Source: an uncultured Alphaproteobacteria bacterium (lineage in GTDB: Bacteria; Pseudomonadota; Alphaproteobacteria; Sphingomonadales; Sphingomonadaceae). Taken from it: a DNA stretch of 64,000 bases. Numbering within the stretch: the stretch's first letter is position 1; every line of letters begins with the position of its first letter. This document shows positions 1 to 64,000 of this stretch, one piece after another. The stretch spans positions 1 through 64,000 of the forward strand of contig CAIZNH010000035.1 of NCBI GenBank assembly GCA_903934325.1, in the 5' to 3' direction. The notes beneath the pieces are model-generated. The model was not told the DNA's origin and did no database searches. It saw only the letters and a program-made list of their open reading frames with translations. A program made the translations under genes and the position numbers.

Positions 1-41
1 ACCCGGCCACCATAACATAGTGGTACTATTGGTGGCCGGGT
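1..41 (-). terminator. Nested hairpin downstream of the iron ABC permease gene
   Basis: A perfect 12-base inverted repeat (1-12 with 30-41) encloses a second short hairpin (17-21 with 25-29, three-base loop). It lies 35 bases past the stop of the minus-strand permease gene, where a terminator would be expected. There is no clear T-run next to it inside the window, so it could equally be a dispersed palindromic repeat cut by the window edge. Confidence 0.45.
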
Positions 42-75
42 GGGGAGGCGGGGCGGGTGGTCTGCCCCCGGCGCC

Positions 76-1752
76 TCAACGCCGGGACAAACGATTCAAC
101 ACGAGCACCGGCAGCAGCCCCGCTGCGAGCAGGATAAGCGCGGGGATCGCCGCCTCCACCAGCCGCTCGTCGCTGGCGAGGCGATAGGTGCGGGTGGCCA
201 GCGTTTCGAGGTTGAAGGGGCGCAGGATCAGGGTCGCGGGCAGTTCGCGCAGGGTGTCGATGAACACCAGCGCGGCGGCCCCTGCAAGGCTGGGGGCGAG
301 CAGCGGGGCATAGATCTTTGCCAGCACACGGCCCGGCCCCGCGCCAAGGCTGCGCGCCGCCGAATCGAGCCCCGGCGGAATGCGCGAAAGCCCTCCGGTG
401 ACGGAGTTGTAGGCGACCGTCAGGAAGCGCACGCCGAGCGCATAGACGAGGATCGCCGAGGTGCCGGTGAGCAGCAGCCCGCCGCTCCAGCCCAGCTGAT
501 CGCGCGCAAAGCGGGTGAGGGTGACGTCGAAAGCGCCGAGCGGTGCCAAGAGGCCCACCGCCAGAAGCGCGCCGGGCAGGGCATAGCCCAGGGTCGCCAG
601 CCGGATCGCGCCGGCCGTCAGCCCCGCACCGGATCTTGCGCGGGCAAAGGCGAGGAGGAGCGCGGCGACAAGGCACAGGCTCGCCGTCATCAGCCCCAGC
701 CGCAGACTGCCGCCCGCATAGGTCGCCAGATCGCCCGCCGCGCCTTGCGCTGCGGGACTGGCGGCCAGCATCATCAGGTAGAAGGCGGGCAGGAGGAAGC
801 CGAGCACCACCGGCACAAGGCAGGCGACAAGGGCGAGCGCCTTGCCCAGCGGCGAGAGTGCCACCAGCGGCTCCGCCTCACGGCTTTGGGCGAGGCCGTC
901 GCGGCTGTCGGTGCGCCCGCGCCGGGTGGCCGCCTCGAGCGCCACCAGCGCGATGACGAAGAGCAGCATCACGCCCGCAAGCTTGAGCGCGGCAGGCTTG
1001 TCGCCCATCGCCAGCCAGCTGCGAAAAATGCCGGTCGAGAAGGTGGGGATGGCGAAATACTCGGCCACACCGAAGTCCGCGAGCACCTCCATCAGCACCA
1101 GCGCGAGGCCCCCCGCGATGGCCGGGCGCGCGGCGGGCAGGGCCACCTCGCGAAAAGCGCGCCAAGGCCTCGCGCCAAGGCTGCGCGCAGCGCGAAACTG
1201 GGTAAGGCTCTGGGTCGCAAAGGCGGTGCGAGCCATGAGGTAGACGTAAGGATAGAGCACCAGCCCGAACACCAGCGCCCCGCCGCCCAGCGAGCGGATA
1301 TCGGGCAGGGCATAGTCATGGTCGCCCCAGCCGGTCGCGTCCCGCAGCGCGCTTTGCACCGGCCCGGCATAGTCGAGCATGTCGGCATAGACATAGGCGG
1401 CGATGTAGGCGGGCAGCGCGAGTGGCAGCACCAGCGCCCAGCTGAGGATATTGCGCCCGGGAAAGCGGGTCGCCGCGATCAGCCATGCACAGCCCGTGCC
1501 GATCACGCCCGCGACTGCGCCTGCGAGCACCATGAGGAGCGCGGTGTTGGCGATATAGGCGGGCAGCACGGTGCGGGCGAGATCGCCGAGCGCCGCGCCC
1601 GAACCCCCGCCTCCGCCCAGCGCCGACCAGCCGATCGCGGCGATCGGCAGGCCCGCCAGCGCGGCAATTGCCAGCGCGCCAAGGCTCCAGCGGCTCAGCG
1701 CCCCTGCGCCGCCGCTTGCCGAGCTGCCTGCAAATTGCCTAAGGCGGCTCAC
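76..1752 (-). CDS. fbpB: Ferric iron ABC transporter permease (FbpB type)
   Basis: Inner-membrane permease of about 558 residues. It contains two repeats of the binding-protein-dependent transport domain, the fused arrangement typical of FbpB/ThiP-like transporters. Each half carries the EAA-type coupling loop for the ATPase: one around ARSLGARPWRAF in the first half and one around ARSLGAGPGRVLAK in the second. Long hydrophobic stretches alternate throughout. The ATPase and binding-protein genes start 35 bases away on the opposite strand, so the three form a divergent transporter locus. The iron assignment rests mainly on the neighbouring binding protein; thiamine and other substrates share this permease fold. 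The start is the first methionine, before an Arg-rich segment and a hydrophobic helix. Confidence 0.85.
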   Translation of the reverse strand: MSRLRQFAGSSASGGAGALSRWSLGALAIAALAGLPIAAIGWSALGGGGGSGAALGDLARTVLPAYIANTALLMVLAGAVAGVIGTGCAWLIAATRFPGRNILSWALVLPLALPAYIAAYVYADMLDYAGPVQSALRDATGWGDHDYALPDIRSLGGGALVFGLVLYPYVYLMARTAFATQSLTQFRAARSLGARPWRAFREVALPAARPAIAGGLALVLMEVLADFGVAEYFAIPTFSTGIFRSWLAMGDKPAALKLAGVMLLFVIALVALEAATRRGRTDSRDGLAQSREAEPLVALSPLGKALALVACLVPVVLGFLLPAFYLMMLAASPAAQGAAGDLATYAGGSLRLGLMTASLCLVAALLLAFARARSGAGLTAGAIRLATLGYALPGALLAVGLLAPLGAFDVTLTRFARDQLGWSGGLLLTGTSAILVYALGVRFLTVAYNSVTGGLSRIPPGLDSAARSLGAGPGRVLAKIYAPLLAPSLAGAAALVFIDTLRELPATLILRPFNLETLATRTYRLASDERLVEAAIPALILLAAGLLPVLVLNRLSRR

Positions 1753-1787
1753 CGGCGCACGCCGGATGCGAAGGGCAGGAACCAGGA

Positions 1788-2807
1788 TTGAGCCTCGAAT
1801 TTCGTCATATTGCCCACGGCTATGGTCAGGTCCGGGCGCTGGAGGACATCAGCTTCCACGCGCCGGCAGGAGAGATCACCTGCCTGCTTGGCGCGTCGGG
1901 TTGCGGGAAGTCAACTCTGCTTGGCCTCGCGGCGGGGCTGCTCACGGTGCAGCAGGGCGAGATATTGCTGAACGGCACAGTGCTGGCCGATGCCCGTCAC
2001 AGCCCTCCGCCCGAAGCGCGCCCCGTGGGGCTGGTGTTTCAGGACGGCGCGCTGTTTCCGCATATGACGATTGCACAGAATATCGCCTTCGGCCTGCCCA
2101 AGGCTCGCGCTGGCGAGGCCGAGGGCTGGCTCGCGCAGGTCGGCCTTGCGGGGCTGGGCGCGCGCTATCCGCACCAGCTTTCGGGCGGGCAGCAACAGCG
2201 CGCCGCGCTCGCCCGGGCGATGGCGCCGGGGCCGCAGGTGCTCCTGATGGACGAGCCCTTCGCCAGCGTCGACATCGTGCTGCGCCGCCGCTTGCGCCGT
2301 GATTGCCGCATCATCCTGCGCGAACGCGGGGCGACCACGGTGCTCGTCACCCATGATCCGGCCGAGGCGCTCGATATTGCCGACCGGATCGCGGTGATGG
2401 AGGCGGGACGGATCGTCCAGTTTGCAACGCCCAGCGAGCTTCACGATGCCCCTGCCAGCGCGGCAGTGGGCGCAATGTTCGGCGGGGCGCAGGTCGTCTC
2501 CGGCGCGCGCGGGGAGGGCGGCTTTATGACGGCTTTCGGGCTGTGGAGCGCCGATTGTGCCGCTGCGGCTGTGCCGGAAGCCGCCGCCTATGATCTGCTG
2601 GTTCATGCCGATGCGCTCGATCTGGTCGAGGACCCGGAAGGGCTGCGGGTGCGCGATTGCCACGCGATTGGCCCCGCCGTGCGGGTGGTGCTGGTGGCGG
2701 CGGACGGCAGCGAGATCACCGCCGAGAGCGCCGCGCCGGTCAACCCTGCCAGCCGCTACCGCGTCACCCCGAGGAAGGGCAGCCTCAAGGTGTTTGCCCA
2801 AGGCTAG
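1788..2807 (+). CDS. fbpC: Ferric iron ABC transporter ATP-binding protein (FbpC type)
   Basis: Cytoplasmic ATPase of 339 residues that powers the adjacent permease. Visible motifs are Walker A GASGCGKST (residues 35-43), a Q-loop in VFQDGALFPHM, the signature LSGGQQQR near residue 131, Walker B VLLMDEPF near 155 and the H-loop VLVTHD. After about residue 230 there is a C-terminal regulatory domain resembling the TOBE-like domain of FbpC/PotA-type ATPases. It is divergent from the permease gene and 65 bases upstream of the binding-protein gene. In this family the C-terminal domain usually senses substrate or regulatory state; that is family knowledge, not something visible here. Confidence 0.88.
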   Translation: MSLEFRHIAHGYGQVRALEDISFHAPAGEITCLLGASGCGKSTLLGLAAGLLTVQQGEILLNGTVLADARHSPPPEARPVGLVFQDGALFPHMTIAQNIAFGLPKARAGEAEGWLAQVGLAGLGARYPHQLSGGQQQRAALARAMAPGPQVLLMDEPFASVDIVLRRRLRRDCRIILRERGATTVLVTHDPAEALDIADRIAVMEAGRIVQFATPSELHDAPASAAVGAMFGGAQVVSGARGEGGFMTAFGLWSADCAAAAVPEAAAYDLLVHADALDLVEDPEGLRVRDCHAIGPAVRVVLVAADGSEITAESAAPVNPASRYRVTPRKGSLKVFAQG

Positions 2808-2828
2808 CACTTGCGCATCGCCAGATAA

Positions 2829-2854
2829 TATTGCAAGTCATTCGCAACTTGCTA
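2829..2854 (+). promoter_or_regulatory. Candidate Fur-type iron box before the iron-binding protein gene
   Basis: A short AT-rich partial palindrome, GCAAGT facing ACTTGC across eight bases and flanked by TATT/CTA, sits 20-45 bases before the start of the iron-binding lipoprotein gene. The TTGCAA...TTCGCAA character resembles alphaproteobacterial Fur sites. Its position within the iron-transport genes supports iron-dependent repression. The regulator is inferred, not shown. Confidence 0.5.
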
Positions 2855-2872
2855 TCAGGATTCGCGAAAGTC

Positions 2873-3916
2873 ATGAAGAAACTGCTCCTCGCCCTTGCCG
2901 CCTGTGCCAGCCTTGGCGGGCTTGCCGCCTGCTCAGAAGGGGCGGAGGGTGACGGCGCAGCGCCGACCGATGCGGGCGAGGTCAATGTCTATACCGCGCG
3001 TCACTACGACACCGATCTGGCGCTCTACGAGGACTTCACCAAGACCACGGGGATCAAGGTCAACCGCATCGAGGCCGATGCCGACGCCCTGATCGAACGC
3101 ATCGCGGCCGAGGGCGAATTCAGCCCCGCCGATGTCTTTGTGACGGTCGATGCCGGACGCCTCGCGCGGGCCGAGGAGGCCGGGATCCTTGCCGAGGTGG
3201 ATTCGCCGGTGCTCAAGGAGCGCATCCCCGCCCACCTGCGCGATCCGAAGAACCGCTGGTTCGCGCTCACCACGCGGGCGCGGATCATCATCTACAACAA
3301 GGCCAAGGGACAGCCTGCGGGCCTTGCCACTTACGAAGACCTCGCCAAGCCGGAATTCAAGGGCCGCATCTGCATGCGCTCCTCCTCCAGCGTCTACAAC
3401 ATCGCGCTGCTCTCCAGCATCATCGCCCATGACGGCGCGGCCAAGGCCGAAAGCTGGGCCAAGGGCGTGGTCGCCAATTTCGCGCGCCCGCCGCAGGGCA
3501 ATGACATGTCGAACATCGAGGCCGTGGCCGCCGGCGAGTGCGACATCTCGCTGGTCAACACCTATTACCTCGCCCGCTTCGCCAGCGGAGAGAAACGCAA
3601 GGTGCTGGACGGCGTCGGGATCATCTTCCCCAATCAGGCGACCACCGGAGCGCATGTCAACATGAGCGCGGCGGGCGTGGTGAAGTCCTCGCCCAACCGC
3701 GCCAATGCGGTGAAGTTTCTCGAATACCTCGCTTCCGACACGGCCCAGCAGCTGCTCGCAGGCGGCAACAACGAATATCCCACCGCCAAGGGCGTCGCCG
3801 CGACCTCGGCGGTCGAGGCGCTCGGCAGCTTCAAGGCCGACACCCTCAGCGCCGCCGAAATCGGCAAGGGACAGCCGCAAGCCGTGACGATTTTCAACCG
3901 CGCAGGCTGGAACTGA
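2873..3916 (+). CDS. fbpA: Ferric iron-binding lipoprotein of the ABC transporter (FbpA/FutA type)
   Basis: Substrate-binding protein of 347 residues. It starts with a lipoprotein signal peptide (lipobox LAAC, Cys20), so it should be anchored at the periplasmic face. The mature part begins VNVYTARHYDTD, the usual first strand of the FbpA/FutA/IdiA family. A Tyr-Tyr pair at about 231-232 in NTYYLARF matches the tyrosines that coordinate ferric iron in that family. An upstream in-frame extension is possible, but the ATG at 2873 is the only start giving a signal peptide. It follows the ATPase gene on the same strand, with a Fur-like box between them. Confident as a ferric-iron binding protein; the exact ligand chemistry is not testable from sequence. 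Confidence 0.9.
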   Translation: MKKLLLALAACASLGGLAACSEGAEGDGAAPTDAGEVNVYTARHYDTDLALYEDFTKTTGIKVNRIEADADALIERIAAEGEFSPADVFVTVDAGRLARAEEAGILAEVDSPVLKERIPAHLRDPKNRWFALTTRARIIIYNKAKGQPAGLATYEDLAKPEFKGRICMRSSSSVYNIALLSSIIAHDGAAKAESWAKGVVANFARPPQGNDMSNIEAVAAGECDISLVNTYYLARFASGEKRKVLDGVGIIFPNQATTGAHVNMSAAGVVKSSPNRANAVKFLEYLASDTAQQLLAGGNNEYPTAKGVAATSAVEALGSFKADTLSAAEIGKGQPQAVTIFNRAGWN

Positions 3917-4048
3917 TTTGCGCTCCATCAAGGCGCGCTTTCAGGCCTTATCACTAAACTGTCTTGAAGGGGGCGCGGTGTTCGTCCATTTGCGCCCCGA
4001 TCCTGCGGGCCGCTTCTGGCCGGCGCACACCTGTATCCGAGGCCTCTC

Positions 4049-4864
4049 TTGACCAACACCGCCCCGACCCGCGACCAGTTCACTGAAAGCGCGGCGCTCT
4101 CTGTCGAGACGATCACCTATGTGCACCACTGGTGCGAGGGGCTGTTCACGCTCAAGATGACGCGCCCGGCGAGCTTCCGCTTCCGCTCGGGCGAGTTCGT
4201 GATGATCGGCCTGCCGGGCGACAACGGCAAGCCGCTGCTGCGCGCCTATTCGGTCGCTTCGCCTTCGTATGAGGAGGAGCTGGAGTTCCTCTCGATCAAG
4301 GTGCAGGACGGCCCGCTCACCTCGCGGCTCCAGCACATCCAGGTCGGCGATCCGATCTATCTCGGCAAGAAGCCGACCGGCACCCTCGTCACCGACGCGC
4401 TGCTGCCGGGCAAGCGGCTGTTCATGCTCTCGACCGGCACCGGCCTTGCGCCCTTCATGAGCCTCGTGCGCGATCCCGAGGTCTACGGGATGTTCGAGGA
4501 AGTGATCGTCGTCCATTCCGTGCGCAACGTGGCCGAACTCGCCTATCGCGAGCTGCTGGAATCGAAGCTTGAAGGCGACCCGCTGCTCGAGGATGAAGAC
4601 CGCGCGCGGATGATCTACGTGCCGACCGTCACCCGCGAGCCGTTCCGCACCCAGGGTCGCATCCAGCAGCTGATCGACGATGGCCGGCTGTTCGAACAGT
4701 CCAAGGGCCCGCAGCACTTCGTGCCCGATGAGGACCGCGTGATGCTGTGCGGCTCGATGGCGATGATCAAGGACCACGCCGCCGATCTGGAGGCGCGCGG
4801 CTTTACCGAGGGCGCGAACAACAAGCCCGGCCAGTTCGTCATCGAACGCGCGTTTGTGGGGTAA
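4049..4864 (+). CDS. fpr: Ferredoxin--NADP reductase
   Basis: Cytoplasmic flavoenzyme of 271 residues that moves electrons between NADPH and ferredoxin or flavodoxin. The FAD-binding RAYS motif is at residues 65-68. The NADP-binding GTGLAPF motif and a C-terminal half ending in VIERAFVG are typical of bacterial subclass II Fpr proteins. The start is a TTG codon; no in-frame ATG occurs before the conserved core. It follows the iron transporter by about 130 bases. In other proteobacteria Fpr supports iron release and redox repair, which fits the location but is inference. Confidence 0.9.
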   Translation: MTNTAPTRDQFTESAALSVETITYVHHWCEGLFTLKMTRPASFRFRSGEFVMIGLPGDNGKPLLRAYSVASPSYEEELEFLSIKVQDGPLTSRLQHIQVGDPIYLGKKPTGTLVTDALLPGKRLFMLSTGTGLAPFMSLVRDPEVYGMFEEVIVVHSVRNVAELAYRELLESKLEGDPLLEDEDRARMIYVPTVTREPFRTQGRIQQLIDDGRLFEQSKGPQHFVPDEDRVMLCGSMAMIKDHAADLEARGFTEGANNKPGQFVIERAFVG

Positions 4865-4946
4865 GCCTGCGGCGGAGCTTTCCGCTGCATTCACAAGTGG
4901 TTCAGTATCGCGGCGGCAGTCTTTTCCCGGCAACAGGGAGACTGCC

Positions 4947-5315
4947 GTGCCCGATCATGTCCTGCCCGCTATCGCCGCTTTCGCTGGCGCATTGATCCCC
5001 GCAGCCGTGCTTGCGCAGGAGGAGCGCGTCTCCTCGCTTCCCGATTACAACCTCGTGCAACTCTCGGTCGCTGCCAGCGCGGTTCCGATCGAGGAATTCC
5101 AGTCGCGCACGATGGCGATCAATTCCTGCGGGGAAGCGGTGAAACTGGGCAAGGCGCTGGGCGCGAAGGTGGAGCGCAAGACCTTTGTTCACGCGACCGA
5201 ACTGCCCCCGCAATTGCGGCCGGTGCTGAAGGATCTGCCCAACGGCATGGCCACTCCGGTGCTGACCGAGGACGGCAAGGCGCTGCACGTGCTGGTGGTG
5301 TGCAGCCGCTCCTGA
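4947..5315 (+). CDS. Small secreted protein of unknown function
   Basis: A 122-residue protein beginning at GTG with a good ribosome site (GGGAG eight bases upstream). An upstream ATG at 4854 would add 31 residues and spoil the signal peptide. The N-terminus is a signal sequence ending near VLAQEE, so export is likely. The C-terminal half (ATPVLTEDGKALHVLVVCSR) faintly resembles the end of SurA-like periplasmic peptidyl-prolyl isomerases, where a region before the C-terminus has the same pattern. No catalytic rotamase domain is present. It may be a small chaperone-like remnant or an unrelated protein; I do not assign a function. Confidence 0.6.
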   Translation: MPDHVLPAIAAFAGALIPAAVLAQEERVSSLPDYNLVQLSVAASAVPIEEFQSRTMAINSCGEAVKLGKALGAKVERKTFVHATELPPQLRPVLKDLPNGMATPVLTEDGKALHVLVVCSRS

Positions 5316-5402
5316 CCTCTCCCCACTTTCGCGCTTGACCCTTGGCGAGCGGCGCTGTTCAATCGTGGCAAATCAAAACCCTTTTGCCGGAGAGACCCCC
5401 CC

Positions 5403-6545
5403 ATGCTCGCGACCTCCTATCGCACCGCCTATAACGAAGACCACGAGGCCTTCCGCGACACTGTCCGCAAGGTCTTTGCCGAACACCTCACGCCGAACCT
5501 CGACGAGCATGAAGCCAACGGCATCGTGCCGCGCGACGTGTGGAAGGCCGTGGGCGAGGCGGGGCTCCTGTGCCCCACCGTGAAGGAAGAAAACGGCGGC
5601 TTGGGCCTCGATTTCGGGTTCAACTGCATCGTCGCCGAGGAACTCTCCTACCTCGGCTCGGCGGCGGGCTTCGCGCTGCAATCGGATATCACCGCCAACT
5701 ATTTCGAGCGCCTCGGCACCCCCGAACAGCGCGCCAAGTATATGCCCGGCATGGTGACCGGCGACATCATCACCGCGATCGCCATGACCGAACCGGGCGC
5801 CGGTTCCGACCTTCAGGGCATTCGCACCACGGCGAAGAAGGACGGCAACCACCTCGTCATCAACGGCTCGAAAACCTACATCACCAACGGCCAGAACGCC
5901 GATGTGGTGATCGTGGTCGCCAAGACCGATCCCGAGCGCGGGGCCAAGGGCATCAGCCTTGTCCTCGTGGACGCCGATACCCCCGGCTTCGAACGCGGAC
6001 GCAATCTCGACAAGATCGGGCAGCACTCCGCCGACACCTCGGAGCTGTTCTTCAACGACTGCCGCGTGCCGATGACCAACATCCTCGGCGCGGAAGGCAT
6101 GGGCTTCGTGCACCTGATGGAGGAACTGCCGCAGGAGCGCCTCAGCATCGCGGTCGGCGCGCAGGCGGCGGCGCAGCGGGCGTTCGACGAGGCGGTGAAG
6201 TTCACCAAGGAGCGCGCGGCTTTCGGCAAGACCGTGTTCGAATTCCAGAACACCAAGTTCACCCTCGCCGACCTCAAGGCCAAGCTGCAGGTGGGCTGGG
6301 CGCATCTCGACTGGGCGATCCGCAAGCACCTCGCGGGCGAACTCACCACCGACGAGGCGAGCGCGGCCAAGCTGTGGCACACCGATCTGCAGTGGGAAGC
6401 CTGCGACGTGTCGCTGCAACTCCACGGCGGGGCGGGCTATATGAACGAATACGCCATCGCCCGCCTGTGGCGCGATGCGCGCGTGACGCGCATCTTCGGC
6501 GGCACGAACGAGATCATGAAGGAAGTGATCTCGCGCTCGATCTAA
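5403..6545 (+). CDS. Acyl-CoA dehydrogenase, long-chain type
   Basis: FAD-dependent acyl-CoA dehydrogenase of 380 residues for the first step of fatty-acid beta-oxidation. The FAD/substrate motif AMTEPGAGSDLQGI and the C-terminal RIFGGTNEIMKEVI are present. The usual medium-chain catalytic Glu before GT is replaced by Gly. Instead Glu245 in LPQERLSIA matches the catalytic base position of long-chain and isovaleryl-CoA dehydrogenases, which also end in GGTNEIMKE. It is followed by an SDR and an aldo/keto reductase on the same strand, so a small fatty-acid or terpenoid catabolic operon is possible. Chain-length preference is inferred from the Glu position. Confidence 0.9.
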   Translation: MLATSYRTAYNEDHEAFRDTVRKVFAEHLTPNLDEHEANGIVPRDVWKAVGEAGLLCPTVKEENGGLGLDFGFNCIVAEELSYLGSAAGFALQSDITANYFERLGTPEQRAKYMPGMVTGDIITAIAMTEPGAGSDLQGIRTTAKKDGNHLVINGSKTYITNGQNADVVIVVAKTDPERGAKGISLVLVDADTPGFERGRNLDKIGQHSADTSELFFNDCRVPMTNILGAEGMGFVHLMEELPQERLSIAVGAQAAAQRAFDEAVKFTKERAAFGKTVFEFQNTKFTLADLKAKLQVGWAHLDWAIRKHLAGELTTDEASAAKLWHTDLQWEACDVSLQLHGGAGYMNEYAIARLWRDARVTRIFGGTNEIMKEVISRSI

Positions 6546-6566
6546 GTGCCTTGGGAGGGGCCTGAC

Positions 6567-7307
6567 ATGACCGAACCGCTCGACTTTACCGGCAAACGCG
6601 TGCTCGTCATCGGCGGGTCGAGCGGGATCGGCAATGGTATCGCCCACGGATTCCGCGCGCGCGGGGCGGGCGTCACTGTCACCGGCACACGGCCCGATGC
6701 AGGCGATTATCTCGAAGCAGAGGACAGCGACTTCACCGGCCTCGATTACTGCCAGCTTGACCTCACCGACCGCTCGGCGGTGGACCGGCTGGCCGGGGTG
6801 CTGGGCGCGGTGGATGTGCTGGTGCTTTGCCAGGGCACGGTGCGCTATGGCCGGCAGGAATTCACCCGCGATGGGTGGGATCAGGTGGTCGACATCAACC
6901 TCAATTCGGTGATGGATGCCGCCCGCGCATTCCACCCCGCACTGAGCGCAGCCAAGGGCGCGATCATCATCGTCTCCAGCGTGGCGGCGTTCAAATCGAC
7001 CATCGGCACGCCCGCCTATGCGGCATCGAAGGCGGGCGCGGCGAGCCTGACCAAGACGCTGGGCGAGGCCTGGGCGCGCGACGGCATCCGCGTCAACGGC
7101 ATTGCCCCGGGGCTGGTGCCGACCAAGCTGACGAGCGTGACCACCGATCACCCCGAACGCCGCGAAGCGTCCCTCAGGAAGATCCCCCTGCGCCGCATGG
7201 GTACGCCCGAGGACATGGCCGGCGCGGCGCTGTTCCTCGCCTCGCCGCTTTCGGCCTACATCACCGGCCAGACGCTGGTGGTGGACGGCGGCCTCACCCT
7301 CTCCTGA
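6567..7307 (+). CDS. Short-chain dehydrogenase/reductase (SDR) family oxidoreductase
   Basis: Classical SDR of 246 residues. The cofactor-binding motif GGSSGIGNG is near residue 12, the catalytic YAASK is near residue 150, and the C-terminal ITGQTLVVDGG is typical. The chosen ATG has a GGGAGGGG ribosome site; a GTG 21 bases upstream is in frame but less well placed. It lies 21 bases after the acyl-CoA dehydrogenase gene and 14 bases before the aldo/keto reductase gene, so the three are probably co-transcribed. The substrate cannot be read from sequence; 3-hydroxyacyl or secondary alcohol oxidation would fit the neighbourhood. Confidence 0.88.
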   Translation: MTEPLDFTGKRVLVIGGSSGIGNGIAHGFRARGAGVTVTGTRPDAGDYLEAEDSDFTGLDYCQLDLTDRSAVDRLAGVLGAVDVLVLCQGTVRYGRQEFTRDGWDQVVDINLNSVMDAARAFHPALSAAKGAIIIVSSVAAFKSTIGTPAYAASKAGAASLTKTLGEAWARDGIRVNGIAPGLVPTKLTSVTTDHPERREASLRKIPLRRMGTPEDMAGAALFLASPLSAYITGQTLVVDGGLTLS

Positions 7308-7321
7308 AGGAAGCACCCGCG

Positions 7322-8341
7322 ATGCAATTCACCCGCCTCGGCCGCTCCGGCCTCACTGTCTCGCGCCTGTGCCTCGGCTGCATGGCCTATGGCGACACCT
7401 CCAAGGGCTGGCATGGCGACTGGCTGCTGGGCGAGGACGCCGCGCGGCCTTTCTTCCGCGAGGCGCTGGAGGCGGGGATCAATTTCTTCGACACGGCCAA
7501 CATCTATTCGGGCGGCACCTCGGAGGAGATCACCGGCAAGCTGCTCAAGGAGATGGCGCAGCGTGACGAGATCGTGGTCGCCACCAAGGCTTTCGGCGTG
7601 TGGCGCAACGCCCCCAATTGCGGCGGGCTTTCGCGGAAGGCGCTGTTCGCCGCGATCGACGACAGCCTGACGCGGCTCGGCATGGACCATGTCGACCTGT
7701 TCCAGATCCACCGCTGGGACGACAACACGCCCATCGAGGAGACGATGGAGGCGCTCCACGACATCGTGAAGGCGGGCAAGGCGCGCTATATCGGCGCGTC
7801 TTCGATGTATGCATGGCAGTTCGCCCGCGCCCAGGAGACCGCGCGCACGAATGGCTGGACGCGGTTCATCTCCATGCAGAACCAATTGAACCTGCTCTAC
7901 CGCGAGGAAGAGCGCGAGATGCTGCCGCTGTGCGCGGTGGAGGGCGTGGGGGTCATCCCGTGGAGCCCGCTCGCGCGCGGACGGCTGACGCGGCCATGGG
8001 GCGAGACCTCGGTGCGCTCGGAAAGCGATGTCGTGGGCAAGGTGCTCTACAAGCCCGAGGATGCCGCGGATCGCGCTGTGGTTGACCAGCTTGCGCAGCT
8101 GGCCGCCGCACGCGGGGAGGCGATGGCGAGCCTTGGTCTCGCATGGCATTTCACCAAGCCTGAGGTCACGGCCCCGATCATAGGCGCGACCCGTCCGCAG
8201 CACATCGCCGACGCGGTGCGCGCGCTCGATATCGCGCTGACGGCAGAGGAAGTGGCCGCGCTCGAAGCGCCCTATCGCCCCAAGTTCCCGACCGGCATGG
8301 GGATGCCGATGCCCGCGATGGACAAGGTAAGTGTGAGGTAG
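7322..8341 (+). CDS. Aldo/keto reductase
   Basis: NADPH-dependent (alpha/beta)8-barrel oxidoreductase of 339 residues. The N-terminus FTRLGRSGLTVSRLCLG is characteristic. The catalytic Tyr lies in FDTANIYSGG, the Asp in the same segment, and the Lys follows in VVATKAFGVW. The C-terminal APIIGATRPQHI binds the cofactor phosphate. It resembles the YghZ/Gpr-like group that reduces aldehydes. It is the third gene of a likely operon with the acyl-CoA dehydrogenase and SDR genes. The start ATG follows a GGAAG-type ribosome site. Physiological substrate unknown. Confidence 0.9.
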   Translation: MQFTRLGRSGLTVSRLCLGCMAYGDTSKGWHGDWLLGEDAARPFFREALEAGINFFDTANIYSGGTSEEITGKLLKEMAQRDEIVVATKAFGVWRNAPNCGGLSRKALFAAIDDSLTRLGMDHVDLFQIHRWDDNTPIEETMEALHDIVKAGKARYIGASSMYAWQFARAQETARTNGWTRFISMQNQLNLLYREEEREMLPLCAVEGVGVIPWSPLARGRLTRPWGETSVRSESDVVGKVLYKPEDAADRAVVDQLAQLAAARGEAMASLGLAWHFTKPEVTAPIIGATRPQHIADAVRALDIALTAEEVAALEAPYRPKFPTGMGMPMPAMDKVSVR

Positions 8342-8394
8342 GGGCGGGGGGGCTGCACCACCAACAACCGAATGTTACATTCGCATGTGATTTA

Positions 8395-8413
8395 GTCACA
8401 AGCGCGTCACATG
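8395..8413 (+). promoter_or_regulatory. Direct repeat GTCACA with 11-base period, possible response-regulator site
   Basis: Two GTCACA copies start exactly 11 bases apart (8395 and 8406), the spacing used by OmpR/PhoB-family regulators. A weaker GTTACA lies at 8374. They stand 40-80 bases before the start of an OmpR-type regulator gene. Autoregulation is the simplest reading but is not shown. Confidence 0.4.
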
Positions 8414-8452
8414 CTTGCGCCACTCCTGTCCTTGCAACTGTGCGGGGCCACG

Positions 8453-9127
8453 ATGGACGTCGTCAATATCTTCCTGACCAGCGAACTTGGCGAAAGCCTT
8501 GATGATTTCGTGCATGATGATCGGCGCTTCACCTTCGACAAGCTGGGCCCCGATGGTCCGCGCCGGTTGGTGGAAGGGCCGATGTGGGCCTTTGTCGACT
8601 GGGTGATGCCGACCATCTCGGGGCTCGAGATGTGCCGCCGCCTGCGCGCCGATCCGCGCACCGCCGATGCCCATGTCACGATGGTGCTGGAAGAGGACGA
8701 TGCCGAGGATCGCCGCCGCGCGCTGCGGGCCGGGGCGGATGACTATCTGGTCGGGCCGCTTTCGCGCACCGCGGTGCTCGACCGGGTGCTGGCGCTGCAA
8801 TCGCGCGGGGCCGAGCGCCACGCCACCCGCCGCTTCGAGGCGGGCGCCTTGACGATCGACATGGCCGCTTTGCAGGCGCGCTGGGCGGGCGAGCCGATCG
8901 TGCTGCGCCCCAACGAATTCCGTCTGCTGCGCTTCTTTGCCGAAAACCCCAACCGCGTGCTCACCCGCGAGGATCTGATCAGCGGCCTCGGCAAGCGCGA
9001 ACCGGCGATCGACGAGCGCACGGTCGACGTATGGGTCGGCCGGTTGCGCCGCGCGATCAAGGCGGCAGGCGGCGGCAACCCGCTGCGCACCGTGCGCTCG
9101 CTGGGGTATGTGTTTGATCTGGGTTGA
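8453..9127 (+). CDS. OmpR-type response regulator with a degenerate receiver domain
   Basis: DNA-binding regulator of 224 residues with an N-terminal receiver-like domain and a C-terminal winged-helix (Trans_reg_C) domain. Asp49 in FVDWVMP occupies the phosphoacceptor position. The N-terminal acidic pair of normal receivers is missing (NIFLTSEL instead). The conserved Lys is Gly101 (DDYLVGPL), and the switch Thr/Ser region reads MVLEED. The winged helix (RPNEFRLLRFF to RTVRSLGYVFDL) looks intact. No histidine kinase gene is adjacent. It probably works by a phosphorylation-independent mechanism or as a weakly responsive receiver. The chosen start at 8453 begins the receiver fold; an upstream ATG at 8411 is possible. 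Confidence 0.85.
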   Translation: MDVVNIFLTSELGESLDDFVHDDRRFTFDKLGPDGPRRLVEGPMWAFVDWVMPTISGLEMCRRLRADPRTADAHVTMVLEEDDAEDRRRALRAGADDYLVGPLSRTAVLDRVLALQSRGAERHATRRFEAGALTIDMAALQARWAGEPIVLRPNEFRLLRFFAENPNRVLTREDLISGLGKREPAIDERTVDVWVGRLRRAIKAAGGGNPLRTVRSLGYVFDLG

Positions 9128-9147
9128 GGGGGGGGCGCCAGTTCTCC

Positions 9148-9235
9148 GTCGCCCCGTGCTTGACACGGGGCTAAGCTAGCTCTTTTCGGTCGCAGTCCAG
9201 ATGAAAGCCGAGCCCCGTGTCAAGCACGGGGCGAC
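9148..9235. repeat. 25-base perfect inverted repeat pair, REP/BIME-like
   Basis: Two 25-base arms (9148-9172 and 9211-9235) are exact reverse complements separated by 38 bases. Each arm is itself a near-palindrome of the form CCCCGTG-CTTGA-CACGGGG. The pair sits between two convergent genes. It looks like a dispersed palindromic element and could also act as a bidirectional terminator structure. Confidence 0.7.
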
Positions 9236-9269
9236 GGGTTCGGGAGAGACCGAAGCCTCTCCCGATTGG

Positions 9270-12014
9270 TCAGAAACTCGCCTTCAACCCGATCGCGAAG
9301 CTCGTGCCGACATCGAAGGTGTTGAGCTCGGCGCGGTTGCCGTTCACTTCCTGGAACTCGAAATTGTCGCGCCCGAAGATGTTGCGCGCCTCAAGGCTCA
9401 GCTCCAGCGGAATGCCGGCCAGCTTCAGCTCGCTGCGGGCCACCAGATCGACCGTCAGGCCCGGAGCCTCGACCACATCGGGCAGCGCCCCTCCGCGCAG
9501 GGTCACACGCTCGCTCGCATAGTTGAACAGCACGGTGAACTGCTGCACCTTTTCGGTGTCCTCGATCCCCAGCGACAGGTTGGCGACGTGATCGGACTGG
9601 CCCACCAGCGGCGCGCCGTCATCGAACAGCTGGCTCGCCGGCTGGCCGACAGCACCCGGGATCGGCGCCAGATCGCCCGCACTCACCGAAATGCTCGACT
9701 GGGTGTAGGTGTAGTTGGCGAGGATCAGGAACTGCTTGGTCTCGAAGAAGCTGCCCCAGTCGGCGAGGTCAATGCCGTAGGAAACGTCCAGCTCGGCCCC
9801 GTAAAGCTCGGCCTTGGGGGCGTTGGCATAGCTTGTCTCGATGATGCCCGGCGCGGTGATCAGGAAGTTCTCGATCGGGTTGTCGATCGACTTGAAGAAG
9901 CCCGCGAGGCTGACCTTGCGAGGGCCCCCGAGGTAATATTCGAGCCGCGCTTCGGCATTGATCAGCTCGCTGTCCTGAAGGAACGGGTTCCCGCGGAAGC
10001 GACGGTTGGATTCCGGATCGAAATAGGTCTGCTCCACCAGCTCGCGGAACTGCGGGCGGGCGATGGTCTGCGAGGCCGAGAGGCGCAGTTGCAGATCATC
10101 CATCGCCTGCCAGGTCACCGTTGCCGAGGGCAGGAAATAGTCGTTGGCGATGCGGGTCGGGTTGGCGAGGTTGCCCCCGCCGAAAGTCGGATCGGGCGCG
10201 GCGACCTGAAGGCCGTCTTCGTAACGCACACCGGTTTCCAGCGTGAGCGTGTCGGTCGGCTGGTAGCGGCCCATCAGGTATCCGGCGTGCACCGTCAGCG
10301 CGGCGTCGAACACCGGGAAGGGGGTGGGATCGGAAACGGTGATGTTGAAGAAGGGCTGCGCAGTGGTGCCGGGCGGAATGATCCCGGTCGCAAGGGTCGA
10401 TCCGTTGATGATGTCGCCCGGACGACGCAGGCCCAGCGCGCGCAGGGCGGTGGTGAATTCGGCCGAGGAGCTGATCAGCGGACGGATGATGAAGGAGATC
10501 GAACGGCGCGCGGTGTCCGAATAGGAATAGCCCGCCGTCAGCGTCAGGTTGTCGGCCACTTCGTAAGACACGTCCGCGCCGCCGAACCACAGCTTTTCGG
10601 TCAGCTCTTCAAAGCCGACCTGGATGCGCTCGGTCCCGCCCACCAGCGCGCCCACGTCGACCACGAATTCGCTGCCGAAGGGATCATTGGGGATGTTGGT
10701 GCGGATATAGGGCACGATCGCGTTGTAGGGCGCCTCGCGGTCGGTCTGGGCATAGCCGCCGCGCAGATCGATCTCGAAGGAGTCGAAGTTGAACTCTGCA
10801 ACGATCTGCGAATCCATCAGCTGGCGTTCGAACCAGCCGGTCTGCTGGGTCTGGAAATCGAACGGGCGCGCGACATCGGTGAAGGCGTCGGTGCCGGTGG
10901 CGAGACGCGCGGTCTTGAGGGTGTCGCGGATGTAGAGATTGGTCCAGCGCACGGTGTGCTCGCCGATATCGAGGCCGATCCCGATCATCGCGTTCACCAG
11001 AACCTTGTTGTCGGTGATGAAGTTCTGCGAATCGAACAGGATCTGGCCCGCCTGCGCATCGCCGAACTGCTGGCTGGTGACATTGCGGTTGCGCCAGGTG
11101 TTGGTGATCCCGGCCGTGGCAATCAGGCCAAGGTAATTGCCGTCGCCCACCTCAATCGAGGCGCCGCCGGTGAGATTGGCGGAGAAGTTGGCGGGCAGCA
11201 CGTCGTTCTTCTGGAGCGTCACCAGATTGGACGGCAGGATCTGCCCGGCCAGCTGGCGCTGCACCGCGGCCGGCGCATCATTGATGCGCGTGCCGCTGGC
11301 GATCAGGCCTTGCAGCGCGGTCGGGATATCGCGGTTGCCGTTGTCGAAGCCGAAGCTGTCCAGATCGCTGCCGAAATAGGTCAACCCGTTCTGGAAGGTG
11401 GTCTCGGTATCGCCGCTGGAGCCGATGGAGATGGTGAGGAAATCCTCGGTCGGGATCGCCTTGGTGGTGAGGTTGATCACCCCGCCGCCGAATTCGCCCG
11501 GGAAGTTGGCCGAATAGGTCTTCTGCACCAGAGACGAGGAGATCACGCTGGTCGGGAAGATGTCGAGCGGGACGACGCGGCTCAGCGGTTCGGGGCTGGG
11601 AAGCGGCAGGCCGTTGAGCAGCGCGAGAGAGTAGCGATCGCCTAGGCCGCGCACGAAGACGCGGCCATTGCCGACCAGCGACAACCCGCTCACCCGGCCG
11701 AGCGCGCCGGCAATGTCGCCTTCGCCGGTGCGTGCGATATCGGCTTCGGAGAGCACGGTCAGCACCTGACCCGAATTACGCGCCGGATCACGGCTGCGGC
11801 GACCGGTGACGATGATGCCGCCGCCCGGCACCGAAATGTCGGACTGCTGGAGCTCTTCTTCCGGCGGGGTCTCCTCGGCGGGCGCGTCGGTCTGCTCCGT
11901 GGCCTGCTCCTCGGGGGCCGGCTCGCTGCCTGCGTCCTGTGCTGCAAGCACGGACGGCATGGTGAGCGCGGTGGTGAAAAGCAGCAGCCCTGCCAGGCGC
12001 TTGCCGGTCGACAT
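9270..12014 (-). CDS. TonB-dependent outer-membrane receptor
   Basis: Outer-membrane receptor of 914 residues. The start at 12014 (MSTGKRLAGLLL) gives a signal peptide and has a GAGAGGG ribosome site. An acidic Ala/Glu/Pro segment follows, then the plug domain (IIVTGRRS, then RVFVRGLGDRYSLALLNG) and a long beta-barrel ending in a C-terminal Phe (FAIGLKASF). There is no CarboxypepD-like N-terminal extension. It follows a lipoprotein gene by 99 bases on the same strand, a receptor plus surface-lipoprotein pair. Substrate unknown; Pho-like motifs upstream of the pair suggest phosphorus-related uptake, as inference only. Confidence 0.88.
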   Translation of the reverse strand: MSTGKRLAGLLLFTTALTMPSVLAAQDAGSEPAPEEQATEQTDAPAEETPPEEELQQSDISVPGGGIIVTGRRSRDPARNSGQVLTVLSEADIARTGEGDIAGALGRVSGLSLVGNGRVFVRGLGDRYSLALLNGLPLPSPEPLSRVVPLDIFPTSVISSSLVQKTYSANFPGEFGGGVINLTTKAIPTEDFLTISIGSSGDTETTFQNGLTYFGSDLDSFGFDNGNRDIPTALQGLIASGTRINDAPAAVQRQLAGQILPSNLVTLQKNDVLPANFSANLTGGASIEVGDGNYLGLIATAGITNTWRNRNVTSQQFGDAQAGQILFDSQNFITDNKVLVNAMIGIGLDIGEHTVRWTNLYIRDTLKTARLATGTDAFTDVARPFDFQTQQTGWFERQLMDSQIVAEFNFDSFEIDLRGGYAQTDREAPYNAIVPYIRTNIPNDPFGSEFVVDVGALVGGTERIQVGFEELTEKLWFGGADVSYEVADNLTLTAGYSYSDTARRSISFIIRPLISSSAEFTTALRALGLRRPGDIINGSTLATGIIPPGTTAQPFFNITVSDPTPFPVFDAALTVHAGYLMGRYQPTDTLTLETGVRYEDGLQVAAPDPTFGGGNLANPTRIANDYFLPSATVTWQAMDDLQLRLSASQTIARPQFRELVEQTYFDPESNRRFRGNPFLQDSELINAEARLEYYLGGPRKVSLAGFFKSIDNPIENFLITAPGIIETSYANAPKAELYGAELDVSYGIDLADWGSFFETKQFLILANYTYTQSSISVSAGDLAPIPGAVGQPASQLFDDGAPLVGQSDHVANLSLGIEDTEKVQQFTVLFNYASERVTLRGGALPDVVEAPGLTVDLVARSELKLAGIPLELSLEARNIFGRDNFEFQEVNGNRAELNTFDVGTSFAIGLKASF

Positions 12015-12113
12015 AGGTGAGAACCCTCTCATGAATTGGTCGTGCTGAATGCGAAAATGGGGGAGACGCTGCGGGCTGCGGCGTCTCCCCCGTAGAGCGG
12101 TCAAGACGCTCGC

Positions 12114-13679
12114 TTAAACCGGGTAGACCGGGAGCGAGGTGCAGGCGCCGGTCGAACTGCTGAAGTTCTGGATCGACGAGTTGCAAGTCCAGTTGCCGAA
12201 GATGCTGGTCAGCGCCGCGGCGTTCTGGATCGCGCCGATGAAGGTGCGGTTCGGGAAGAAGGTCGAACGGCCGTTCGCGGCAAAGGGCGTGCGGGCGGTT
12301 TCGTTCGCGCCGTTGACCACGCCGTTGGTGAGCGTGATCGCGAAGGCGAGGTTGTTGTTGGTGCCGCCGTTGATGCGGGCTGCGACATCGGCATTGGTGT
12401 TGCCGCCGCCGCCGCGGATCGGATCGGTCGCCGGGCAATCGCCGACCACCGAGTCCACGCCGATGATCGCCGCGAGCGTGGTCGGCTCGTCGATCTGGAA
12501 GCAGTGGTTGGTGCCGGCATTGATCACGCCGTTGGTGAGACCGAGCGCCGCGCCGCCGCGGGCCTGCACCACCTGCGGAGCCGCATCGCGCGCCGCGAAG
12601 GTGAAGTTGTTCACCTGGAAACGGGTCTGCGGGATCGCGTTCGAGGGGGTGCGGTCAGCCACGTTGGGCGAGTCGAGTTCGATCAGGCGGTCGCCGGTCG
12701 AGGACCGCTGCACCGCGATCACGGTGTCGAGATTGACGATCGCGCCGGTATCGACGTCGAGCGAATCGTCGGATGCGCCGATGATCGCGAAGTTGCGGGC
12801 GTTGAACCCGCCGCCGAAGAACTCGATGCCGTCATCCGAGCTGTTGAACGAGACGAGGTTCTCGATCACCGTGCCCGAACCCGCGCCGCCGGTGGTCAGC
12901 GACTGGAGCTCGTTGTTCGGCGCCAGTTCGAAGCCCGAGAAGCGGATCTGGTTGAAGCGGAACGAGCCCGAACTGTCAGCCGAGTTGGCCCCGCCGAACG
13001 GGGTGGCAACAGCGGCACCTTCAAGACGGCCTTCGCAGGTCGGGTTGTTGGTCGGCGCGGCGGCGGTGTTGAACACGCCGGTCGAGCAATCCGAGATCGG
13101 CGCGCGGCCGAGCAGCACGACGCCGCCCCACTGCTGCTGGCTGTTATCGCTGGCGACGCCCTGGATGTTGTCGCGGCTGGTCCAGATGATCGGGCGTTCG
13201 GCGGTGCCGTTCGACTGGATCGCGTTGCCGCGGTTGACCACGAGGTAGGAGTCCTGCTGCGCGAAGAAGATCACGCCCGGCTCGACATTGAGGGTGACGG
13301 TGGTGCCGGTCGAGGAGAAGCCGCGATCCGTGCCGACATCGACGCGGCCGTTGATCTGGTAAACCAGCCCGCGGATGAAGGGCAGGGTGTCGGTCGAGGT
13401 GAAGCGCGCCGGCAGCTGGCACACACGGTAGGTGCCGGTCGGGCCCGAAATGGTGCCGGCATCGACCAGACCGCCCGAGGTGGCGATGGTCGGACAGCCG
13501 GCCGCCGGGGTCACCAGCGTCTGGGTCGGCGTGGGCGTCGGCGTCGGGGTGGGCGTCGGGGTCGGGTTGTTGATGATGATGTTGCCGCCGGTGCCGGGCG
13601 AGACGATTTCGTCCGCGCCGCAGCCGGCGAGCGCGAGCAGGCTGCAGCCCAGAACGAGAGTACGTTGAATGTTTTTCAC
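12114..13679 (-). CDS. Lipoprotein with Pro-Thr repeat linker and predicted beta-helix
   Basis: A 521-residue lipoprotein (lipobox LAGC, Cys20) encoded just upstream of the TonB receptor gene. After the anchor comes a run of alternating Pro-Thr residues (about 42-55), a flexible linker. The remaining part is rich in G, N, V and I with recurring strands such as PIIWTSRDNIQG, QQWGGVVLLGRA and DDGIEFFGGGFN, a pattern suggestive of a right-handed parallel beta-helix. Cys residues occur in pairs late in the protein. I recognise no enzyme motif. Its pairing with a receptor suggests ligand capture or processing at the cell surface. The Pro-Thr run is encoded by a short in-frame hexanucleotide-like repeat. 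Confidence 0.75.
   Translation of the reverse strand: MKNIQRTLVLGCSLLALAGCGADEIVSPGTGGNIIINNPTPTPTPTPTPTPTQTLVTPAAGCPTIATSGGLVDAGTISGPTGTYRVCQLPARFTSTDTLPFIRGLVYQINGRVDVGTDRGFSSTGTTVTLNVEPGVIFFAQQDSYLVVNRGNAIQSNGTAERPIIWTSRDNIQGVASDNSQQQWGGVVLLGRAPISDCSTGVFNTAAAPTNNPTCEGRLEGAAVATPFGGANSADSSGSFRFNQIRFSGFELAPNNELQSLTTGGAGSGTVIENLVSFNSSDDGIEFFGGGFNARNFAIIGASDDSLDVDTGAIVNLDTVIAVQRSSTGDRLIELDSPNVADRTPSNAIPQTRFQVNNFTFAARDAAPQVVQARGGAALGLTNGVINAGTNHCFQIDEPTTLAAIIGVDSVVGDCPATDPIRGGGGNTNADVAARINGGTNNNLAFAITLTNGVVNGANETARTPFAANGRSTFFPNRTFIGAIQNAAALTSIFGNWTCNSSIQNFSSSTGACTSLPVYPV
13510..13566. repeat. Short in-frame repeat encoding the Pro-Thr linker
   Basis: Several near-copies of a six-base GTCGGC/GTGGGC/GTCGGG unit lie in tandem inside the lipoprotein gene and encode alternating Thr-Pro codons. 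Because the unit is six bases, copy changes would lengthen or shorten the linker without a frameshift. Confidence 0.7.
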
Positions 13680-14001
13680 AGCGAGCGGTCCCCTGAAAAG
13701 CCGAGAATCGGGTGCGCGTTGAAAGCCGGTGGATTCGGCTGCGCAGGGCTTCGCTAGGGTTGCTGCATGACAGAATTCTTGCAGCGTTACAGTCGCATGG
13801 CATTCGCTGTAATATGACTGAAGAAAGACAAATGTGACAACGCGCCACTTCGGCGAAATCGCGATTATGACAGTTCGCGATGACGCAAAAACAATGACTT
13901 GCTGTTTTAAATTGCAGAAATATTACATTGTTACGCTTTTGTTGCGGATGCGCTTTTTTCGAGTCACTATGCTCCCACACTGGAAGAGGAGCCTTCTGAC
14001 C
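13680..14001. other. Divergent intergenic region with Pho-box-like half-sites
   Basis: About 320 bases between the lipoprotein and TPR genes, markedly AT-richer than the surroundings, holding both promoters. No gene is seen. Two exact ATGACAG heptamers (CTGTCAT on the minus strand) occur at 13767-13773 and 13867-13873. A TTACAG/CTGTAA inverted repeat lies nearby. Confidence 0.6.
13767..13784 (-). promoter_or_regulatory. Candidate Pho box before the lipoprotein/TonB receptor pair
   Basis: On the minus strand this reads CTGCAAG-AATT-CTGTCAT. It has a perfect PhoB half-site and a weaker one with the correct four-base spacing, about 90 bases before the lipoprotein start. A second perfect CTGTCAT heptamer lies exactly 100 bases further away. 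This suggests phosphate control but one half-site is poor. Confidence 0.35.
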
Positions 14002-14409
14002 ATGTCCTTCACGCTGTTTGCGACGGCCCTGATCGCCGCCACGCCGCTGCCGGCCGCACCTGTCGCCGGGCTTGCTGTTGCTGCCGAAAGCGATCTGGCG
14101 GCCACCACGCTCGCCACCGGGCGCGGGGAGGAGGCGATTGTCACGCTCCAGCGCGCCAGCGCCGCCGATCCGCATGATCCGGCGGTGATGATCAATCTCG
14201 GCATCGCCTATGCCCACCGCGGCGAGGACGCCAAGGCGCGCGCGGCCTTCGAGGCGGCGCTGACCTGCCACGAGGTGGTAGATCTCGATACGGCCGACGG
14301 GGCCACCACCGATTCGCGCCGGCTTGCGCGCAGGGCGATCCGGATGCTCGAACGCGGCGAGTTCCGCCCCGCGCAGCTGCGCACCGAACAGCTGACCTAC
14401 CGCAACTAA
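14002..14409 (+). CDS. Small exported TPR-like protein
   Basis: A 135-residue protein with an N-terminal signal peptide and a tetratricopeptide-like core (DPAVMINLGIAYAHRGEDAKARAAF cut in two helices around residues 60-85). The start at 14002 has an AGGAG ribosome site and gives a normal signal peptide; longer in-frame starts upstream do not. It is divergent from the lipoprotein/TonB receptor pair and shares their AT-rich control region, so it may belong to the same physiological response. TPR segments usually bind protein partners. No enzymatic motif. Confidence 0.75.
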   Translation: MSFTLFATALIAATPLPAAPVAGLAVAAESDLAATTLATGRGEEAIVTLQRASAADPHDPAVMINLGIAYAHRGEDAKARAAFEAALTCHEVVDLDTADGATTDSRRLARRAIRMLERGEFRPAQLRTEQLTYRN

Positions 14410-14425
14410 GCGCCGCCGAAAGGCA

Positions 14426-14469
14426 CGCAAAAAGGGCGGGTTGCCGATCCGGCAGCCCGCCCTTTTGCG
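14426..14469 (+). terminator. Rho-independent terminator after the TPR gene
   Basis: A long stem built from GCAAAAAGGGCGGG and CCCGCCCTTTTTGC-like arms with a short loop near 14447, starting 16 bases after the stop codon. A-rich and T-rich flanks on both sides mean it can work in both directions. Confidence 0.8.
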
Positions 14470-14566
14470 TTGTGCAGCCCCTTGCAAATGCGCGCTTTCG
14501 CGGGACTGTCACCCGCTTGTCATTTAGGTTAGACATTGGGCGGAGGATTACAGAGGGACCCGGGGA

Positions 14567-15208
14567 ATGATTCTCGCCGCGGCTGGCCGCGTCATCATTG
14601 TCGCCATGCTGCTCGGCCTTGCGACCGGGGCACGGGCCGATGTGCTTGAGCTCGGGGCCGAAGGTGCGCGCTGGGTGGCCGGGCCGCTGGCGGGCAGGCC
14701 TGCCGCAGCGACCGCGAGCCAAACCGAAGCGGCAAGCGCGCCAGTGGTGGTCGAAGGGCTTGCGCTGCCCGATGCCATGATCGCCGATCCCGCCCGCCAT
14801 GCTGCTGGCATTCCGCCGCGCTACACCGCCAAGATTGCCGAACTCGCCGCGCGCTATGATCTCTCCCCCTCGCTGCTCGAAGCGCTGGTGTGGCAGGAGA
14901 GCCGTTGGCAGGAAAACGCGGTCTCGCCGGTCGGCGCGCGCGGTCTTGCGCAGCTGATGCCGGGCACAGCGCGCTATCTCGGGGTCAATTCCGACGATCC
15001 CTTCCAGAACCTCGAAGGCGGGGCGCGCTATCTGCGCGAACAGCTCGACCGGTTCGGCGGCGATCTCGAAAAGGCGCTGGCCGCCTATAATGCAGGGCCC
15101 GGACGGGTCGAGCGCGCGGGCGGCATTCCCAATATCCGCGAAACGCAGAACTATGTGGCGGCGATCATCGGCCGCTTGTCCAACCATGCGCGTGTCTCAG
15201 GCCGATAG
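14567..15208 (+). CDS. virB1: VirB1-like lytic transglycosylase of the type IV secretion cluster
   Basis: Periplasmic peptidoglycan-cleaving enzyme of 213 residues with a signal peptide. The SLT domain spans about residues 90-205: catalytic Glu111 in WQESRW, then ARGLAQLMPGTA and the late motif ALAAYNAGPGRV. It heads a tight plus-strand cluster of virB homologues, so its job is probably opening the cell wall for assembly of the secretion apparatus. The ATG at 14567 is preceded by a GGGG-rich site. A terminator of the previous gene lies just upstream, so the cluster's promoter is probably between 14470 and 14566. Confidence 0.88.
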   Translation: MILAAAGRVIIVAMLLGLATGARADVLELGAEGARWVAGPLAGRPAAATASQTEAASAPVVVEGLALPDAMIADPARHAAGIPPRYTAKIAELAARYDLSPSLLEALVWQESRWQENAVSPVGARGLAQLMPGTARYLGVNSDDPFQNLEGGARYLREQLDRFGGDLEKALAAYNAGPGRVERAGGIPNIRETQNYVAAIIGRLSNHARVSGR

Positions 15209-15238
15209 GCGGGGGCGCGTGCGAGACGTGAAAGTACC

Positions 15239-15559
15239 ATGAAGGAAATGATGTCGCTGCTCCGTTTGCCTGCCCGTATGGCTGCCGTTCTCACCCTCGC
15301 GCTCGCGCCTGCCGCGGCCATGGCGCAGACCGCCGATCCGGCCGGCTCCGGCCCGATCAACAATGCGCTCCTGTGGCTGCAGGGCACCTTGCTGGGCACC
15401 GTGGCGACCACGGTGGCCGTCATGGCGGTGGCCGCGATCGGCTTCATGATGCTCACCGGCCGGATGAACTGGCGCTTCGGCGCGACCGTGATCATCGGCG
15501 TCTTCATCCTGTTCGGCGCGACCACCATCGTTGCCGGCATCCAGTCGGCTGCCGGATAG
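15239..15559 (+). CDS. virB2: VirB2-type pilin subunit (TrbC/VirB2 family)
   Basis: A 106-residue membrane protein with a cleavable signal peptide ending near AMAQTAD and two hydrophobic helices (about 50-72 and 82-103). The loop between them is GRMNWR. This is the layout of VirB2/TrbC major pilins. It sits between virB1 and virB3 as in the classical order. No other pilus subunit gene (virB5) is present in the cluster. Confidence 0.85.
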   Translation: MKEMMSLLRLPARMAAVLTLALAPAAAMAQTADPAGSGPINNALLWLQGTLLGTVATTVAVMAVAAIGFMMLTGRMNWRFGATVIIGVFILFGATTIVAGIQSAAG

Positions 15560-15563
15560 GGCC

Positions 15564-15848
15564 ATGAGCGAGCTCGTCCGCCATCCGGTGCACCGCGCGC
15601 TCACCCGTCCGCAGATGTTTGCGGGCGTGACGATGAACTTCTTCATCATCAACCTGATGGTGACGACGATCGCCTTCCTGATGCTCAAGAGCTTCTGGAT
15701 CATTCCGGTGCCGCTGGTGATGCACGTGATCGGCTACTTCGCGTCCTTGCGCGAGCCGCGCATTTTCGACCTGTGGATCACCAAGGTCTCCAAATGCCCG
15801 CGCGTGCCCAATTTCAAGCGCTGGGGGTGCAATTCCTATGCCCCGTAA
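15564..15848 (+). CDS. virB3: VirB3-like inner-membrane component
   Basis: A 94-residue protein with the VirB3/TrbD pattern: a short N-terminus (HPVHRALTRPQMFAGV) followed by two adjacent membrane helices. The ATG has a GGATAGGG ribosome site five bases after the virB2 stop. Its 3' end overlaps the start of virB4 by 11 bases, which suggests translational coupling. VirB3 associates with the VirB4 ATPase in known systems. Confidence 0.88.
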   Translation: MSELVRHPVHRALTRPQMFAGVTMNFFIINLMVTTIAFLMLKSFWIIPVPLVMHVIGYFASLREPRIFDLWITKVSKCPRVPNFKRWGCNSYAP

Positions 15849-18267
15849 ATGGATCGGCGCCGCCGCGTGGAGCGCGAAGGAAGCCAAGGTGGGTGACCGC
15901 CTGCCCTATGCCCGCCTGATCGACGAGAGCACCGTGCTGCTGCGCGATGGCTCGGTGATGAGCGCGATCCAGGTGCCCGGCCTGTTGTTCGAGACCGAGG
16001 ATTCCGACGCCCTCAACGCTCACGCAGCGACCCGCGAGGTGATGCTGCGCAGCACGCTCGATGCGCGCTTTGTGATGTATCACCACGTCATCCGCCGCCG
16101 GGTGGAGGTGGAACTCGATGCCGAATTCCCCGACGCGCTCAGCCGCCATATCGATGCGCGCTGGAAGCAGCGGCTGGCGGGCGGATCGCTGTTCATCAAC
16201 GATCAGTTCATCACCCTGATCCGCCGCCCCGCGCGCGGCAAGACCGGTCTGCCCGAGCGGCTGTCGAAGATGTTTGCGCGCAGCACGGCAGACGAGCCCG
16301 AGGCCGATCCCAAGGATCTGCGCAGCCTCAAGGCGGCCGTGAGCGGCCTTGTCGCCAGCTTGCAGAATTACGGCGCAGCGGTGCTGGGCGATTATCAGGC
16401 CGCAGGCAGCAGCGGCACCAATTCGGAGATGCTGGAGCTGCTCTCGGCGCTCTATAATGGCGAAATGCGCCCCGTGCGCCGGCCTTCGCCCGAAACCGAT
16501 ATCGGCCATATGCTGCCCTATCGCCGCGCCTCTTTCGGGCTCGATGCGATGGAACTGCGCGGGTCAGCCGCGCCCGATTTCGCCGCGATCCTTGGGCTGA
16601 AAGACTATCCCGAGGCGACCTCGCCGGGGCTGCTCGACAATATCCTGCGCCTGCCGTTCGAGATGGTGGTGACCGAAAGCTACGCCCCCAACGAGCGAAC
16701 CACGGCCAAGGAGCGGATCGATCTCGCCCTCAGGCGTTCGCGCTCGGTGGACGAGGAGGCAGCGGCCGAACGTGCCGACATGCTGTCTGCACGCGATGCA
16801 CTGGGCAATGGCGCGGTCGGCTTTGGCGATCACCACCTCACGGTGCTGGTGCGCGAGACGACGCTGCCGCGATTGGACGATGCGGTGGCAGCCTGCGCGG
16901 CGGCGCTCGCCGATACCGGCGCGATTGCGGTGCGCGAGGACACCAATCTCGAACCCGCCTTCTGGGCGCAATTCCCCGGCAACGAGGAATACATCGTCCG
17001 CCGCGCGCTGATTTCCTCGGCCAATATGGCGGGCTTCGGCAGCTTCCACGGCTTTGCCCTGGGGCAGGCGAGCGGCAATCACTGGGGTGATGCGGTGACG
17101 CTGCTGGAGACCACCAGCGCCACGCCGTTCTTCTTCAACTTCCACCACGGCGACTTGGGCAACTTCTCCGTCATCGGCCCTTCGGGTTCGGGCAAGACCG
17201 TGGTGATGAACTTCCTTGCCGCGCAGGCGCAGAAGTTCAAACCGCGCACCATCCTGTTCGACAAGGATCGCGGCGCGGAGCTGTTCATTCGCGGCATCGG
17301 CGGGCGTTATGACCGGATCGCGCCCGGCGCGCCGACCGGCTTCAACCCGCTCTCGCTGCCCGATACGCCCGCCAATCGCGCCTTCCTGCGGGACTGGCTC
17401 GGCGTGCTGCTCAAGGCGGATGGGCCGGAAGAGTTTGCGACCATCAGCGCTGCGGTCGATGCGACCTATGCCAATGATCCCTCGCTCCGGCGCCTCAAGC
17501 ACTTCAAGGAGCTGCTGGCGGGCACCCGTCGCCCGACGCCGGGCGACCTGGCGGACCGGCTGGCCGCGTGGATCGGTGAGGGCGAGCACGCCTGGCTGTT
17601 CGACAATGCGCAGGACAAGCTCGATCTCGCCACCCGCGTGATGGGCTTCGACATGACCGCGCTGCTCGAAAATCCGCGCCTGCGCACGCCCACGATGATG
17701 TATCTCTTCCACCGCATCGACGAGCGGCTGGACGGGCAGCCGACCATGATCCTGATCGACGAGGGCTGGAAGGCGCTCGACGACGAGGTGTTTGCCGCGC
17801 GCATCCGCGACTGGCTGAAGACGCTGCGCAAGCGCAACGCGCTGGTCGGCTTTGCCACGCAGTCGGCGCGCGATGCATTGGACAGCCGCATCTCCACCGC
17901 GCTGGTCGAGCAGACCGCGACCATGGTGTTCATGCCCAACAGCCGCGCGCGCCCTGAGGATTACTGCGACGGCTTCGGCCTCACGAGCCACGAATTCGCG
18001 CTGATCCGCAGCTTGCCCGCGCACAGCCGCTGCTTCCTCGTGCGCCAGCCCGATGCGAGCGTCGTCGTGCGGCTCGATCTGTCGGGCGCGCCCGAGGTGC
18101 TGACCATCCTTTCCGGCCGCGAGAGTGCGGTGCGGCGGCTCGATCTGCTGCGCGAGGCGGTGGGCGACGAGCCTGCGGCGTGGTTCCCGGCGCTTACGGG
18201 CCGCGCATGGCCTGATGGGGCGGCGGTGGATGCCGATGGCCAGCCTGTGTGGCAGGCCGCCGAATGA
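15838..18267 (+). CDS. virB4: VirB4-type ATPase of the type IV secretion system
   Basis: Large ATPase of 809 residues, the normal length for VirB4/CagE. Walker A GPSGSGKT lies near residues 447-454 and Walker B ILIDEGWKAL near 636. The N-terminal CagE/TrbE/VirB domain precedes them. In known systems VirB4 energises pilus assembly and substrate passage at the inner membrane. It overlaps virB3 at the start and shares ATGA with the next gene. It is the best-conserved component and identifies the cluster firmly as a T4SS. Confidence 0.95.
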   Translation: MPRKWIGAAAWSAKEAKVGDRLPYARLIDESTVLLRDGSVMSAIQVPGLLFETEDSDALNAHAATREVMLRSTLDARFVMYHHVIRRRVEVELDAEFPDALSRHIDARWKQRLAGGSLFINDQFITLIRRPARGKTGLPERLSKMFARSTADEPEADPKDLRSLKAAVSGLVASLQNYGAAVLGDYQAAGSSGTNSEMLELLSALYNGEMRPVRRPSPETDIGHMLPYRRASFGLDAMELRGSAAPDFAAILGLKDYPEATSPGLLDNILRLPFEMVVTESYAPNERTTAKERIDLALRRSRSVDEEAAAERADMLSARDALGNGAVGFGDHHLTVLVRETTLPRLDDAVAACAAALADTGAIAVREDTNLEPAFWAQFPGNEEYIVRRALISSANMAGFGSFHGFALGQASGNHWGDAVTLLETTSATPFFFNFHHGDLGNFSVIGPSGSGKTVVMNFLAAQAQKFKPRTILFDKDRGAELFIRGIGGRYDRIAPGAPTGFNPLSLPDTPANRAFLRDWLGVLLKADGPEEFATISAAVDATYANDPSLRRLKHFKELLAGTRRPTPGDLADRLAAWIGEGEHAWLFDNAQDKLDLATRVMGFDMTALLENPRLRTPTMMYLFHRIDERLDGQPTMILIDEGWKALDDEVFAARIRDWLKTLRKRNALVGFATQSARDALDSRISTALVEQTATMVFMPNSRARPEDYCDGFGLTSHEFALIRSLPAHSRCFLVRQPDASVVVRLDLSGAPEVLTILSGRESAVRRLDLLREAVGDEPAAWFPALTGRAWPDGAAVDADGQPVWQAAE

Positions 18268-19478
18268 GCACCACCTGCGATATGGCCGCAGAGGCGATGG
18301 GCACCGGCGTCTCCGCCGCGCTCACTGCGGTCGATTGCATTGCCAGCGGGATGAGCGAGCAGGCCTTCAACCGCCTGTTCGGCACCGATGGCCAGCTGGC
18401 CTTCGCGCTGACCATCCTGCTGGGGCTATACGTCGCGTTCTTCGGCATCTCGCTGATGCTGGGGCGCGCCAATCTCTCGGTGCGCGCGCTGCTGCCCAAG
18501 ATGATGACGCTGGGGCTGGTTTTGACCTTTGCCACCAGCTTCGTCGCCTTCTCGGCCGTGTTCTACAACCTCTTCATCGGCGGGCCGGATCAGGTCGCGG
18601 GCGTGCTGACCGGGGTGCAGGGCGAAAGCGCCACGGCGGTGTTCGCGCAGAAGCTCGATGTGGTCTTCGCCGCGATCCAGAAGGCGAGCGGAGATACCAA
18701 GGATATCAGCGCCTTCTCGCCGCGCGGGATGATGTGGCTGGGGGCGATGCTGCTGTTGCTCGGCACGGTCGGCCTGTTGGTAACGGCGCGGATCGCGCTG
18801 GCGCTGCTGCTTGCCGTCGGCCCGATCTTCGTGGTGCTGGCGCTGTTTGAAGGCACGCGCGGGCTGTTCACCGGCTGGCTCAAGGGGCTGGCGATGATGG
18901 CACTGGCGCCGCTGTTTGCGGTGCTGGGCGGATCGATCATGCTCGAACTTTCGGTGCCGGTGCTGGCGGCGCTGGTGAAGGTGCCGGGGCAGATCGACCA
19001 GAACGCGGCAATGGCCTTCTTCCTGATAGGCGCGGTGCATATGGCGCTGATGCTGCTGGCGCTGGTGGTTTCGGGCGTGATGGTGTCGGGCTGGCAGGTG
19101 TTCGGGCTGGTGCCGGACAAGGCCGCGCGCAGCCGTGCGGGTGATGCGGGTCGGATGATCGCCGCGCCTGCCGCCACCGTCGGCATGGCTCCGCGCAGCA
19201 CCGCTGTGGCGCCTGCTGCGGCTGGCCTTGGCGCGGGCGCGCGCCGGGTCGATGTCGCGCCGGCGCAGGTGGTCGCCGCCGCCAATGACACCGGCCCGGC
19301 AGGTGCCACGCGCGAGACCCGGATCTACGCCACGGGTGATGGCGCCGGACATGCCGCGCCCTTCGCTCCCGCCGCCACCTCGCGCACCCGCGGGATCGGC
19401 AACCGCTTCCGTTCTGCCGGCAGTGCTGCCCCCGCGCCTGCGCCTGCCGCCGTTCCCCCTTCGGAGACCTACCAATGA
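18264..19478 (+). CDS. virB6: VirB6/TrbL-like polytopic membrane protein
   Basis: A 404-residue inner-membrane channel component. Five or six hydrophobic helices cover about residues 50-285, and a long Ala/Pro-rich hydrophilic tail makes up the last 110 residues. The chosen ATG overlaps the virB4 stop (ATGA). The tail is longer than in many VirB6 proteins and is probably periplasmic or cytosolic and unstructured. Its stop overlaps the next gene's start, again as ATGA, leaving no room for virB7 or virB8, which normally stand here. Confidence 0.85.
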   Translation: MSTTCDMAAEAMGTGVSAALTAVDCIASGMSEQAFNRLFGTDGQLAFALTILLGLYVAFFGISLMLGRANLSVRALLPKMMTLGLVLTFATSFVAFSAVFYNLFIGGPDQVAGVLTGVQGESATAVFAQKLDVVFAAIQKASGDTKDISAFSPRGMMWLGAMLLLLGTVGLLVTARIALALLLAVGPIFVVLALFEGTRGLFTGWLKGLAMMALAPLFAVLGGSIMLELSVPVLAALVKVPGQIDQNAAMAFFLIGAVHMALMLLALVVSGVMVSGWQVFGLVPDKAARSRAGDAGRMIAAPAATVGMAPRSTAVAPAAAGLGAGARRVDVAPAQVVAAANDTGPAGATRETRIYATGDGAGHAAPFAPAATSRTRGIGNRFRSAGSAAPAPAPAAVPPSETYQ

Positions 19479-20296
19479 CCCGATCCAGCCGTTTCGGGCT
19501 GATCCTTTCCGCTGCCGCGCTGGCGCTGGCGAGCCCCGTGCTAGCCGGTGACGCGCGCATCCAGACCCGCGTCTATGACGAGGCCGCTGTGGTGCGGATC
19601 GACGGCAAGGTGCTGGTGCAGACCACCATCAAGTTCGCGCCCGACGAGATGATCGAGAATGTCGCGATCGGTGACAGCACGGCCTGGCAGGTGCAGCCCA
19701 ACAAGGCGCAGACGATCCTTTTCGTGAAGCCGCTGGAGCCTGCCGCGCGCACCAATATGACTGTGGTGACCGACAAGCGCACCTACCTGTTCGATCTCGT
19801 CGCTAGCCCACGCAATGCCGCGCTCTATGTGCTGCAATTCCGCTATCCCGAGTTGGAGAAGGCCGCCGAGGAAGCGCGGCTTGCCGCCGCTGCCGAGGCC
19901 GAGGCCGAAGCCCTGCGCGCCAAGGCCGATCCGGCCGAACTTGCCGCCGCGAAGGATCCTTACGCGGTGGTCGATCCCGCGCGGATCAACTTTGAATGGG
20001 CCAGTGCCGGCACGCCCGCCCTGCTGCCCGCCAAGACCTTCGACGATGGCGAGGCGGTGTTCCTCACCTGGCCCGCCGGCACCGCGATCCCGGCGATCCT
20101 TGTCACCAACGAGGACGGCGAGGAAGGCCCGGTCAATTTCACTGTGCGGGGCGAGACCGTGGTGGTCGACGGCGTGCCGCCGCAGCTGATCCTGCGCTCG
20201 GGCCGCGACACGGCGACCCTCACCAACACCGGCCCGGCCGCGCCGAGCACCAAGAGCGCCGGGCTCACTGCCCCGCGCAAGTTGGGGGCGAAATGA
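19475..20296 (+). CDS. virB9: VirB9-like outer-membrane core component
   Basis: A 273-residue exported protein. The signal peptide ends near VLAGDAR. The N-terminal domain (RVYDEAAVVRI ... AWQVQPNKAQTILFVKPL ... RTYLFDLVA) and the C-terminal beta-sandwich (AVFLTWPAGTAIPAILV ... RSGRDTATLTN) match VirB9/CagX. A charged Ala/Glu-rich helix joins the two. VirB9 normally pairs with the lipoprotein VirB7, and no normal virB7 is seen. The gene is linked to virB6 by ATGA and to a 13-codon reading frame by another ATGA. Confidence 0.9.
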   Translation: MTRSSRFGLILSAAALALASPVLAGDARIQTRVYDEAAVVRIDGKVLVQTTIKFAPDEMIENVAIGDSTAWQVQPNKAQTILFVKPLEPAARTNMTVVTDKRTYLFDLVASPRNAALYVLQFRYPELEKAAEEARLAAAAEAEAEALRAKADPAELAAAKDPYAVVDPARINFEWASAGTPALLPAKTFDDGEAVFLTWPAGTAIPAILVTNEDGEEGPVNFTVRGETVVVDGVPPQLILRSGRDTATLTNTGPAAPSTKSAGLTAPRKLGAK

Positions 20297-20334
20297 GCGC
20301 CGCCTGCCGCGATCCGCAAAGGGAGACTGTCTGA
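20293..20334 (+). CDS. 13-codon reading frame bridging virB9 and virB10
   Basis: A minimal reading frame (MSAACRDPQRETV) whose ATG overlaps the virB9 stop and whose TGA overlaps the virB10 ATG. It has no room for a lipoprotein signal, so it is not a normal virB7. Its likely role, if translated, is to carry ribosomes from virB9 to virB10. A GGGAG ribosome site for virB10 lies inside it. Confidence 0.35.
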   Translation: MSAACRDPQRETV

Positions 20335-21467
20335 TGCGCCTTGCCATGCGTCTGCCGCCGAAGAAGGGCGAGGGCGGGTCTGCCGGGAACGGCGATCCGC
20401 GCGAGCAGGAATCGGCCGAAATCATCGATCTCGCCAGTCGGGCTGCCTTTCCCGCGATCACCGAAAGGCGCGGCGGGAGTGACGGGCTGGGGCTCGCTGC
20501 CGGCGTTGCGCTGGTGGCGGGGATTGGCGCGGTCACCTTCTGGGCGATGAATTCCGCGCGCCTGCCCGATCCGCAAGGGGTGGGCAATCCGCAGGTCGCC
20601 GCCGCGCAGCCCGCGCCGGTGCCGGTCGCGCCGCCGGTGCCGGTGGCGCCGCCGGTCGATCCGACCGTTGCCCCTGTGGCTGCGCCCGCGCCGGTCTATG
20701 CCGTGCAGCCGGGGGTTGCCGGGATGCCTGCGACCAACCCCTATGCCAGCCCGCAGCTTGTCTTTGACGGCAGTTCGGCGCGTGGTTCGCGCTTTGCAGA
20801 GGCGACCGGCGTGCCTGCTCCGGCGGCCGGCACCGCGCCCGCCACGGGCGGAGGCGGCAGCGCGGGCGACTTTGCCGCGCGCATCGGCGGGGTCGGCGGC
20901 GGTCCGGCGACGGCGCGCAGCATGGTCAACCCCTCGACCACCATCACCGAAGGCACGCTGATCCCCGCGATCCTCGAGACCGCGATCAACACCGATGTGC
21001 CGGGCTATGTCCGCGCGGTGGTGAGCCAGGATGTGAAGAGCTTCGATGGCAAGCGCATTCTCGTGCCGCGCTCCTCGCGCCTGATCGGCCAGTATCAGGC
21101 CGGGGTGCAGCAGGGCCAACGCCGCGCCTATGTGATCTGGACGCGGCTGATCCGGCCCGATGGCGTCTCGGTCAGCCTTGCCTCGCCCGCGATTGCCTTT
21201 GACGGGACCACGGGGCTGGAGGGCGACGTCAACAGCCACTTCTTCAAGCGCTTCGGTTCGGGCCTGCTCCTGTCCGTCGTCGGCGGCCTCGGCGCGCTGG
21301 CGACCGGCGGCGTGGGCGGCGTGATCGTCGCGGGCGGCGCGCAGGGCGCGGCCAACTCGGCGGTGCAATCGCAAGGCCAGATCAGCCCCACCATCCGCGT
21401 GCGCATGGGCGAGCCGATCCGCGTGTTTACCGCGCGCGATCTCGATTTCAGCTCGGTCGCCCGCTGA
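20334..21467 (+). CDS. virB10: VirB10-like core scaffold protein
   Basis: A 377-residue protein with a cytoplasmic N-terminus, one membrane helix (about 60-78), a Pro/Val-rich periplasmic linker (about 90-125) and a C-terminal TrbI/VirB10 beta-barrel domain. The hallmark segment is ITEGTLIPAILETAINTDVP, followed by VPRSSRLIGQYQAG and a small hydrophobic antenna-like stretch before SPTIRVRMGEPIRVF. This is the usual length for VirB10. It spans both membranes in known systems and contacts VirB9. virB11 starts eight bases later. Confidence 0.93.
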   Translation: MRLAMRLPPKKGEGGSAGNGDPREQESAEIIDLASRAAFPAITERRGGSDGLGLAAGVALVAGIGAVTFWAMNSARLPDPQGVGNPQVAAAQPAPVPVAPPVPVAPPVDPTVAPVAAPAPVYAVQPGVAGMPATNPYASPQLVFDGSSARGSRFAEATGVPAPAAGTAPATGGGGSAGDFAARIGGVGGGPATARSMVNPSTTITEGTLIPAILETAINTDVPGYVRAVVSQDVKSFDGKRILVPRSSRLIGQYQAGVQQGQRRAYVIWTRLIRPDGVSVSLASPAIAFDGTTGLEGDVNSHFFKRFGSGLLLSVVGGLGALATGGVGGVIVAGGAQGAANSAVQSQGQISPTIRVRMGEPIRVFTARDLDFSSVAR

Positions 21468-21475
21468 GCGGCACG

Positions 21476-22483
21476 ATGAGCGCGGATATCCACCGGCTGG
21501 GCAGCGAGGACGGTTCCGTGCCGCTGAGCGCGGAGCGCTCGGTCTATCTCGACGCCTATCTTGCGCCCTTCCGTCGCTGGCTTGATCGCGACACGGTGAC
21601 CGAGATCATGGTCAATCGCCCGGGCGAGGTGTGGATCGAGGATGCCGCCCACCCGGGGATGCAGCGCATCGAGACCCCCGAGATCGACGACCGGCTGGTG
21701 CAGCGCCTTGCCGAACAGGTGGCGCGGGTCTCGCATCAGGGGATCAACCGCGAACATCCCTTGCTCGGCGCCACCTTGCCGGACGGCGCGCGCGTGCAGT
21801 TCTGCGGTCCGCCGGCTGCGCGCCAGCACTGGGTGATGGCGATCCGCCGCCACCGCCGGCTCGATCTGCCGCTCGATGCCTATGACGCAGGGCCGCTCAT
21901 GGCCGCGCCCGATCCGGTCATGCCCGATCCCGCCGCTGCGCCGATCGCCTATCTGCGCGCTGCGATTGCTGCCCGCCGCACGATCCTTATCTCGGGCGGC
22001 ACCAGCACCGGCAAGACGACCTTCCTCAACGCGATGCTCGGCGAAATCCCCGAAGCCGAGCGGGTGGTGCTGGTGGAAGATACGCCCGAGCTGAAGTTCC
22101 CCGGCGCCAATGCCGTGGGTCTGGTCGCGGTGAAGGGCGCGCTGGGCGAGGCCAAGGTCACCGCCAACGAATTGCTGCAAGCCGCCTTGCGCCTGCGCCC
22201 CGACCGGATCGTGCTGGGCGAATTGCGCGGCAGCGAAAGCGTCAGCTTCCTGCGCGCGATCAACACCGGGCACCCGGGCAGCTTCTCCACCATCCACGCC
22301 AATTCGATGCGCGGCGCGCTGGAGCAGTTGGCGCTGATGGTGATGCAGACCGGCATCGGCCTCACCCGCAGCGATACGATCGCCTATGCCGCGAGCGTGA
22401 TCGACGTGATTGTGCAGCTTGGGCGCGATGCCAATGGCAAGCGAACCATCACCGGCATCGCGCAAAGCCGGGATTTGTTGTGA
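21476..22483 (+). CDS. virB11: VirB11-type hexameric ATPase
   Basis: Cytoplasmic traffic ATPase of 335 residues. Motifs are Walker A GGTSTGKTT near residue 172, an Asp box VVLVEDTPEL, Walker B RIVLGELRGSE and a His box TGHPGSFSTIHANS. The N-terminal domain carries EIMVNRPGEVWIE, typical of VirB11/TadA ATPases. Its place at the end of the virB run makes VirB11 the natural choice over TadA. It is the last secretion gene before ppk. No coupling protein gene virD4 follows. Confidence 0.95.
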   Translation: MSADIHRLGSEDGSVPLSAERSVYLDAYLAPFRRWLDRDTVTEIMVNRPGEVWIEDAAHPGMQRIETPEIDDRLVQRLAEQVARVSHQGINREHPLLGATLPDGARVQFCGPPAARQHWVMAIRRHRRLDLPLDAYDAGPLMAAPDPVMPDPAAAPIAYLRAAIAARRTILISGGTSTGKTTFLNAMLGEIPEAERVVLVEDTPELKFPGANAVGLVAVKGALGEAKVTANELLQAALRLRPDRIVLGELRGSESVSFLRAINTGHPGSFSTIHANSMRGALEQLALMVMQTGIGLTRSDTIAYAASVIDVIVQLGRDANGKRTITGIAQSRDLL

Positions 22484-22555
22484 CACGCGCGGCTTGGTGA
22501 TTTACATCTGAAGTCCACGCGATAACAGGCACCCGCCCGGCGTAACAGGACAGCG

Positions 22556-24763
22556 ATGAGCACCGCACCGACCATCAGCGAAGACGGACCCGATCCCTCG
22601 GGCGCCCCCGGCTTTGCCGAGCTTGGCCCGGACGAATCGCCCTATTTCAACCGCGAGCTTTCGTGGCTCCAGTTCAACCAGCGCGTGCTGGCCGAGGCCG
22701 GGAACGAGGCCTATCCGCTGCTTGAGCGCCTGCGCTTCCTGTCGATTTCGGGCAGCAATCTCGACGAATTCATGATGATCCGCGTCGCCGGCCTCGTCGG
22801 CCAGGTGCAGCGCGGGCTGGCGACCCCCTCGATCGACGGGCGCAGTCCTTCGCAGCAATTGGCCGCGATCCGTGAAAAGCTGGTCGAGCTGTCGCAGCTC
22901 CAGCAGAAGCTGTGGCGCACCTTGCGCGAGGCGCTAGCGACGGCCGATATTCACGTGGCCGACGAACAGCGCGTGAAGCCGGCCGCGCACAAGTGGCTCA
23001 AGGCGTTCTTCCTCAACGAGATTCTGCCGATCATCACCCCGCAGGCTCTCGATCCCGCGCACCCGTTCCCCTTCGTCCAGAACGAGGGCATGGGGCTCCT
23101 GTTCACTCTGACGCGGGACGAGACGGCCGAGCAGATCATCGAGATGGTGCTGATCCCCAGCGCCCTGCCGCGCTTCGTGCGCGTGCCGGACGAGGTGACG
23201 GGCGCCGAGACCGGGGCGGGCGGGGCGCTCTACATCTCGATCGCCAGCCTTATCCAGCGCTATGCCGAAGCCCTGTTCCCCGGCTTCACGATCCAGGGCG
23301 ACGGCTTGTTCCGCGTGCTGCGCGACAGCGATATCGAGATCGCCGAAGAGGCCGAAGACCTCGTGCGAACCTTCCGCAGCGCAATCCAGCGGCGGCGGCG
23401 CGGGCAGGTGATCCAGCTCGAGCTGGAGGAGGATTTCGATCCCGCTGCCGAGGCCTTGCTGCTCGACCAGCTCGGCATCAACGAGGCCGCGGTGATCAAG
23501 ACCGACGGGATCATCGGGGTCGACGGCCTCGCCGAAATCGTCGCCGAAGATCGCCCCGATTTGAAGTTCGAAGCCTATTCCCCGCGCTTTCCCGAGCGCA
23601 TCCGCGAGCATGACGGCGATGCTTTTTCCGCCATCCGCGAGAAGGACATCATCGTCCACCACCCCTATGAAAGCTTCGAGGTGGTGGTCGATTTCATCCG
23701 GCAGGCCGCCGCCGATCCGGACGTGGTGGCGATCAAGCAGACGCTCTACCGCGCCGGTTCGCAATCGGCGGTGATCGGCGCCCTGATCGAGGCGGCCGAG
23801 GCGGGCAAATCGGTCACCGCGGTGGTCGAGCTGAAGGCCCGCTTCGATGAAGAGCAGAACCTGCAATGGGCGGGCAAGCTCGAACGTGCGGGCGTGCAGG
23901 TGATCTACGGCTTCACCGACTGGAAGACCCACGCCAAGGTGGCGATGGTGGTGCGGCGCGAAGGCGCGTCCTTCCGCACCTATTGCCACTTCGGCACGGG
24001 CAATTATCACCCCGTCACCGCGCGTATCTATACCGATCTCTCGTTCTTCACCGCCGATCCCAAGCTCGGGCGCGATGCGGCCAAGATGTTCAATTTCGTG
24101 ACGGGCTATGTCCAGCCCCACGCGCTGGAACGCATCCACATCGCGCCGATCGATCTGCGCGAGGAAATCTATTCGCGCATCGATGCCGAGATCGCCAATG
24201 CCGCGGCGGGCCGTCCGGCGGCGATCTGGATGAAGTGCAACCAGCTGACCGATGAAGGCGTGATCGACCGGCTCTATGCCGCCTCGGGCGCGGGCGTGCA
24301 GGTGGAACTGGTGGTGCGCGGCATCTGCTGCCTGCGCCCGGGTGTCGCGGGCCTTTCCGAGAATATCCGCGTGAAGTCGGTGATTGGCCGCTTCCTCGAA
24401 CACAGCCGTATCTACGCCTTCGCCAATGGCCATGCCATGCCCAGCGCCCATGCGGCGCTCTATATCGCGTCGGCCGACATGATGAGCCGCAATCTCGATC
24501 GCCGGGTCGAGGCGCTGATCCCGATCCTCAATCGCACGGTGCACGATCAGGTGCTCCAGCAGGTGCTGCTCGCCAATATGCTCGATACCCAGCAATCCTG
24601 GTGGCTCAATGCCGATGGCTCCTATTCGCGCGTCGTGGCCGACGGCAAGCCGTTCAACTGCCACCGCTATTTCATGACCAACCCGTCGCTGTCCGGGCGC
24701 GGCGGGGCGTTGGAGGCAGGTGCGGTGCCCAAGCTCAGCTTGCGCAGGGGCGGGGCTGCATGA
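22556..24763 (+). CDS. ppk: Polyphosphate kinase 1
   Basis: Makes inorganic polyphosphate from ATP; 735 residues, the normal length. The N-terminal domain opens with YFNRELSWLQFNQRVL. The phospholipase-D-like catalytic half contains the two conserved histidines, His459 in THAK and His478 in YCHFGTG, spaced as in the E. coli enzyme, where the first is phosphorylated. It overlaps ppx by an ATGA and begins 72 bases after virB11. ppk and ppx together set the polyphosphate pool, important in phosphate and stress responses. Confidence 0.96.
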   Translation: MSTAPTISEDGPDPSGAPGFAELGPDESPYFNRELSWLQFNQRVLAEAGNEAYPLLERLRFLSISGSNLDEFMMIRVAGLVGQVQRGLATPSIDGRSPSQQLAAIREKLVELSQLQQKLWRTLREALATADIHVADEQRVKPAAHKWLKAFFLNEILPIITPQALDPAHPFPFVQNEGMGLLFTLTRDETAEQIIEMVLIPSALPRFVRVPDEVTGAETGAGGALYISIASLIQRYAEALFPGFTIQGDGLFRVLRDSDIEIAEEAEDLVRTFRSAIQRRRRGQVIQLELEEDFDPAAEALLLDQLGINEAAVIKTDGIIGVDGLAEIVAEDRPDLKFEAYSPRFPERIREHDGDAFSAIREKDIIVHHPYESFEVVVDFIRQAAADPDVVAIKQTLYRAGSQSAVIGALIEAAEAGKSVTAVVELKARFDEEQNLQWAGKLERAGVQVIYGFTDWKTHAKVAMVVRREGASFRTYCHFGTGNYHPVTARIYTDLSFFTADPKLGRDAAKMFNFVTGYVQPHALERIHIAPIDLREEIYSRIDAEIANAAAGRPAAIWMKCNQLTDEGVIDRLYAASGAGVQVELVVRGICCLRPGVAGLSENIRVKSVIGRFLEHSRIYAFANGHAMPSAHAALYIASADMMSRNLDRRVEALIPILNRTVHDQVLQQVLLANMLDTQQSWWLNADGSYSRVVADGKPFNCHRYFMTNPSLSGRGGALEAGAVPKLSLRRGGAA

Positions 24764-26289
24764 CCTATCGCAAGCGGCGGGACGACCGCGGCGGGGCTTT
24801 CGGCGGCAGCACGCCGAGCCGCGCGATCATCGACATCGGATCGAACACAGTGCGCCTCGTCGTCTATGGCGGTTCGATGCGCGCGCCGATGGTGCTGTTG
24901 AACGAGAAGGTGACGGCCAAGCTCGGGCGCGAGATTGCCGCCACCGGGCGGCTGGCGGACGAGGCCATGGCGCTGGCGCTGCGTGGGCTGAAGCGGTTTG
25001 CGCTGCTGCTCGAAGACCTCGGGATCAAGGATGTCGAAACCGTCGCCACGGCCGCCGTGCGCGAAGCCAGCAACGGGCCGGAATTTGTCGATCGGCTGCG
25101 CACAATCGGGCTGAGCGTGCGGGTGATCTCGGGCGAGGAAGAGGCGCTGCTTTCTGCCCATGGCGTGATCGGTGCTTTCCCCGAAGCGCGCGGGGTGGTG
25201 GCCGATCTGGGCGGCGGGAGCCTCGAGCTGGTGCGCGTCGCGAGGGGCTCGGCGGACGGGGCCAGCACCCTGCCGCTCGGCACCTTGCGCCTGCCCGAAT
25301 ACGCCAAGGGCTCGCAGGCCGAGATGAAGAAGGCGCTCGACAAGGTGATCCGCAAGGCCGGATGGGACTGCGCCGAGAACCCGCCCGAGGCCAATGGCGC
25401 GCTCTACCTTGTCGGCGGCACGTGGCGCGCCATGGCGGTGTTCGCGATGGCGGTGAAGGGTCACCCTTTGAGCGATCCGCACGGGTTCGAGATCGACACG
25501 GTGACCGCGATGGAGGTCGCCAATGCGCTGGCGGGGAGCGAGAGCGATGCCCTGCGCAGCCGTGAGCGGATTTCGACGATGCGCGCCGAGAAGCTGCCCG
25601 ATGCCGCGGTGCTGCTGGCCGCGCTGCTGACCCGGCTCGCGCCTGACCGGGTGGTGTTCTCGTCATGGGGCCTGCGCGAAGGCCTGCTCTATGATCGCCT
25701 GCCCGCGCATAGCCGGGCGCAGGACCCGCTGCTGGCCGGTGTGGCCGTGTTTGCCAGCCAGCGCGGCACCCCGCCGACGCTGGCGACGCGCATGGCGGCA
25801 TGGACGCTCGACGCTGCACCCGCGCGCACCCATGGCAGCGAAAGGCTGCGGCTGGCGGCGACGATGCTCGCGCTCGCCTCGATGCAGATCGAGCCCAACC
25901 TGCGGCTCGGACAGGCTATCGACTGGGCGCTGCACAAGCGCTGGATCGCCGTGGATGGCAAGGGCCGCGCGATGATGGCGGCGGCGATTGCGGCCAATGG
26001 CAACCAGCTCACTCCGCCGCCCCGCGTGCGCGCGCTGGCGAGCGAGGAGGCGCTGGAAGAAGCGATCCGCTGGGGCCTCGCGCTGCGGCTGGCACGGCGG
26101 CTCGGCGCGCAGTCGCGCCGCTCGCTCGAAGTCAGCCGGCTGGTGGTGGAGGAGGGTGCGCTGGTCCTCAGACTGGCGCAGAGCCACGCGGCCTTGCTGG
26201 GCCAGCCGACCGAGAAAGACATGAAAGCGCTCGCCACGCGGCTGGGCACCGGCTGGCGTGTCGACGTGGTGCCCGACAGCGAGGTTTAA
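24760..26289 (+). CDS. ppx: Exopolyphosphatase/guanosine pentaphosphatase (Ppx/GppA)
   Basis: A 509-residue enzyme of the actin-like ASKHA fold that shortens polyphosphate chains and may act on pppGpp. Phosphate-binding loop IDIGSNTVRLVVY is near residue 23 and the second loop VADLGGGSLELV near 155. The catalytic Glu region TAAVREASNG and a C-terminal helical domain are present. It is translationally coupled to ppk by ATGA. The stop overlaps the stop of the convergent transporter gene. Ppx and GppA activities cannot be separated by sequence. Confidence 0.94.
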   Translation: MTYRKRRDDRGGAFGGSTPSRAIIDIGSNTVRLVVYGGSMRAPMVLLNEKVTAKLGREIAATGRLADEAMALALRGLKRFALLLEDLGIKDVETVATAAVREASNGPEFVDRLRTIGLSVRVISGEEEALLSAHGVIGAFPEARGVVADLGGGSLELVRVARGSADGASTLPLGTLRLPEYAKGSQAEMKKALDKVIRKAGWDCAENPPEANGALYLVGGTWRAMAVFAMAVKGHPLSDPHGFEIDTVTAMEVANALAGSESDALRSRERISTMRAEKLPDAAVLLAALLTRLAPDRVVFSSWGLREGLLYDRLPAHSRAQDPLLAGVAVFASQRGTPPTLATRMAAWTLDAAPARTHGSERLRLAATMLALASMQIEPNLRLGQAIDWALHKRWIAVDGKGRAMMAAAIAANGNQLTPPPRVRALASEEALEEAIRWGLALRLARRLGAQSRRSLEVSRLVVEEGALVLRLAQSHAALLGQPTEKDMKALATRLGTGWRVDVVPDSEV

Positions 26290-27173
26290 TCGGCGGCTTT
26301 CCCGCTGGTTGCGAAGGGCGAGAAGTCGGTGTCGATGTCGTAAAGGTCCACGCCCTCGGCCTTCTTCAGCCGGTTCACCACCACATAGGTCACCGGCGTC
26401 AGCGCCGCTTCCCACGCCACCTTGAGCGCCCAGTTGGTGATCATCACGGTGATCACGGCCTCCGTCGTCCAGATGCCGAGGAAGGCGACGGGGTAGAAGA
26501 TCAGGCTGTCCACTGCCTGTCCGAAAAAGGTCGATCCGATGGTGCGGCTCCACAGGGCGCGGCCCTTGGTCCACACCTTCATCTTGGCGAGCACGAAGGA
26601 ATTGACGAATTCGCCTGCCCAGAAGGCGGTGATCGAGGCGACGACGATGCGCCAGGTGCTGCCGAACACGCTTTCATAGGTCGTCTGGCAGATCGCCCCG
26701 CCGGTGATCGCCGGATCGGCGCTGGAGGTGAGCGGGCGCTCGCCGCCAAAGCCGCTCGCGGCGCATTCCCAGCCGTCGAAAGCGGGCAGGGCGGTGACGA
26801 CATAGGACATGAAGGCAAGGAACAGCATCGCCGCCGTCCCCACCCAGATCACCCGCCGCGCGCGGGCAAAGCCGTAGATCTCGGTCAGCACGTCGCCGAT
26901 GACATAGCCCAGCGGGAAGAACAGGATGCCTGCGCCATAGATGAAGGTGCCATCGGGCGCGGGCCACCAGCCCTGCGGCCAGAACGGCACATTGACATAG
27001 GTGAGTTTGGCCGCGCCGATGATGTTGGACAGCAGCAGGATCGTCACGAAGCCTGCCATCACGAGATCGTAATAGCGGAAAGTCACGGGCGCGCGGGCCG
27101 TGGCGACGATCCCGTCAGTCGGATCGCGATCGAAGGCTGCGGCGGGATCGGCGGCGGGAGAGGTGTTTTCCAT
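26286..27173 (-). CDS. yhhQ: Queuosine precursor transporter (VUT/YhhQ family)
   Basis: Inner-membrane importer of a 7-deazaguanine queuosine precursor, 295 residues. About six hydrophobic helices are seen, and the family features GAGILFFPLGYVIGDVLTEIYG and NTLVLAKMK-like VNSFVLAKMKVWTKGR are present. The family is usually 210-240 residues long; the extra length is a hydrophilic N-terminus and an insertion of about 35 residues (FDGWECAASGFG...) between helices. The start at 27173 is the ATG nearest the conserved core. It runs towards ppx, and the two stop codons overlap. Confidence 0.85.
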   Translation of the reverse strand: MENTSPAADPAAAFDRDPTDGIVATARAPVTFRYYDLVMAGFVTILLLSNIIGAAKLTYVNVPFWPQGWWPAPDGTFIYGAGILFFPLGYVIGDVLTEIYGFARARRVIWVGTAAMLFLAFMSYVVTALPAFDGWECAASGFGGERPLTSSADPAITGGAICQTTYESVFGSTWRIVVASITAFWAGEFVNSFVLAKMKVWTKGRALWSRTIGSTFFGQAVDSLIFYPVAFLGIWTTEAVITVMITNWALKVAWEAALTPVTYVVVNRLKKAEGVDLYDIDTDFSPFATSGKAAD

Positions 27174-27234
27174 CGCCCATCGGGTTAGCGCGATTCCCTT
27201 GGCTCGCAAAGCGCGCTATTGGCGGGTCCGGCGC

Positions 27235-27311
27235 GCGCCCGTAGCTCATCTGGATAGAGCGCGAGACTTCTAATCTTGAGGCAGCAGGTTCGAGTCCTGC
27301 CGGGCGCGCCA
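27235..27311 (+). tRNA. tRNA-Arg (anticodon UCU)
   Basis: A 77-base cloverleaf with CCA encoded. The acceptor GCGCCCG pairs with CGGGCGC. D arm GCTC/GAGC, anticodon stem CGAGA/TCTTG with loop CTTCTAA (anticodon TCT), T arm GCAGG TTCGAGT CCTGC. It decodes AGA. A short T-run follows directly. Confidence 0.97.
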
Positions 27312-27447
27312 ATTTTTTGTTTGGCCTCAGGTACCGGCGGCGACATCCGTCGCCTTGGCTTCCCTCCGGGGGCCCGGCCCCTTCGGGGCCACCCCTGCGG
27401 ACGGCCGTTCGGCCTTGCGGTCCCTGCGGGACCGATGGGTGCATGCT
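27312..27447. repeat. Hairpin-rich intergenic element after tRNA-Arg
   Basis: Starts with a T-run, then TTTGGCCTCAGG and TTGGCTTCCCTC, followed by three short GC hairpins (GGCCCC/GGGGCC, GGCCG/CGGCC, GGTCCC/GGGACC). The two named strings recur in the same order at 40447-40525. It probably ends transcripts from both sides, and its sharing suggests a dispersed non-coding repeat. Confidence 0.5.
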
Positions 27448-28080
27448 TCAGGTGCTGGCACCAATTACCGCCAGCGCTTCGGCCTCGGAAATCACCTCGG
27501 CGTATTTGGCTTGCAGGTCGAACAGGTTTGCCTCGTGCGGGCCTTCGTGGCGGTCGGCGCAGGCCTCGCGCACCACCAGCGGGACAAAGCCGTATTGCAT
27601 CGCATCGAGCGCGGAGGCGCGCACGCAACCCGAGGTCGAATAGCCGGTGATCAGCAGGGTATCGATGCCATCGGCGTGCAATGCCTCGGCAAGGCCGGTG
27701 CCGAAGAAAGCGGATGGGTATTGCTTGGTGAACACCCGCTCGCCCGGCTGCGGCAGGATTGCATCGGGGAAGGCCCCCAAGGGCGATCCCTCGACGAAGG
27801 CCTTGAGCACCGGGGCCTTGCGATAGAACACCCCGCCGTCCGACCCATCGGGCTTGTAGCGGACATTGGTGTAGACCACCGGCACGCCAGCTGCGCGCGC
27901 GGCCTCGGCCAAGCGCACATTGCTGGCAAGCGCAGCGGCGGCGTCTGCCATGAACAGGGGCGAGCCTTCGGTGAGATAGGCCGTCACCAGATCGACGATC
28001 AGCAGCGCCGGACGCTGGCCCGGCTGGAGCCGCCCCTCATAGACGCCCGCGTAATTGTCGGCTGCCGAGGGGCCGGTCAT
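27448..28080 (-). CDS. Isochorismatase-like cysteine hydrolase
   Basis: A 210-residue hydrolase of the isochorismatase/N-carbamoylsarcosine amidase family. The catalytic triad is visible as Asp30 (LLIVDL), Lys119 (FTKQYPSAFFG) and Cys152 (TSGCVRA), so it should cleave an amide or carbamoyl bond. This family includes N-carbamoylsarcosine amidase and maleamate amidase. It is the last gene of the minus-strand arm of the GntR-controlled locus, and its start overlaps the CoA-transferase stop (TGATG). With hyuA/hyuB nearby, hydrolysis of an N-carbamoyl product is plausible, but the substrate is not known. Confidence 0.85.
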   Translation of the reverse strand: MTGPSAADNYAGVYEGRLQPGQRPALLIVDLVTAYLTEGSPLFMADAAAALASNVRLAEAARAAGVPVVYTNVRYKPDGSDGGVFYRKAPVLKAFVEGSPLGAFPDAILPQPGERVFTKQYPSAFFGTGLAEALHADGIDTLLITGYSTSGCVRASALDAMQYGFVPLVVREACADRHEGPHEANLFDLQAKYAEVISEAEALAVIGAST

Positions 28081-29288
28081 CAGATGATCCCGGCCGCCGC
28101 CAGCCGCTCAAGCTCGGCAGGATCCAGCCCCAGCCGTTCGGAGAGCACCTCGGCATTGTCCTGCCCGGGCGCTGCGGGCGCGGGGCGACGGATGCTCGAC
28201 GGCGTCTTCGAGAGCTTGGGAAAGGCGTTCTGCATCTTGATGCGTCCGCGCTGCTGCGTCTCCACCTCGATGATCGCCTCGCGCGCCTGGAAATGCGGAT
28301 CGGCGAGCATGTCGGGCGCGCGGTAGACCCGGCCGGCGGGAATCGAATACTCGATCATCAGCGCATCGACCTCGTCCACGGTGAGCGTGCCGGTCCAGTC
28401 ATTGATCAGCGCATCCAGCTCGTCCTGATGGATGCCGCGGGCGATGTGGCTGGAATAGCGCGCGTCGCTCGACAATTCCGGGCGGCCCATCGCCTGACAC
28501 AGCCGCGCGAAGATCGCGTCGTTGTTGGCGCCGATCATGTAGCTGCCGTCCTTGCAGCTATAGACGTTGGACGGGGCAATGCCCTTCAGCACTGATCCGG
28601 AACGCTCGCGGATCACGCCGTTGCGGTCATATTCGGGGACGAGCCCCTCCATCACCTGCAACACTGCCTCATACAGGGCGGAATCGACCACCTGACCTTC
28701 GCTGGTCTTCTCGCGGTGGTGGAGCGCGGCGAGCACGCCCAGCGCGCCATAGGTGGCGCAGAGGGTGTCGCCGATCGAGATGCCCATGCGGCTCGGCGGA
28801 CGATCAGGCTCGCCGACGATGTAGCGCCAGCCGCCCATCGCCTCGCCGATCCCGCCGAAGCCGGCGCGGTCGGAGTAGGGGCCGTCCTGCCCGTAGCCCG
28901 ACATGCGCGCGATGATCAGGCCGGGGTTCAAGGCGTGCAGCTCGGCCGGGCTCATGCCCCAGCGTTCGAGCGTGCCGGGCTTGAAGTTCTCGATCAGCAC
29001 ATCGGCCTGCGCGATCAACCGGCGGGCGAGGTCCTGCCCCTCGGGCACGCGCAGGTTGCAGGTGACCGAGCGCTTGTTGCGCGCGATCACTTCCCACTGC
29101 ACCTTCTCGTCGCCCTGGCCCCAGTTGCGCATCGGATCGCCCGCACCCGGCGGCTCGATCTTGACGACGTCTGCGCCCATGTCGCCGAGCAGCTGACCGC
29201 AGAAGGGGCCCGCGAGGAGCTGCCCCATCTCGACCACCTTGATGCCCGCCAGCGCGCTCTGATTGCCCAATGCGGCGTGCGCGTTCAT
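28080..29288 (-). CDS. Family III CoA transferase (CaiB/BaiF)
   Basis: A 402-residue CoA transferase. The typical start IKVVEMGQLLAGPFCGQ, the segment GADVVKIEPPGAGDPMR, the catalytic Asp in GYGQDGPYSD and a family-III C-terminus are all seen. The ATG at 29288 overlaps the stop of the upstream hyuB gene (ATGA). Family III enzymes swap CoA between carboxylic acids. Here it may activate an acid for cleavage by the HMG-CoA-lyase-like enzyme in the same cluster. Substrate unknown. Confidence 0.88.
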   Translation of the reverse strand: MNAHAALGNQSALAGIKVVEMGQLLAGPFCGQLLGDMGADVVKIEPPGAGDPMRNWGQGDEKVQWEVIARNKRSVTCNLRVPEGQDLARRLIAQADVLIENFKPGTLERWGMSPAELHALNPGLIIARMSGYGQDGPYSDRAGFGGIGEAMGGWRYIVGEPDRPPSRMGISIGDTLCATYGALGVLAALHHREKTSEGQVVDSALYEAVLQVMEGLVPEYDRNGVIRERSGSVLKGIAPSNVYSCKDGSYMIGANNDAIFARLCQAMGRPELSSDARYSSHIARGIHQDELDALINDWTGTLTVDEVDALMIEYSIPAGRVYRAPDMLADPHFQAREAIIEVETQQRGRIKMQNAFPKLSKTPSSIRRPAPAAPGQDNAEVLSERLGLDPAELERLAAAGII

Positions 29289-31174
29289 TCCGCCGCCTCC
29301 CGCAGAGCGGTCCAGACCGGCTGGATCGGCGCGGGAAGGCCTGTCTCGGCCTCGCAATTGGCACGCAGCGCATCGATGCCCGGGCCATAGTCGAACAGCG
29401 GCAGTTCCCCGCGGGCGGCCGACATTTCGGCGCGCAGGGCTTGCGTTGCGGCTGCATCCACAAGGCCCGCGCCGTCCGCCACCACGCCATAGGCGCGCGC
29501 GCCTTCGGGGGTGACGAGGCCCTGCCGGATTTCGAGGCCCACCAGCTCGGGATCGCGCGCCAGCGGGTCACCCCAGCCGCCGCCGCCCCAGGTGATGAAG
29601 TGCAGCAGATCGCCCGCCTTCACGGCGACGCTTTCGACCTTGTTGCCGACAATGCTCTGCGAGCCATCGGCGCGTTCCAGCACCTTCTTTGCCCGTGCGC
29701 CCGGATGCCCACCATTGACGCCCCACGGCGGCACGAACCAGCGGTCATCATGGATCGCGATCTCGCCATCGGCGAGGAAGCGGTAGGTCATGTGGATGCC
29801 GTTGCCGCCGCGATGCAGACCCGCCCCGCCGCTGTCGGGCGCGGTCGAATAGCGCTCGATGCGGAGCGGGAAGTAGCGCTCGAGGAATTCGTTGGGGACA
29901 TTGGTGAAGCCCGGCCACAGCGAGTGCCCGTCCGGCCCGTCGCCCAGCGGACGGCCCGGAATGCCGCCAAAGCCGATCTGGAACAGCTGGAACCAGTCGC
30001 GGCTGCCATCCTCGCGGCTGTCCCAGCCCGAATAGAACAGGTGCGGCGAGGAGGAGAAGCCAGCGGCGTTGAGGAATTCCGGCGTCTTCTGCCCGAGCAG
30101 CCCGCCCAGAATGTCGAAGATGCGGCCCAGCGCATGGGTGCGGCCCGACAGCGCGGCGGGGAAGTGCGGCTTCAGCAGCGAGCCTGCCGGGATGCGCACC
30201 TCGATCAGATCGTAGAACCCGTCATTGAACAGGATCTGCGGATCGAAGACCATGATCATGTAGATGCCGAAGAACATCTTGAACATGTTTTCATTGAGGA
30301 AAAAGTTGATCGAGGCGGCCGACTGCGGGTCCGTGCCCTCGAAATCGAGGATCACGCGGTCGCCATCGCGCCACATGGTGCAGCGGATCTTGTAGGGGCC
30401 GTAGCCCTTGCCGTCGTCGCAGATGTAATCCTCGAAGCTTACCGGCTCTTCCGCCACCGCCATCGCCAGCAGCGCCTTCATCGCGCGGTGGTTGCGCGCG
30501 AGCAGCTCCTGCGTGGCCGAGACATAGACATCGTCGCCGAAGCGCTCGGCCATTTCGATCACGCGGCGCGCGGCAACGCGGCAGCTGGCGATGAGCGCGT
30601 TCAAATCCGCCTGGCACCAGTCGGGCTTGCGGGTCTGGTGCATCACCAGCTTCATCAGGTCTTCGTTATATTCGCCCTTTTTCCAGATCTTCACCGGCGG
30701 GATGCGCACGCCCTCTTCGAAGATCGAGGATGCGCCGATCGGCATCGAGCCAGGGACCGAACCGCCGATGTCGCTCTGGTGGCCGAACATCGCGGTGTAG
30801 GCCAGCAGTCGCCCGTCCTTGAACACGGGGAGCAGCACCAGCCAGTCGTTGGAGTGGCTGACCGCACCGCCGCAGGAATAGGGATCGGACAGGAAGATCA
30901 TGTCCCCGTCTTCGATGGTGCCGTCAAACTGCTTGAGGAAGCCGTCGATGAAGCTGCCGAACTGTCCGACGATCATCTTGCCGGCGGGGTCGGAGATCAG
31001 CGGGAAGGCGTCGCCCTGTTCGCGGATGCCGGGGCTCATGGCGGTGCGCACGAGGGTCGCGTCCATCTCGATACGCGCATTGCGCAGCGCGTTCTCGATG
31101 ATGTCGAGCGTGACCGGGTCAATCGCGATGGTGTTGAACGGGGTGGTGTTGGGTTCGATGATGCGAGCCGGCAT
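29285..31174 (-). CDS. hyuB: Hydantoinase B / oxoprolinase-like subunit
   Basis: A 629-residue HyuB-family protein. The N-terminal part (TLDIIENALRNARIEMDATLVRTAMSP cut at the central Glu) and the C-terminal GGAGLHRGGNGIHMTYRF, GGWGDPLARDPE are typical. HyuB works with HyuA as an ATP-dependent cyclic amidase (oxoprolinase, N-methylhydantoinase) or as part of acetophenone/acetone carboxylase-like complexes. It lies four bases after hyuA and overlaps the CoA-transferase gene, so the subunits should be made together. Confidence 0.88.
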   Translation of the reverse strand: MPARIIEPNTTPFNTIAIDPVTLDIIENALRNARIEMDATLVRTAMSPGIREQGDAFPLISDPAGKMIVGQFGSFIDGFLKQFDGTIEDGDMIFLSDPYSCGGAVSHSNDWLVLLPVFKDGRLLAYTAMFGHQSDIGGSVPGSMPIGASSIFEEGVRIPPVKIWKKGEYNEDLMKLVMHQTRKPDWCQADLNALIASCRVAARRVIEMAERFGDDVYVSATQELLARNHRAMKALLAMAVAEEPVSFEDYICDDGKGYGPYKIRCTMWRDGDRVILDFEGTDPQSAASINFFLNENMFKMFFGIYMIMVFDPQILFNDGFYDLIEVRIPAGSLLKPHFPAALSGRTHALGRIFDILGGLLGQKTPEFLNAAGFSSSPHLFYSGWDSREDGSRDWFQLFQIGFGGIPGRPLGDGPDGHSLWPGFTNVPNEFLERYFPLRIERYSTAPDSGGAGLHRGGNGIHMTYRFLADGEIAIHDDRWFVPPWGVNGGHPGARAKKVLERADGSQSIVGNKVESVAVKAGDLLHFITWGGGGWGDPLARDPELVGLEIRQGLVTPEGARAYGVVADGAGLVDAAATQALRAEMSAARGELPLFDYGPGIDALRANCEAETGLPAPIQPVWTALREAAE

Positions 31175-31178
31175 GGTC

Positions 31179-33236
31179 TTAGCCTTCCGTCTTCAGAGTG
31201 ATGAGGATGTTGCCGACAGCGTCCACGGCCGCGCGGCAATCGTGCTCGACCAGCGTGGTCGAATCCATCTCGGTGATGATCGCCGGGCCTTCGATGACGT
31301 CGCCCTGGCGCAGCTTGGCGCGGTCGTAGATCACCGCAGGCCGCTCCTCGCCGCCGATCCACATCACGTGATCGCGGATCTTGGCGGCTGACGGATCGCC
31401 ATCGCCCTTGGACAGCTGCGCCGCGGGCAGGGCGGGGGCCTGCCCCTGTGCGACAGCGCGCAGGTTCACGATTTCGTGCGGCGTATCCATGTTGAAGGTG
31501 AAGAGCCGCAGATGCTCCTCGTCAAAGCGGGCGAGGATGCCTTCGATCCCGTCCTTCTTGAGGATGTCCTGCGTGATCGTCAGCGGCACTTCGAAGGCCT
31601 GGCCTGCATAGCGAACGTCGATTTCGAACAGCGAGGTGATCTGCTCTTCGGGAATGCCGTCCGCCAGCAATTCGCTGCGGGTCTGCGCTGCCATTTCGTC
31701 GAGCACGGCGACCAGATCAGCGATGCTCGTGTCCTTGGCGAGGCGCGAGAAGCTGCGCGCGGTCTCGGTGCGCATTCGCGTGGTCGCATCGCCCAGCGCG
31801 CAGAGCACGCCGGGGGAAACCGGCGAGATTGCGGGCCAGCTGCCCATCAGGCGGGCGACCGCATTCACGTGGAGCGGGCCGGCGCCGCCGAAGCCCATCA
31901 GCGCGAATTCGCGCGGGTCGTAGCCCTGCTGGACCGAGATCATCCGCAGCGCGCCGAACATGTTCTCGTTGACGATATCGATGATCCCGCGCGCGGCTTC
32001 CATCAGGGTGACGCCCAGCGCATCGGCGATGGTCTGCACCGCGGCCTTGGCGCCTTCGCGATCCAGCTTGAAGCTGCCGCCGAGGAGGTCTTCGGGCAGG
32101 TAGCCGAGCACCACATTGGCGTCGGTCACCGTGGGCAGCGTGCCGCCCTTGTTATAGGCGACCGGCCCCGGCACCGCGCCCGCGCTTTCCGGGCCGACAC
32201 GCAGCGCGCCGGTGAGCTGGGGCACGTGGGCGATCGAGCCGCCGCCCGCGCCCACAGTCTTCACGTCGAGCGCCGAAGCGCGGACCGACAAGTGCCCGAC
32301 TTCGGTGGTGCGCTGGCGGCGCGGTTCCAAGCCCTGGATCAGCGCCACATCGGTCGAAGTGCCGCCAACGTCGAGCGTGAGGATGTTCTCGAAGCCCGCG
32401 TTCTTCGCCACCCAGAGCGCGCCCGTCACCCCGCCGGCGGGGCCGGACATGAGGATGTTGACGGGGTGCTCCTCGGCCTTCTGGCTGCTCATCAACCCGC
32501 CGTCGGAACGCAGCAGCGAGAGGCGGCCACCAAAGCCCTCGGCCTCCAGCCGGTCACGCAGGTTGGAGACATACTTGCTTACCACCGGACGCACCGCCGC
32601 ATTGGCGACCGTCGAGAGCGTGCGCTCGTATTCCTGCATTTCGGGCAGGACTTCGTGGCTCAATGAGACGGGGATGCCGGGCAGTTCCTCGGCGGCGATC
32701 TGGCCGATGCGGGCCTCGTGCGCGCCGTTCAGATAGGCGTTCATGAGGCTGACGGTGAGCGCCTCGATCCCGTCCGCTTTGAGCTTGCGCAGCGCGGCGC
32801 GCACCGCGTCTTCATCGAGCGGGGCGACTTCGCGGCCTTGGGCGTCCATGCGGCCGGGCACTTCGACCGTATGTTCGAGCCGGGCGAGCGGCTGGGGCTT
32901 GGGCCACACGATCCACGCGGCGAGGCCTCCGGGCACGAAGCTGCGGGCGATCTGCATGATATCGCGGTAGCCCTGCGTGGTGACGAGGCCGACGCGCGCG
33001 CCCTTGCCTTCGAGCACGGCATTGGTTGCGACTGTGGTGCCGTGGAGGAAGTAGGTGATGTCCTCCGCGCCGATCCCGGCGGTGGCCATGATCGCCTTCA
33101 CCCCGTTGAGGATGCCTTCGGAGCTGTCATGCGGGGTCGAGGGGGTCTTGTGCCGCCAGAAGGCCCCGCTGCTCTCGTCGAACAGCAAGAGGTCGGTGAA
33201 AGTCCCGCCCACATCTACGCCCAGCCTGTAAGTCAT
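31179..33236 (-). CDS. hyuA: Hydantoinase A / oxoprolinase-like ATPase subunit
   Basis: A 685-residue HyuA-family protein, the normal length. The nucleotide-binding actin-like fold begins RLGVDVGGTFTDLLLFDE; later come LTLDVGGTSTDVAL and ALMGFGGAGPLH. The chosen ATG at 33236 starts directly at this domain; an upstream extension has no family support. In this family ATP hydrolysis drives opening of a ring amide or carboxylation. Partner of the following hyuB gene. The HMG-CoA-lyase-like gene is 19 bases upstream. Confidence 0.9.
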   Translation of the reverse strand: MTYRLGVDVGGTFTDLLLFDESSGAFWRHKTPSTPHDSSEGILNGVKAIMATAGIGAEDITYFLHGTTVATNAVLEGKGARVGLVTTQGYRDIMQIARSFVPGGLAAWIVWPKPQPLARLEHTVEVPGRMDAQGREVAPLDEDAVRAALRKLKADGIEALTVSLMNAYLNGAHEARIGQIAAEELPGIPVSLSHEVLPEMQEYERTLSTVANAAVRPVVSKYVSNLRDRLEAEGFGGRLSLLRSDGGLMSSQKAEEHPVNILMSGPAGGVTGALWVAKNAGFENILTLDVGGTSTDVALIQGLEPRRQRTTEVGHLSVRASALDVKTVGAGGGSIAHVPQLTGALRVGPESAGAVPGPVAYNKGGTLPTVTDANVVLGYLPEDLLGGSFKLDREGAKAAVQTIADALGVTLMEAARGIIDIVNENMFGALRMISVQQGYDPREFALMGFGGAGPLHVNAVARLMGSWPAISPVSPGVLCALGDATTRMRTETARSFSRLAKDTSIADLVAVLDEMAAQTRSELLADGIPEEQITSLFEIDVRYAGQAFEVPLTITQDILKKDGIEGILARFDEEHLRLFTFNMDTPHEIVNLRAVAQGQAPALPAAQLSKGDGDPSAAKIRDHVMWIGGEERPAVIYDRAKLRQGDVIEGPAIITEMDSTTLVEHDCRAAVDAVGNILITLKTEG

Positions 33237-33255
33237 GCCGTTTTCCTGTCTTGTG

Positions 33256-34164
33256 TCAGCTTGCGCGGGCGACAGCCGAGGGGAGTTCCCGCCCCAGCTC
33301 GCCCGCAAACCACTTGTTGGCGGCGATTGCCGCTTCGAGATCAATGCCCGTGCCTACGCCTGAACGCTCCATCATGTAGATGAGGTCCTCGGTCGCGATA
33401 TTTCCCGTGGCGCGCGGCGCGAAGGGACAGCCGCCAAGCCCGCCGAGCGATGCGTCGAACACCCTGACGCCCGCCTTGTAGGCCTCCCACGCATTGGCGA
33501 TACCGGTACCCCGCGTGTTGTGGAAATGGGCGCGCATCGGGATCGTGCCGGAGAGCACTGCGCCGAGCTTGCCGAACAATTCGCCTGCCTCGAAGGGCGT
33601 GCCGACCCCGATGGTATCGGCCAGCGCGATCTCCTCCGGCGCATCGATCGCCAGTTCCTCGGCAATAGCGAGTACGGTGGAATGCTTGACTTCGCCCTCG
33701 AACGGACAGCCGAACGCTGCCGAGATGGTGACCTGCGCGCGCATCCCTTCGGCGCGGGCGAAACGCAGCATGTCGCGGGTTTCAGCGAGGCCCTCGGCGA
33801 TGGTCTGGGCCTGGTTCTTCTGGCCGAAGGTGTCGCTGGCGACGATCACGCAGCCGACCTGATCGATGCCCCGCGCGCCGTTCTCGCGGGTGGCGAGCGC
33901 GCGCATCACGCCGCGCTTGTTGAGCACGAGGCCGACATAGGTGCAGTCCGGGCGGTCAGGCAGGCCGGCGATCACGGCTTCGGCATCGGCCATCTGCGGC
34001 ACGCGCTGCGGGTGGACGAAGCTCGCCACCTCCAGCCGCCGCGCGCCATAGCCGATCATGCGATTGATCAGCGCCAGCTTTGTGTCGGTGGTGATGATGT
34101 CAGGCTCGTTCTGGAGCCCGTCGCGCGGGCCGACTTCGACCAGTTCGATGCTGTCGGGGCTCAT
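33256..34164 (-). CDS. HMG-CoA lyase-like enzyme
   Basis: A 302-residue TIM-barrel lyase. Catalytic features of HMG-CoA lyases are kept: EVGPRDGLQNE at the start, ASFVHPQRVPQM, the metal-ligand pair HFH near residue 218, and GGLGGCPFAP with the active-site Cys near 238. It is followed by ATGNIATEDL. The family cleaves 3-hydroxy-3-methylglutaryl-CoA and related 3-hydroxyacyl-CoAs. It heads the minus-strand operon of the GntR-controlled locus, with a TTGTATACAA site about 50 bases upstream. It may act on a branched intermediate made by the CoA transferase; that is inferred. Confidence 0.87.
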   Translation of the reverse strand: MSPDSIELVEVGPRDGLQNEPDIITTDTKLALINRMIGYGARRLEVASFVHPQRVPQMADAEAVIAGLPDRPDCTYVGLVLNKRGVMRALATRENGARGIDQVGCVIVASDTFGQKNQAQTIAEGLAETRDMLRFARAEGMRAQVTISAAFGCPFEGEVKHSTVLAIAEELAIDAPEEIALADTIGVGTPFEAGELFGKLGAVLSGTIPMRAHFHNTRGTGIANAWEAYKAGVRVFDASLGGLGGCPFAPRATGNIATEDLIYMMERSGVGTGIDLEAAIAANKWFAGELGRELPSAVARAS

Positions 34165-34212
34165 GGTGAATCGCCTGATGAGAAACGGGGGTCAGGGGGT
34201 GACTTACCCAAT

Positions 34213-34222
34213 TTGTATACAA
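34213..34222. promoter_or_regulatory. TTGTATACAA operator for the minus-strand catabolic operon
   Basis: Perfect ten-base palindrome 49 bases before the HMG-CoA-lyase-like start and just past the GntR regulator gene. An identical copy lies at 35113. Sites of this TNGTATACNA form are typical for FadR/FCD-subfamily GntR regulators. Confidence 0.65.
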
Positions 34223-34280
34223 TTGCAATGCGGCTGCGACCAGCCGTGCCATTCGGAACCGGTCCGGATATCAGGCGTTG

Positions 34281-34952
34281 TTATGCGGCTTCAGCGCCGC
34301 TTTCGTCCGCCATCGGGCCGACCGTCCGGGCAAAGGTGTGGAACGCGCGACGCAGGTGGCTGCCCATCACCGCGCGCGCCCAATCGGGATCATGCGCGGC
34401 AAAGGCGGCAATCAGCTCGTCGTGATCGCGGGCCGACTGGCGCAGGTCCTCGGGTGAATAGGTGCGCGCTGTGCGCAGCACCACCGGGGCCTCCACCAGC
34501 TTGGCCAGCATCTGCCCGAGCCGCGGCGAATCCGCGGCTTCGATGATCGCTTCGTGGAACTTGCGGTTGGCATCGAGGAAGCGCGCGACATCGGGCGGGG
34601 TCTGTTCGATCGCGGCCTTCAATTCGCGGTTGACCAGCTCCAGCGCCGCAACCTGCCCGCGCGTGAGGCGGCGCGCGGCGCGCTCGGCCGCGTGACATTC
34701 CAGCATCTGGCGCAAGGTGAACATCTCCTCGATGTCGTCCCGGCTCCAGTCGGCCACGAACAGCCGCTTGGTATCGCTGCGCACCAGCAGCAGCTCGTCC
34801 TCCAGCCGTCGCACCGCCTCGCGCACCGGGGTGCGGCTGACTCCGGTGATCTGGGCGAGCTGATCCTCGGTCAGCTGCTCGTTCGGCTTGACCGCACCGC
34901 TCAGCAGATGGGCGCGGATCTTGGCATAGGCCTGATCGGACGCGCGGCTCAT
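34281..34952 (-). CDS. GntR-family regulator with FCD domain
   Basis: A 223-residue transcription factor. The N-terminal winged helix includes LTEDQLAQITGVSRTPVREA. The C-terminal FCD ligand-binding domain has the usual metal-binding histidines (FHEAI, RDHDEL, GSHLRR). It lies between the two operons it most likely controls; each operon start carries the palindrome TTGTATACAA. FCD regulators generally respond to a carboxylic acid or related pathway intermediate and release DNA on binding. The effector is not known. Confidence 0.9.
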   Translation of the reverse strand: MSRASDQAYAKIRAHLLSGAVKPNEQLTEDQLAQITGVSRTPVREAVRRLEDELLLVRSDTKRLFVADWSRDDIEEMFTLRQMLECHAAERAARRLTRGQVAALELVNRELKAAIEQTPPDVARFLDANRKFHEAIIEAADSPRLGQMLAKLVEAPVVLRTARTYSPEDLRQSARDHDELIAAFAAHDPDWARAVMGSHLRRAFHTFARTVGPMADESGAEAA

Positions 34953-35098
34953 GCGGAACGGGCCTCGGCTTCAGCAGGGCGGGGGAGAGGTGCGTTCATC
35001 ACATGCCTTTTCTGTCGTCAGCCGGTTTGCGCCGCAAAGGGCCTGCGGCACCAAAAACACACCGCCCGCGCGAGTGCTGTCACATTTGGGGAAAGCAC

Positions 35099-35126
35099 TT
35101 GACGGGAGTGTTTTGTATACAATAAC
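35099..35126 (+). promoter_or_regulatory. Promoter with overlapping TTGTATACAA operator for the plus-strand operon
   Basis: TTGACG at 35099-35104 and AATAAC at 35121-35126, 16 bases apart, form a plausible -35/-10 pair. The perfect palindrome TTGTATACAA (35113-35122) fills the spacer and touches the -10, an ideal position for repression. It lies 30 bases before the racemase-like gene. Confidence 0.6.
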
Positions 35127-35155
35127 CACCCACCACTAGGCAACAGGGGAGTGCC

Positions 35156-35899
35156 GTGAACCGTATCAAGGTCATCGTGCCGATCGCCATGGATGAAGCC
35201 GGGGTCGCCAATCGCGCCCAGCAGCTTCCCGATGGTTTCGTGCGCCCCGGCTTTGCCCCGACCTTCGAGGCGGTGCGCTGGGGTGCGGCGCTGGGCGATT
35301 CCTATCACGACACGCTGTTGATGGACTGGACGGTGTTCCAGGCCGGCGTCACGGCCGAAGAGGAAGGCTATGCCGGCGTGCTGATCGACACCGTCAGCGA
35401 CAGCGGGCTGTGGCCGCTGCGCTCGGTGCTCAACATCCCCGTGGTCGGCCCGGGCGAGGCAAGCTTTGCTGCCGCCCAGATGCTCGGCAAGAAATTCTCG
35501 GTCATCACCATGTGGCCGCAATGGTTCCCGCTCTACGAGAAGGTGCTGAACCAGCACGGCTGGGAGCACCGCTGCGCGAGCGTCCGTTCGATCAACACGC
35601 GGCCCGATGTCACCGAACTGCTCGAAGGCAAGGAAGAGGTCGTCTTCGCCAAGCTGAAGGCCGAAGCCCTGCGCGCGATCGAGGAAGACGGCGCGGATGT
35701 GATCGTGCTCGGCTCGACCACCATGCACCAGTCGGCGGCCTATCTCGCAAGCGAGCTTCCGGTGCCGGTGCTGAACCCGGGGCAAGTCGCCTACAAGCAG
35801 CTCGAAACCCTGATTGAGCTTGGCCTCACCCATTCCAAGAAGGCCTTCCCCGCACCCGAAGTGCCGATGCACGCCAATATCCGAAAGGGCTGGTACTGA
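35156..35899 (+). CDS. Asp/Glu racemase-fold protein lacking catalytic cysteines
   Basis: A 247-residue member of the Asp/Glu/hydantoin racemase superfamily. It starts at GTG with a GGGGAG ribosome site. The two motifs that normally hold catalytic cysteines are present in outline but altered: DTVSDSG has Thr79 where Cys is expected, and VLGSTTMH has Ser187 in place of the second Cys. The only Cys, Cys140, is elsewhere. A normal two-base racemase or maleate isomerase mechanism is therefore unlikely. It begins the plus-strand operon, and its stop overlaps the following NTF2-like gene (TGATG). Possible roles are a decarboxylase, hydratase or lyase variant; unknown. Confidence 0.8.
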   Translation: MNRIKVIVPIAMDEAGVANRAQQLPDGFVRPGFAPTFEAVRWGAALGDSYHDTLLMDWTVFQAGVTAEEEGYAGVLIDTVSDSGLWPLRSVLNIPVVGPGEASFAAAQMLGKKFSVITMWPQWFPLYEKVLNQHGWEHRCASVRSINTRPDVTELLEGKEEVVFAKLKAEALRAIEEDGADVIVLGSTTMHQSAAYLASELPVPVLNPGQVAYKQLETLIELGLTHSKKAFPAPEVPMHANIRKGWY

Positions 35900-36330
35900 T
35901 GAGCGAATGGAGTGAAGGCGGCCCGGGCCAGACGCCGCTGCCCTATCCCGTCTATGTCGATATCGTCACCAAGCGGTATTTCGACGGGGTCGACAACAAG
36001 CACATGGACAAGGTGCTCGACTGCTTCACCCCCGACGCGATCCTGACCGAGGTGACCAGCAACACGGTGCACAAGGGCCGCGAGGCGATCCGGGCGATGT
36101 TCGTGAAGCTGTTCGCGGATTTCGAGACCATCTGGCACGGCAATTTCGTCCACACCGCGGACCCTGAAACCAACGCGATCTGCAGCCAGTTCACCGTGCT
36201 CATCACCCCCAATGGCGGCGAAGAACTGCGCTACGAGAACTGCAACCGCTTCTACTTGAAGGACCGGCTGTTCCACCGCGTCTATGTCTACATGTCGGGT
36301 GACAACCTGCTGAAGGAAGGGGACGTCTGA
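35899..36330 (+). CDS. NTF2/SnoaL-like protein, first of a pair
   Basis: A 143-residue single-domain protein of the NTF2-like cone fold (SnoaL type): TKRYFDGVDNKHMDKVLDCF, then EAIRAMFVKLFADF and a C-terminal VYVYMSGDN strand. These folds serve as small isomerases, cyclases, dehydratases or as ligand-binding subunits. It resembles the next gene product along its length (YF..VD.K.M..VLDCF, YMSG.N.L), so the two are paralogues and may form a heterodimer. The start and stop overlap the neighbouring genes, so the three are translated together. Confidence 0.8.
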   Translation: MSEWSEGGPGQTPLPYPVYVDIVTKRYFDGVDNKHMDKVLDCFTPDAILTEVTSNTVHKGREAIRAMFVKLFADFETIWHGNFVHTADPETNAICSQFTVLITPNGGEELRYENCNRFYLKDRLFHRVYVYMSGDNLLKEGDV

Positions 36331-36740
36331 TGCAGTACGAACCCACCCTGTCGCGCGCCGAGCTGATCGACTTCGCGCTGAACAAGTACTTCGCCCGAGT
36401 CGATGCCAAGGACATGGAGGCGGTGCTGGACTGCTTCCACGACACCGCGCTGTTCTGCGTGCAGACCGCCTTCACGCGGCATAGCGGCAAGTCCGAAATC
36501 GCCCGGATGTTCGAGGATTTCTTCGCGTCCTACAAAACCATCATCCACCGCGATTTCACCTGCACGGTGGACGAGGCAAACGGGCGCATCACTGCCTGCT
36601 TCACCGCCGAACTGCACGACCATGATGGTCAGGTGACGCTGCTGGAGAACACCAATTTCTGGCGCCTGCGTCCCGGTCCGGGCGGCGCGAAGTTCCAGGA
36701 AGTCTATGTCTACATGAGCGGGGCCAACCCGCTCGTCTGA
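36330..36740 (+). CDS. NTF2/SnoaL-like protein, second of a pair
   Basis: A 136-residue NTF2-like protein similar to the preceding gene product. Corresponding segments are LNKYFARVDAKDMEAVLDCF, EIARMFEDFFASYKTI and VYVYMSGANPLV. His residues around HRDF and HDHDG line the expected pocket, but no established catalytic set can be named. It is coupled to the preceding gene by a TGATG overlap. The TonB receptor gene follows after 39 bases containing a repeated ATCCCTTTAG. Confidence 0.8.
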   Translation: MQYEPTLSRAELIDFALNKYFARVDAKDMEAVLDCFHDTALFCVQTAFTRHSGKSEIARMFEDFFASYKTIIHRDFTCTVDEANGRITACFTAELHDHDGQVTLLENTNFWRLRPGPGGAKFQEVYVYMSGANPLV

Positions 36741-36779
36741 TCCCTTTAGCCACTCTCGATCCCTTTAGGAGAGCCTCCC

Positions 36780-39311
36780 ATGAAGTTCCGTCTCACTCTT
36801 GCCACCGGCGCGGCGCTTGGCGCCATTGCCCTTGCCGTTCCTGCCGCTGCGCAGGACGCCCCCGCCGGCACCACCGCCGCCGAAGATGAAAATGCGATCA
36901 TCGTCACCGCGCGCCGCCAGTCGGAATCGCTGGCTGATGTTCCGGCCTCGGTCACCGTGCTCGGCGCCGATGCCATCGCCAAGACCGGCGTGCAGCGCGC
37001 GGACGACTTCGTCCAGCTGACCCCGGGCGTCACCATCGTCACCGGCACCGCCGAGGCGGGCGACACCCAGATCAACATCCGCGGCATCAACGGCGCGCGC
37101 GACGCGGAAAGCTCGGTCGCGCTGGTGGTTGACGGGATTCTCAAGACCAACACCGCCCAGCTCAACCAGAACCAGGGCACGCTGCGCCAGATCGAAATCC
37201 TCAAGGGCCCGCAGGGCGCGCTCTATGGCCGTAACGCCGCCGCTGGCGCGATTGTCATCCAGACGATCAAGCCGGGCGATGTGCTGGAAGGCGGGATGAC
37301 CCTGCGCGCCGCACAGGACAACACCTACCTTGCCACCGGCTATGTCGCGACCCCGGTGGGCGACAGTGCCGGCCTCGTGCTGTCGGGCAGCTATTCGACC
37401 ACCGACGGCTTCTTCCGCAACCGCTTCCTCGAATCGCGCACCATCGATGATCAGGACGTGTGGTCGGTCGACGGGCGCTTCGTCGCCCAGCTTGGCGACA
37501 ATACCGAGCTCGACGTGAAGGCGCGCTACGCCGATCTCAGCGGCGCGTCGATCAACTTCAACGCCAGCTTCCACCTGCCCAACTTCGCAGCGGTGAACCC
37601 GGCCTTCTTCGAGGACGTCAACACCCACCCCTTCGGCTTCTATTCGAACATCCGGCCGACCAACGATCAGACCACCTTCGAAACCTCGGCCAAGATCGAG
37701 CATGAATTCGACAGCGTGACCCTGACCGCCTGGGCGCTGTACAGCGATGTCGACCAGTCGCTGACGGCGGACGGCACCTCGGCCGACTTTGCGCGCTTCA
37801 CCTTCCCGGGCGCGACCCCGGCTTCGGTTGCTGCGGCCAATGCCTGCGCCGCCAGCACCAATGCGCTCGCCGGCTTCCCGCTCAACGCGCCAACCTTCAT
37901 CGGCACCAGCCCTATCCCGTTCATCTTCAACCCGGCGACCGGATCGACCTTTGGCCCCTACAGCCCGACCACCTGTGACGGCACCCAGTTCCAGATCCGC
38001 GAGCAGAGCGATATCAGCGCGGAAATCCGCCTCGCTTCCAACGGGGACAATACCCTCGACTGGCAGGTGGGCGCCTATTACCTCCACATCGACCGCGAAG
38101 TGGGCGTCAGCCTCGGGGCGGACCTCGGGCAGGGCGTGATCCGCCAGCTCTACAACGCGCCGAATACGACCAACCCGACCACCCAGCTCTATCACGACAG
38201 CTTCAAGACCGATGTCTTCGCGCTGTTCGCCTCGGCCGATTTCGACGTGAGCGACCGCTTCAACATCAGCGTCGCGGGCCGTTACGATATCGAGGACCGG
38301 CAGGTGCAGAGCCTCGTTCCGGCGGTGCGCGATCCGATCACCGGCGGGCCGATCAACCCCGGCCAGACCGTGGTGGCGGGCAATGTGCAGGCGATCCCGG
38401 GCAAGTCGGAAACCTTCAGCCAGTTCCAGCCCAAGATCTCGCTGCGTTACGAGCTGGCCGACAATGCCAATCTCTACGCCAACTGGGGCGTCGGCTTCAA
38501 ATCGGGCGGGTTCAACAACCAGGGCTCGGCCGCGATTGTCGACCAGTCGTTCAACCAGTTCATCGGCACCAACGTCCTTATCAACGACCAGTATCGCAAG
38601 GAAGTCTCGAGCGCCTTCGAAGTCGGGATCAAGGGCGATCTGCTCGATGGCGTGGTGACCTATGACCTCGCGGGTTACTACACCACGATCGACGACATGC
38701 AGTTCTTCGAGTTCTTCGTCGGCGGGTTCGGCCTGCTGCGCGTGGTCTCGAACATCGACGAGGTGGAGATCTACGGCGCCGAGGCAAACCTCACCGCCAA
38801 GATCCTCGACGGCTGGACTGTGTTCGGCTCGGCCAACGTGACCGAGAGCGAGATCAAGGCCAATGCCTCGCGTCCGGGCACGGTCGGCAACAAGTCGCCC
38901 TACACTGCGGACTACACCATCAACCTCGGCACCCAGCTGGATCTGCCGGTCACCGACACGCTCGATTTCGTCGCGCGCGCCGATTACCGCATCACCGGTC
39001 CGACGTGGTTCCACACCATGCAGAACAACACCAACCCGACGCTGTTCAGCGGGCTGCTGCCGGGCTCGGCGCTGGCACTGCCCGCCTTCGTGGGTGATGC
39101 CGATTACTCGGTCTCGCAGCGCGATACCTTCGGCGTGGCGGACCTGCGCATCGGTGTGGAGACGCAGACCTGGTCGCTGTTTGCCTATGCCGAGAACCTC
39201 TTCAATGAGAAGTATCTCAACGAGGTGATCACCGCGGTCGAATTCGGCGGCTCGTTCATCTCGCCTGGCGCGCGCCAGCGCCTCGGGGTGGAGTTCGGCT
39301 ACAAGTTCTGA
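36780..39311 (+). CDS. TonB-dependent outer-membrane receptor of the GntR-controlled locus
   Basis: An 843-residue receptor. The signal peptide ends near PAAAQDAP. The plug begins IIVTARRQSESLADVPASVTVL and includes INIRGINGARDAESSVALVVDG; the barrel ends EFGYKF with the terminal Phe typical of outer-membrane proteins. It closes the plus-strand operon with the racemase-fold and NTF2-like genes and is followed by a strong terminator. In Sphingomonadales many such receptors import sugars, aromatics or terpenoids rather than siderophores. Here it presumably brings in the substrate of the nearby catabolic enzymes. Confidence 0.9.
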   Translation: MKFRLTLATGAALGAIALAVPAAAQDAPAGTTAAEDENAIIVTARRQSESLADVPASVTVLGADAIAKTGVQRADDFVQLTPGVTIVTGTAEAGDTQINIRGINGARDAESSVALVVDGILKTNTAQLNQNQGTLRQIEILKGPQGALYGRNAAAGAIVIQTIKPGDVLEGGMTLRAAQDNTYLATGYVATPVGDSAGLVLSGSYSTTDGFFRNRFLESRTIDDQDVWSVDGRFVAQLGDNTELDVKARYADLSGASINFNASFHLPNFAAVNPAFFEDVNTHPFGFYSNIRPTNDQTTFETSAKIEHEFDSVTLTAWALYSDVDQSLTADGTSADFARFTFPGATPASVAAANACAASTNALAGFPLNAPTFIGTSPIPFIFNPATGSTFGPYSPTTCDGTQFQIREQSDISAEIRLASNGDNTLDWQVGAYYLHIDREVGVSLGADLGQGVIRQLYNAPNTTNPTTQLYHDSFKTDVFALFASADFDVSDRFNISVAGRYDIEDRQVQSLVPAVRDPITGGPINPGQTVVAGNVQAIPGKSETFSQFQPKISLRYELADNANLYANWGVGFKSGGFNNQGSAAIVDQSFNQFIGTNVLINDQYRKEVSSAFEVGIKGDLLDGVVTYDLAGYYTTIDDMQFFEFFVGGFGLLRVVSNIDEVEIYGAEANLTAKILDGWTVFGSANVTESEIKANASRPGTVGNKSPYTADYTINLGTQLDLPVTDTLDFVARADYRITGPTWFHTMQNNTNPTLFSGLLPGSALALPAFVGDADYSVSQRDTFGVADLRIGVETQTWSLFAYAENLFNEKYLNEVITAVEFGGSFISPGARQRLGVEFGYKF

Positions 39312-39330
39312 GCCCTCGGGTTGGCCAGAC

Positions 39331-39369
39331 ACGGCGGCGACGGGGAAACCCCCGCGCCGCCGTTTTTTT
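39331..39369 (+). terminator. Rho-independent terminator after the TonB receptor gene
   Basis: Stem ACGGCGGCG pairs with CGCCGCCGT around an inner GGGG/CCCC loop, followed by seven T residues, 20 bases after the stop codon. Confidence 0.93.
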
Positions 39370-39385
39370 ATTGGGGCTCCGCTCC

Positions 39386-40168
39386 TTACCCCCGCGCCAC
39401 AGTCTCCAGCAGCTCCGCCGTCACCGGATAGCCTGCATCCCCTAGGATCGTCAGCCAGGCCTTGCCGCCTTCCTCGACGATCTGCGGCATGATCGTGCGC
39501 ACCGGGATCGCCTCGGCGTGGGCGCGTGCTTCCTCGTAGCTGGCAAACAGCGCGAGGCGTTCGAGATTGCGGCGGGTGGGGAAGATCAGCTTGATCTCGC
39601 CGCGCTCCGCCGCATCTAGCGCGCCTTGCGCCGAGGTCCAGAACAGCTGCGTGTTCTCCGACTGGTCGATCGACACCTCGACTGCACCGGTGCCAAGATT
39701 GGCGAGATAGAAGCGCGTGTCATAGACGCGGGCGATGTTCTCGTTCTTGGGAAACCAGCGTGCAAAGGGCGTGATCTGCGACAGATCAAGCTGCCAGCCG
39801 AATTCGTCGAGCACCGGGGCGAGCGCACCGACCTCGGCCAGCATCGCGCGCGCAGCGGCAGCGCGGGCCGCATCGATGGCGCCGGCAAGGCCCATCGCAA
39901 GGCCCGTCTCCTCCAGCGTCTCGCGCACGGCGGCAATCTGGTGCGCGGCTTCATCGGCAGCGAGGCCGTGGGCATCGGCCGCCGCTTCGGCCAGCGCATA
40001 GTCTGCAGGGTCCACCCGTCCGCCCGGAAACACCGCCATTCCGCCCGCAAACGTCATCTCACGCGAGCGCACTGTCATCAGCACTTCGGGCGGGCCGCCT
40101 TCGGATGCATTGCGGAACAGGATGATGGTGGCGGCAGGAATTCCCTGCGGAGCGGCGGAATCGGTCAT
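39386..40168 (-). CDS. Nudix hydrolase (NUDT7/NUDT19-like)
   Basis: A 260-residue Nudix-family hydrolase. The core is FPGGRVDPADYALAEAA followed after an insertion by AAVRETLEETGLAMG, which supplies the metal-binding REXXEE. The insertion between the first Gly residues and the RE..EE helix is like the CoA- and acyl-CoA-cleaving NUDT7/NUDT19 group. The start at 40168 has an AGGTGA-type ribosome site; longer frames upstream have no family support. Substrate class is inferred. It stands alone, converging on the TonB receptor operon. Confidence 0.82.
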   Translation of the reverse strand: MTDSAAPQGIPAATIILFRNASEGGPPEVLMTVRSREMTFAGGMAVFPGGRVDPADYALAEAAADAHGLAADEAAHQIAAVRETLEETGLAMGLAGAIDAARAAAARAMLAEVGALAPVLDEFGWQLDLSQITPFARWFPKNENIARVYDTRFYLANLGTGAVEVSIDQSENTQLFWTSAQGALDAAERGEIKLIFPTRRNLERLALFASYEEARAHAEAIPVRTIMPQIVEEGGKAWLTILGDAGYPVTAELLETVARG

Positions 40169-40322
40169 CACCTGCGAGAATGACGCGGCGGCAAGGTCTT
40201 GCCAAGCGCTTTGGCCGCAGCCTGCCGCTTTGGAGAGGGGGTGTCGGGATGCTTTACAACCGGCCCGCGCCGAAGATCGCGCGATGGAGTGAAAATGCTG
40301 GATTTCAGCCATTTTTCAAGTT

Positions 40323-40338
40323 TGGCACGGGCTGTGCA
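40323..40338 (+). promoter_or_regulatory. Sigma-54 (RpoN) type -24/-12 promoter
   Basis: TGGCAC, five bases, then GTGCA: only one base away from the TGGCAC-N5-TTGCA consensus, with GG at 40324-40325 and GC at 40336-40337. No protein gene starts downstream. The expected transcript start is about 40348, and a structured region with a terminator follows within 105 bases. Confidence 0.6.
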
Positions 40339-40347
40339 TTGAATGTT

Positions 40348-40452
40348 GCGGTCCTAATGGTCTTCGAACCGAGGCGCGCCCTTCCTGGTCTCCGGGCTGC
40401 GCCTCCCCAAAACAAGAAACACCCCGCACTGGTCCTGCGGGGTGTTTTTTTG
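40348..40452 (+). ncRNA. Putative small RNA with sigma-54-type promoter
   Basis: About 105 bases from the predicted start to a strong terminator. It contains a long hairpin at 40371-40405 (GAGGCGC-GCCC paired with GGGC-T-GCGCCTC) with a pyrimidine-rich loop TTCCTGGTCTCC, then the terminator hairpin at 40418-40441. No plausible protein is encoded: the only frames are a four-codon ATG frame and an Arg-rich one running through the terminator. The pyrimidine loop could pair with purine-rich ribosome sites. Existence is inferred from promoter plus terminator. Confidence 0.5.
40418..40452 (+). terminator. Rho-independent terminator of the putative small RNA
   Basis: AACACCCCGCA pairs perfectly with TGCGGGGTGTT around a seven-base loop and is followed by a run of seven T residues. 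It is one of the strongest terminators in the window. Confidence 0.93.
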
Positions 40453-40739
40453 TTGGCCTCAGGCGCCCCCGGCCTTCGCAGGGGCAGGCGGCGCAGCGCG
40501 TCCTCGCTGGTTGGCTTCCCTCGCATAAGCTCGGGCGCGCGTTTTTTGTCGGCCTATCGCTTCGCTACTTGAGGCCGTTTGCGCTTGCGGCCCTTCGGGC
40601 CGATTAGCGCTCATCCGCAATGAAGTGCTGGCATCGGTCGCATAGCGACCGCGAGCGCACGCGCGCGAGCCGCAGGTGCTCCGGAGCGGAGCGGAGGAAA
40701 CAGCACCGAGGATGCACCCGCGCAAGGCGGGTGCGTAAA
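40453..40739. repeat. Hairpin-rich non-coding stretch related to the one after tRNA-Arg
   Basis: No convincing gene. It opens with TTGGCCTCAGG and later TTGGCTTCCCTC, the same strings in the same order as at 27320-27370. A third T-run plus GGCCT string lies near 40543, and GGCCC/GGGCC hairpins follow. An Arg/Ala-rich reading frame on the minus strand has no ribosome site or family features. Confidence 0.5.
40714..40734 (-). terminator. Hairpin downstream of grxD
   Basis: GCACCCGC pairs perfectly with GCGGGTGC around a five-base loop, starting six bases after the grxD stop on the minus strand. No T-run follows, so termination efficiency is uncertain. Confidence 0.4.
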
Positions 40740-41066
40740 TCAAACCTTCGCAGCGCCGCTTTCGTCAAACAGCTGCTGGAGTTCGCCAGCCTCGAACATT
40801 TCCATCATGATGTCGCTGCCGCCCACGAATTCGCCCTTCACATAGAGCTGCGGGATGGTCGGCCAGTCGGAGAAGCTCTTGATGCCCTGCCGCACTTCCA
40901 TGTCCTGCAGCACATCGACGCTTTCATAGGCGACGCCGCAGTGGTCGAGGATCGCCACCGCACGGCTCGAAAAGCCGCATTGCGGGAACAGCGGGGTGCC
41001 CTTCATGAACAGCACCACGTCGTTGCTGCTGACGAGATCGGAAAGACGCGCGTTGATATCGGACAT
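40740..41066 (-). CDS. grxD: Monothiol glutaredoxin (Grx4 type)
   Basis: A 108-residue glutaredoxin with the monothiol CGFS active site ([10 protein letters not shown], about residue 30), and [19 protein letters not shown] near 70-87 for glutathione binding. Grx4 proteins carry a [2Fe-2S] cluster with glutathione and pair with BolA proteins in iron-sulfur trafficking and iron signalling. The bolA gene lies 39 bases upstream on the same strand, in line with that partnership. Confidence 0.96.
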
Positions 41067-41105
41067 GTGTGACTTGGCCCTGATAATGGGGTGAGTGTTA
41101 CGGTG

Positions 41106-41339
41106 TTACGTGGGAACCTTGGTGGTGACTTGCAAGGCGTGGAGTTCCCCGCCCATCCGGCCACCGAAAGCGGCATAGACCAGCTTGTGCTGCGCCACCC
41201 GGCTGAGGCCCGCAAATTGCGGCGCGGTGACCGTGGCGGCCCAGTGATCATCGTCACCCGCCAGATCGGTCAGCTCCACCTCGGCGCCCGGCAGGGCAGC
41301 GAGGATCGCCTGTTCGATCGCGGCCGCGCTCATCGGCAT
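41106..41339 (-). CDS. bolA: BolA family protein
   Basis: A 77-residue BolA-fold protein: ALPGAEVELTDLAGDDDHW at the start, the helix-turn region FAGLSRVAQHKLVYAAF, and ELHALQVTTK at the end. The conserved His in the QHKLVY segment and the H/D-rich loop are where a shared [2Fe-2S] cluster with Grx4 would bind. It stands between the zeta inhibitor gene and grxD in one minus-strand run. Known BolA-Grx4 pairs assist iron-sulfur delivery. Confidence 0.94.
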   Translation of the reverse strand: MPMSAAAIEQAILAALPGAEVELTDLAGDDDHWAATVTAPQFAGLSRVAQHKLVYAAFGGRMGGELHALQVTTKVPT

Positions 41340-41342
41340 GGC

Positions 41343-41666
41343 CTAGACCTCGCCCAGCAGCTGGCGGCGCGCCTCGATCGCCATTTCGGCGAGCTTGGCG
41401 CGAATGTCGGCCTCGCTGACATCGACCTTGGCGCCGGTGAGATCGCCGAGCAGCTTGCGGATCACGTCCTCGTCGCCCGCTTCCTCGAAGTCGGCCTGCA
41501 CCACCGCTTTGCGATAGGCGTCGCCTTCTTCGGGAGTGAGATGCATCAGCCCCGCCGCCCATTCGCCCAGCAGCCGGTTGCGGCGGGCGAGAATGCGGAA
41601 GGCGGTTTCTTCCTCGAGCGCGAAATGGGCCTCTTCGGCGCGCTCGCGGTCCCTGAAATCGGTCAT
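41343..41666 (-). CDS. F1-ATPase inhibitor zeta subunit (DUF1476)
   Basis: A 107-residue all-helical protein of the DUF1476 family: FRDRERAEEAHFALEEETAF then ARRNRLLGEWAA at the N-terminus and a C-terminal helix bundle. In Paracoccus this protein is the zeta subunit whose N-terminus blocks reverse rotation of the F1Fo-ATPase. It is restricted to Alphaproteobacteria, which supports the taxonomic reading. It lies three bases upstream of bolA. Function here follows from family knowledge. Confidence 0.9.
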   Translation of the reverse strand: MTDFRDRERAEEAHFALEEETAFRILARRNRLLGEWAAGLMHLTPEEGDAYRKAVVQADFEEAGDEDVIRKLLGDLTGAKVDVSEADIRAKLAEMAIEARRQLLGEV

Positions 41667-41759
41667 GCAGTTTGTTCCCTCGGGTACGATCCGGTTACTG
41701 AACTAAAGCGCGCGGGGCCGCGCTTCAAGCGCGAAGCATCGCGCGGCCCCTGTTGTGCG

Positions 41760-42758
41760 TCAGTCGATGGTCACCACCAGCTTGCCCACCGCCTCGCGCG
41801 CTTCGAGCTTGGCGATGGCATCGCCTGCCCGGGCAAGCGGGAAGGTCTCGCTGACCAGCGGGTCGATCTTGCCCGCCTTCATCAGGTCGAACAGCTCGTT
41901 CACCTGGGCGCGGAAGGCTTCGGGCTCGCGTGCGGTGAAGGCACCCCAGAACACGCCGCAGATGTCGCAGGACTTCAGCAGGGTGAGATTGAGCGGCATC
42001 TTGGCGATTCCCGCCGGGAAGCCGACCACGAGGAAGCGCCCCTCCCACGCGATGGCGCGCAGGGCGGGTTCGGAATATTGCCCGCCGACGATGTCGTAGA
42101 CGATGTTCGCGCCATTGGGGCCGCAAGCCACCTTGAAGGCGTCCGCAAGCGCCTTGGAGGCATCCTTGTCCATCGCCTCGCGCGGGTAGATCACCACTTC
42201 GTCCGCGCCAGCCTTGCGGGCGACTTCGCCCTTGGCCTCGGAGGAGACGGCGGCGACCACGCGCGCGCCGAAAGCCTTGGCGAGTTCGACCGCCGACAGC
42301 CCGACGCCGCCCGCCGCGCCCAGCACCAGCACGGTGTCGCCCGGCTTGATATGCCCGCGATCCTTGAGGCCGTGGATAGTGGTGCCATAGGTCATGAGCA
42401 GGCTGGCCGCCTTTTCATAGGGCACGCCGTCCGGCACCGCGAACATCCGGTCCGCCGGCACCACAACCTTTTCTGCAAGGCCGCCATTGCCGATCCCGGC
42501 CATCACGGTGTCACCCACCTTGTAGCCCTCGACACCTTCGCCGATCGCCTCGATCACGCCGGAGATCTCGCCGCCGGGCGAGAAGGGGCGGGGCGGCTTG
42601 AACTGGTACATGTCGCGCAGCATAAGACCGTCGGGATAGTTGATCGCGCAGGCCTTGACCGCGACGAGCACCTGGCCCTTGCCCGGGGTCGGGATCTCGA
42701 CCTCGTCGAGCGTCAGCGTCTCAGGCCCGCCGGTCTGGTGGGTGCGAATGGCTTTCAT
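41760..42758 (-). CDS. NADPH:quinone oxidoreductase, zinc-free MDR family
   Basis: A 332-residue medium-chain dehydrogenase/reductase of the quinone oxidoreductase type. The N-terminus (MKAIRTHQTGGPETLTLDE) and the nucleotide-binding GAAGGVGLSAVELAKAFGA are clear. The zinc-ligand cysteines of alcohol dehydrogenases are absent. The chosen ATG has a GGGAGAGGAAA ribosome site. It stands between leuD and the zeta inhibitor gene in the same direction. It probably reduces quinones or enoyl ketones; substrate not determined. Confidence 0.88.
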   Translation of the reverse strand: MKAIRTHQTGGPETLTLDEVEIPTPGKGQVLVAVKACAINYPDGLMLRDMYQFKPPRPFSPGGEISGVIEAIGEGVEGYKVGDTVMAGIGNGGLAEKVVVPADRMFAVPDGVPYEKAASLLMTYGTTIHGLKDRGHIKPGDTVLVLGAAGGVGLSAVELAKAFGARVVAAVSSEAKGEVARKAGADEVVIYPREAMDKDASKALADAFKVACGPNGANIVYDIVGGQYSEPALRAIAWEGRFLVVGFPAGIAKMPLNLTLLKSCDICGVFWGAFTAREPEAFRAQVNELFDLMKAGKIDPLVSETFPLARAGDAIAKLEAREAVGKLVVTID

Positions 42759-42783
42759 GGTTTCCTCTCCCAAGTGATGTGTG

Positions 42784-43386
42784 TCAGGCAGCGTCGGTGC
42801 CGCGCATCAGCCACGGCTGGGCGGCGGTGCGGGCCGCTTCGAACCCGCCGATCGCCTCGCCCCGCGCCATGGTCAGCCCCACCTCGTCGAGCCCGTTCAG
42901 CAGGCAGTGCTTGCGGAACGGGTCGATCTCGAAGCTGAAGCGGTCCTGATAGGGGGTGGTGACGGTCTGCTGTTCAAGATTGACGCTGATTGCCAGACCC
43001 TCGCGCGCCACTTCGAGCAGCCGGTCGACCGCGTCCTGCGGCAGCACCACGGGCAGGATGCCGTTCTTCACCGCATTGCCCGAATGGATGTCGGAAAAGC
43101 TCGGCGCGATGACCACGCGGATGCCGAGATCGAGCATCGCCCAGGCCGCGTGCTCGCGGCTCGAACCGCAGCCGTAATTGTCGCCCGCGATGAGGATCGG
43201 CGCGCCCTTGTAGGCGGGGTCGTCGAAGACATTGCCGGGTTCGGCCCGCAGCGCCTCGAACGCCCCCACGCCAAGCCCTTGGCGGCTGATGGTCTTGAGC
43301 CACTTGGCCGGAATGATGATGTCGGTATCGACATTCTTGAGGCCAAGCGGAATGGCGTGGCCTTCGACGCTGGTGAGGGGCTGCAT
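42784..43386 (-). CDS. leuD: 3-isopropylmalate dehydratase small subunit
   Basis: A 200-residue LeuD with the swivel domain of aconitase-type enzymes: [15 protein letters not shown] near the start and the [15 protein letters not shown] motif near residue 70. With LeuC it interconverts 2- and 3-isopropylmalate in leucine synthesis. leuC lies upstream on the same strand, separated by a small membrane-protein gene. The ATG at 43386 is the family start; upstream sequence is Arg/Pro-rich and not family-like. Confidence 0.95.
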
Positions 43387-43396
43387 GGGCGCGGCC

Positions 43397-43585
43397 TCAG
43401 TCGGTCTGCGGCGGCTCGCCCGAGGGGATCGCCCCCGGCGAGGCAGGCTCGTCGGCCTTCTTCTTGTTCGCCGCGAGCTTGCGCCCGGCATAGAGCAGCG
43501 CGGCAGCCACCGCGGCCGAGCCGATCGCCGCCACGCCAAGCGCGGCCTTGCTGGTGGGTTTCTTGTCGGATGGTTTTTCGGTCAT
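43397..43585 (-). CDS. Small single-span membrane protein between leuC and leuD
   Basis: A 62-residue protein with a Lys-rich start ([14 protein letters not shown]), one Ala-rich hydrophobic helix (about 14-34), then a Lys-rich and Pro-rich tail. It ends 10 bases before leuD and begins 45 bases after leuC, so it is probably co-transcribed with both. I do not recognise a family; the acidic/basic pattern suggests a small inner-membrane protein. No signal cleavage site. Confidence 0.6.
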
Positions 43586-43630
43586 GATTATTCCATGCGC
43601 CTTAGGGGAGGGCGTTTCAAGGGGTTCAGG

Positions 43631-45061
43631 TCACACCAGCTCGCGCACATCGGCGAGCCGTCCGGTGACAGCGGCCGCCGCCGCCATCGCGGGGCTGACG
43701 AGGTGCGTGCGTGCGCCGGGGCCTTGCCGTCCCACAAAATTGCGGTTGGAGGTCGAGGCGCAGCGTTCGCCCGCGGGCACCTTGTCGGGGTTCATGCCGA
43801 GGCAGGCCGAACAGCCCGGCTCGCGCCATTCGAAGCCCGCTTCGATGAACACCTTGTCGAGGCCTTCCTCCTCGGCCATCGCCTTCACCAGACCCGAGCC
43901 CGGCACGACAATCGCCCAGCGCACATTATCGGCCTTGCGGCGGCCCTTGAGGATCGCGGCGGCGGCGCGCAGGTCTTCGATCCGGCTGTTGGTGCAGCTT
44001 CCGATGAAGACGTTCTCGATGGGGACTTGCGTCATCGGCGTGCCGGGGGTGAGGCCCATGTAATCGAGCGACTTCTGCGCGGCGACGCGCTTGCTCTCGT
44101 CGGCGAAGTCTTCCGGTGCAGGCACGCGGCCATTGATCGGCACCACATCCTCGGGGCTGGTGCCCCAGGTGACGCTGGGTTCGACTTGCGCCGCGTCGAT
44201 GGTGACGGACTGGGCGAAGGTCGCGCCTTCGTCGGTGTGGAGCGAGCGCCAATAGGCCACTGCCGCATCCCACTCCGCGCCCTTGGGGGCCATGGGGCGG
44301 CCCTTGAGGTAGGCGAAGGTGGTATCGTCCGGCGCGATCAGGCCGGCGCGGGCGCCTGCCTCGATGCTCATGTTGCAGACCGTCAGGCGCTCCTCGATGG
44401 TCATGCGCTCGAACACGCGCCCGCGATATTCGATCACGTAGCCAGAGCCGCCTGCCGCGCCGATGGTGCCGATGATGTGGAGGATCAGGTCCTTGGCGCT
44501 GACACCTGGGCCGAGATCGCCCACGACCCGCACTTCCATCGGCTTCGACTGCTGGAGCAGGAGCGTCTGGGTTGCCAGCACATGCTCGACTTCACTTGTC
44601 CCGATGCCGAAGGCGAGGGCACCCAGGCCGCCGTGGCAGGCGGTGTGCGAATCCCCGCAGACGATGGTGGTGCCGGGCAGCGAGAAGCCCTGCTCGGGGC
44701 CGACCACATGGACGATCCCCTGCTCCTTGGCGGTCGCGGGAATGTAGCGGATGCCGAAGGCGGGCGCGTTGACTTCGAGGGCTGCGAGCTGGGCGGCGCT
44801 TTCCGGGTCGGCGATCGGCACGGGCGCGCCCTTGGCGTCCAGCCGCGCGGTCGTGGGCAGGTTGTGATCGGGCACCGCCAGCGTCAGTTCGGGGCGGCGC
44901 ACCGGACGCCCGGCGACCTTCAGCGCCTCGAACGCCTGCGGGCTCGTCACCTCGTGCACCAGATGGCGGTCGATATAGATCAGCGCCGTGCCGTCATCGC
45001 GGGTTTCGACGACATGCGCGTCCCAGATCTTCTCGTAAAGCGTGCGCGGGCGGCTGGCCAT
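43631..45061 (-). CDS. leuC: 3-isopropylmalate dehydratase large subunit
   Basis: A 476-residue LeuC of the aconitase family. The three iron-sulfur cluster cysteines lie in the expected motifs: [15 protein letters not shown] and [13 protein letters not shown], with the first in the [13 protein letters not shown] / [12 protein letters not shown] region. The start [18 protein letters not shown] is typical. It works with LeuD encoded downstream. It is the first gene of a minus-strand run and is divergent from the thioesterase gene, with 124 bases between them. Confidence 0.96.
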
Positions 45062-45185
45062 GGGTGCGTGTTCCTCAGGTGGAGAGGGCGATTAGACGCG
45101 CCAGAAGCCATCGCGCAAGATGCGCACTTGATACGGGTCAAATTCGTCATGGATTTGCAAGGATCACGGGGTATAACTGACAAAT

Positions 45186-45611
45186 ATGTCAGCAACCGAA
45201 TCCGCCTCGACGCCCGCCCTGCCGTTTCTTCACGCGATCAAGGTCGTGGCGGAGGACATCGATTTCATGGGGCACGTCAACAATGCGCGCTACTTGAACT
45301 GGGTGCAGGATGCGGTGCTGGCGCATTGGCGCGGGATTGCGCCAGCCGAAGATGTGGCGAGCAAGGCGTGGGTCGCGCTCAAGCACGAGATCACCTATCG
45401 CAAGCCCGCTTTCCTTGAAGACGATGTGATCGCGCAGACCGTGCTCGAACGCTTCAACGGCGCGCGCGCGTTCTACTCCACGCTGATCAAGCGCGGCGAG
45501 GATGTGCTGGCCGAGGTGCAATCCTCGTGGTGCTGCATCGATGCCGAAACCCTGCGCCCCGCGCGTATCGGCGATCACTTGCGCGAATTTTTCTTCCCCA
45601 AGGGCGAATAA
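45186..45611 (+). CDS. Hotdog-fold acyl-CoA thioesterase (4HBT family)
   Basis: A 141-residue hotdog thioesterase. The active-site helix with Asp in EDIDFMGHVNNARYLNW and the strand ITYRKPAFLEDDVIAQT are typical of the YbgC/FadM/4-hydroxybenzoyl-CoA thioesterase group. It hydrolyses acyl-CoA thioesters; chain specificity cannot be seen. It lies 100 bases upstream of crtW on the same strand and may or may not share its promoter. Confidence 0.88.
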   Translation: MSATESASTPALPFLHAIKVVAEDIDFMGHVNNARYLNWVQDAVLAHWRGIAPAEDVASKAWVALKHEITYRKPAFLEDDVIAQTVLERFNGARAFYSTLIKRGEDVLAEVQSSWCCIDAETLRPARIGDHLREFFFPKGE

Positions 45612-45711
45612 GGCAGCGGAGCGCAAGAGCCGCAATCGCAAACGCAATTGCCGTTTCGCCTGCGCGCTTTATACGCAACCGCATGACCTGCGCGCGCGTA
45701 TCTCTGTCCGG

Positions 45712-46488
45712 ATGAGCCCGAACTTCACCCTTCCGGCGCGCGGCTTTCAGCGTGCCATCGGCCTTGGGCTGGCGCTGGCGATTGCCGGGAGCTGGCTCGG
45801 CATTCACGCCTGGGGCATGTTCATCTTCGAGCTCACGTGGAGCAACTGGCCGCTCGCGCTGGCCGTGGCGATGGTGCAGTGCTGGCTATCGGTCGGTGTG
45901 TTCATCGTCTGCCATGATGCGATGCACGGCAGCCTTGTGCCCGGCTACCCGAAGATCAATGCTGCAATCGGCGCGGTGCTGCTGGCGCTTTATGCGGGCT
46001 TTGCGTGGAAGCAGCTGCGCGATGCGCATTTCGATCACCACAAGCTTGCAGGTCACGCCGGAGACCCGGACTTCGACGAGAACAATCCGGGTGATTTCGC
46101 CCGCTGGTACGCGACCTTCTTCCGGCGCTATTTCGGCTGGCGCTCGCTGGTTTTCGTGCACACTGTGGTCGGCATCTACTGGCTGGTGCTGGATATTCCG
46201 ATGGCGCAGATCGTGCTGCTCTACGGCCTGCCGGCGCTGGGATCATCGCTCCAGCTGTTCTACTTCGGCACCTTCCGCCCGCATTGCCACCGCGCAGGCC
46301 AGCCCTTTGCCGATCGCCACAATGCGCGCAGCAATGATTTCGGCACGCTCGCCAGCCTCGCCACCTGCTTCCATTTCGGCTATCATCTCGAACATCACCA
46401 CCGCCCCGACGTGCCATGGTGGGGCCTGCCGGCGGCGAAACGGGCCGGATTGGGCGAGGCCGAACAGACTGCAAAGGTGCCCGCATGA
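45712..46488 (+). CDS. crtW: Beta-carotene ketolase
   Basis: A 258-residue membrane di-iron oxygenase of the CrtW type that adds 4-keto groups to the beta-ionone rings. The histidine clusters are all present: CHDAMHGS, AHFDHHKLAGH, and FHFGYHLEHHHRPDVPWW at the end; HNARSNDF and FRPHCHR are further family hallmarks. Several membrane helices surround them. The ATG at 45712 is the family start. The stop overlaps crtZ as ATGA, so ketolase and hydroxylase are made together, pointing to astaxanthin-type products. Confidence 0.93.
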   Translation: MSPNFTLPARGFQRAIGLGLALAIAGSWLGIHAWGMFIFELTWSNWPLALAVAMVQCWLSVGVFIVCHDAMHGSLVPGYPKINAAIGAVLLALYAGFAWKQLRDAHFDHHKLAGHAGDPDFDENNPGDFARWYATFFRRYFGWRSLVFVHTVVGIYWLVLDIPMAQIVLLYGLPALGSSLQLFYFGTFRPHCHRAGQPFADRHNARSNDFGTLASLATCFHFGYHLEHHHRPDVPWWGLPAAKRAGLGEAEQTAKVPA

Positions 46489-47015
46489 GCTGGCTCGAAG
46501 TGTTCCTTACCGTCATGTCCTCGCTGATCGGCATGGAGCTGTTCGCCTGGGTCGCGCACAAATACATCATGCACGGCTGGGGCTGGGGCTGGCACCGCGA
46601 CCATCACGAGCCGCATGACAATGTGTTCGAGAAGAACGACCTGTTCGCAGTCGTCTTCGGCTCCATCAACGCCGCGATGTATATCTACGGCTCGCTCTAC
46701 TGGGACTGGCTGTGGTGGTTCGCGGTCGGCATCACGCTCTACGGGGTGATCTACACGCTGGTGCATGACGGCCTTGTCCACCAGCGTTACTGGAAGTGGG
46801 TGCCGAGGAAGGGCTATGCCAAGCGGCTGGTGCAGGCGCACAAGCTCCACCATGCCACCATCGGCAAGGAGGGCGGGGTGAGCTTCGGCTTCGTCTTCGC
46901 GCGCGATCCGGCCAAGCTCAAGGCAGAGCTGAAGGCGCAGAAGGAAGCCGGCCTTGCCGTGGTGCGCGACAGCGCGGGGGCGGACGGATACGAGACGGTC
47001 GGCCGTAACCTTTAG
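46485..47015 (+). CDS. crtZ: Beta-carotene 3-hydroxylase
   Basis: A 176-residue membrane hydroxylase of the CrtZ/sterol-desaturase superfamily. Histidine motifs in order are AHKYIMHG, HRDHHEPH, LVHDGLVHQ and AHKLHHATIG. It adds 3-hydroxyl groups to the carotenoid rings. Its ATG overlaps the crtW stop (ATGA). The last 25 residues form a hydrophilic tail beyond the conserved core. Its stop overlaps the end of the convergent VOC gene by four bases. With CrtW it can give canthaxanthin, zeaxanthin and astaxanthin combinations. Confidence 0.94.
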   Translation: MSWLEVFLTVMSSLIGMELFAWVAHKYIMHGWGWGWHRDHHEPHDNVFEKNDLFAVVFGSINAAMYIYGSLYWDWLWWFAVGITLYGVIYTLVHDGLVHQRYWKWVPRKGYAKRLVQAHKLHHATIGKEGGVSFGFVFARDPAKLKAELKAQKEAGLAVVRDSAGADGYETVGRNL

Positions 47016-47395
47016 CCGCGGGGCACCTGCGTCAGGCTGAGATTATTGCCTTCGGGATCGTGGAACCACGCGATCTTCGCGCCCGATGCCGGATGGGTCC
47101 AGATGCCGCGCTCGTCCTGCCCGAAGCCGTCATAGACCGCAAAGGTGACCCCCCTGGCCACCAGCGCGTCAATCACCGCCTCGATATCCTCGACCTGCCA
47201 GCCGAGCACGGTGTGCGGATTTGGCGTATGGCCCTCCACCTTGGTCAGGCGCAGCATCGTGCCCGCCAGATCATATCTGACCGCAAAGGGATCCTCGCCC
47301 GCCTCGGCAAGCCCGAGCGTATCGGTGTAGAAGCGGCGCGCGGTGGCCAGATCGGCGGCGAGCACGAAACAGACGGGCGGCATGGTGCCTAGCAT
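47012..47395 (-). CDS. VOC superfamily (glyoxalase-like) protein
   Basis: A 127-residue protein of two beta-alpha-beta-beta-beta modules. LAADLATARRFYTDTLGL starts the first and ASGAKIAWFHDPEGNNLSL the second, the latter with the metal-ligand Glu of bleomycin-resistance/glyoxalase folds. A GGGGGAGG site seven bases before the ATG at 47395 decides the start over an upstream ATG at 47425. Function unknown; the fold includes isomerases, dioxygenases and drug-binding proteins. Confidence 0.8.
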   Translation of the reverse strand: MLGTMPPVCFVLAADLATARRFYTDTLGLAEAGEDPFAVRYDLAGTMLRLTKVEGHTPNPHTVLGWQVEDIEAVIDALVARGVTFAVYDGFGQDERGIWTHPASGAKIAWFHDPEGNNLSLTQVPRG

Positions 47396-47506
47396 GATGA
47401 ACCTCCCCCACGGGGACGACTCCATGCGTGCAGCCTCCCCGAAAGGCAGCCTATGCTATCGCTGCAAACCCGCCAAGCGCATCACGCTGTGGCAGGCTCA
47501 CTGCGA

Positions 47507-48988
47507 TCAATAGTTCCACTGCGCCTGCACCCGCAGGATCTGCCCTTCGGCCTGGCCGAAGCGGCGCTCGTCGGCTTCCTTGCGCGAGGCCCAGCCATAG
47601 GTGGTGGTGATCTCCAGCGAGGGGTCGATCTGGAACTCGAAGCCCACTTCCAGCTCTTCGGTCTCCAGCCGCGGGGCATTGACCGCCGCCTTGAAGCCGC
47701 CGCGGTAATATTGCCAGCGCGCGAAGGGATAGAACGGCCCGATCGGGGATTCGTCGATCTTGCCCATCACCTGCACATAGCCGCCCTTGAGCGGACGCTC
47801 CTCGATCCGCCCGCTGGCGGGCACGAATTCGGGACCGGTGCCCCAGTTCCATTCCGCCTGCACGCCGAAGGGCTGGGGATAGAGGATCGCGTGGAGGTTC
47901 ACGCGGTCGTCCTTGAAGCCGACCGGGCTGACCCCGCCGGTGCGCACTTCCGGGCGGATGGTGTTGCGCATCACCGATCCGCCGATCTCCAGCACCTGCC
48001 CATCAAGGCCGATGCCGCCGAGTTCGAACGGCCAGGTCGCAAGGCCGACCATCATCACGTCATTATCGGTCTCGGTGCGGTTCAGGCCCTGGCCGTTGAA
48101 CACGCCGAAGCCGAAGGCGCCGTAGCTGCCGAAAAGCTTCTGCCCGTCGGCCGTCAGCCGGTCCCAGATCTTCTGGACGCGGGGCGGGGTGTAATAGGCG
48201 ACGATCCCCATGTCGCGCTCGCCCGAAGCGGCGGTGTTGATCGCATCGGTACGATCTAGCGCGAGGCGGTTCGACGAGGACTGCAGGTTCTCCCAGCCGT
48301 AAGGCACCTTCGACTGGCCGAGGCGGATGCGGAAGGACTTGTCGCCGGTGGGGAAGACGTCCGCATACATGTCGCGCAAGCTGACCGAATTCTCGCGCCG
48401 CTCGCCGACCGACTGGTTGGAGACCGCTGCGGCGAAATCGGGCTGGAAGTAGAGCGAGACATGCTCGTTGAGATCGCCCTGAAGGATCAGGCGCATCCGG
48501 CGGAAGCTGAAATTGCCGGCCGCGCGCACGTCGCTGTCACCGATGGTGCGCAGGCGCGAGACGCCCGCAGGGGCATCGGCGTCGCCAGAGATGATCTGGT
48601 TGAAGCGCATCTGGGTGTAACCGCGCAGGCGCAGCTTTTCGTACCACGCCTTGGGCTTGGGCTTGGGGGTGCCGACTTCGGCAAGCTGCACGGCGGCCGG
48701 AGCGCCGGGGGCCTGCGGCGTGGCGGTGACGGCAACCGCCGAGCCGGGCGCAGGCGCGGGCAGGGTAATGGTCTGGGCCACGGGAGCGGCAGCGGGGGCG
48801 GTCTGGTTCGTCTGGAGGCTGGCGACGATGGCTTTCAGCTCGTCGATCTGGCGCTGGAGATCGGCAATCGTCGCCGCGTCGCCTGATTCGCCAGCCGGAG
48901 CGCTCTGCGCAAGCGCGGGCACGCTGACGCTGGCCAGAAGAGTCCCCGCAATCAGCGAGATGGCGCGCACGCCGCGAATATTTGCCAT
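47507..48988 (-). CDS. Outer-membrane porin of the OprO/OprP (phosphate-selective) family
   Basis: A 493-residue porin. The signal peptide ends near ALAQSAPA, followed by a short coiled coil (TIADLQRQIDELKAIVASLQ) that trimerises such porins, an Ala/Pro-rich linker, then a beta-barrel ending VQAQWNY. Segments such as RRMRLILQGDLNEHVSLYFQPDF and FRIRLGQSKVPYGWEN belong to the OprO/OprP family, whose best known members pass phosphate or polyphosphate. A three-repeat Pho box lies 56 bases upstream. Substrate choice is inferred from family and box. Confidence 0.88.
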   Translation of the reverse strand: MANIRGVRAISLIAGTLLASVSVPALAQSAPAGESGDAATIADLQRQIDELKAIVASLQTNQTAPAAAPVAQTITLPAPAPGSAVAVTATPQAPGAPAAVQLAEVGTPKPKPKAWYEKLRLRGYTQMRFNQIISGDADAPAGVSRLRTIGDSDVRAAGNFSFRRMRLILQGDLNEHVSLYFQPDFAAAVSNQSVGERRENSVSLRDMYADVFPTGDKSFRIRLGQSKVPYGWENLQSSSNRLALDRTDAINTAASGERDMGIVAYYTPPRVQKIWDRLTADGQKLFGSYGAFGFGVFNGQGLNRTETDNDVMMVGLATWPFELGGIGLDGQVLEIGGSVMRNTIRPEVRTGGVSPVGFKDDRVNLHAILYPQPFGVQAEWNWGTGPEFVPASGRIEERPLKGGYVQVMGKIDESPIGPFYPFARWQYYRGGFKAAVNAPRLETEELEVGFEFQIDPSLEITTTYGWASRKEADERRFGQAEGQILRVQAQWNY

Positions 48989-49043
48989 GAAACTGCGCCT
49001 TCCTACCGCGCGGCTCCCGATGAGCCGCTCGCAGGCCGCGTCT

Positions 49044-49072
49044 ATGTCGGTTTAATGTCAGTCCTGTGACAA
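49044..49072 (-). promoter_or_regulatory. Pho box of three direct repeats before the OprO/P-type porin
   Basis: On the minus strand: TTGTCAC-AGGA-CTGACAT-TAAA-CCGACAT. Three heptamers repeat at exactly 11-base intervals and resemble the CTGTCAT PhoB half-site with 5, 6 and 5 matches of 7. It ends 56 bases before the porin start codon. The match in sequence, period and gene context is strong. Confidence 0.7.
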
Positions 49073-49189
49073 TTGTGACCGTAAATTGGCGTTCCTGTCG
49101 TATTTGTCACATTGTGCAGGCGGCAAGCGGGCCAGCGCTGCACCAGCCGGGTGCGGTGCGTGATGGGGCGTGCAAAAGGGGGAAACCAC

Positions 49190-49266
49190 TGGTCGGGACG
49201 AGAGGATTCGAACCTCCGACCCCCACACCCCCAGTGTGATGCGCTACCAGGCTGCGCTACGTCCCG
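49190..49266 (-). tRNA. tRNA-Pro (anticodon GGG)
   Basis: A 77-base cloverleaf on the minus strand with CCA encoded. Acceptor CGGGACG pairs with CGTCCCG. Anticodon stem TCACA/TGTGG with loop CTGGGGG gives anticodon GGG. The T loop is TTCGAAT in GGAGG-TTCGAAT-CCTCT. It decodes CCC. Confidence 0.96.
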
Positions 49267-49464
49267 ACACCAGTGGAGCGGCGCCTATAGGGGGGTGGCC
49301 CGAGGCTGGCAAGCCGGTTTGGGACGGGAAACGGTGTTGCGTGTTTGCACCGCTGCGGGCGGCGCCGATTGCGAGCAGCTTGCAATGCTGCTAGGCGCGC
49401 CCACTTGAACGGCGGGGCGCTTGCCCTTGCACATCAATCACGGGATCCTGACGGGCACACACCT

Positions 49465-49794
49465 ATGACATTCGACCTTCTCGCCGCCGCTGGCGCGGGT
49501 GCTGCCGCAGCGCCGCCCGCCTGGATCAGCTTCCTGCCGATCATCGGCATGATCGCGATCTTCTGGTTCCTCATCATCCGTCCGCAGATGAACCGCCAGA
49601 AGGAGCATCAGGCCAAGGTTGCGGGCATGAAGAAGGGTGATCAGGTCATCACCGCCGGCGGTCTCGTCGGCAAGGTGATCAAGGTCGACGACGTCTATGT
49701 CGAGCTGGAGCTGGGCACCAATGTCCGCGTCAAGGCGATCAAGGCCACCATCGGCGACATCGTCCCGCCCGGCGGCTCGCCTGCCAACGACTGA
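49465..49794 (+). CDS. yajC: Preprotein translocase accessory subunit YajC
   Basis: A 109-residue protein with one membrane helix (about 20-40, ISFLPIIGMIAIFWFLIIRP) and a cytoplasmic domain: RQKEHQAKVAGMKKGDQVIT, then GGLVGKVIKVDD and ELGTNVRVKAIKATI. It joins SecDF at the Sec translocon. The ATG at 49465 removes 40 non-family residues. The order yajC-secD-secF is the common bacterial one. Confidence 0.95.
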   Translation: MTFDLLAAAGAGAAAAPPAWISFLPIIGMIAIFWFLIIRPQMNRQKEHQAKVAGMKKGDQVITAGGLVGKVIKVDDVYVELELGTNVRVKAIKATIGDIVPPGGSPAND

Positions 49795-49851
49795 TTATAG
49801 CGCCTGCCTCGGCGGGCGTCGTTCTCCCTTGCGCGTGAGAGCCTGAAAGAC

Positions 49852-51450
49852 ATGCTCGAATTCCCCCTTTGGAAAAAGATCTGGCTGTGGGCGGTGACGC
49901 TGGCGGCATCCGTGCTGGCGCTGCCCAGCCTTGCCAATGTCGCCGGGATCGACTGGCCCGCCGCGCTGCCGAGCCCCGAGGTCAATCTCGGGCTGGACCT
50001 TGCGGGCGGCTCGCACCTGCTGCTCGAAGCCAAGGCCGAGGATATCCGCGCCCAGCGGCTGGAGAACATGGAAGAAACCGTGCGCCAGCTGATGCGCAAC
50101 GCTTCCCCGCGCATCCGCATCGGCGATGTCTCGACCGGCGATGGCAAGCTGTCCTTCATGCTCGACAGCCCGGCCGATATTGATCGTGCGCGCGGGCTGG
50201 TCGAGCCGGTGATGCAGGGCGCGAACCTGACCCGCGAATGGGACATGTCGGTGGTCGATGGCCAGCGCATCGTCCTCACGCCCACGCCGGCCGGGCTCGA
50301 CACCGCGCTCGACGATGCGATGGAAAGCGCCACCGAAGTCGTGCGCCGCCGTATCGACGAGCTTGGCACGCGCGAGCCGACCATCATCCGGCAGGGCGAA
50401 ACCCGCATCGTCGTGCAGGTGCCCGGCCTGCAGGATCCCGATGCGCTCAAGAGCCTGCTGGGCCAGACCGCGCAGCTCGAATTCAAGCTGGTGGATCTCA
50501 ACGCCCTGCCCGAGAATGTGCAGGCCGGCATCGCGCCTCCGGGCAGCGAGGTGTTCCCCTATGCGCCCGGCACCCCGTTGGAAGGCCGCTTCGAAGCGGT
50601 GCGCCGTCTGGGCGGGATCCGCGGCGAGAACCTCACCGGCGCGCAGTCCGGGGTCGATCCGACCAACAACCAGAACGTCGTCAACATCACCTTCGACGCG
50701 CAGGGCGGGGCCAAGTTCGCCAAGCTGACGCGCGAGAACACCGGCAAGCCCTTTGCGATCATTCTCGACGGGCAGGTGCTTTCGGCACCCCGGATCGACG
50801 AGCCGATCCTGGGCGGCCGCGCGCAGATCTCGGGCAGCTTCAACACCGAGAGCGCCAACAACCTCGCGATTGCGCTGCGCTCGGGCGCGCTGCCGGTGCC
50901 GCTGCAGGTGATCGAGGAACGCACCGTCGGGCCGGACCTTGGCGCGGATTCGATCCGCAAGGGCCTGCTGGCAATGGCGATCGGCAGCCTTGCGGTGATC
51001 GTCCTGATGGTGACGAGCTATGGCCGCTTCGGCCTCTATGCGACCGCAGCGCTGGTGCTCAACGTGCTGATGCTGCTCGGCCTGATGGCATTGGGCAGCT
51101 TCACGCTCACCCTGCCGGGGATCGCGGGCTTCGTCATCACCATCGGCGCGGCGGTGGACGCCAACGTGCTGATCAACGAACGTATCCGCGAAGAGCGCAA
51201 GCGTGGCCGCAAGGTCGTCGCCGCGGTCGAGACCGGCTACAAGGAAGCCGGCCGCGCGATTTATGACGCGAACGCCACCAACTTCATCTCCGGGGTGGCG
51301 CTGTTCGCCTTCGGCTCGGGGCCGGTCAAGGGCTTCGCGGTGGTGCTGGTGATCGGCCTGTTCACCTCGGTCTTCACCGGCGTGACCCTGACCCGCCTGT
51401 TCGTCGCCGGATGGCTGCGCAAGACGCGCCCCAACGACATCAACATCTAA
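49852..51450 (+). CDS. secD: Protein translocase subunit SecD
   Basis: A 532-residue membrane protein that, with SecF, uses the proton-motive force to pull proteins across the inner membrane after SecA. An N-terminal helix, the periplasmic P1 domain (GLDLAGGSHLLLEAKAED early) and five C-terminal helices are seen. Motifs FVITIGAAVDANVLINERIREE and ISGVALFAFGSGPVKGFA contain the family hallmarks. It follows yajC by 57 bases and precedes secF by 15. Confidence 0.96.
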   Translation: MLEFPLWKKIWLWAVTLAASVLALPSLANVAGIDWPAALPSPEVNLGLDLAGGSHLLLEAKAEDIRAQRLENMEETVRQLMRNASPRIRIGDVSTGDGKLSFMLDSPADIDRARGLVEPVMQGANLTREWDMSVVDGQRIVLTPTPAGLDTALDDAMESATEVVRRRIDELGTREPTIIRQGETRIVVQVPGLQDPDALKSLLGQTAQLEFKLVDLNALPENVQAGIAPPGSEVFPYAPGTPLEGRFEAVRRLGGIRGENLTGAQSGVDPTNNQNVVNITFDAQGGAKFAKLTRENTGKPFAIILDGQVLSAPRIDEPILGGRAQISGSFNTESANNLAIALRSGALPVPLQVIEERTVGPDLGADSIRKGLLAMAIGSLAVIVLMVTSYGRFGLYATAALVLNVLMLLGLMALGSFTLTLPGIAGFVITIGAAVDANVLINERIREERKRGRKVVAAVETGYKEAGRAIYDANATNFISGVALFAFGSGPVKGFAVVLVIGLFTSVFTGVTLTRLFVAGWLRKTRPNDINI

Positions 51451-51465
51451 AGGAGCACGAGACCG

Positions 51466-52443
51466 ATGAAACTCCTGAAGCTCGTCCCCGACGATACCAA
51501 CATCAAGTTCCTCAAACTGCGCGTGCCATTCTTCGTGATGAGCCTCGTGCTGATCTTCGGCAGCTGGACCGCGGTGCTGGTGAACGGCCTCAATTTCGGG
51601 GTCGATTTCGCCGGCGGACAGGAAGTGCGCATGACCTTCCAGGAGCGCGATGCCGCCCCGATCCCGTCCTTGCGCGAGCTGGTCGGCGGGCTCGGTTATG
51701 GCGAGCCGGTGGTGCAGGAATTCGGCGGGCCCAAGACGGTCTCGATCCGCGTCGCCCTGCCCGAAGGGACCGAGGATACGCCGGGCGCGGCTACCGCGAT
51801 CGGCCAAAAGGTGATCGCGGCGATCGCCAAGGAATATCCCGATGTCCGCACCGACGGGAACGACACGGTCTCGGGCAAGGTCGCGGGCGAATTCCGCGAT
51901 CAGGCGATCCTCGCGCTGCTGGCGGCGATGGCGGCGGTGTCGCTCTATATCTGGGTGCGGTTCGAATGGCAGTTCGGCGTCGGCGCGATGTTCGCGCTGG
52001 TGCACGACGTGTCGGTGACCGTGGGCCTGTTCGCGCTGACGCAGATGGAGTTCAGCCTGCAGATCGTCGCCGCGATCCTCGCGATCATCGGCTATTCATT
52101 GAACGACACCGTGGTGGTCTATGACCGCATCCGCGAGAACCTGAAGAAGTTCCGCAAGATGCCGATGCCGGAGCTGCTCGACCTGTCGGTCAACGAGACT
52201 CTGTCGCGCACGGTCATGACCTCGCTGGCACTGTTCCTGGCGCTGATCCCGCTGCTGATCTTCGGCCCGCCGAGCCTGTTCGGCATGGTCGCGGCGATCA
52301 CGACCGGCCTGTTCATCGGCGCCTATTCGAGCGTCTACATGGCCGGCCCGCTGCTGATCTGGATGGGGGTGACCTCGAACAGCTTCGTGCCGACCGAAAG
52401 CGCGATGGACCGTCAGGAAAAGATCGTCCGCGGGGAAGTGTGA
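51466..52443 (+). CDS. secF: Protein translocase subunit SecF
   Basis: A 325-residue partner of SecD. NGLNFGVDFAGGQEVRMTF opens the periplasmic domain, and IIGYSLNDTVVVYDRIRENL is the central SecF motif with the conserved Asp and Arg. The C-terminal helices end in VYMAGPLLIWMGV. Six membrane helices are expected in the family. The ribosome site AGGAGCACGAG precedes the ATG. Confidence 0.96.
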   Translation: MKLLKLVPDDTNIKFLKLRVPFFVMSLVLIFGSWTAVLVNGLNFGVDFAGGQEVRMTFQERDAAPIPSLRELVGGLGYGEPVVQEFGGPKTVSIRVALPEGTEDTPGAATAIGQKVIAAIAKEYPDVRTDGNDTVSGKVAGEFRDQAILALLAAMAAVSLYIWVRFEWQFGVGAMFALVHDVSVTVGLFALTQMEFSLQIVAAILAIIGYSLNDTVVVYDRIRENLKKFRKMPMPELLDLSVNETLSRTVMTSLALFLALIPLLIFGPPSLFGMVAAITTGLFIGAYSSVYMAGPLLIWMGVTSNSFVPTESAMDRQEKIVRGEV

Positions 52444-52459
52444 TTGACGGTGGCGGGGT

Positions 52460-53644
52460 TCAGGCTCCGCCCGTCAGCCGCTCATAATATTCCGCCAGCG
52501 CCGCACCGTTGGCGTCCCAGCTGAAGGCCTCCGTCAGCGCCGCCACGGCTTCGCGCGGGGGCGGGGCGTTGAGGATGGCGTTGATGCCCGCCGCCACGGC
52601 CGCAGGATTGCGTTCGACCAGCCGTCCGGCGGTGTCGCAGGTGATGAGCTCGCGCGCGCCGCCGACATCGCAGGTCACCACCGGCGTCCCGCAGGCGAGC
52701 GCCTCGACCCAGGCATTGGCGAGCCCCTCGCTCACGGTCGGCAGAACCATTGCATCGGCGGCCGACAGGATCAGCGGCATCACATCATGATCGAGCGATC
52801 CGGCGAAATGGACCCGGTCGGCCATGCCCTCGCTTGCCGCCAGCGCCCGCAGCCGCGCCTCGTCCTCGCCCTTGCCGATCAGCACCAGCCGGGCGCCGGG
52901 AATGTCCTTCAATGCCGCAATCGCGATGCCTTGCCCCTTGCGCTCGATCAGCGCGCCGACGCAGGCCAGCAGCGGGGCATTGTCGGGCATGGCAAAGCCC
53001 AGTTCCTCGGATAGCTGCCGCCGCAATTGCGTGTGTTCGAGCGGGCGGAAGCGGTCGCGATCAAGCCCGGTGTAATGGACCGTGATCTTGTCTGCATCCA
53101 TTCCCATCGCTGCCATCTGCCCGGCCAGATCGCGGCTGACGGCGAGCAGACCCGAGGCGCGGCGCGCGGCATCCAGCATCTGCTCGCGGGCAAAGCCGTG
53201 TTCGCCCCAGAAGCTGATATCGCTCCCGCGCGCCTTGATCGACAGCGGCAGGCCCATCTCCCCCGCGATGATCGCGGCAGCCGGGCCATCGGGGAAGAAG
53301 AACTGCGCGTCGATCAGATCGATCGGCGTTTCGGCGTGGATGCGCTGCACCAGCGGCAGCACCGCCCGCGCAATCGCGACCGCATTGCGCCGCGCGCCGA
53401 TGCGCGGGATCAAAGTGAAATGCGGGCGGTGGATGGTGATCCCGCCCTCGACATTCTCCGCCGGAAGATCGGCCAGCGGGCGATAGCGGCCCAGCACCAG
53501 CGGCGGCAGGCCGATCGGGTTGACCATCGTCACCCGCCAGTCGCCGCGCTTCGCCAGTGCCTCCATCGAGCGCGCCACGAAGGTGCCGAACCGCGGGTTC
53601 ACCGGGTTGGGATAGAGCGTCGCGAGGGAAAGGACGTGCTTCAC
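52460..53644 (-). CDS. Glycosyltransferase family 4 protein
   Basis: A 394-residue GT-B fold glycosyltransferase. The N-terminal acceptor domain begins VLSLATLYPNPVNPRFGTFV. The C-terminal donor domain has VGALIERKGQGIAIAAL, the conserved Glu region VLPTVSEGLANAWVEAL and ACGTPVVTCDVGGARELI. Family members make lipopolysaccharide, capsule or exopolysaccharide linkages. It is 25 bases downstream of the XRE regulator gene on the same strand. Sugar and acceptor unknown. Confidence 0.88.
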   Translation of the reverse strand: MKHVLSLATLYPNPVNPRFGTFVARSMEALAKRGDWRVTMVNPIGLPPLVLGRYRPLADLPAENVEGGITIHRPHFTLIPRIGARRNAVAIARAVLPLVQRIHAETPIDLIDAQFFFPDGPAAAIIAGEMGLPLSIKARGSDISFWGEHGFAREQMLDAARRASGLLAVSRDLAGQMAAMGMDADKITVHYTGLDRDRFRPLEHTQLRRQLSEELGFAMPDNAPLLACVGALIERKGQGIAIAALKDIPGARLVLIGKGEDEARLRALAASEGMADRVHFAGSLDHDVMPLILSAADAMVLPTVSEGLANAWVEALACGTPVVTCDVGGARELITCDTAGRLVERNPAAVAAGINAILNAPPPREAVAALTEAFSWDANGAALAEYYERLTGGA

Positions 53645-53669
53645 GGGGCAGGGCCTAGCAGCGGGCGGG

Positions 53670-54257
53670 TTAAAGCGGCCTGACCAGCATCATGGCCACC
53701 GCAATCCACGCCGGATTGTCGACCACCACCTGCTTTTGCCCCGCACCCGGCGGCAGCAGGCCGACGAGGGTGCCGCGCCGGTCGATCAGCCGCCCGAAAG
53801 CAAAGCGCCCGCCGGGGCGGGGCACGAGGCAGTCGCGGTTGATCGCGCTCTGGGTGTCCTCAGGCGCGAGCTGGCGCAGCCACACGAGGTCGCCCGGGCG
53901 ATATTCGCCCACGCTCTCGCTTACCATCAGTACCAGCGGGGGCGGGGCGTCGGGGGTCTCGGCAAGTTCGCTCGGCAGTACGGCGGCGCGGGGGAAGGTG
54001 AGGGCGGAGGCACCGCCCGCGGCCAGTTCCGCCACGATCTGGGCCGTGCCCGACGGGCCGGTCTCGGCGCGCATCAGGCTCGCCGGATCGACGCCGAGGG
54101 CGGCGGCAATGCGGTTCATCCAGATCAGCGAGAGTTGCCGGGTGCCGGTCTCCAGCCGCCCGATGGTCTGCGCGGTGGTGGGCGGTACGCAGGCGGCGGC
54201 GAGATCGGCGAGGGTCAGTCCCTTGGCCTTCCGGATGTCGCGGATGCGGTTGAGCAT
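53670..54257 (-). CDS. XRE-type regulator with S24-like C-terminal domain
   Basis: A 195-residue DNA-binding protein. The N-terminal helix-turn-helix covers residues 1-62 (LADLAAACVPPTTAQTIGRLETG). The C-terminal half has the S24/LexA-like strand VGEYRPGDLVWLRQ and a late RFAFGRLIDRRG. A clean catalytic Ser-Lys pair is not evident. The start at 54257 begins the helix-turn-helix. It is divergent from the DUF6456 gene; the 93-base gap between them holds an AACC/GGTT palindrome suited to autoregulation. The glycosyltransferase gene follows. Confidence 0.8.
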   Translation of the reverse strand: MLNRIRDIRKAKGLTLADLAAACVPPTTAQTIGRLETGTRQLSLIWMNRIAAALGVDPASLMRAETGPSGTAQIVAELAAGGASALTFPRAAVLPSELAETPDAPPPLVLMVSESVGEYRPGDLVWLRQLAPEDTQSAINRDCLVPRPGGRFAFGRLIDRRGTLVGLLPPGAGQKQVVVDNPAWIAVAMMLVRPL

Positions 54258-54276
54258 GGAGGGTGTCGTCCAAATT

Positions 54277-54289
54277 AACCAATACGGTT
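54277..54289. promoter_or_regulatory. AACC-N5-GGTT palindrome between XRE and DUF6456 genes
   Basis: A short dyad in the AT-rich gap between two divergent genes, one of which encodes an XRE regulator. Such regulators usually bind next to their own start. The assignment is contextual only. Confidence 0.35.
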
Positions 54290-54350
54290 TTTTCTTTACT
54301 ACAAATGTGCCGCTTTGGCAAGTCTTGCCGCAAGCAAAGGGAGACGACAC

Positions 54351-54830
54351 ATGAAGCGCCAACTGGTTGAACACGAACTCACCGCCGAAGGTCCGCTGCG
54401 CGGGGCCCGCCGCCCGGGCACGCGCGCGGTGCGCACGGTTACCGTCAATCTCGCCGAAAGCCCGATCGCCTGGCTTCATGCGCGCGGGCACATCAATGCG
54501 CGGCTGTTCGATGCGGGCGAGGCGCTGCGCAATGATTACGAACGCGCACAGCTTTCCGCCAACATCACCATGCGCTGGGATCCTGTGCGGGTGAAGACCA
54601 CCGGCGAGCGCGGGTTCACGCCGACCGAACGGCAAGTCGCCGCGCGCCAGCGGTTCGACGGGGCGATCAAGGCCGCCGGCAAGGGGCTGGAGGATGTGCT
54701 GTGGCGCGTGGTCTGCGCGGGCGAGGCGCTGCCTGAAGCCGAAAAGACCCTCGGCTGGCCGGCGCGCAGCGGCAAGCTGGTGCTCAGAATCGCGCTGGAA
54801 CGGGTGGCGGAGTTTTACCGCATCACCTGA
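54351..54830 (+). CDS. DUF6456 domain protein
   Basis: A 159-residue protein of the alphaproteobacterial DUF6456 family. It contains ESPIAWLHARGHINARLFDA, then QRFDGAIKAAGKGLEDVLWR and EKTLGWPARSGKLVLRIAL. The pattern resembles the C-terminal domain of larger helix-turn-helix proteins, but here it stands alone. It is divergent from the XRE gene and convergent with uup. An AAAGGGAG ribosome site decides the ATG at 54351. A regulatory or DNA-linked role is plausible but unproven. Confidence 0.75.
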   Translation: MKRQLVEHELTAEGPLRGARRPGTRAVRTVTVNLAESPIAWLHARGHINARLFDAGEALRNDYERAQLSANITMRWDPVRVKTTGERGFTPTERQVAARQRFDGAIKAAGKGLEDVLWRVVCAGEALPEAEKTLGWPARSGKLVLRIALERVAEFYRIT

Positions 54831-54837
54831 GGGTGCC

Positions 54838-56682
54838 TTAACCCTCGACCATCTCGGCCAGCATCAGCCAGCGCTCTTCGGCCGCGTCCTTTTCGGCGCG
54901 GGCATTGGCGATCCCGGCGCTGATCGTGGCAAAGCGCTGGGGATCGCGGGTGTAGAGCTCGGGATCGCCCAGCAGCGCCTCGCCCTTGGCGATGGCGGCT
55001 TCCAGTTCCTCGATGCGTTTCGGCAGGATCTCGTAGTCGCGCTGGTCCTTGTAGGACAATCGCGGTGCGGAAGGCGTCTTTGTAGGAAGGGGCTTTTGCC
55101 CCCCCTCCAGGGTCGGTTTGACCCCCTCTTGACCCCCTCTTGACCCCCCTTTGACCCCGGTTTGGGGGGCCTTTCGCCGCGCTTCCCAATCGGCGTATCC
55201 GCCCGCGATAATATCCACCTTGCCCGACCCGTCGAGCCCGAGGGTGATGGTGACGGTGCGGTCGAGGAAGTCGCGATCATGGCTGACGATCAGCACGGTG
55301 CCGTCGAAGTCTGCGATGACTTCCTGAAGAAGATCAAGGGTTTCGAGATCGAGATCATTGGTCGGCTCGTCCAGTACCAGCAGATTTGCGGTGCGCGCGA
55401 ATTCGCGGGCCAGCAAAAGCCGCGAGCGTTCGCCGCCCGAAAGAATACCGACTTTGGTGTCGACGAGGCCGGGATCGAATAGGAAATCCTTGAGATAGGC
55501 CTGCACGTGCTTGCGCACACCGCGCACGTCGATCCAGTCGCCGCCCTCGGCCAGAATCTGGCGCACCGTCGCCCCCGGTTCGAGCAGCTTCCTCTGCTGG
55601 TCGATCATCACCCCTGAAAACGTGCGGGCATGGGTGACGCTGCCGGTGTCGCTTTCGAGTTCTTTGGTGAGCAATTTCAACAGCGTGGTCTTGCCCGCGC
55701 CATTCGAGCCGACGATCCCGATGCGGTCCCCGTTCTGGATCCGCAGGGTGAACGGCTTGATGATGGGGCGATCACCATAAGTCTTTGAAATATTGTCCGC
55801 GACAATCACCGACTTGGACTTGAAATCATCATCGCCAGCGAGTTTCAGCTTGGCCGTCCCCGCACCCGCAATCATCGCCGCCCTGACAGCGCGCATCTGG
55901 TATAGCTTTTCCAGCCGACCCTGGTTGCGCTTGCGCCTCGCGGTGACCCCGCGCTCTAACCAGTGGGCCTCGATTTTCAGTTTTGCATCAAGGCGTTCCG
56001 CCGCACGCGCCTCTTCGGCATAGACCGTCTCTTCCCACGCCTCATAGCCGCCGAAGCCTACCTCCTTGCGCCGCAAGGTGCCGCGATCGAGCCACAGGGT
56101 GGCGCGCGTCAGGCGGGTGAGGAAGGTGCGATCGTGGGAAATGGTGATGAAGGCCCCGCGATAGCGCGAGAGCCAGTCCTCCAGCCAGTCGATCGCGGCC
56201 AGATCGAGGTGGTTGGTCGGCTCGTCCAGAAGGAGCAGATCAGGCTCCTGCGCCAGTGCCCTGGCAATCGCGGCGCGGCGCTTTTCGCCCCCGCTGGCAG
56301 TGGCGGCGGGGCGGCTCATGTCGATGCCGAGCTGTCCGGCAATCGCCTCCACCTCATGCGCTGCGGGGGCATCCTCGCCGCCTGTCGCAAAGTCCATGAG
56401 GGTCGAAAACGGCGTGAAATCAGGGTCCTGCTCAAGGAACACGATGCGCGTCCCGGGCTTGATCCGGCGCTGTCCGCGGTCGGCATCGATCTTGCCGGTG
56501 ATGAGCCGCAGCAGCGTCGTCTTGCCCGCGCCGTTGCGCCCGATCAGCGCCAGCCGGTCTCCGGGCAGCACGTGCAGATCGATCGGTGCCGCGCCGGTGG
56601 TGGGCGTCGGCCCGCCGAACAGCCAGCGTCCGCCCTGTTGCAGGGCCATGCCTTCGAGCGAGAAGATGGGAGGTTGCGCCAT
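54838..56682 (-). CDS. uup: ABC-F family ATPase (Uup type)
   Basis: A 614-residue soluble ABC-F protein with two ATPase domains. The first Walker A is GRNGAGKTT near 49 with signature ASGGEKRR; the second is GSNGAGKTT near 325 with signature LSGGERSR. They are joined by the charged ABC-F linker (about 215-265). The C-terminal helical coiled coil (LPKRIEELEAAIAKGEALL) binds branched DNA in Uup. ABC-F proteins act on the ribosome or DNA junctions and have no membrane part. An unusual Gly/Lys-rich stretch (about 507-542) between the second ATPase and the coiled coil is encoded by an 11-base tandem repeat. Confidence 0.93.
   Translation of the reverse strand: MAQPPIFSLEGMALQQGGRWLFGGPTPTTGAAPIDLHVLPGDRLALIGRNGAGKTTLLRLITGKIDADRGQRRIKPGTRIVFLEQDPDFTPFSTLMDFATGGEDAPAAHEVEAIAGQLGIDMSRPAATASGGEKRRAAIARALAQEPDLLLLDEPTNHLDLAAIDWLEDWLSRYRGAFITISHDRTFLTRLTRATLWLDRGTLRRKEVGFGGYEAWEETVYAEEARAAERLDAKLKIEAHWLERGVTARRKRNQGRLEKLYQMRAVRAAMIAGAGTAKLKLAGDDDFKSKSVIVADNISKTYGDRPIIKPFTLRIQNGDRIGIVGSNGAGKTTLLKLLTKELESDTGSVTHARTFSGVMIDQQRKLLEPGATVRQILAEGGDWIDVRGVRKHVQAYLKDFLFDPGLVDTKVGILSGGERSRLLLAREFARTANLLVLDEPTNDLDLETLDLLQEVIADFDGTVLIVSHDRDFLDRTVTITLGLDGSGKVDIIAGGYADWEARRKAPQTGVKGGSRGGQEGVKPTLEGGQKPLPTKTPSAPRLSYKDQRDYEILPKRIEELEAAIAKGEALLGDPELYTRDPQRFATISAGIANARAEKDAAEERWLMLAEMVEG
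55118..55161. repeat. Four 11-base tandem repeats inside uup
   Basis: Units begin at 55118, 55129, 55140 and 55151. The first two are identical (TTGACCCCCTC) and the others differ at one to a few bases. Because 11 is not divisible by 3, gain or loss of one copy would shift the uup frame before its C-terminal coiled coil. A GGGGC/GCCCC hairpin and a run of seven C residues lie just upstream on the plus strand (about 55090-55106). Confidence 0.85.
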
Positions 56683-56786
56683 GGCGCGCGGTGCCTAGAG
56701 ACTTGCGCGCGCGCTGCCAAGGCGGTTCAGTCCCGCGAAAGCTGCCGGGGTGCATTGGCGCGGCTTACCGGAGGAAAACACCTATC

Positions 56787-57536
56787 ATGATCCGTCCCGC
56801 ACTTGCCGCAATCGCTGCCAGCTCGCTCGCTCTGTCGGGTGCTGCGCTCGCCGAACCCGTGATCGAAATCGAGGCCAAGGGCCTGGTGGTCGAACTCACC
56901 GTCAGCGAAAGCGTCTCGGTTGCTCCCGATATCGCCACCATCGGCGCGGGCGTCACCACCGATGCGCCGACCGCCACCGAGGCACTGCGCCAGAACTCGG
57001 CTGCGATGGCCAAGGTGGTCGCCCGCATCAAGGCACTGGGCGTTGCCGAGCAGGACATCCAGACCACCGGCATCAACCTCAATGCCCGCTATGATTACGA
57101 CCAGACCACCCAGCGTCAGGTGTTCCGCGGCTATCAGGCCTCCAACCGGGTGAGCGTGATCCTGCGCAAGATCGACAATGCCGGGCGCGTGCTTGATGCG
57201 CTGGTCGAGGCGGGCGCGAACGACCTGTCCGGCCCCAGCTTCTCGATCGAGAACGACGCCGCCGCCAAGGACGCCGCCCGCAAGCGCGCGATCGAAAAGG
57301 CCAAGGCGCGGGTCGATGAATATGCGACGATGTTCGGCTATGACCGGGCCAAGGTGCTGTGGATCAGCGAGAGCATCGAAAGCCGCGGCCCGATGCCCGA
57401 AATGGCGATGATGCGCGCCAGCGCCGACATGGTCGCCGCCGCTCCGCCGCCAGTGCAGCCGGGCATGGTCTCCACCGGGATCAGCATGTCGTTCAAGTTC
57501 GAGCTGGTGAATGACGCAGCGCCGAGTGCGCCGTGA
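56787..57536 (+). CDS. SIMPL (DUF541) domain periplasmic protein
   Basis: A 249-residue exported protein with a signal peptide ending near ALAEPV. The SIMPL domain runs from VSESVSVAPDIATIGAGV through IKALGVAEQDIQTTGINL to the end. The family includes the E. coli oxidative-stress protein YggE; its molecular action is unclear. A GGAGGAAAA ribosome site decides the start. It is divergent from uup. Confidence 0.88.
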   Translation: MIRPALAAIAASSLALSGAALAEPVIEIEAKGLVVELTVSESVSVAPDIATIGAGVTTDAPTATEALRQNSAAMAKVVARIKALGVAEQDIQTTGINLNARYDYDQTTQRQVFRGYQASNRVSVILRKIDNAGRVLDALVEAGANDLSGPSFSIENDAAAKDAARKRAIEKAKARVDEYATMFGYDRAKVLWISESIESRGPMPEMAMMRASADMVAAAPPPVQPGMVSTGISMSFKFELVNDAAPSAP

Positions 57537-57584
57537 CATCATTCACACCTTGTTCAATGCTGCATAGCTAGGCATGGGGCCATT

Positions 57585-57899
57585 ATGAACGCTCGCCGCT
57601 CCTCTTGTGCTGCTCTGCTTGTCGCCCTGTGCGCGGCAGGGCTGGCTGTGCCCGGGGCGGCGCAGGAGCAATCGCTCAGCGATCAGGGCGAAGCGCGGCG
57701 CGAGGCGCAGGCGGGCACCCAGCTGTCGCTGCGCGAGATCGAGCGGCGCATCCTGCCGCAGATGCAGGGCAGCGAATATCTCGGCCCGGCCTACGATTCG
57801 ACGGCGCGGGCCTACCGGCTCAAGTTCATCCGCGAAGGCCGGGTGACCTATGTCGATGTCGATGCGCGCACCGGCCGCGTCATCGGCCGTTCGCGCTGA
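57585..57899 (+). CDS. Small periplasmic PepSY-like protein
   Basis: A 104-residue protein with a signal peptide ending near GAAQEQ. The rest, LREIERRILPQM then YRLKFIREGRVTYVDVDARTG, has the helix and three-strand pattern of PepSY domains. It lies 76 bases before a response-regulator gene with its kinase. In sphingomonads and other proteobacteria such small PepSY proteins are found next to PhoPQ/QseBC-like systems and may modulate the kinase from the periplasm. Confidence 0.75.
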   Translation: MNARRSSCAALLVALCAAGLAVPGAAQEQSLSDQGEARREAQAGTQLSLREIERRILPQMQGSEYLGPAYDSTARAYRLKFIREGRVTYVDVDARTGRVIGRSR

Positions 57900-57975
57900 G
57901 CGCCCGTTTGCTTGACGCTGGCGCGGCAAAGGCGCACCAAATCACGCAAAACACGCAGCAGGGAAGTGGTGAAGC

Positions 57976-58653
57976 ATGCGAATTCTGATCGTCGAGGATG
58001 AGCCCACGCTGGGCGCGCAGCTCAAGTCGACGCTGGAGCATAACGGCTATGCGGTCGATCTGTCGGTCGATGGCGAGGACGGGCACTACATGGGCTCGAG
58101 CGAGGATTACGATGCCGTGATCCTCGATCTGGGCCTGCCGGAAATCGACGGCCTGACAGTGCTGGGCATGTGGCGGCGCGAAGGGCGCACTTTCCCGGTG
58201 CTGGTGCTGACCGCGCGGGACTCGTGGTCCGACAAGGTCGCAGGTCTCGATGCAGGTGCGGACGACTATCTCGCCAAGCCGTTCCAGACCGAAGAGCTGA
58301 TCGCCCGCCTGCGCGCGCTGATCCGCCGTGCTTCGGGCAACACTTCGTCCGAACTGACCGCCGGCGATGTCCGGCTGGACACGCGCTCGGGCCGCGTCAC
58401 GCTGGGCGGCGAGCCGGTGAAGCTCACCGCGCAGGAATACAAGCTCCTGTCCTACCTCATGCACCACAAGGGCAAGGTGGTGAGCCGCACGGAGCTGATC
58501 GAGCATATCTATGATCAGGATTTCGACCGGGATTCGAACACCATCGAAGTCTTCGTTACCCGCATCCGCAAGAAGCTTGGCGCAGACGTGATTACGACCA
58601 TCCGTGGCCTCGGTTACAGCCTCGACGACCCCGCCGAAGCCCCGCGCGCCTGA
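57976..58653 (+). CDS. OmpR-family response regulator
   Basis: A 225-residue regulator with an intact receiver: the acidic pair in LIVEDEPTLG, phosphoacceptor Asp51 in VILDLGLPEIDG, LVLTARDSW with the switch Thr, and LAKPFQTEEL with the conserved Lys. The C-terminal winged helix runs from LTAQEYKLLSYL to TIRGLGYSLD. It resembles the QseB/PhoP group. The kinase gene starts within its 3' end. It probably controls envelope functions; targets unknown. Confidence 0.93.
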   Translation: MRILIVEDEPTLGAQLKSTLEHNGYAVDLSVDGEDGHYMGSSEDYDAVILDLGLPEIDGLTVLGMWRREGRTFPVLVLTARDSWSDKVAGLDAGADDYLAKPFQTEELIARLRALIRRASGNTSSELTAGDVRLDTRSGRVTLGGEPVKLTAQEYKLLSYLMHHKGKVVSRTELIEHIYDQDFDRDSNTIEVFVTRIRKKLGADVITTIRGLGYSLDDPAEAPRA

Positions 58654-60124
58654 GGGCGGCGAAGCGCTGGTCACCGCGCCCGCTGCGGGCGAGGGCGCTG
58701 CTGCGCCTGCGCCGCAGCCGGTGACCGAACCTGCGCTGCCTGCCGCCTCCCGTCCGGCCCCGCGCGCCAGCCTTGCGCGGCGCATGGGGCTGATTGCGGC
58801 GGGGTGGATTTTCGTCCTCCTGCTGGGCGGCGGCATCGCGCTTGAACGCACGCTCACCGCGCAGGTCGAAAGCAATTTCGACGAGCAGCTCGACTACATC
58901 CTCACCGCGATGATCGCCTCGGCCGAGATCGATGCGAGCGGCGAAGTCTATTTCTACCGCACGCTGGGCGACCAGCGCTTCCTCGAACCGGGCAGCGGGC
59001 TCTACTGGCAGATCAGCGGCGGCAGTTACGAGCCCTGGCCCTCGCGCAGCCTGTGGGACCGCACATTGAAGCTCCACGGGGTGGAGGCCAAGGGCGGCCA
59101 CTTCGACAGCGAGGTGCATTTCTACAACTCCGTCCAGTTCCCGGGCGAACCCTTGCGGATTGCCGAGCGCACCGTGATCCTGCCCGGCAGCGACACCCGC
59201 TGGACCTTTGCCGTGGCCAGCGCGACGGCGCAGATGGATTCGCAGATCGGACGGGTGCGGCTGATCCTGATCTGGAGCTTTGCGGTGCTGGGCCTTGGCC
59301 TGCTGGTGATGGCGCTGCTCCAGATCCGCTATGGCCTTCAGCCCCTGCGAAGGGTGCGCGCCGCGATCCAGAACCTGCGCACCACGGGCGCGAACCGCAT
59401 TGCCGAGCCGCTGCCGCTGGAAGTCCAGCCGCTGGTGGACGAGGTCAACGCGCTGCTCGAGCATACCGAGCGACAGGCCGAGGAGGCGCGCCGCCACGCG
59501 GGCAATCTCGCCCATGCCTTGAAGACCCCGCTGACCGTGCTCACCAACGCTGCCACCGCGCGCGCGCCTGATCTGGGCGATGCGGTGATGCGCGAGACCC
59601 GCACGATGCAGCGCCATGTCGATCACCACCTCGCCCGTGCCCGCGCGGTCGGGCGGCGGGCGGCTGGGCAGGCGCGCAGCAATGTCCGCCAGAGCGCCGA
59701 AGCCGTGCGCCGGGCGGTCGAGCGGCTCTATCCCGATGGCCGGCTCGACATCGCCGGCAGCCCCGCCGCAGAGGTCGCGATCGAGCGGCAGGATCTCGAC
59801 GAGATGCTCGGCAACCTGATCGAGAACGCGGCCAAGTATGGCGGAGGTTCGGTCTTCGTCACCATCGATCCGGAGGATGACAGCGCCGAGGCACGCGAGG
59901 GCGAATGCCTGATCTGGATCGAGGATGACGGCGCAGGCATCCCCGAGGCCGAGCGCATCCGCATCTTCGATCGCGGCGCGCGGCTCGATACGGGCAAGCC
60001 CGGCACCGGCCTTGGCCTTGCGATCGTACGCGACGTGGCGGAGATCTACGGCGGCTCGGTGACGCTGGGCACCAGCGAGGATCTCGGCGGGCTGCTCGTC
60101 GAACTGCGCCTGCCGCGTGCATGA
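58604..60124 (+). CDS. Sensor histidine kinase of the PhoQ/QseC type
   Basis: A kinase of up to 506 residues. Two membrane helices (about 63-80 and 223-245) bracket a periplasmic sensor domain, followed by HAMP-like and HisKA segments with His304 in NLAHALKTPLTVL. The ATPase domain has NLIENAAKYG (N box), EDDGAGIPEAE (G1) and TGLGLAIVRDVAEIYGG (G2). The GTG at 58604 overlaps the regulator gene by 50 bases and gives an Ala/Pro-rich 60-residue leader. A later start near 58784 is possible. Pairs with the preceding regulator. Confidence 0.9.
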   Translation: MASVTASTTPPKPRAPEGGEALVTAPAAGEGAAAPAPQPVTEPALPAASRPAPRASLARRMGLIAAGWIFVLLLGGGIALERTLTAQVESNFDEQLDYILTAMIASAEIDASGEVYFYRTLGDQRFLEPGSGLYWQISGGSYEPWPSRSLWDRTLKLHGVEAKGGHFDSEVHFYNSVQFPGEPLRIAERTVILPGSDTRWTFAVASATAQMDSQIGRVRLILIWSFAVLGLGLLVMALLQIRYGLQPLRRVRAAIQNLRTTGANRIAEPLPLEVQPLVDEVNALLEHTERQAEEARRHAGNLAHALKTPLTVLTNAATARAPDLGDAVMRETRTMQRHVDHHLARARAVGRRAAGQARSNVRQSAEAVRRAVERLYPDGRLDIAGSPAAEVAIERQDLDEMLGNLIENAAKYGGGSVFVTIDPEDDSAEAREGECLIWIEDDGAGIPEAERIRIFDRGARLDTGKPGTGLGLAIVRDVAEIYGGSVTLGTSEDLGGLLVELRLPRA

Positions 60125-60208
60125 TTTGCGAGAGCGCGCGAAGGGTTTTGCGCGCCGCTGCGTTATCCGTGCAATTAACCCGCCTGACCGAGCCGCCAGA
60201 GAGGCCCA

Positions 60209-60826
60209 TTGCGCGCAACCATGACCGCTAGCGGCGAGCCCCCCTTGGCGGCCGTGATGGCCGATGATGCCGCGCTGGTTGCCCGGCTGGCGGCCCGCGA
60301 TGCGGCGGGCTTGCGCGAGGTGATCGGGCGTCATGCGGCATCGCTCAACCGGATCGCCTATCGCATGGTGGGCGATACGCATGAGGCCGAGGATATTGTG
60401 CAGGAAGCGTGCTTGAGATTGTGGGACCATGCGCCGCGGCTGGCTGCGCGCCACCCTGCCGGAACGCCGGCGGGCGGGACGCTGCGCCTGTCGGGCTGGC
60501 TGGCGCGGGTGGTCACCAATCTGGCGATTGACCGGTTGCGCGCAGGTCGCCGCATCTCGGGCGAGGAGGTGCCGGAGCGGGCCGATGAGGCGCCGCTGGC
60601 CGATGCCGTGATTGCCGAAAATCAGGAGGCCGAAGCCACCCGCGCGCTGGTGATGGCCCTGCCGGACCGCCAGCGCGCTGCCATCGTGCTGACCTATTAC
60701 GAAGAGCTTCCGAATGCCGAGGCGGCCGCCGCGCTCGACATGAATATCAAGGCGTTCGAATCGCTGCTGCTGAGGGCCCGTGCGGCCCTGCGCAAGGCGT
60801 TTGCGGCGCAAGGAGATGCACGATGA
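60209..60826 (+). CDS. ECF-type RNA polymerase sigma factor
   Basis: A 205-residue sigma-70 family ECF factor. Region 2 is IAYRMVGDTHEAEDIVQEAC with LRLWDHAPRL. Region 4 is LPDRQRAAIVLTYYEELPNA followed by the helix-turn-helix AAAALDMNIKAFESLLLRAR. A TTG start with GAGAGG six bases upstream is used here; an ATG four codons later is the alternative. Its stop overlaps the next gene (ATGA), which encodes a membrane protein likely to be its anti-sigma factor. Confidence 0.92.
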   Translation: MRATMTASGEPPLAAVMADDAALVARLAARDAAGLREVIGRHAASLNRIAYRMVGDTHEAEDIVQEACLRLWDHAPRLAARHPAGTPAGGTLRLSGWLARVVTNLAIDRLRAGRRISGEEVPERADEAPLADAVIAENQEAEATRALVMALPDRQRAAIVLTYYEELPNAEAAAALDMNIKAFESLLLRARAALRKAFAAQGDAR

Positions 60827-61800
60827 GCGCCATGGACGATACCGACGGCGCACCCATCGCTCCCGGCACCCCGCTGGCGCGGGCGCTCGACGATATTGCG
60901 GTTCCCGCGCTTCCCGAAGGCTTTGCCGACAAGGTGCTGGCCGCCGCCGCCGTGCGTCCGGCCCCGCTGCCGGAATTGCGTCGTTCAGGCACCGGCTATG
61001 CGCGCGGCTGGCGGATCGGACGGCGCATCGCAATCGGCGTAGTCGGCTTCAGCGCACTTGCCACGGCGGCCGCGGCGACGGGCCTGCTCGAACGGGTCGG
61101 CCTGCCGGTGCCCTCGCCCGAGAAGGTGTGGGCGAGCATCACCGGATCGGAGAGCGCAGCAGCGGTCAAGCCCCCTGCCAAGCCCGCCGCCGTCCCCGCC
61201 GATGCCGTGCCTGCCGCGCTCGCGCCGGTGCGGATCGAAGGCGCGATCGACACGCCCGAGGAGCTGGGCGAGGCCTTCCGCCGGATCGACGAGGTGCGCG
61301 AAGGGCGCAGTGCGGCCCGCCGCCAGATGATCGAGCAGCGCATCGCCAAGGAAAAGGAGCGCCGCGCCGCTGCCGGTCTGCCGCTGCCCACGGCTGAACA
61401 GGAGGCCCGCATCCGCCAGCGGATCGACGCAGCCGAAGCCCGCCGCGAGGGGCTGATCGACAAGCGCCTCGAAGTCCGGCGCGACGAATTGCGCGGGCGG
61501 GTCGAGGCGGGCGAAGCGCTCACCCGCGAGGATATCGTGCGCCCGCTGCGCCAGGACCAGCGCGAGCTGCGCCAGCGCGACACAGTCGAGCGGCTCCGGC
61601 GGATGAACCCCGAACAGCGCCGCGCCGCGCTGCGCCGCCTGCCGCCCGAAGAACGCCGCGCCCTGATGGATACCTGGCAAAAGGTGCGCGCAGGACGGCA
61701 GGGCAATGGCACGCAAGCCGCGCCCGCAGCCGATCCTGCCGTTCCGGCCGAGCCCGCTCTGTCCCCATCCGGCACATCCGCTGTCGAACCGCCGCGCTGA
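60823..61800 (+). CDS. Putative anti-sigma / periplasmic sensor protein
   Basis: A 325-residue protein coupled to the ECF gene by ATGA. A cytoplasmic N-terminus (LARALDDIAVPALPEGFADK) is followed by one membrane helix at about 68-87. A long Arg/Glu-rich helical periplasmic part carries repeated ERR, RID and RLRR motifs and LRRLPPEERRALMDTW near residue 280. That last segment resembles the helical repeats of DUF3106-like or CnrX-type periplasmic sensors. The family is not certain; position and topology fit an anti-sigma factor that senses envelope or metal stress. Confidence 0.6.
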   Translation: MSAMDDTDGAPIAPGTPLARALDDIAVPALPEGFADKVLAAAAVRPAPLPELRRSGTGYARGWRIGRRIAIGVVGFSALATAAAATGLLERVGLPVPSPEKVWASITGSESAAAVKPPAKPAAVPADAVPAALAPVRIEGAIDTPEELGEAFRRIDEVREGRSAARRQMIEQRIAKEKERRAAAGLPLPTAEQEARIRQRIDAAEARREGLIDKRLEVRRDELRGRVEAGEALTREDIVRPLRQDQRELRQRDTVERLRRMNPEQRRAALRRLPPEERRALMDTWQKVRAGRQGNGTQAAPAADPAVPAEPALSPSGTSAVEPPR

Positions 61801-61927
61801 GTGAAAAAACGGCGCCGCGCGCGAAGGGCGCCCGCCACCTCGCCCGTTTCCTTGCTGTCACCCGCCGCACATCCCCGACGCGGCGGATGACAACCGCAAG
61901 ACGATGAAACGGATGAGGAATCTCGCC

Positions 61928-62485
61928 ATGATCAAACCCCGCATGATGCTCGCCACGCTCACCGCGCTGGCCCTCGCGCTGCCTGTCGCAGCGCAGGAAA
62001 AGACCCGCACCAAGACCTATGAAGGCCCCAATGTCGCCGGCAGCACGACCACCACGGTCGATCGCGATGCCGGCACCGCCAGCCGGACCCGCGAGGCGAC
62101 CAATCTCGCCACCGGCAACACCGCCAGCAGCAGCGCCCTGCGCCAGCGGACCGAGACCGGCGCCACGATCGACGTGACGCAGACCGGCCCCCGCGGCAAG
62201 TCGCGTACCCTTTCGGGCGAGCGCACCCGCACTGAGGGTGGATCGACCTTCACCGGCACCGCCACCGGTCGCGGCGGCGAGACCTACGGGCTTGCCGGCA
62301 GCCGCAGCCGTGACGGGCAGGGCAATTCGCAGGCCAGCCAGTCGGTCAGCAACAGCGCGGGCGAAGTGCTTGCCGCGCGTGATCGCACCACCACCCGCGC
62401 GGATGGCCAGGTGAGCCGCAACGTCACCAAGACCCGCGCGCCCGGCACCAAGCGCCCGCCGCGCATTCGCCGCCCGCGCGGCTGA
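61928..62485 (+). CDS. Secreted basic Ser/Thr/Arg-rich protein
   Basis: A 185-residue protein. The ATG at 61928 (MIKPRMMLATLTALALA) follows a GAGGA site and opens a signal peptide ending near PVAAQEK; an ATG at 61904 is in frame. The mature part is low-complexity, with repeated TGRGGE, SGERTRTEG and TRTKT-like segments and an Arg/Pro-rich end (KRPPRIRRPRG). I know no family function. It lies downstream of the ECF cluster and is followed by a terminator. Confidence 0.65.
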   Translation: MIKPRMMLATLTALALALPVAAQEKTRTKTYEGPNVAGSTTTTVDRDAGTASRTREATNLATGNTASSSALRQRTETGATIDVTQTGPRGKSRTLSGERTRTEGGSTFTGTATGRGGETYGLAGSRSRDGQGNSQASQSVSNSAGEVLAARDRTTTRADGQVSRNVTKTRAPGTKRPPRIRRPRG

Positions 62486-62600
62486 GGTTTGCAGCGCCCG
62501 CTTCTGGCGATGCGGCTCCGCCCGCTCAGCCCCCCCGAGAAGCTGGCGCGCAAGGCAGCGATGCGACGGCTGATCCGGGGGGACAGCCGACGCGTCGCTC

Positions 62601-62643
62601 GGGGGGCACGCAGTTTTTGACCCGGCTGCGTGCCCCCCTTTTT
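62601..62643 (+). terminator. Rho-independent terminator
   Basis: GGGGGGCACGCAG pairs with CTGCGTGCCCCCC around a loop of about 12 bases, followed by TTTTT. It ends the secreted basic-protein transcript, 116 bases after that stop codon. Confidence 0.9.
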
Positions 62644-62721
62644 GCGGATCCGGTTCACGCCCGGTTCACGGCTTCCAAGCGATTGAAAACGCCAGTTTCA
62701 CATATGTTGGAGGCGGAAGCG

Positions 62722-63156
62722 ATGCGGTGTGCAGGGGCAGGTGTGCTGATCCTCGCGCTCGGCCTTGGTGCCTGCGCTTCGCCCGATGGCAGCCTTGCCG
62801 GGCAACGCACCGTTTTCAGCAATCCCTTTGTGCCGCCGGTGATTGACCAGCGCGGGATCGGCCCGGGCTGCGAGGTCGACGCGCGGGAGGGTTCACTCTG
62901 CACCAGCGGCGGTCTGGTCTATCCCGGACGCGGGCGCGTGGCGCTGCTGCCCACGGGCGAGCTTGTGCGCCTCAACCGCGCCGAGCGCCGGTTTCTGAGG
63001 GACCGCGCCGATGCGCTCCAAGCGCAAGCCGATATCCGCGAGGCGCTCGCCAATGGCACCCCGCTGCCGCCGGGCTCGCCCGCCTTGCCGCGCGGGCAGG
63101 GCAATCCTGCGCCGCCGCCGCCGCCCGAGCCTCCGGTGCAGGACGATACGCCCTGA
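62722..63156 (+). CDS. Small lipoprotein with Pro-rich tail
   Basis: A 144-residue lipoprotein (lipobox LGAC, Cys18). The start at 62722 has a GGAGGCGG ribosome site. The mature protein has a few conserved-looking Cys residues (GPGCEVDAREGSLC) that may form a disulfide, a short charged helix (RAERRFLRDRADALQAQADI) and a Pro-rich tail. No recognised family. It stands alone, with a terminator upstream and the convergent chorismate mutase gene downstream. Confidence 0.65.
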   Translation: MRCAGAGVLILALGLGACASPDGSLAGQRTVFSNPFVPPVIDQRGIGPGCEVDAREGSLCTSGGLVYPGRGRVALLPTGELVRLNRAERRFLRDRADALQAQADIREALANGTPLPPGSPALPRGQGNPAPPPPPEPPVQDDTP

Positions 63157-63165
63157 CAGGACGGA

Positions 63166-63486
63166 TCAGCCGCCGCGCGCCTTTTCGTGGTGGCGGATCA
63201 CTTCTTCGATGATGAAGCGCAGGAACTTCTCGGAGAATTCCGGATCCAAATCCGCATCTTCCGAAAGCTTGCGCAGCCGCGCGATCTGGCGCGCCTCGCG
63301 ATCGGGATCGGCGGGGGGCAAAGTGGCCTTCGCCTTGTACTCGCCCACGGCCTGGGTGATGCGGAACCGCTCTGCCAGAATGTGGATCAGCGCGGCATCG
63401 ATATTGTCGATGCTTTTGCGAAAGCCGGCCAGCACCGGATCGGGCTGTCCGCCATGGTCGGACGAGGGTTGCGTTTCCTGAGACAT
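63166..63486 (-). CDS. Chorismate mutase (AroQ class)
   Basis: A 106-residue all-helical AroQ-type mutase converting chorismate to prephenate for Phe and Tyr synthesis. The pattern FRKSIDNIDAALIHILAERF, then AVGEYKA and a third helix with EFSEKFLRFIIEEVIRHHEK fits the class; the conserved Arg, Asp and Lys positions are kept. The ATG at 63486 is favoured; an ATG 36 bases upstream gives a longer N-terminus. Divergent from ispB. Confidence 0.88.
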   Translation of the reverse strand: MSQETQPSSDHGGQPDPVLAGFRKSIDNIDAALIHILAERFRITQAVGEYKAKATLPPADPDREARQIARLRKLSEDADLDPEFSEKFLRFIIEEVIRHHEKARGG

Positions 63487-63554
63487 TGCGCGCGAAACTA
63501 GCAGCAATTCTGCGCTTGCCAAGCACGGCGGGCGCGCCCTACAGCCCGCAGGAT

Positions 63555-64000
63555 ATGACGGCCGATGTCATTCCCCTGCCGCGCAAGGCTCCGACGCTCG
63601 ATCCCATGCTTGCGCTGACCGCGCCGGGCATGAATTCGGTCAATGCCGTGATCCTTGACCGGATGCAGAGCGAAATCCCGCTGATCCCGCGCCTTGCCGG
63701 GCACCTGATCTCGGGCGGCGGCAAGCGTCTGCGCCCGATGCTGACTTTGGCGGGGGCAGAACTGGTCGGCTATCAGGGCACGCGCCACCACAAGCTCGCC
63801 GCGGCGGTCGAATTCATCCACACCGCCACCCTGCTGCATGATGATGTGGTGGACGGCAGCGAGCTGCGGCGCGGGAAGGCCGCGGCCAATATCATCTTCG
63901 GCAATCCGGCCACCGTGCTGGTCGGCGATTTCCTGTTCAGCCGCGCCTTTGAACTGATGACCGAGGACGGCTCCTTGAAGGTGCTCTCGATCCTTAGCCG
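63555..64000 (+). CDS. ispB: Polyprenyl (octaprenyl/decaprenyl) diphosphate synthase, partial
   Basis: The first 148 residues of a trans-prenyltransferase, cut by the window end. After SGGGKRLRPMLTLAGA comes the first aspartate-rich motif LLHDDVVDGSELRRG, with Asp96 and Asp97 followed by VVD. This is the substrate-binding site of long-chain synthases for the ubiquinone side chain. The second DDxxD motif lies beyond the window. An AGGAT ribosome site precedes the ATG. In sphingomonads the usual product is the ten-unit chain of ubiquinone-10. Confidence 0.92.
   Translation, partial: MTADVIPLPRKAPTLDPMLALTAPGMNSVNAVILDRMQSEIPLIPRLAGHLISGGGKRLRPMLTLAGAELVGYQGTRHHKLAAAVEFIHTATLLHDDVVDGSELRRGKAAANIIFGNPATVLVGDFLFSRAFELMTEDGSLKVLSILS

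Follow-up and report, generated by a model that had tools for sequence, protein, structure and literature searches.

The interval at positions 40323 to 40452 of the window (the whole 64,000-nucleotide stretch of DNA analyzed, contig C35 of a 2.83-Mb genome) raises the question of whether it encodes a small RNA made from a sigma-54 promoter and, if so, which activator drives that promoter and what the RNA acts on. A sequence-only reading had proposed such an RNA. That core proposal has held up: promoter, both hairpins, seeds, and position are kept in 52 loci, the genome encodes RpoN (TIGR02395, 409.7 bits; cutoff, 277), and the interval very probably encodes a sigma-54 small RNA conserved across Erythrobacter-type bacteria. 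With rather less confidence, we conclude that it is probably the gene of a trans-acting small RNA of the PrsK-PrsR (PEP-CTERM/exosortase/exopolysaccharide) regulon, predicted to block ribosome-binding sites.

The predicted RNA lies on the plus strand between two genes of the minus strand, i.e., a NUDIX hydrolase gene upstream (39386 to 40168; PF00293) and grxD, encoding a Grx4-type glutaredoxin, downstream (40740 to 41066; TIGR00365, 152.7 bits). Both genes adjoin the RNA in all 52 loci, each within about 1.5 kb.

At 40323 to 40338, TGGCACGGGCTGTGCA differs from TGGCAC-N5-TTGCA by a single mismatch (TGGCAC-N5-GTGCA), in agreement with the initial description of an RpoN consensus matched at all but one position. 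Taken alone, this match proves nothing because 1.37 occurrences of the motif are expected by chance per window, against the 1 found; what raises it above chance is its conservation across homologs. The complete −24/−12 element (TTTGGCACGGGCTGTGCAT, 40321 to 40339, plus strand) has the form TGGCAC-N6-TGC in 49 of the 52 homologs, the exceptions being L006, L019, and L057. An independent test was afforded by a covariance model of the RNA (R1) from which the promoter was absent: among the 29 new loci, 28 carried TGGCAC-N6-TGC upstream and the last, L057, had a variant of it. When a collection of named genomes was scanned for promoter plus seed, 64 stretches were retrieved, by their titles mostly from Erythrobacter, Porphyrobacter, Qipengyuania, Altererythrobacter, and their neighbors, with at least 9 of the 64 from unrelated organisms by title and probably due to chance.

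With its start placed 12 nt (±2) after the −12 element, the predicted RNA would be about 103 nt long (40349 to 40451, plus strand). Its minimum-energy fold reaches −47.6 kcal/mol versus −32.6 for shuffled sequences (z = −4.2; 0/200 shuffles equally low) and contains a first stem-loop at 40371 to 40405 (GAGGCGCGCCC/GGGCUGCGCCUC), in which the 12-nt loop UUCCUGGUCUCC (40382 to 40393) is unpaired, and a second hairpin at 40417 to 40447 that overlaps a run of seven T (40445 to 40451). The fold thus bears out the hairpin with a pyrimidine-rich loop noticed at the outset, and the size and place then given for the terminator (11 base pairs, about 105 bases downstream) were roughly right. The latter is a Rho-independent terminator (40417 to 40451) with a CUGGUCC loop and a U-tract; a terminator scan reported its inverted repeat (12 pairs) for the minus strand only.

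A 231-base query matched 28 of 61 genomes, all of the same genus. Twenty-three of the fetched loci cover the RNA and the remainder match the upstream element alone; L023, L027 to L032, L002, and L003, which are of the latter kind, were excluded from the alignment of the RNA. Several secondary matches to the query fell outside the locus set, one of which (G020:C3:145129) extends into the RNA. The 23 same-genus copies could be aligned over the entire RNA, with a similar fold in which 15 of the 26 pairs show two-sided changes. Model R1 then detected the RNA in 85/298 family genomes at an E value of ≤0.001, its 29 best new loci comprising 6 from the same genus and 23 from other genera. The covariance search in related genomes recommended in the sequence-only reading thereby brought the set to 52 homologs with a common fold. 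In the alignment of these 52 sequences, 93.7% of the cells are paired and 25/26 pairs show two-sided changes (10/11 in the first stem-loop and 15/15 in the terminator), figures favored by the fitting of the alignment to the covariance model. The covariation score was 0.581; shuffles gave 0.181 ± 0.010, and slid pairings did not exceed 0.118. An intermediate model, R2, was not used, 7 of its 59 alignment rows being antisense or partial terminator matches; R3, made from the 52 clean rows, and whose pair counts likewise lean towards the structure of the model, finds 98/298 family genomes at an E value of ≤0.001 and 64 at ≤1e-6. No Rfam 15 family exceeded its gathering threshold at the RNA (best subthreshold match, 25.4 versus 55 bits), and two tRNAs were the sole matches over threshold in the window.

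The motif UGGUC recurs in the single-stranded parts of the predicted structure, namely the 5′ tail UGGUCUUCGA (seed 1, 40358 to 40367; GGTCTTC in 42/52 homologs), CUGGUCUCC in the loop of the first hairpin (seed 2), and the CUGGUCC loop of the terminator (a possible seed 3). GGUC occurs 2.5 times per RNA versus 0.59 in shuffled sequence, and in the GGUC core of seed 2 the GGU is invariant and the C at least 90% conserved among the 23 same-genus copies. Pairing through the hairpin loop, as first suggested, is plausible, but the single-stranded 5′ UGGUCUUCGA is at least equally conserved. The complement of the loop, GGAGACC, resembles a Shine-Dalgarno sequence, and we moderately favor a mode of action in which the RNA pairs with ribosome-binding sites. 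In one locus, L041, tandem seed units, three exact (GGTCTTCGATA) and one degenerate, lie between promoter and hairpin (L041:1468-1525); the sigma-54 element is more distant from the hairpin there than in the other loci owing to the intervening repeats of the first seed. As read from the sequence, this is a seed amplification in one genome.

Repeated seeds could also mean that the RNA is a decoy, to which an RNA-binding protein or a further RNA binds via the GGUC copies, with no mRNA pairing. Protein-titrating RNAs carry repeated motifs, and both the GGUC excess over shuffled sequence and the tandem units of L041 are as a decoy would have them. However, we know of no GGUC-binding protein, GGUC is unlike the GGA sites in CsrA/RsmA RNAs, and mRNA-targeting RNAs may carry repeated pairing seeds too. 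A decoy function is hence improbable, and pairing with ribosome-binding sites is the reading retained here.

Upstream of the promoter, the sequence TGTCGG-N5-TTTACA was found in 52/52 homologs (36 exact, 9 with one mismatch, and 7 with two). In the window, this predicted activator box is TGTCGGGATGCTTTACA (40242 to 40258, plus strand), 62 nt before the sigma-54 element; the spacer measures 61 to 63 nt in all 52 homologs (range searched, 56 to 68), and shuffled upstream regions gave the box at ≤1 mismatch in 1/1040 cases. According to the accessible part of the study by Haft et al. (2006; PMC1569441), 99 of 167 proteobacterial PEP-CTERM genes are preceded by a 17-nt motif that ends in TTTACA, at a mean distance of 62.8 nt (SD, 10.6; 32 to 92 nt) from a sigma-54 site; the same text names PrsR as the likely activator and calls the stimulus of its partner PrsK obscure. 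An RpoN-dependent PEP-CTERM gene, pepA, is reported in the accessible part of PMC9850573. The 52 loci have the 17-nt box ending in TTTACA and the spacer by which the PrsR regulon is recognized in the portion of PMC1569441 available, the TGTCGG half of the box being defined from the 52 loci alone. On this basis, PrsR is likely, with good confidence, to be the activator of the RNA promoter. The RNA had been imagined as responding to nitrogen or envelope signals. The first of these is probably not the signal, the box and its spacing being of the published PrsR type, and the second comes nearer; nitrogen (NtrC) control loses ground only because the box of another activator is present.

Both partners are encoded in the genome, PrsK (TIGR02916, 405 bits; cutoff, 300) and PrsR (TIGR02915, 664 bits with a stop codon read through; cutoff, 502.6), next to a TPR protein that matches PrsT only weakly (71 bits; cutoff, 312). 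The stop is an in-frame TAG in prsR of this assembly (L133, around 2304 to 2306, minus strand; G000:C6), at what we take to be the Walker A motif. No in-frame stop interrupts prsR in the matches listed for four further genomes of the genus, and the TAG may mean that the switch was lost in this strain or be a sequencing error. Among 16 proteins scanned from the loci of prsR and of two boxes, none was an exosortase. Across the family, PrsR scores over the cutoff in 251/298 genomes, made up of 62/64 genomes in which the RNA hit is strong (E ≤ 1e-6) and 189/234 in which it is not (P = 0.0008 by Fisher's test, relatedness ignored). The two strong-hit genomes without PrsR have a completeness of 67% (G210) and 70% (G234); 189 of the 251 PrsR genomes have no strong RNA match.

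The combined pattern of box, spacer, and TGGCAC occurs in 103/298 family genomes and its reversed control in none, and within the present genome the exact box, the spacer, and TGGCAC coincide only at the RNA locus. Thirty pattern loci were fetched, 21 of which have grxD within reach. Two of the 30 lead into PEP-CTERM protein genes (L182 and L183) and, judged by eye, two into secreted-looking proteins (L189 and L190); the other 26, also by eye, show the RNA or a diverged GC-rich hairpin. Strongly diverged GC-rich hairpins were seen by eye behind the PrsR box and promoter in L173, L179 to L181, L191 to L193, and L197, and the RNA family may be wider than the covariance model finds.

The same sigma-54 small RNA would have a different physiological role if activated by PspF in the phage-shock (membrane stress) response. 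This was our first reading, suggested by 39 bases ending in the −24 element that resemble (87%) the promoter of pspA in the same genome (L002:1501-1539) and by 30 bases, also ending in −24, that resemble (90%) the promoter of its PspC-containing operon (L003:1501-1530). The RNA also lies 9 to 16 kb from pspF in 14/14 genomes compared, and the word TGCCAAG stands upstream in 46/52 RNA loci, with a similar word in 17/20 psp promoters. Comparison of the upstream regions across genomes demoted it: psp-type upstream words (chosen by eye) are found in 1/52 RNA loci versus 15/20 psp promoters, and the PrsR box has the opposite distribution, present in 52/52 RNA loci and 0/20 psp promoters, in which its best match has at least 4 mismatches. 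The distance of TGCCAAG is moreover variable, and the word may belong to the NUDIX gene. Co-occurrence of pspF is uninformative because a TIGR02974 match exists in all 298 genomes (274 over the cutoff). Control by PspF is therefore unlikely, marginally more so than a decoy function, although PspF may have a part given the proximity of pspF and the TGCCAAG word; PrsR remains the activator proposed here.

Some further observations concern this upstream DNA. TGCCAAG is located around 40198 to 40205 in the window, at a variable distance from the RNA promoter among loci, and may be part of the promoter of the NUDIX gene. The stretch ending in −24 that is common to the two psp-type promoters and the RNA promoter is possibly a site for an architectural protein; a simple pattern for this pre-−24 element fitted only 6 of the 23 genus loci. 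The L003 locus (L003:1501-2119; G000:C23:54114) comprises a sigma-54 promoter with psp-like upstream DNA followed by two 37-amino-acid membrane-type open reading frames and a 71-amino-acid PspC-domain protein, and from its gene content is another psp-like operon, distinct from pspA.

It is very improbable that the interval yields a short coding transcript or is a remnant leader or terminator of the neighboring genes: an ATG at 40357 does open a 71-codon frame, but the codon there is ATG in 23, GTG in 12, another in 7, and unplaced in 10 of the 52 homologs, and the frame from seed 1 to the end of the stem is spread 8/17/17 in the 42/52 scored, so that neither start codon nor frame is conserved (the interval had been credited with no credible protein), while the structure is conserved and the neighboring genes are on the opposite strand.

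As to targets, the pattern GGAGACCAG placed before ATG gave 64 matches in 21 genomes of the genus versus 24 for the reversed pattern, a weak excess over a control that is itself weak because GGAG before ATG is common. When the 64 sites were inspected by eye, the Flp pilin was the sole family recurring across genomes (G003 and G017). Eight Flp genes, named by a common motif, were taken from stretches of these two genomes and of the present one, in which an Flp gene had come up by chance, PF04964 being confirmed for the gene of the present genome and one of G003; the candidate pairing sites in Flp leaders are CGAAGACCA/GGAGACCA. Four of the eight have CGAAGACC, the complement of seed 1, followed a few bases on by AGGAGAC, before the AUG: two in G003 and one in G017 with the full CGAAGACCA, and one in the present genome with GGGTACCGAAGACCGAAACCAGGAGACTAGACATG. 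The two-site gene of G017 is a paralog and neighbor of the gene matched by the pattern search, which has the loop site only; the other three have neither site. CGAAGACC lay outside the pattern search, while the Flp genes of G003 and G017 were found through the loop complement, and the loop half is accordingly not independent.

By contiguous pairing with the two seeds, the top two places among the 518 (G003) and the 506 (G017) leaders of the fetched stretches go to Flp genes. In the present genome, 6 of 8008 start-codon leaders, the Flp leader included, score equally high in the 305,596 bases covered (about a tenth of the genome). Flp leaders did not stand out by duplex energy: that of the present genome ranks 239th of 8008, and the energy model likewise has psp leaders pairing with the RNA. 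In the present genome, the loop match of the Flp leader spans only 7 bases and is off-center from the GGUC core, and Flp paralogs and species share ancestry. The order of the two Flp sites precludes collinear pairing of one RNA copy through its two perfect seeds; either two copies would have to bind or the sites would be used singly. The Flp pilin mRNA is a possible but doubtful target; our estimate, already low, was lowered slightly because the pattern-matched gene of G017 is without the seed 1 site and the loop match in the present genome is weaker.

From the conserved fold, promoter, box, spacing, and synteny, we infer transcription, PrsR binding, pairing, and repression, in the following order. 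PrsK would phosphorylate PrsR, which would bind at 40242 to 40258 and open the RpoN polymerase at 40321 to 40339, giving an RNA of about 103 nt that ends at 40451. The UGGUC seeds in its 5′ tail, hairpin loop, and terminator loop may then pair with ribosome-binding sites containing AGACC and block translation. The best present candidate target would be the Flp (Tad-pilus) pilin mRNA, with CGAAGACC and AGGAGAC in leaders of three genomes, and the outcome would be a lowering of pili when matrix/PEP-CTERM genes are on. The more ambitious proposal that in Erythrobacter-type bacteria a main PrsR output is the small RNA rather than a protein, switching from Flp pili to matrix via two sites in the pilin mRNA, we hold to be rather unlikely; it too lost a little ground because of the same gap in G017 and the weaker loop match in the present genome. 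If the PrsR assignment is true, a regulon whose described members are protein genes would gain a post-transcriptional arm. Being small and discrete, an RNA with a PrsR box would also make a simple reporter for PrsK-PrsR, and the Sphingomonadales gain a conserved small RNA family that can be searched for with a covariance model.

Sigma-54 small RNAs with response-regulator activators include Qrr (LuxO), GlmY (GlrR), and CrcZ (CbrB), and the present RNA resembles these in being small and intergenic, with a −24/−12 promoter and a predicted two-component enhancer-binding activator. It differs from them in the activator predicted, PrsR, in lineage, and in reaching no Rfam threshold. GlmY also figures in PMC7073468. 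The likeness to the PrsR/PEP-CTERM regulon, as far as the available text of PMC1569441 goes, extends to the 17-nt box ending in TTTACA, the spacer of about 62 nt, and the sigma-54 element, but the sites published there stand before protein genes, whereas the predicted product here is an RNA. The sigma-54 promoter and the local sequence resemblance in the same genome are shared with the PspF regulon, unlike the psp upstream words, which are missing at 51/52 RNA loci. In the available part of PMC5869019, GsrN is presented as a stress small RNA of Caulobacter and relatives that pairs with mRNA through an exposed C-rich loop, is under sigma-T, and lies near the general stress locus in most relatives, with no apparent gsrN-like gene in Erythrobacter litoralis. 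The present RNA is likewise alphaproteobacterial with an exposed C-rich loop, but as compared with that account of GsrN, its conserved promoter is of the sigma-54 type and its neighbors within 1.5 kb are the NUDIX gene and grxD. No paper on this RNA was found among the matches listed, judged by titles and the starts of abstracts, in a search with most subscription journals outside its scope. We regard it as a sigma-54 small RNA of a known kind that would represent a new sequence family with an unusual activator.

Exact copies of the PrsR box number three in the present genome, i.e., at the RNA locus, near an epsB-type glycosyltransferase gene, and on C23. The second (L141:1501-1517) lies just upstream of the glycosyltransferase gene (TIGR03013, 497 bits), several kilobases away from prsR. 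An exact box stands just upstream of the same epsB-type gene in three genomes (L141:1501-1517, L298:15499, and L299:12900), in G019 and G238 within the prs region. No recognizable sigma-54 element was seen at these three epsB-side boxes, which perhaps reflect another mode of PrsR action. The third exact box (L142:1501-1517; G000:C23:85977), behind which there is no TGGCAC element, stands at the 5′ end of an open reading frame that is weakly similar (43.5 bits; cutoff, 100) to SciP, an inhibitor of CtrA.
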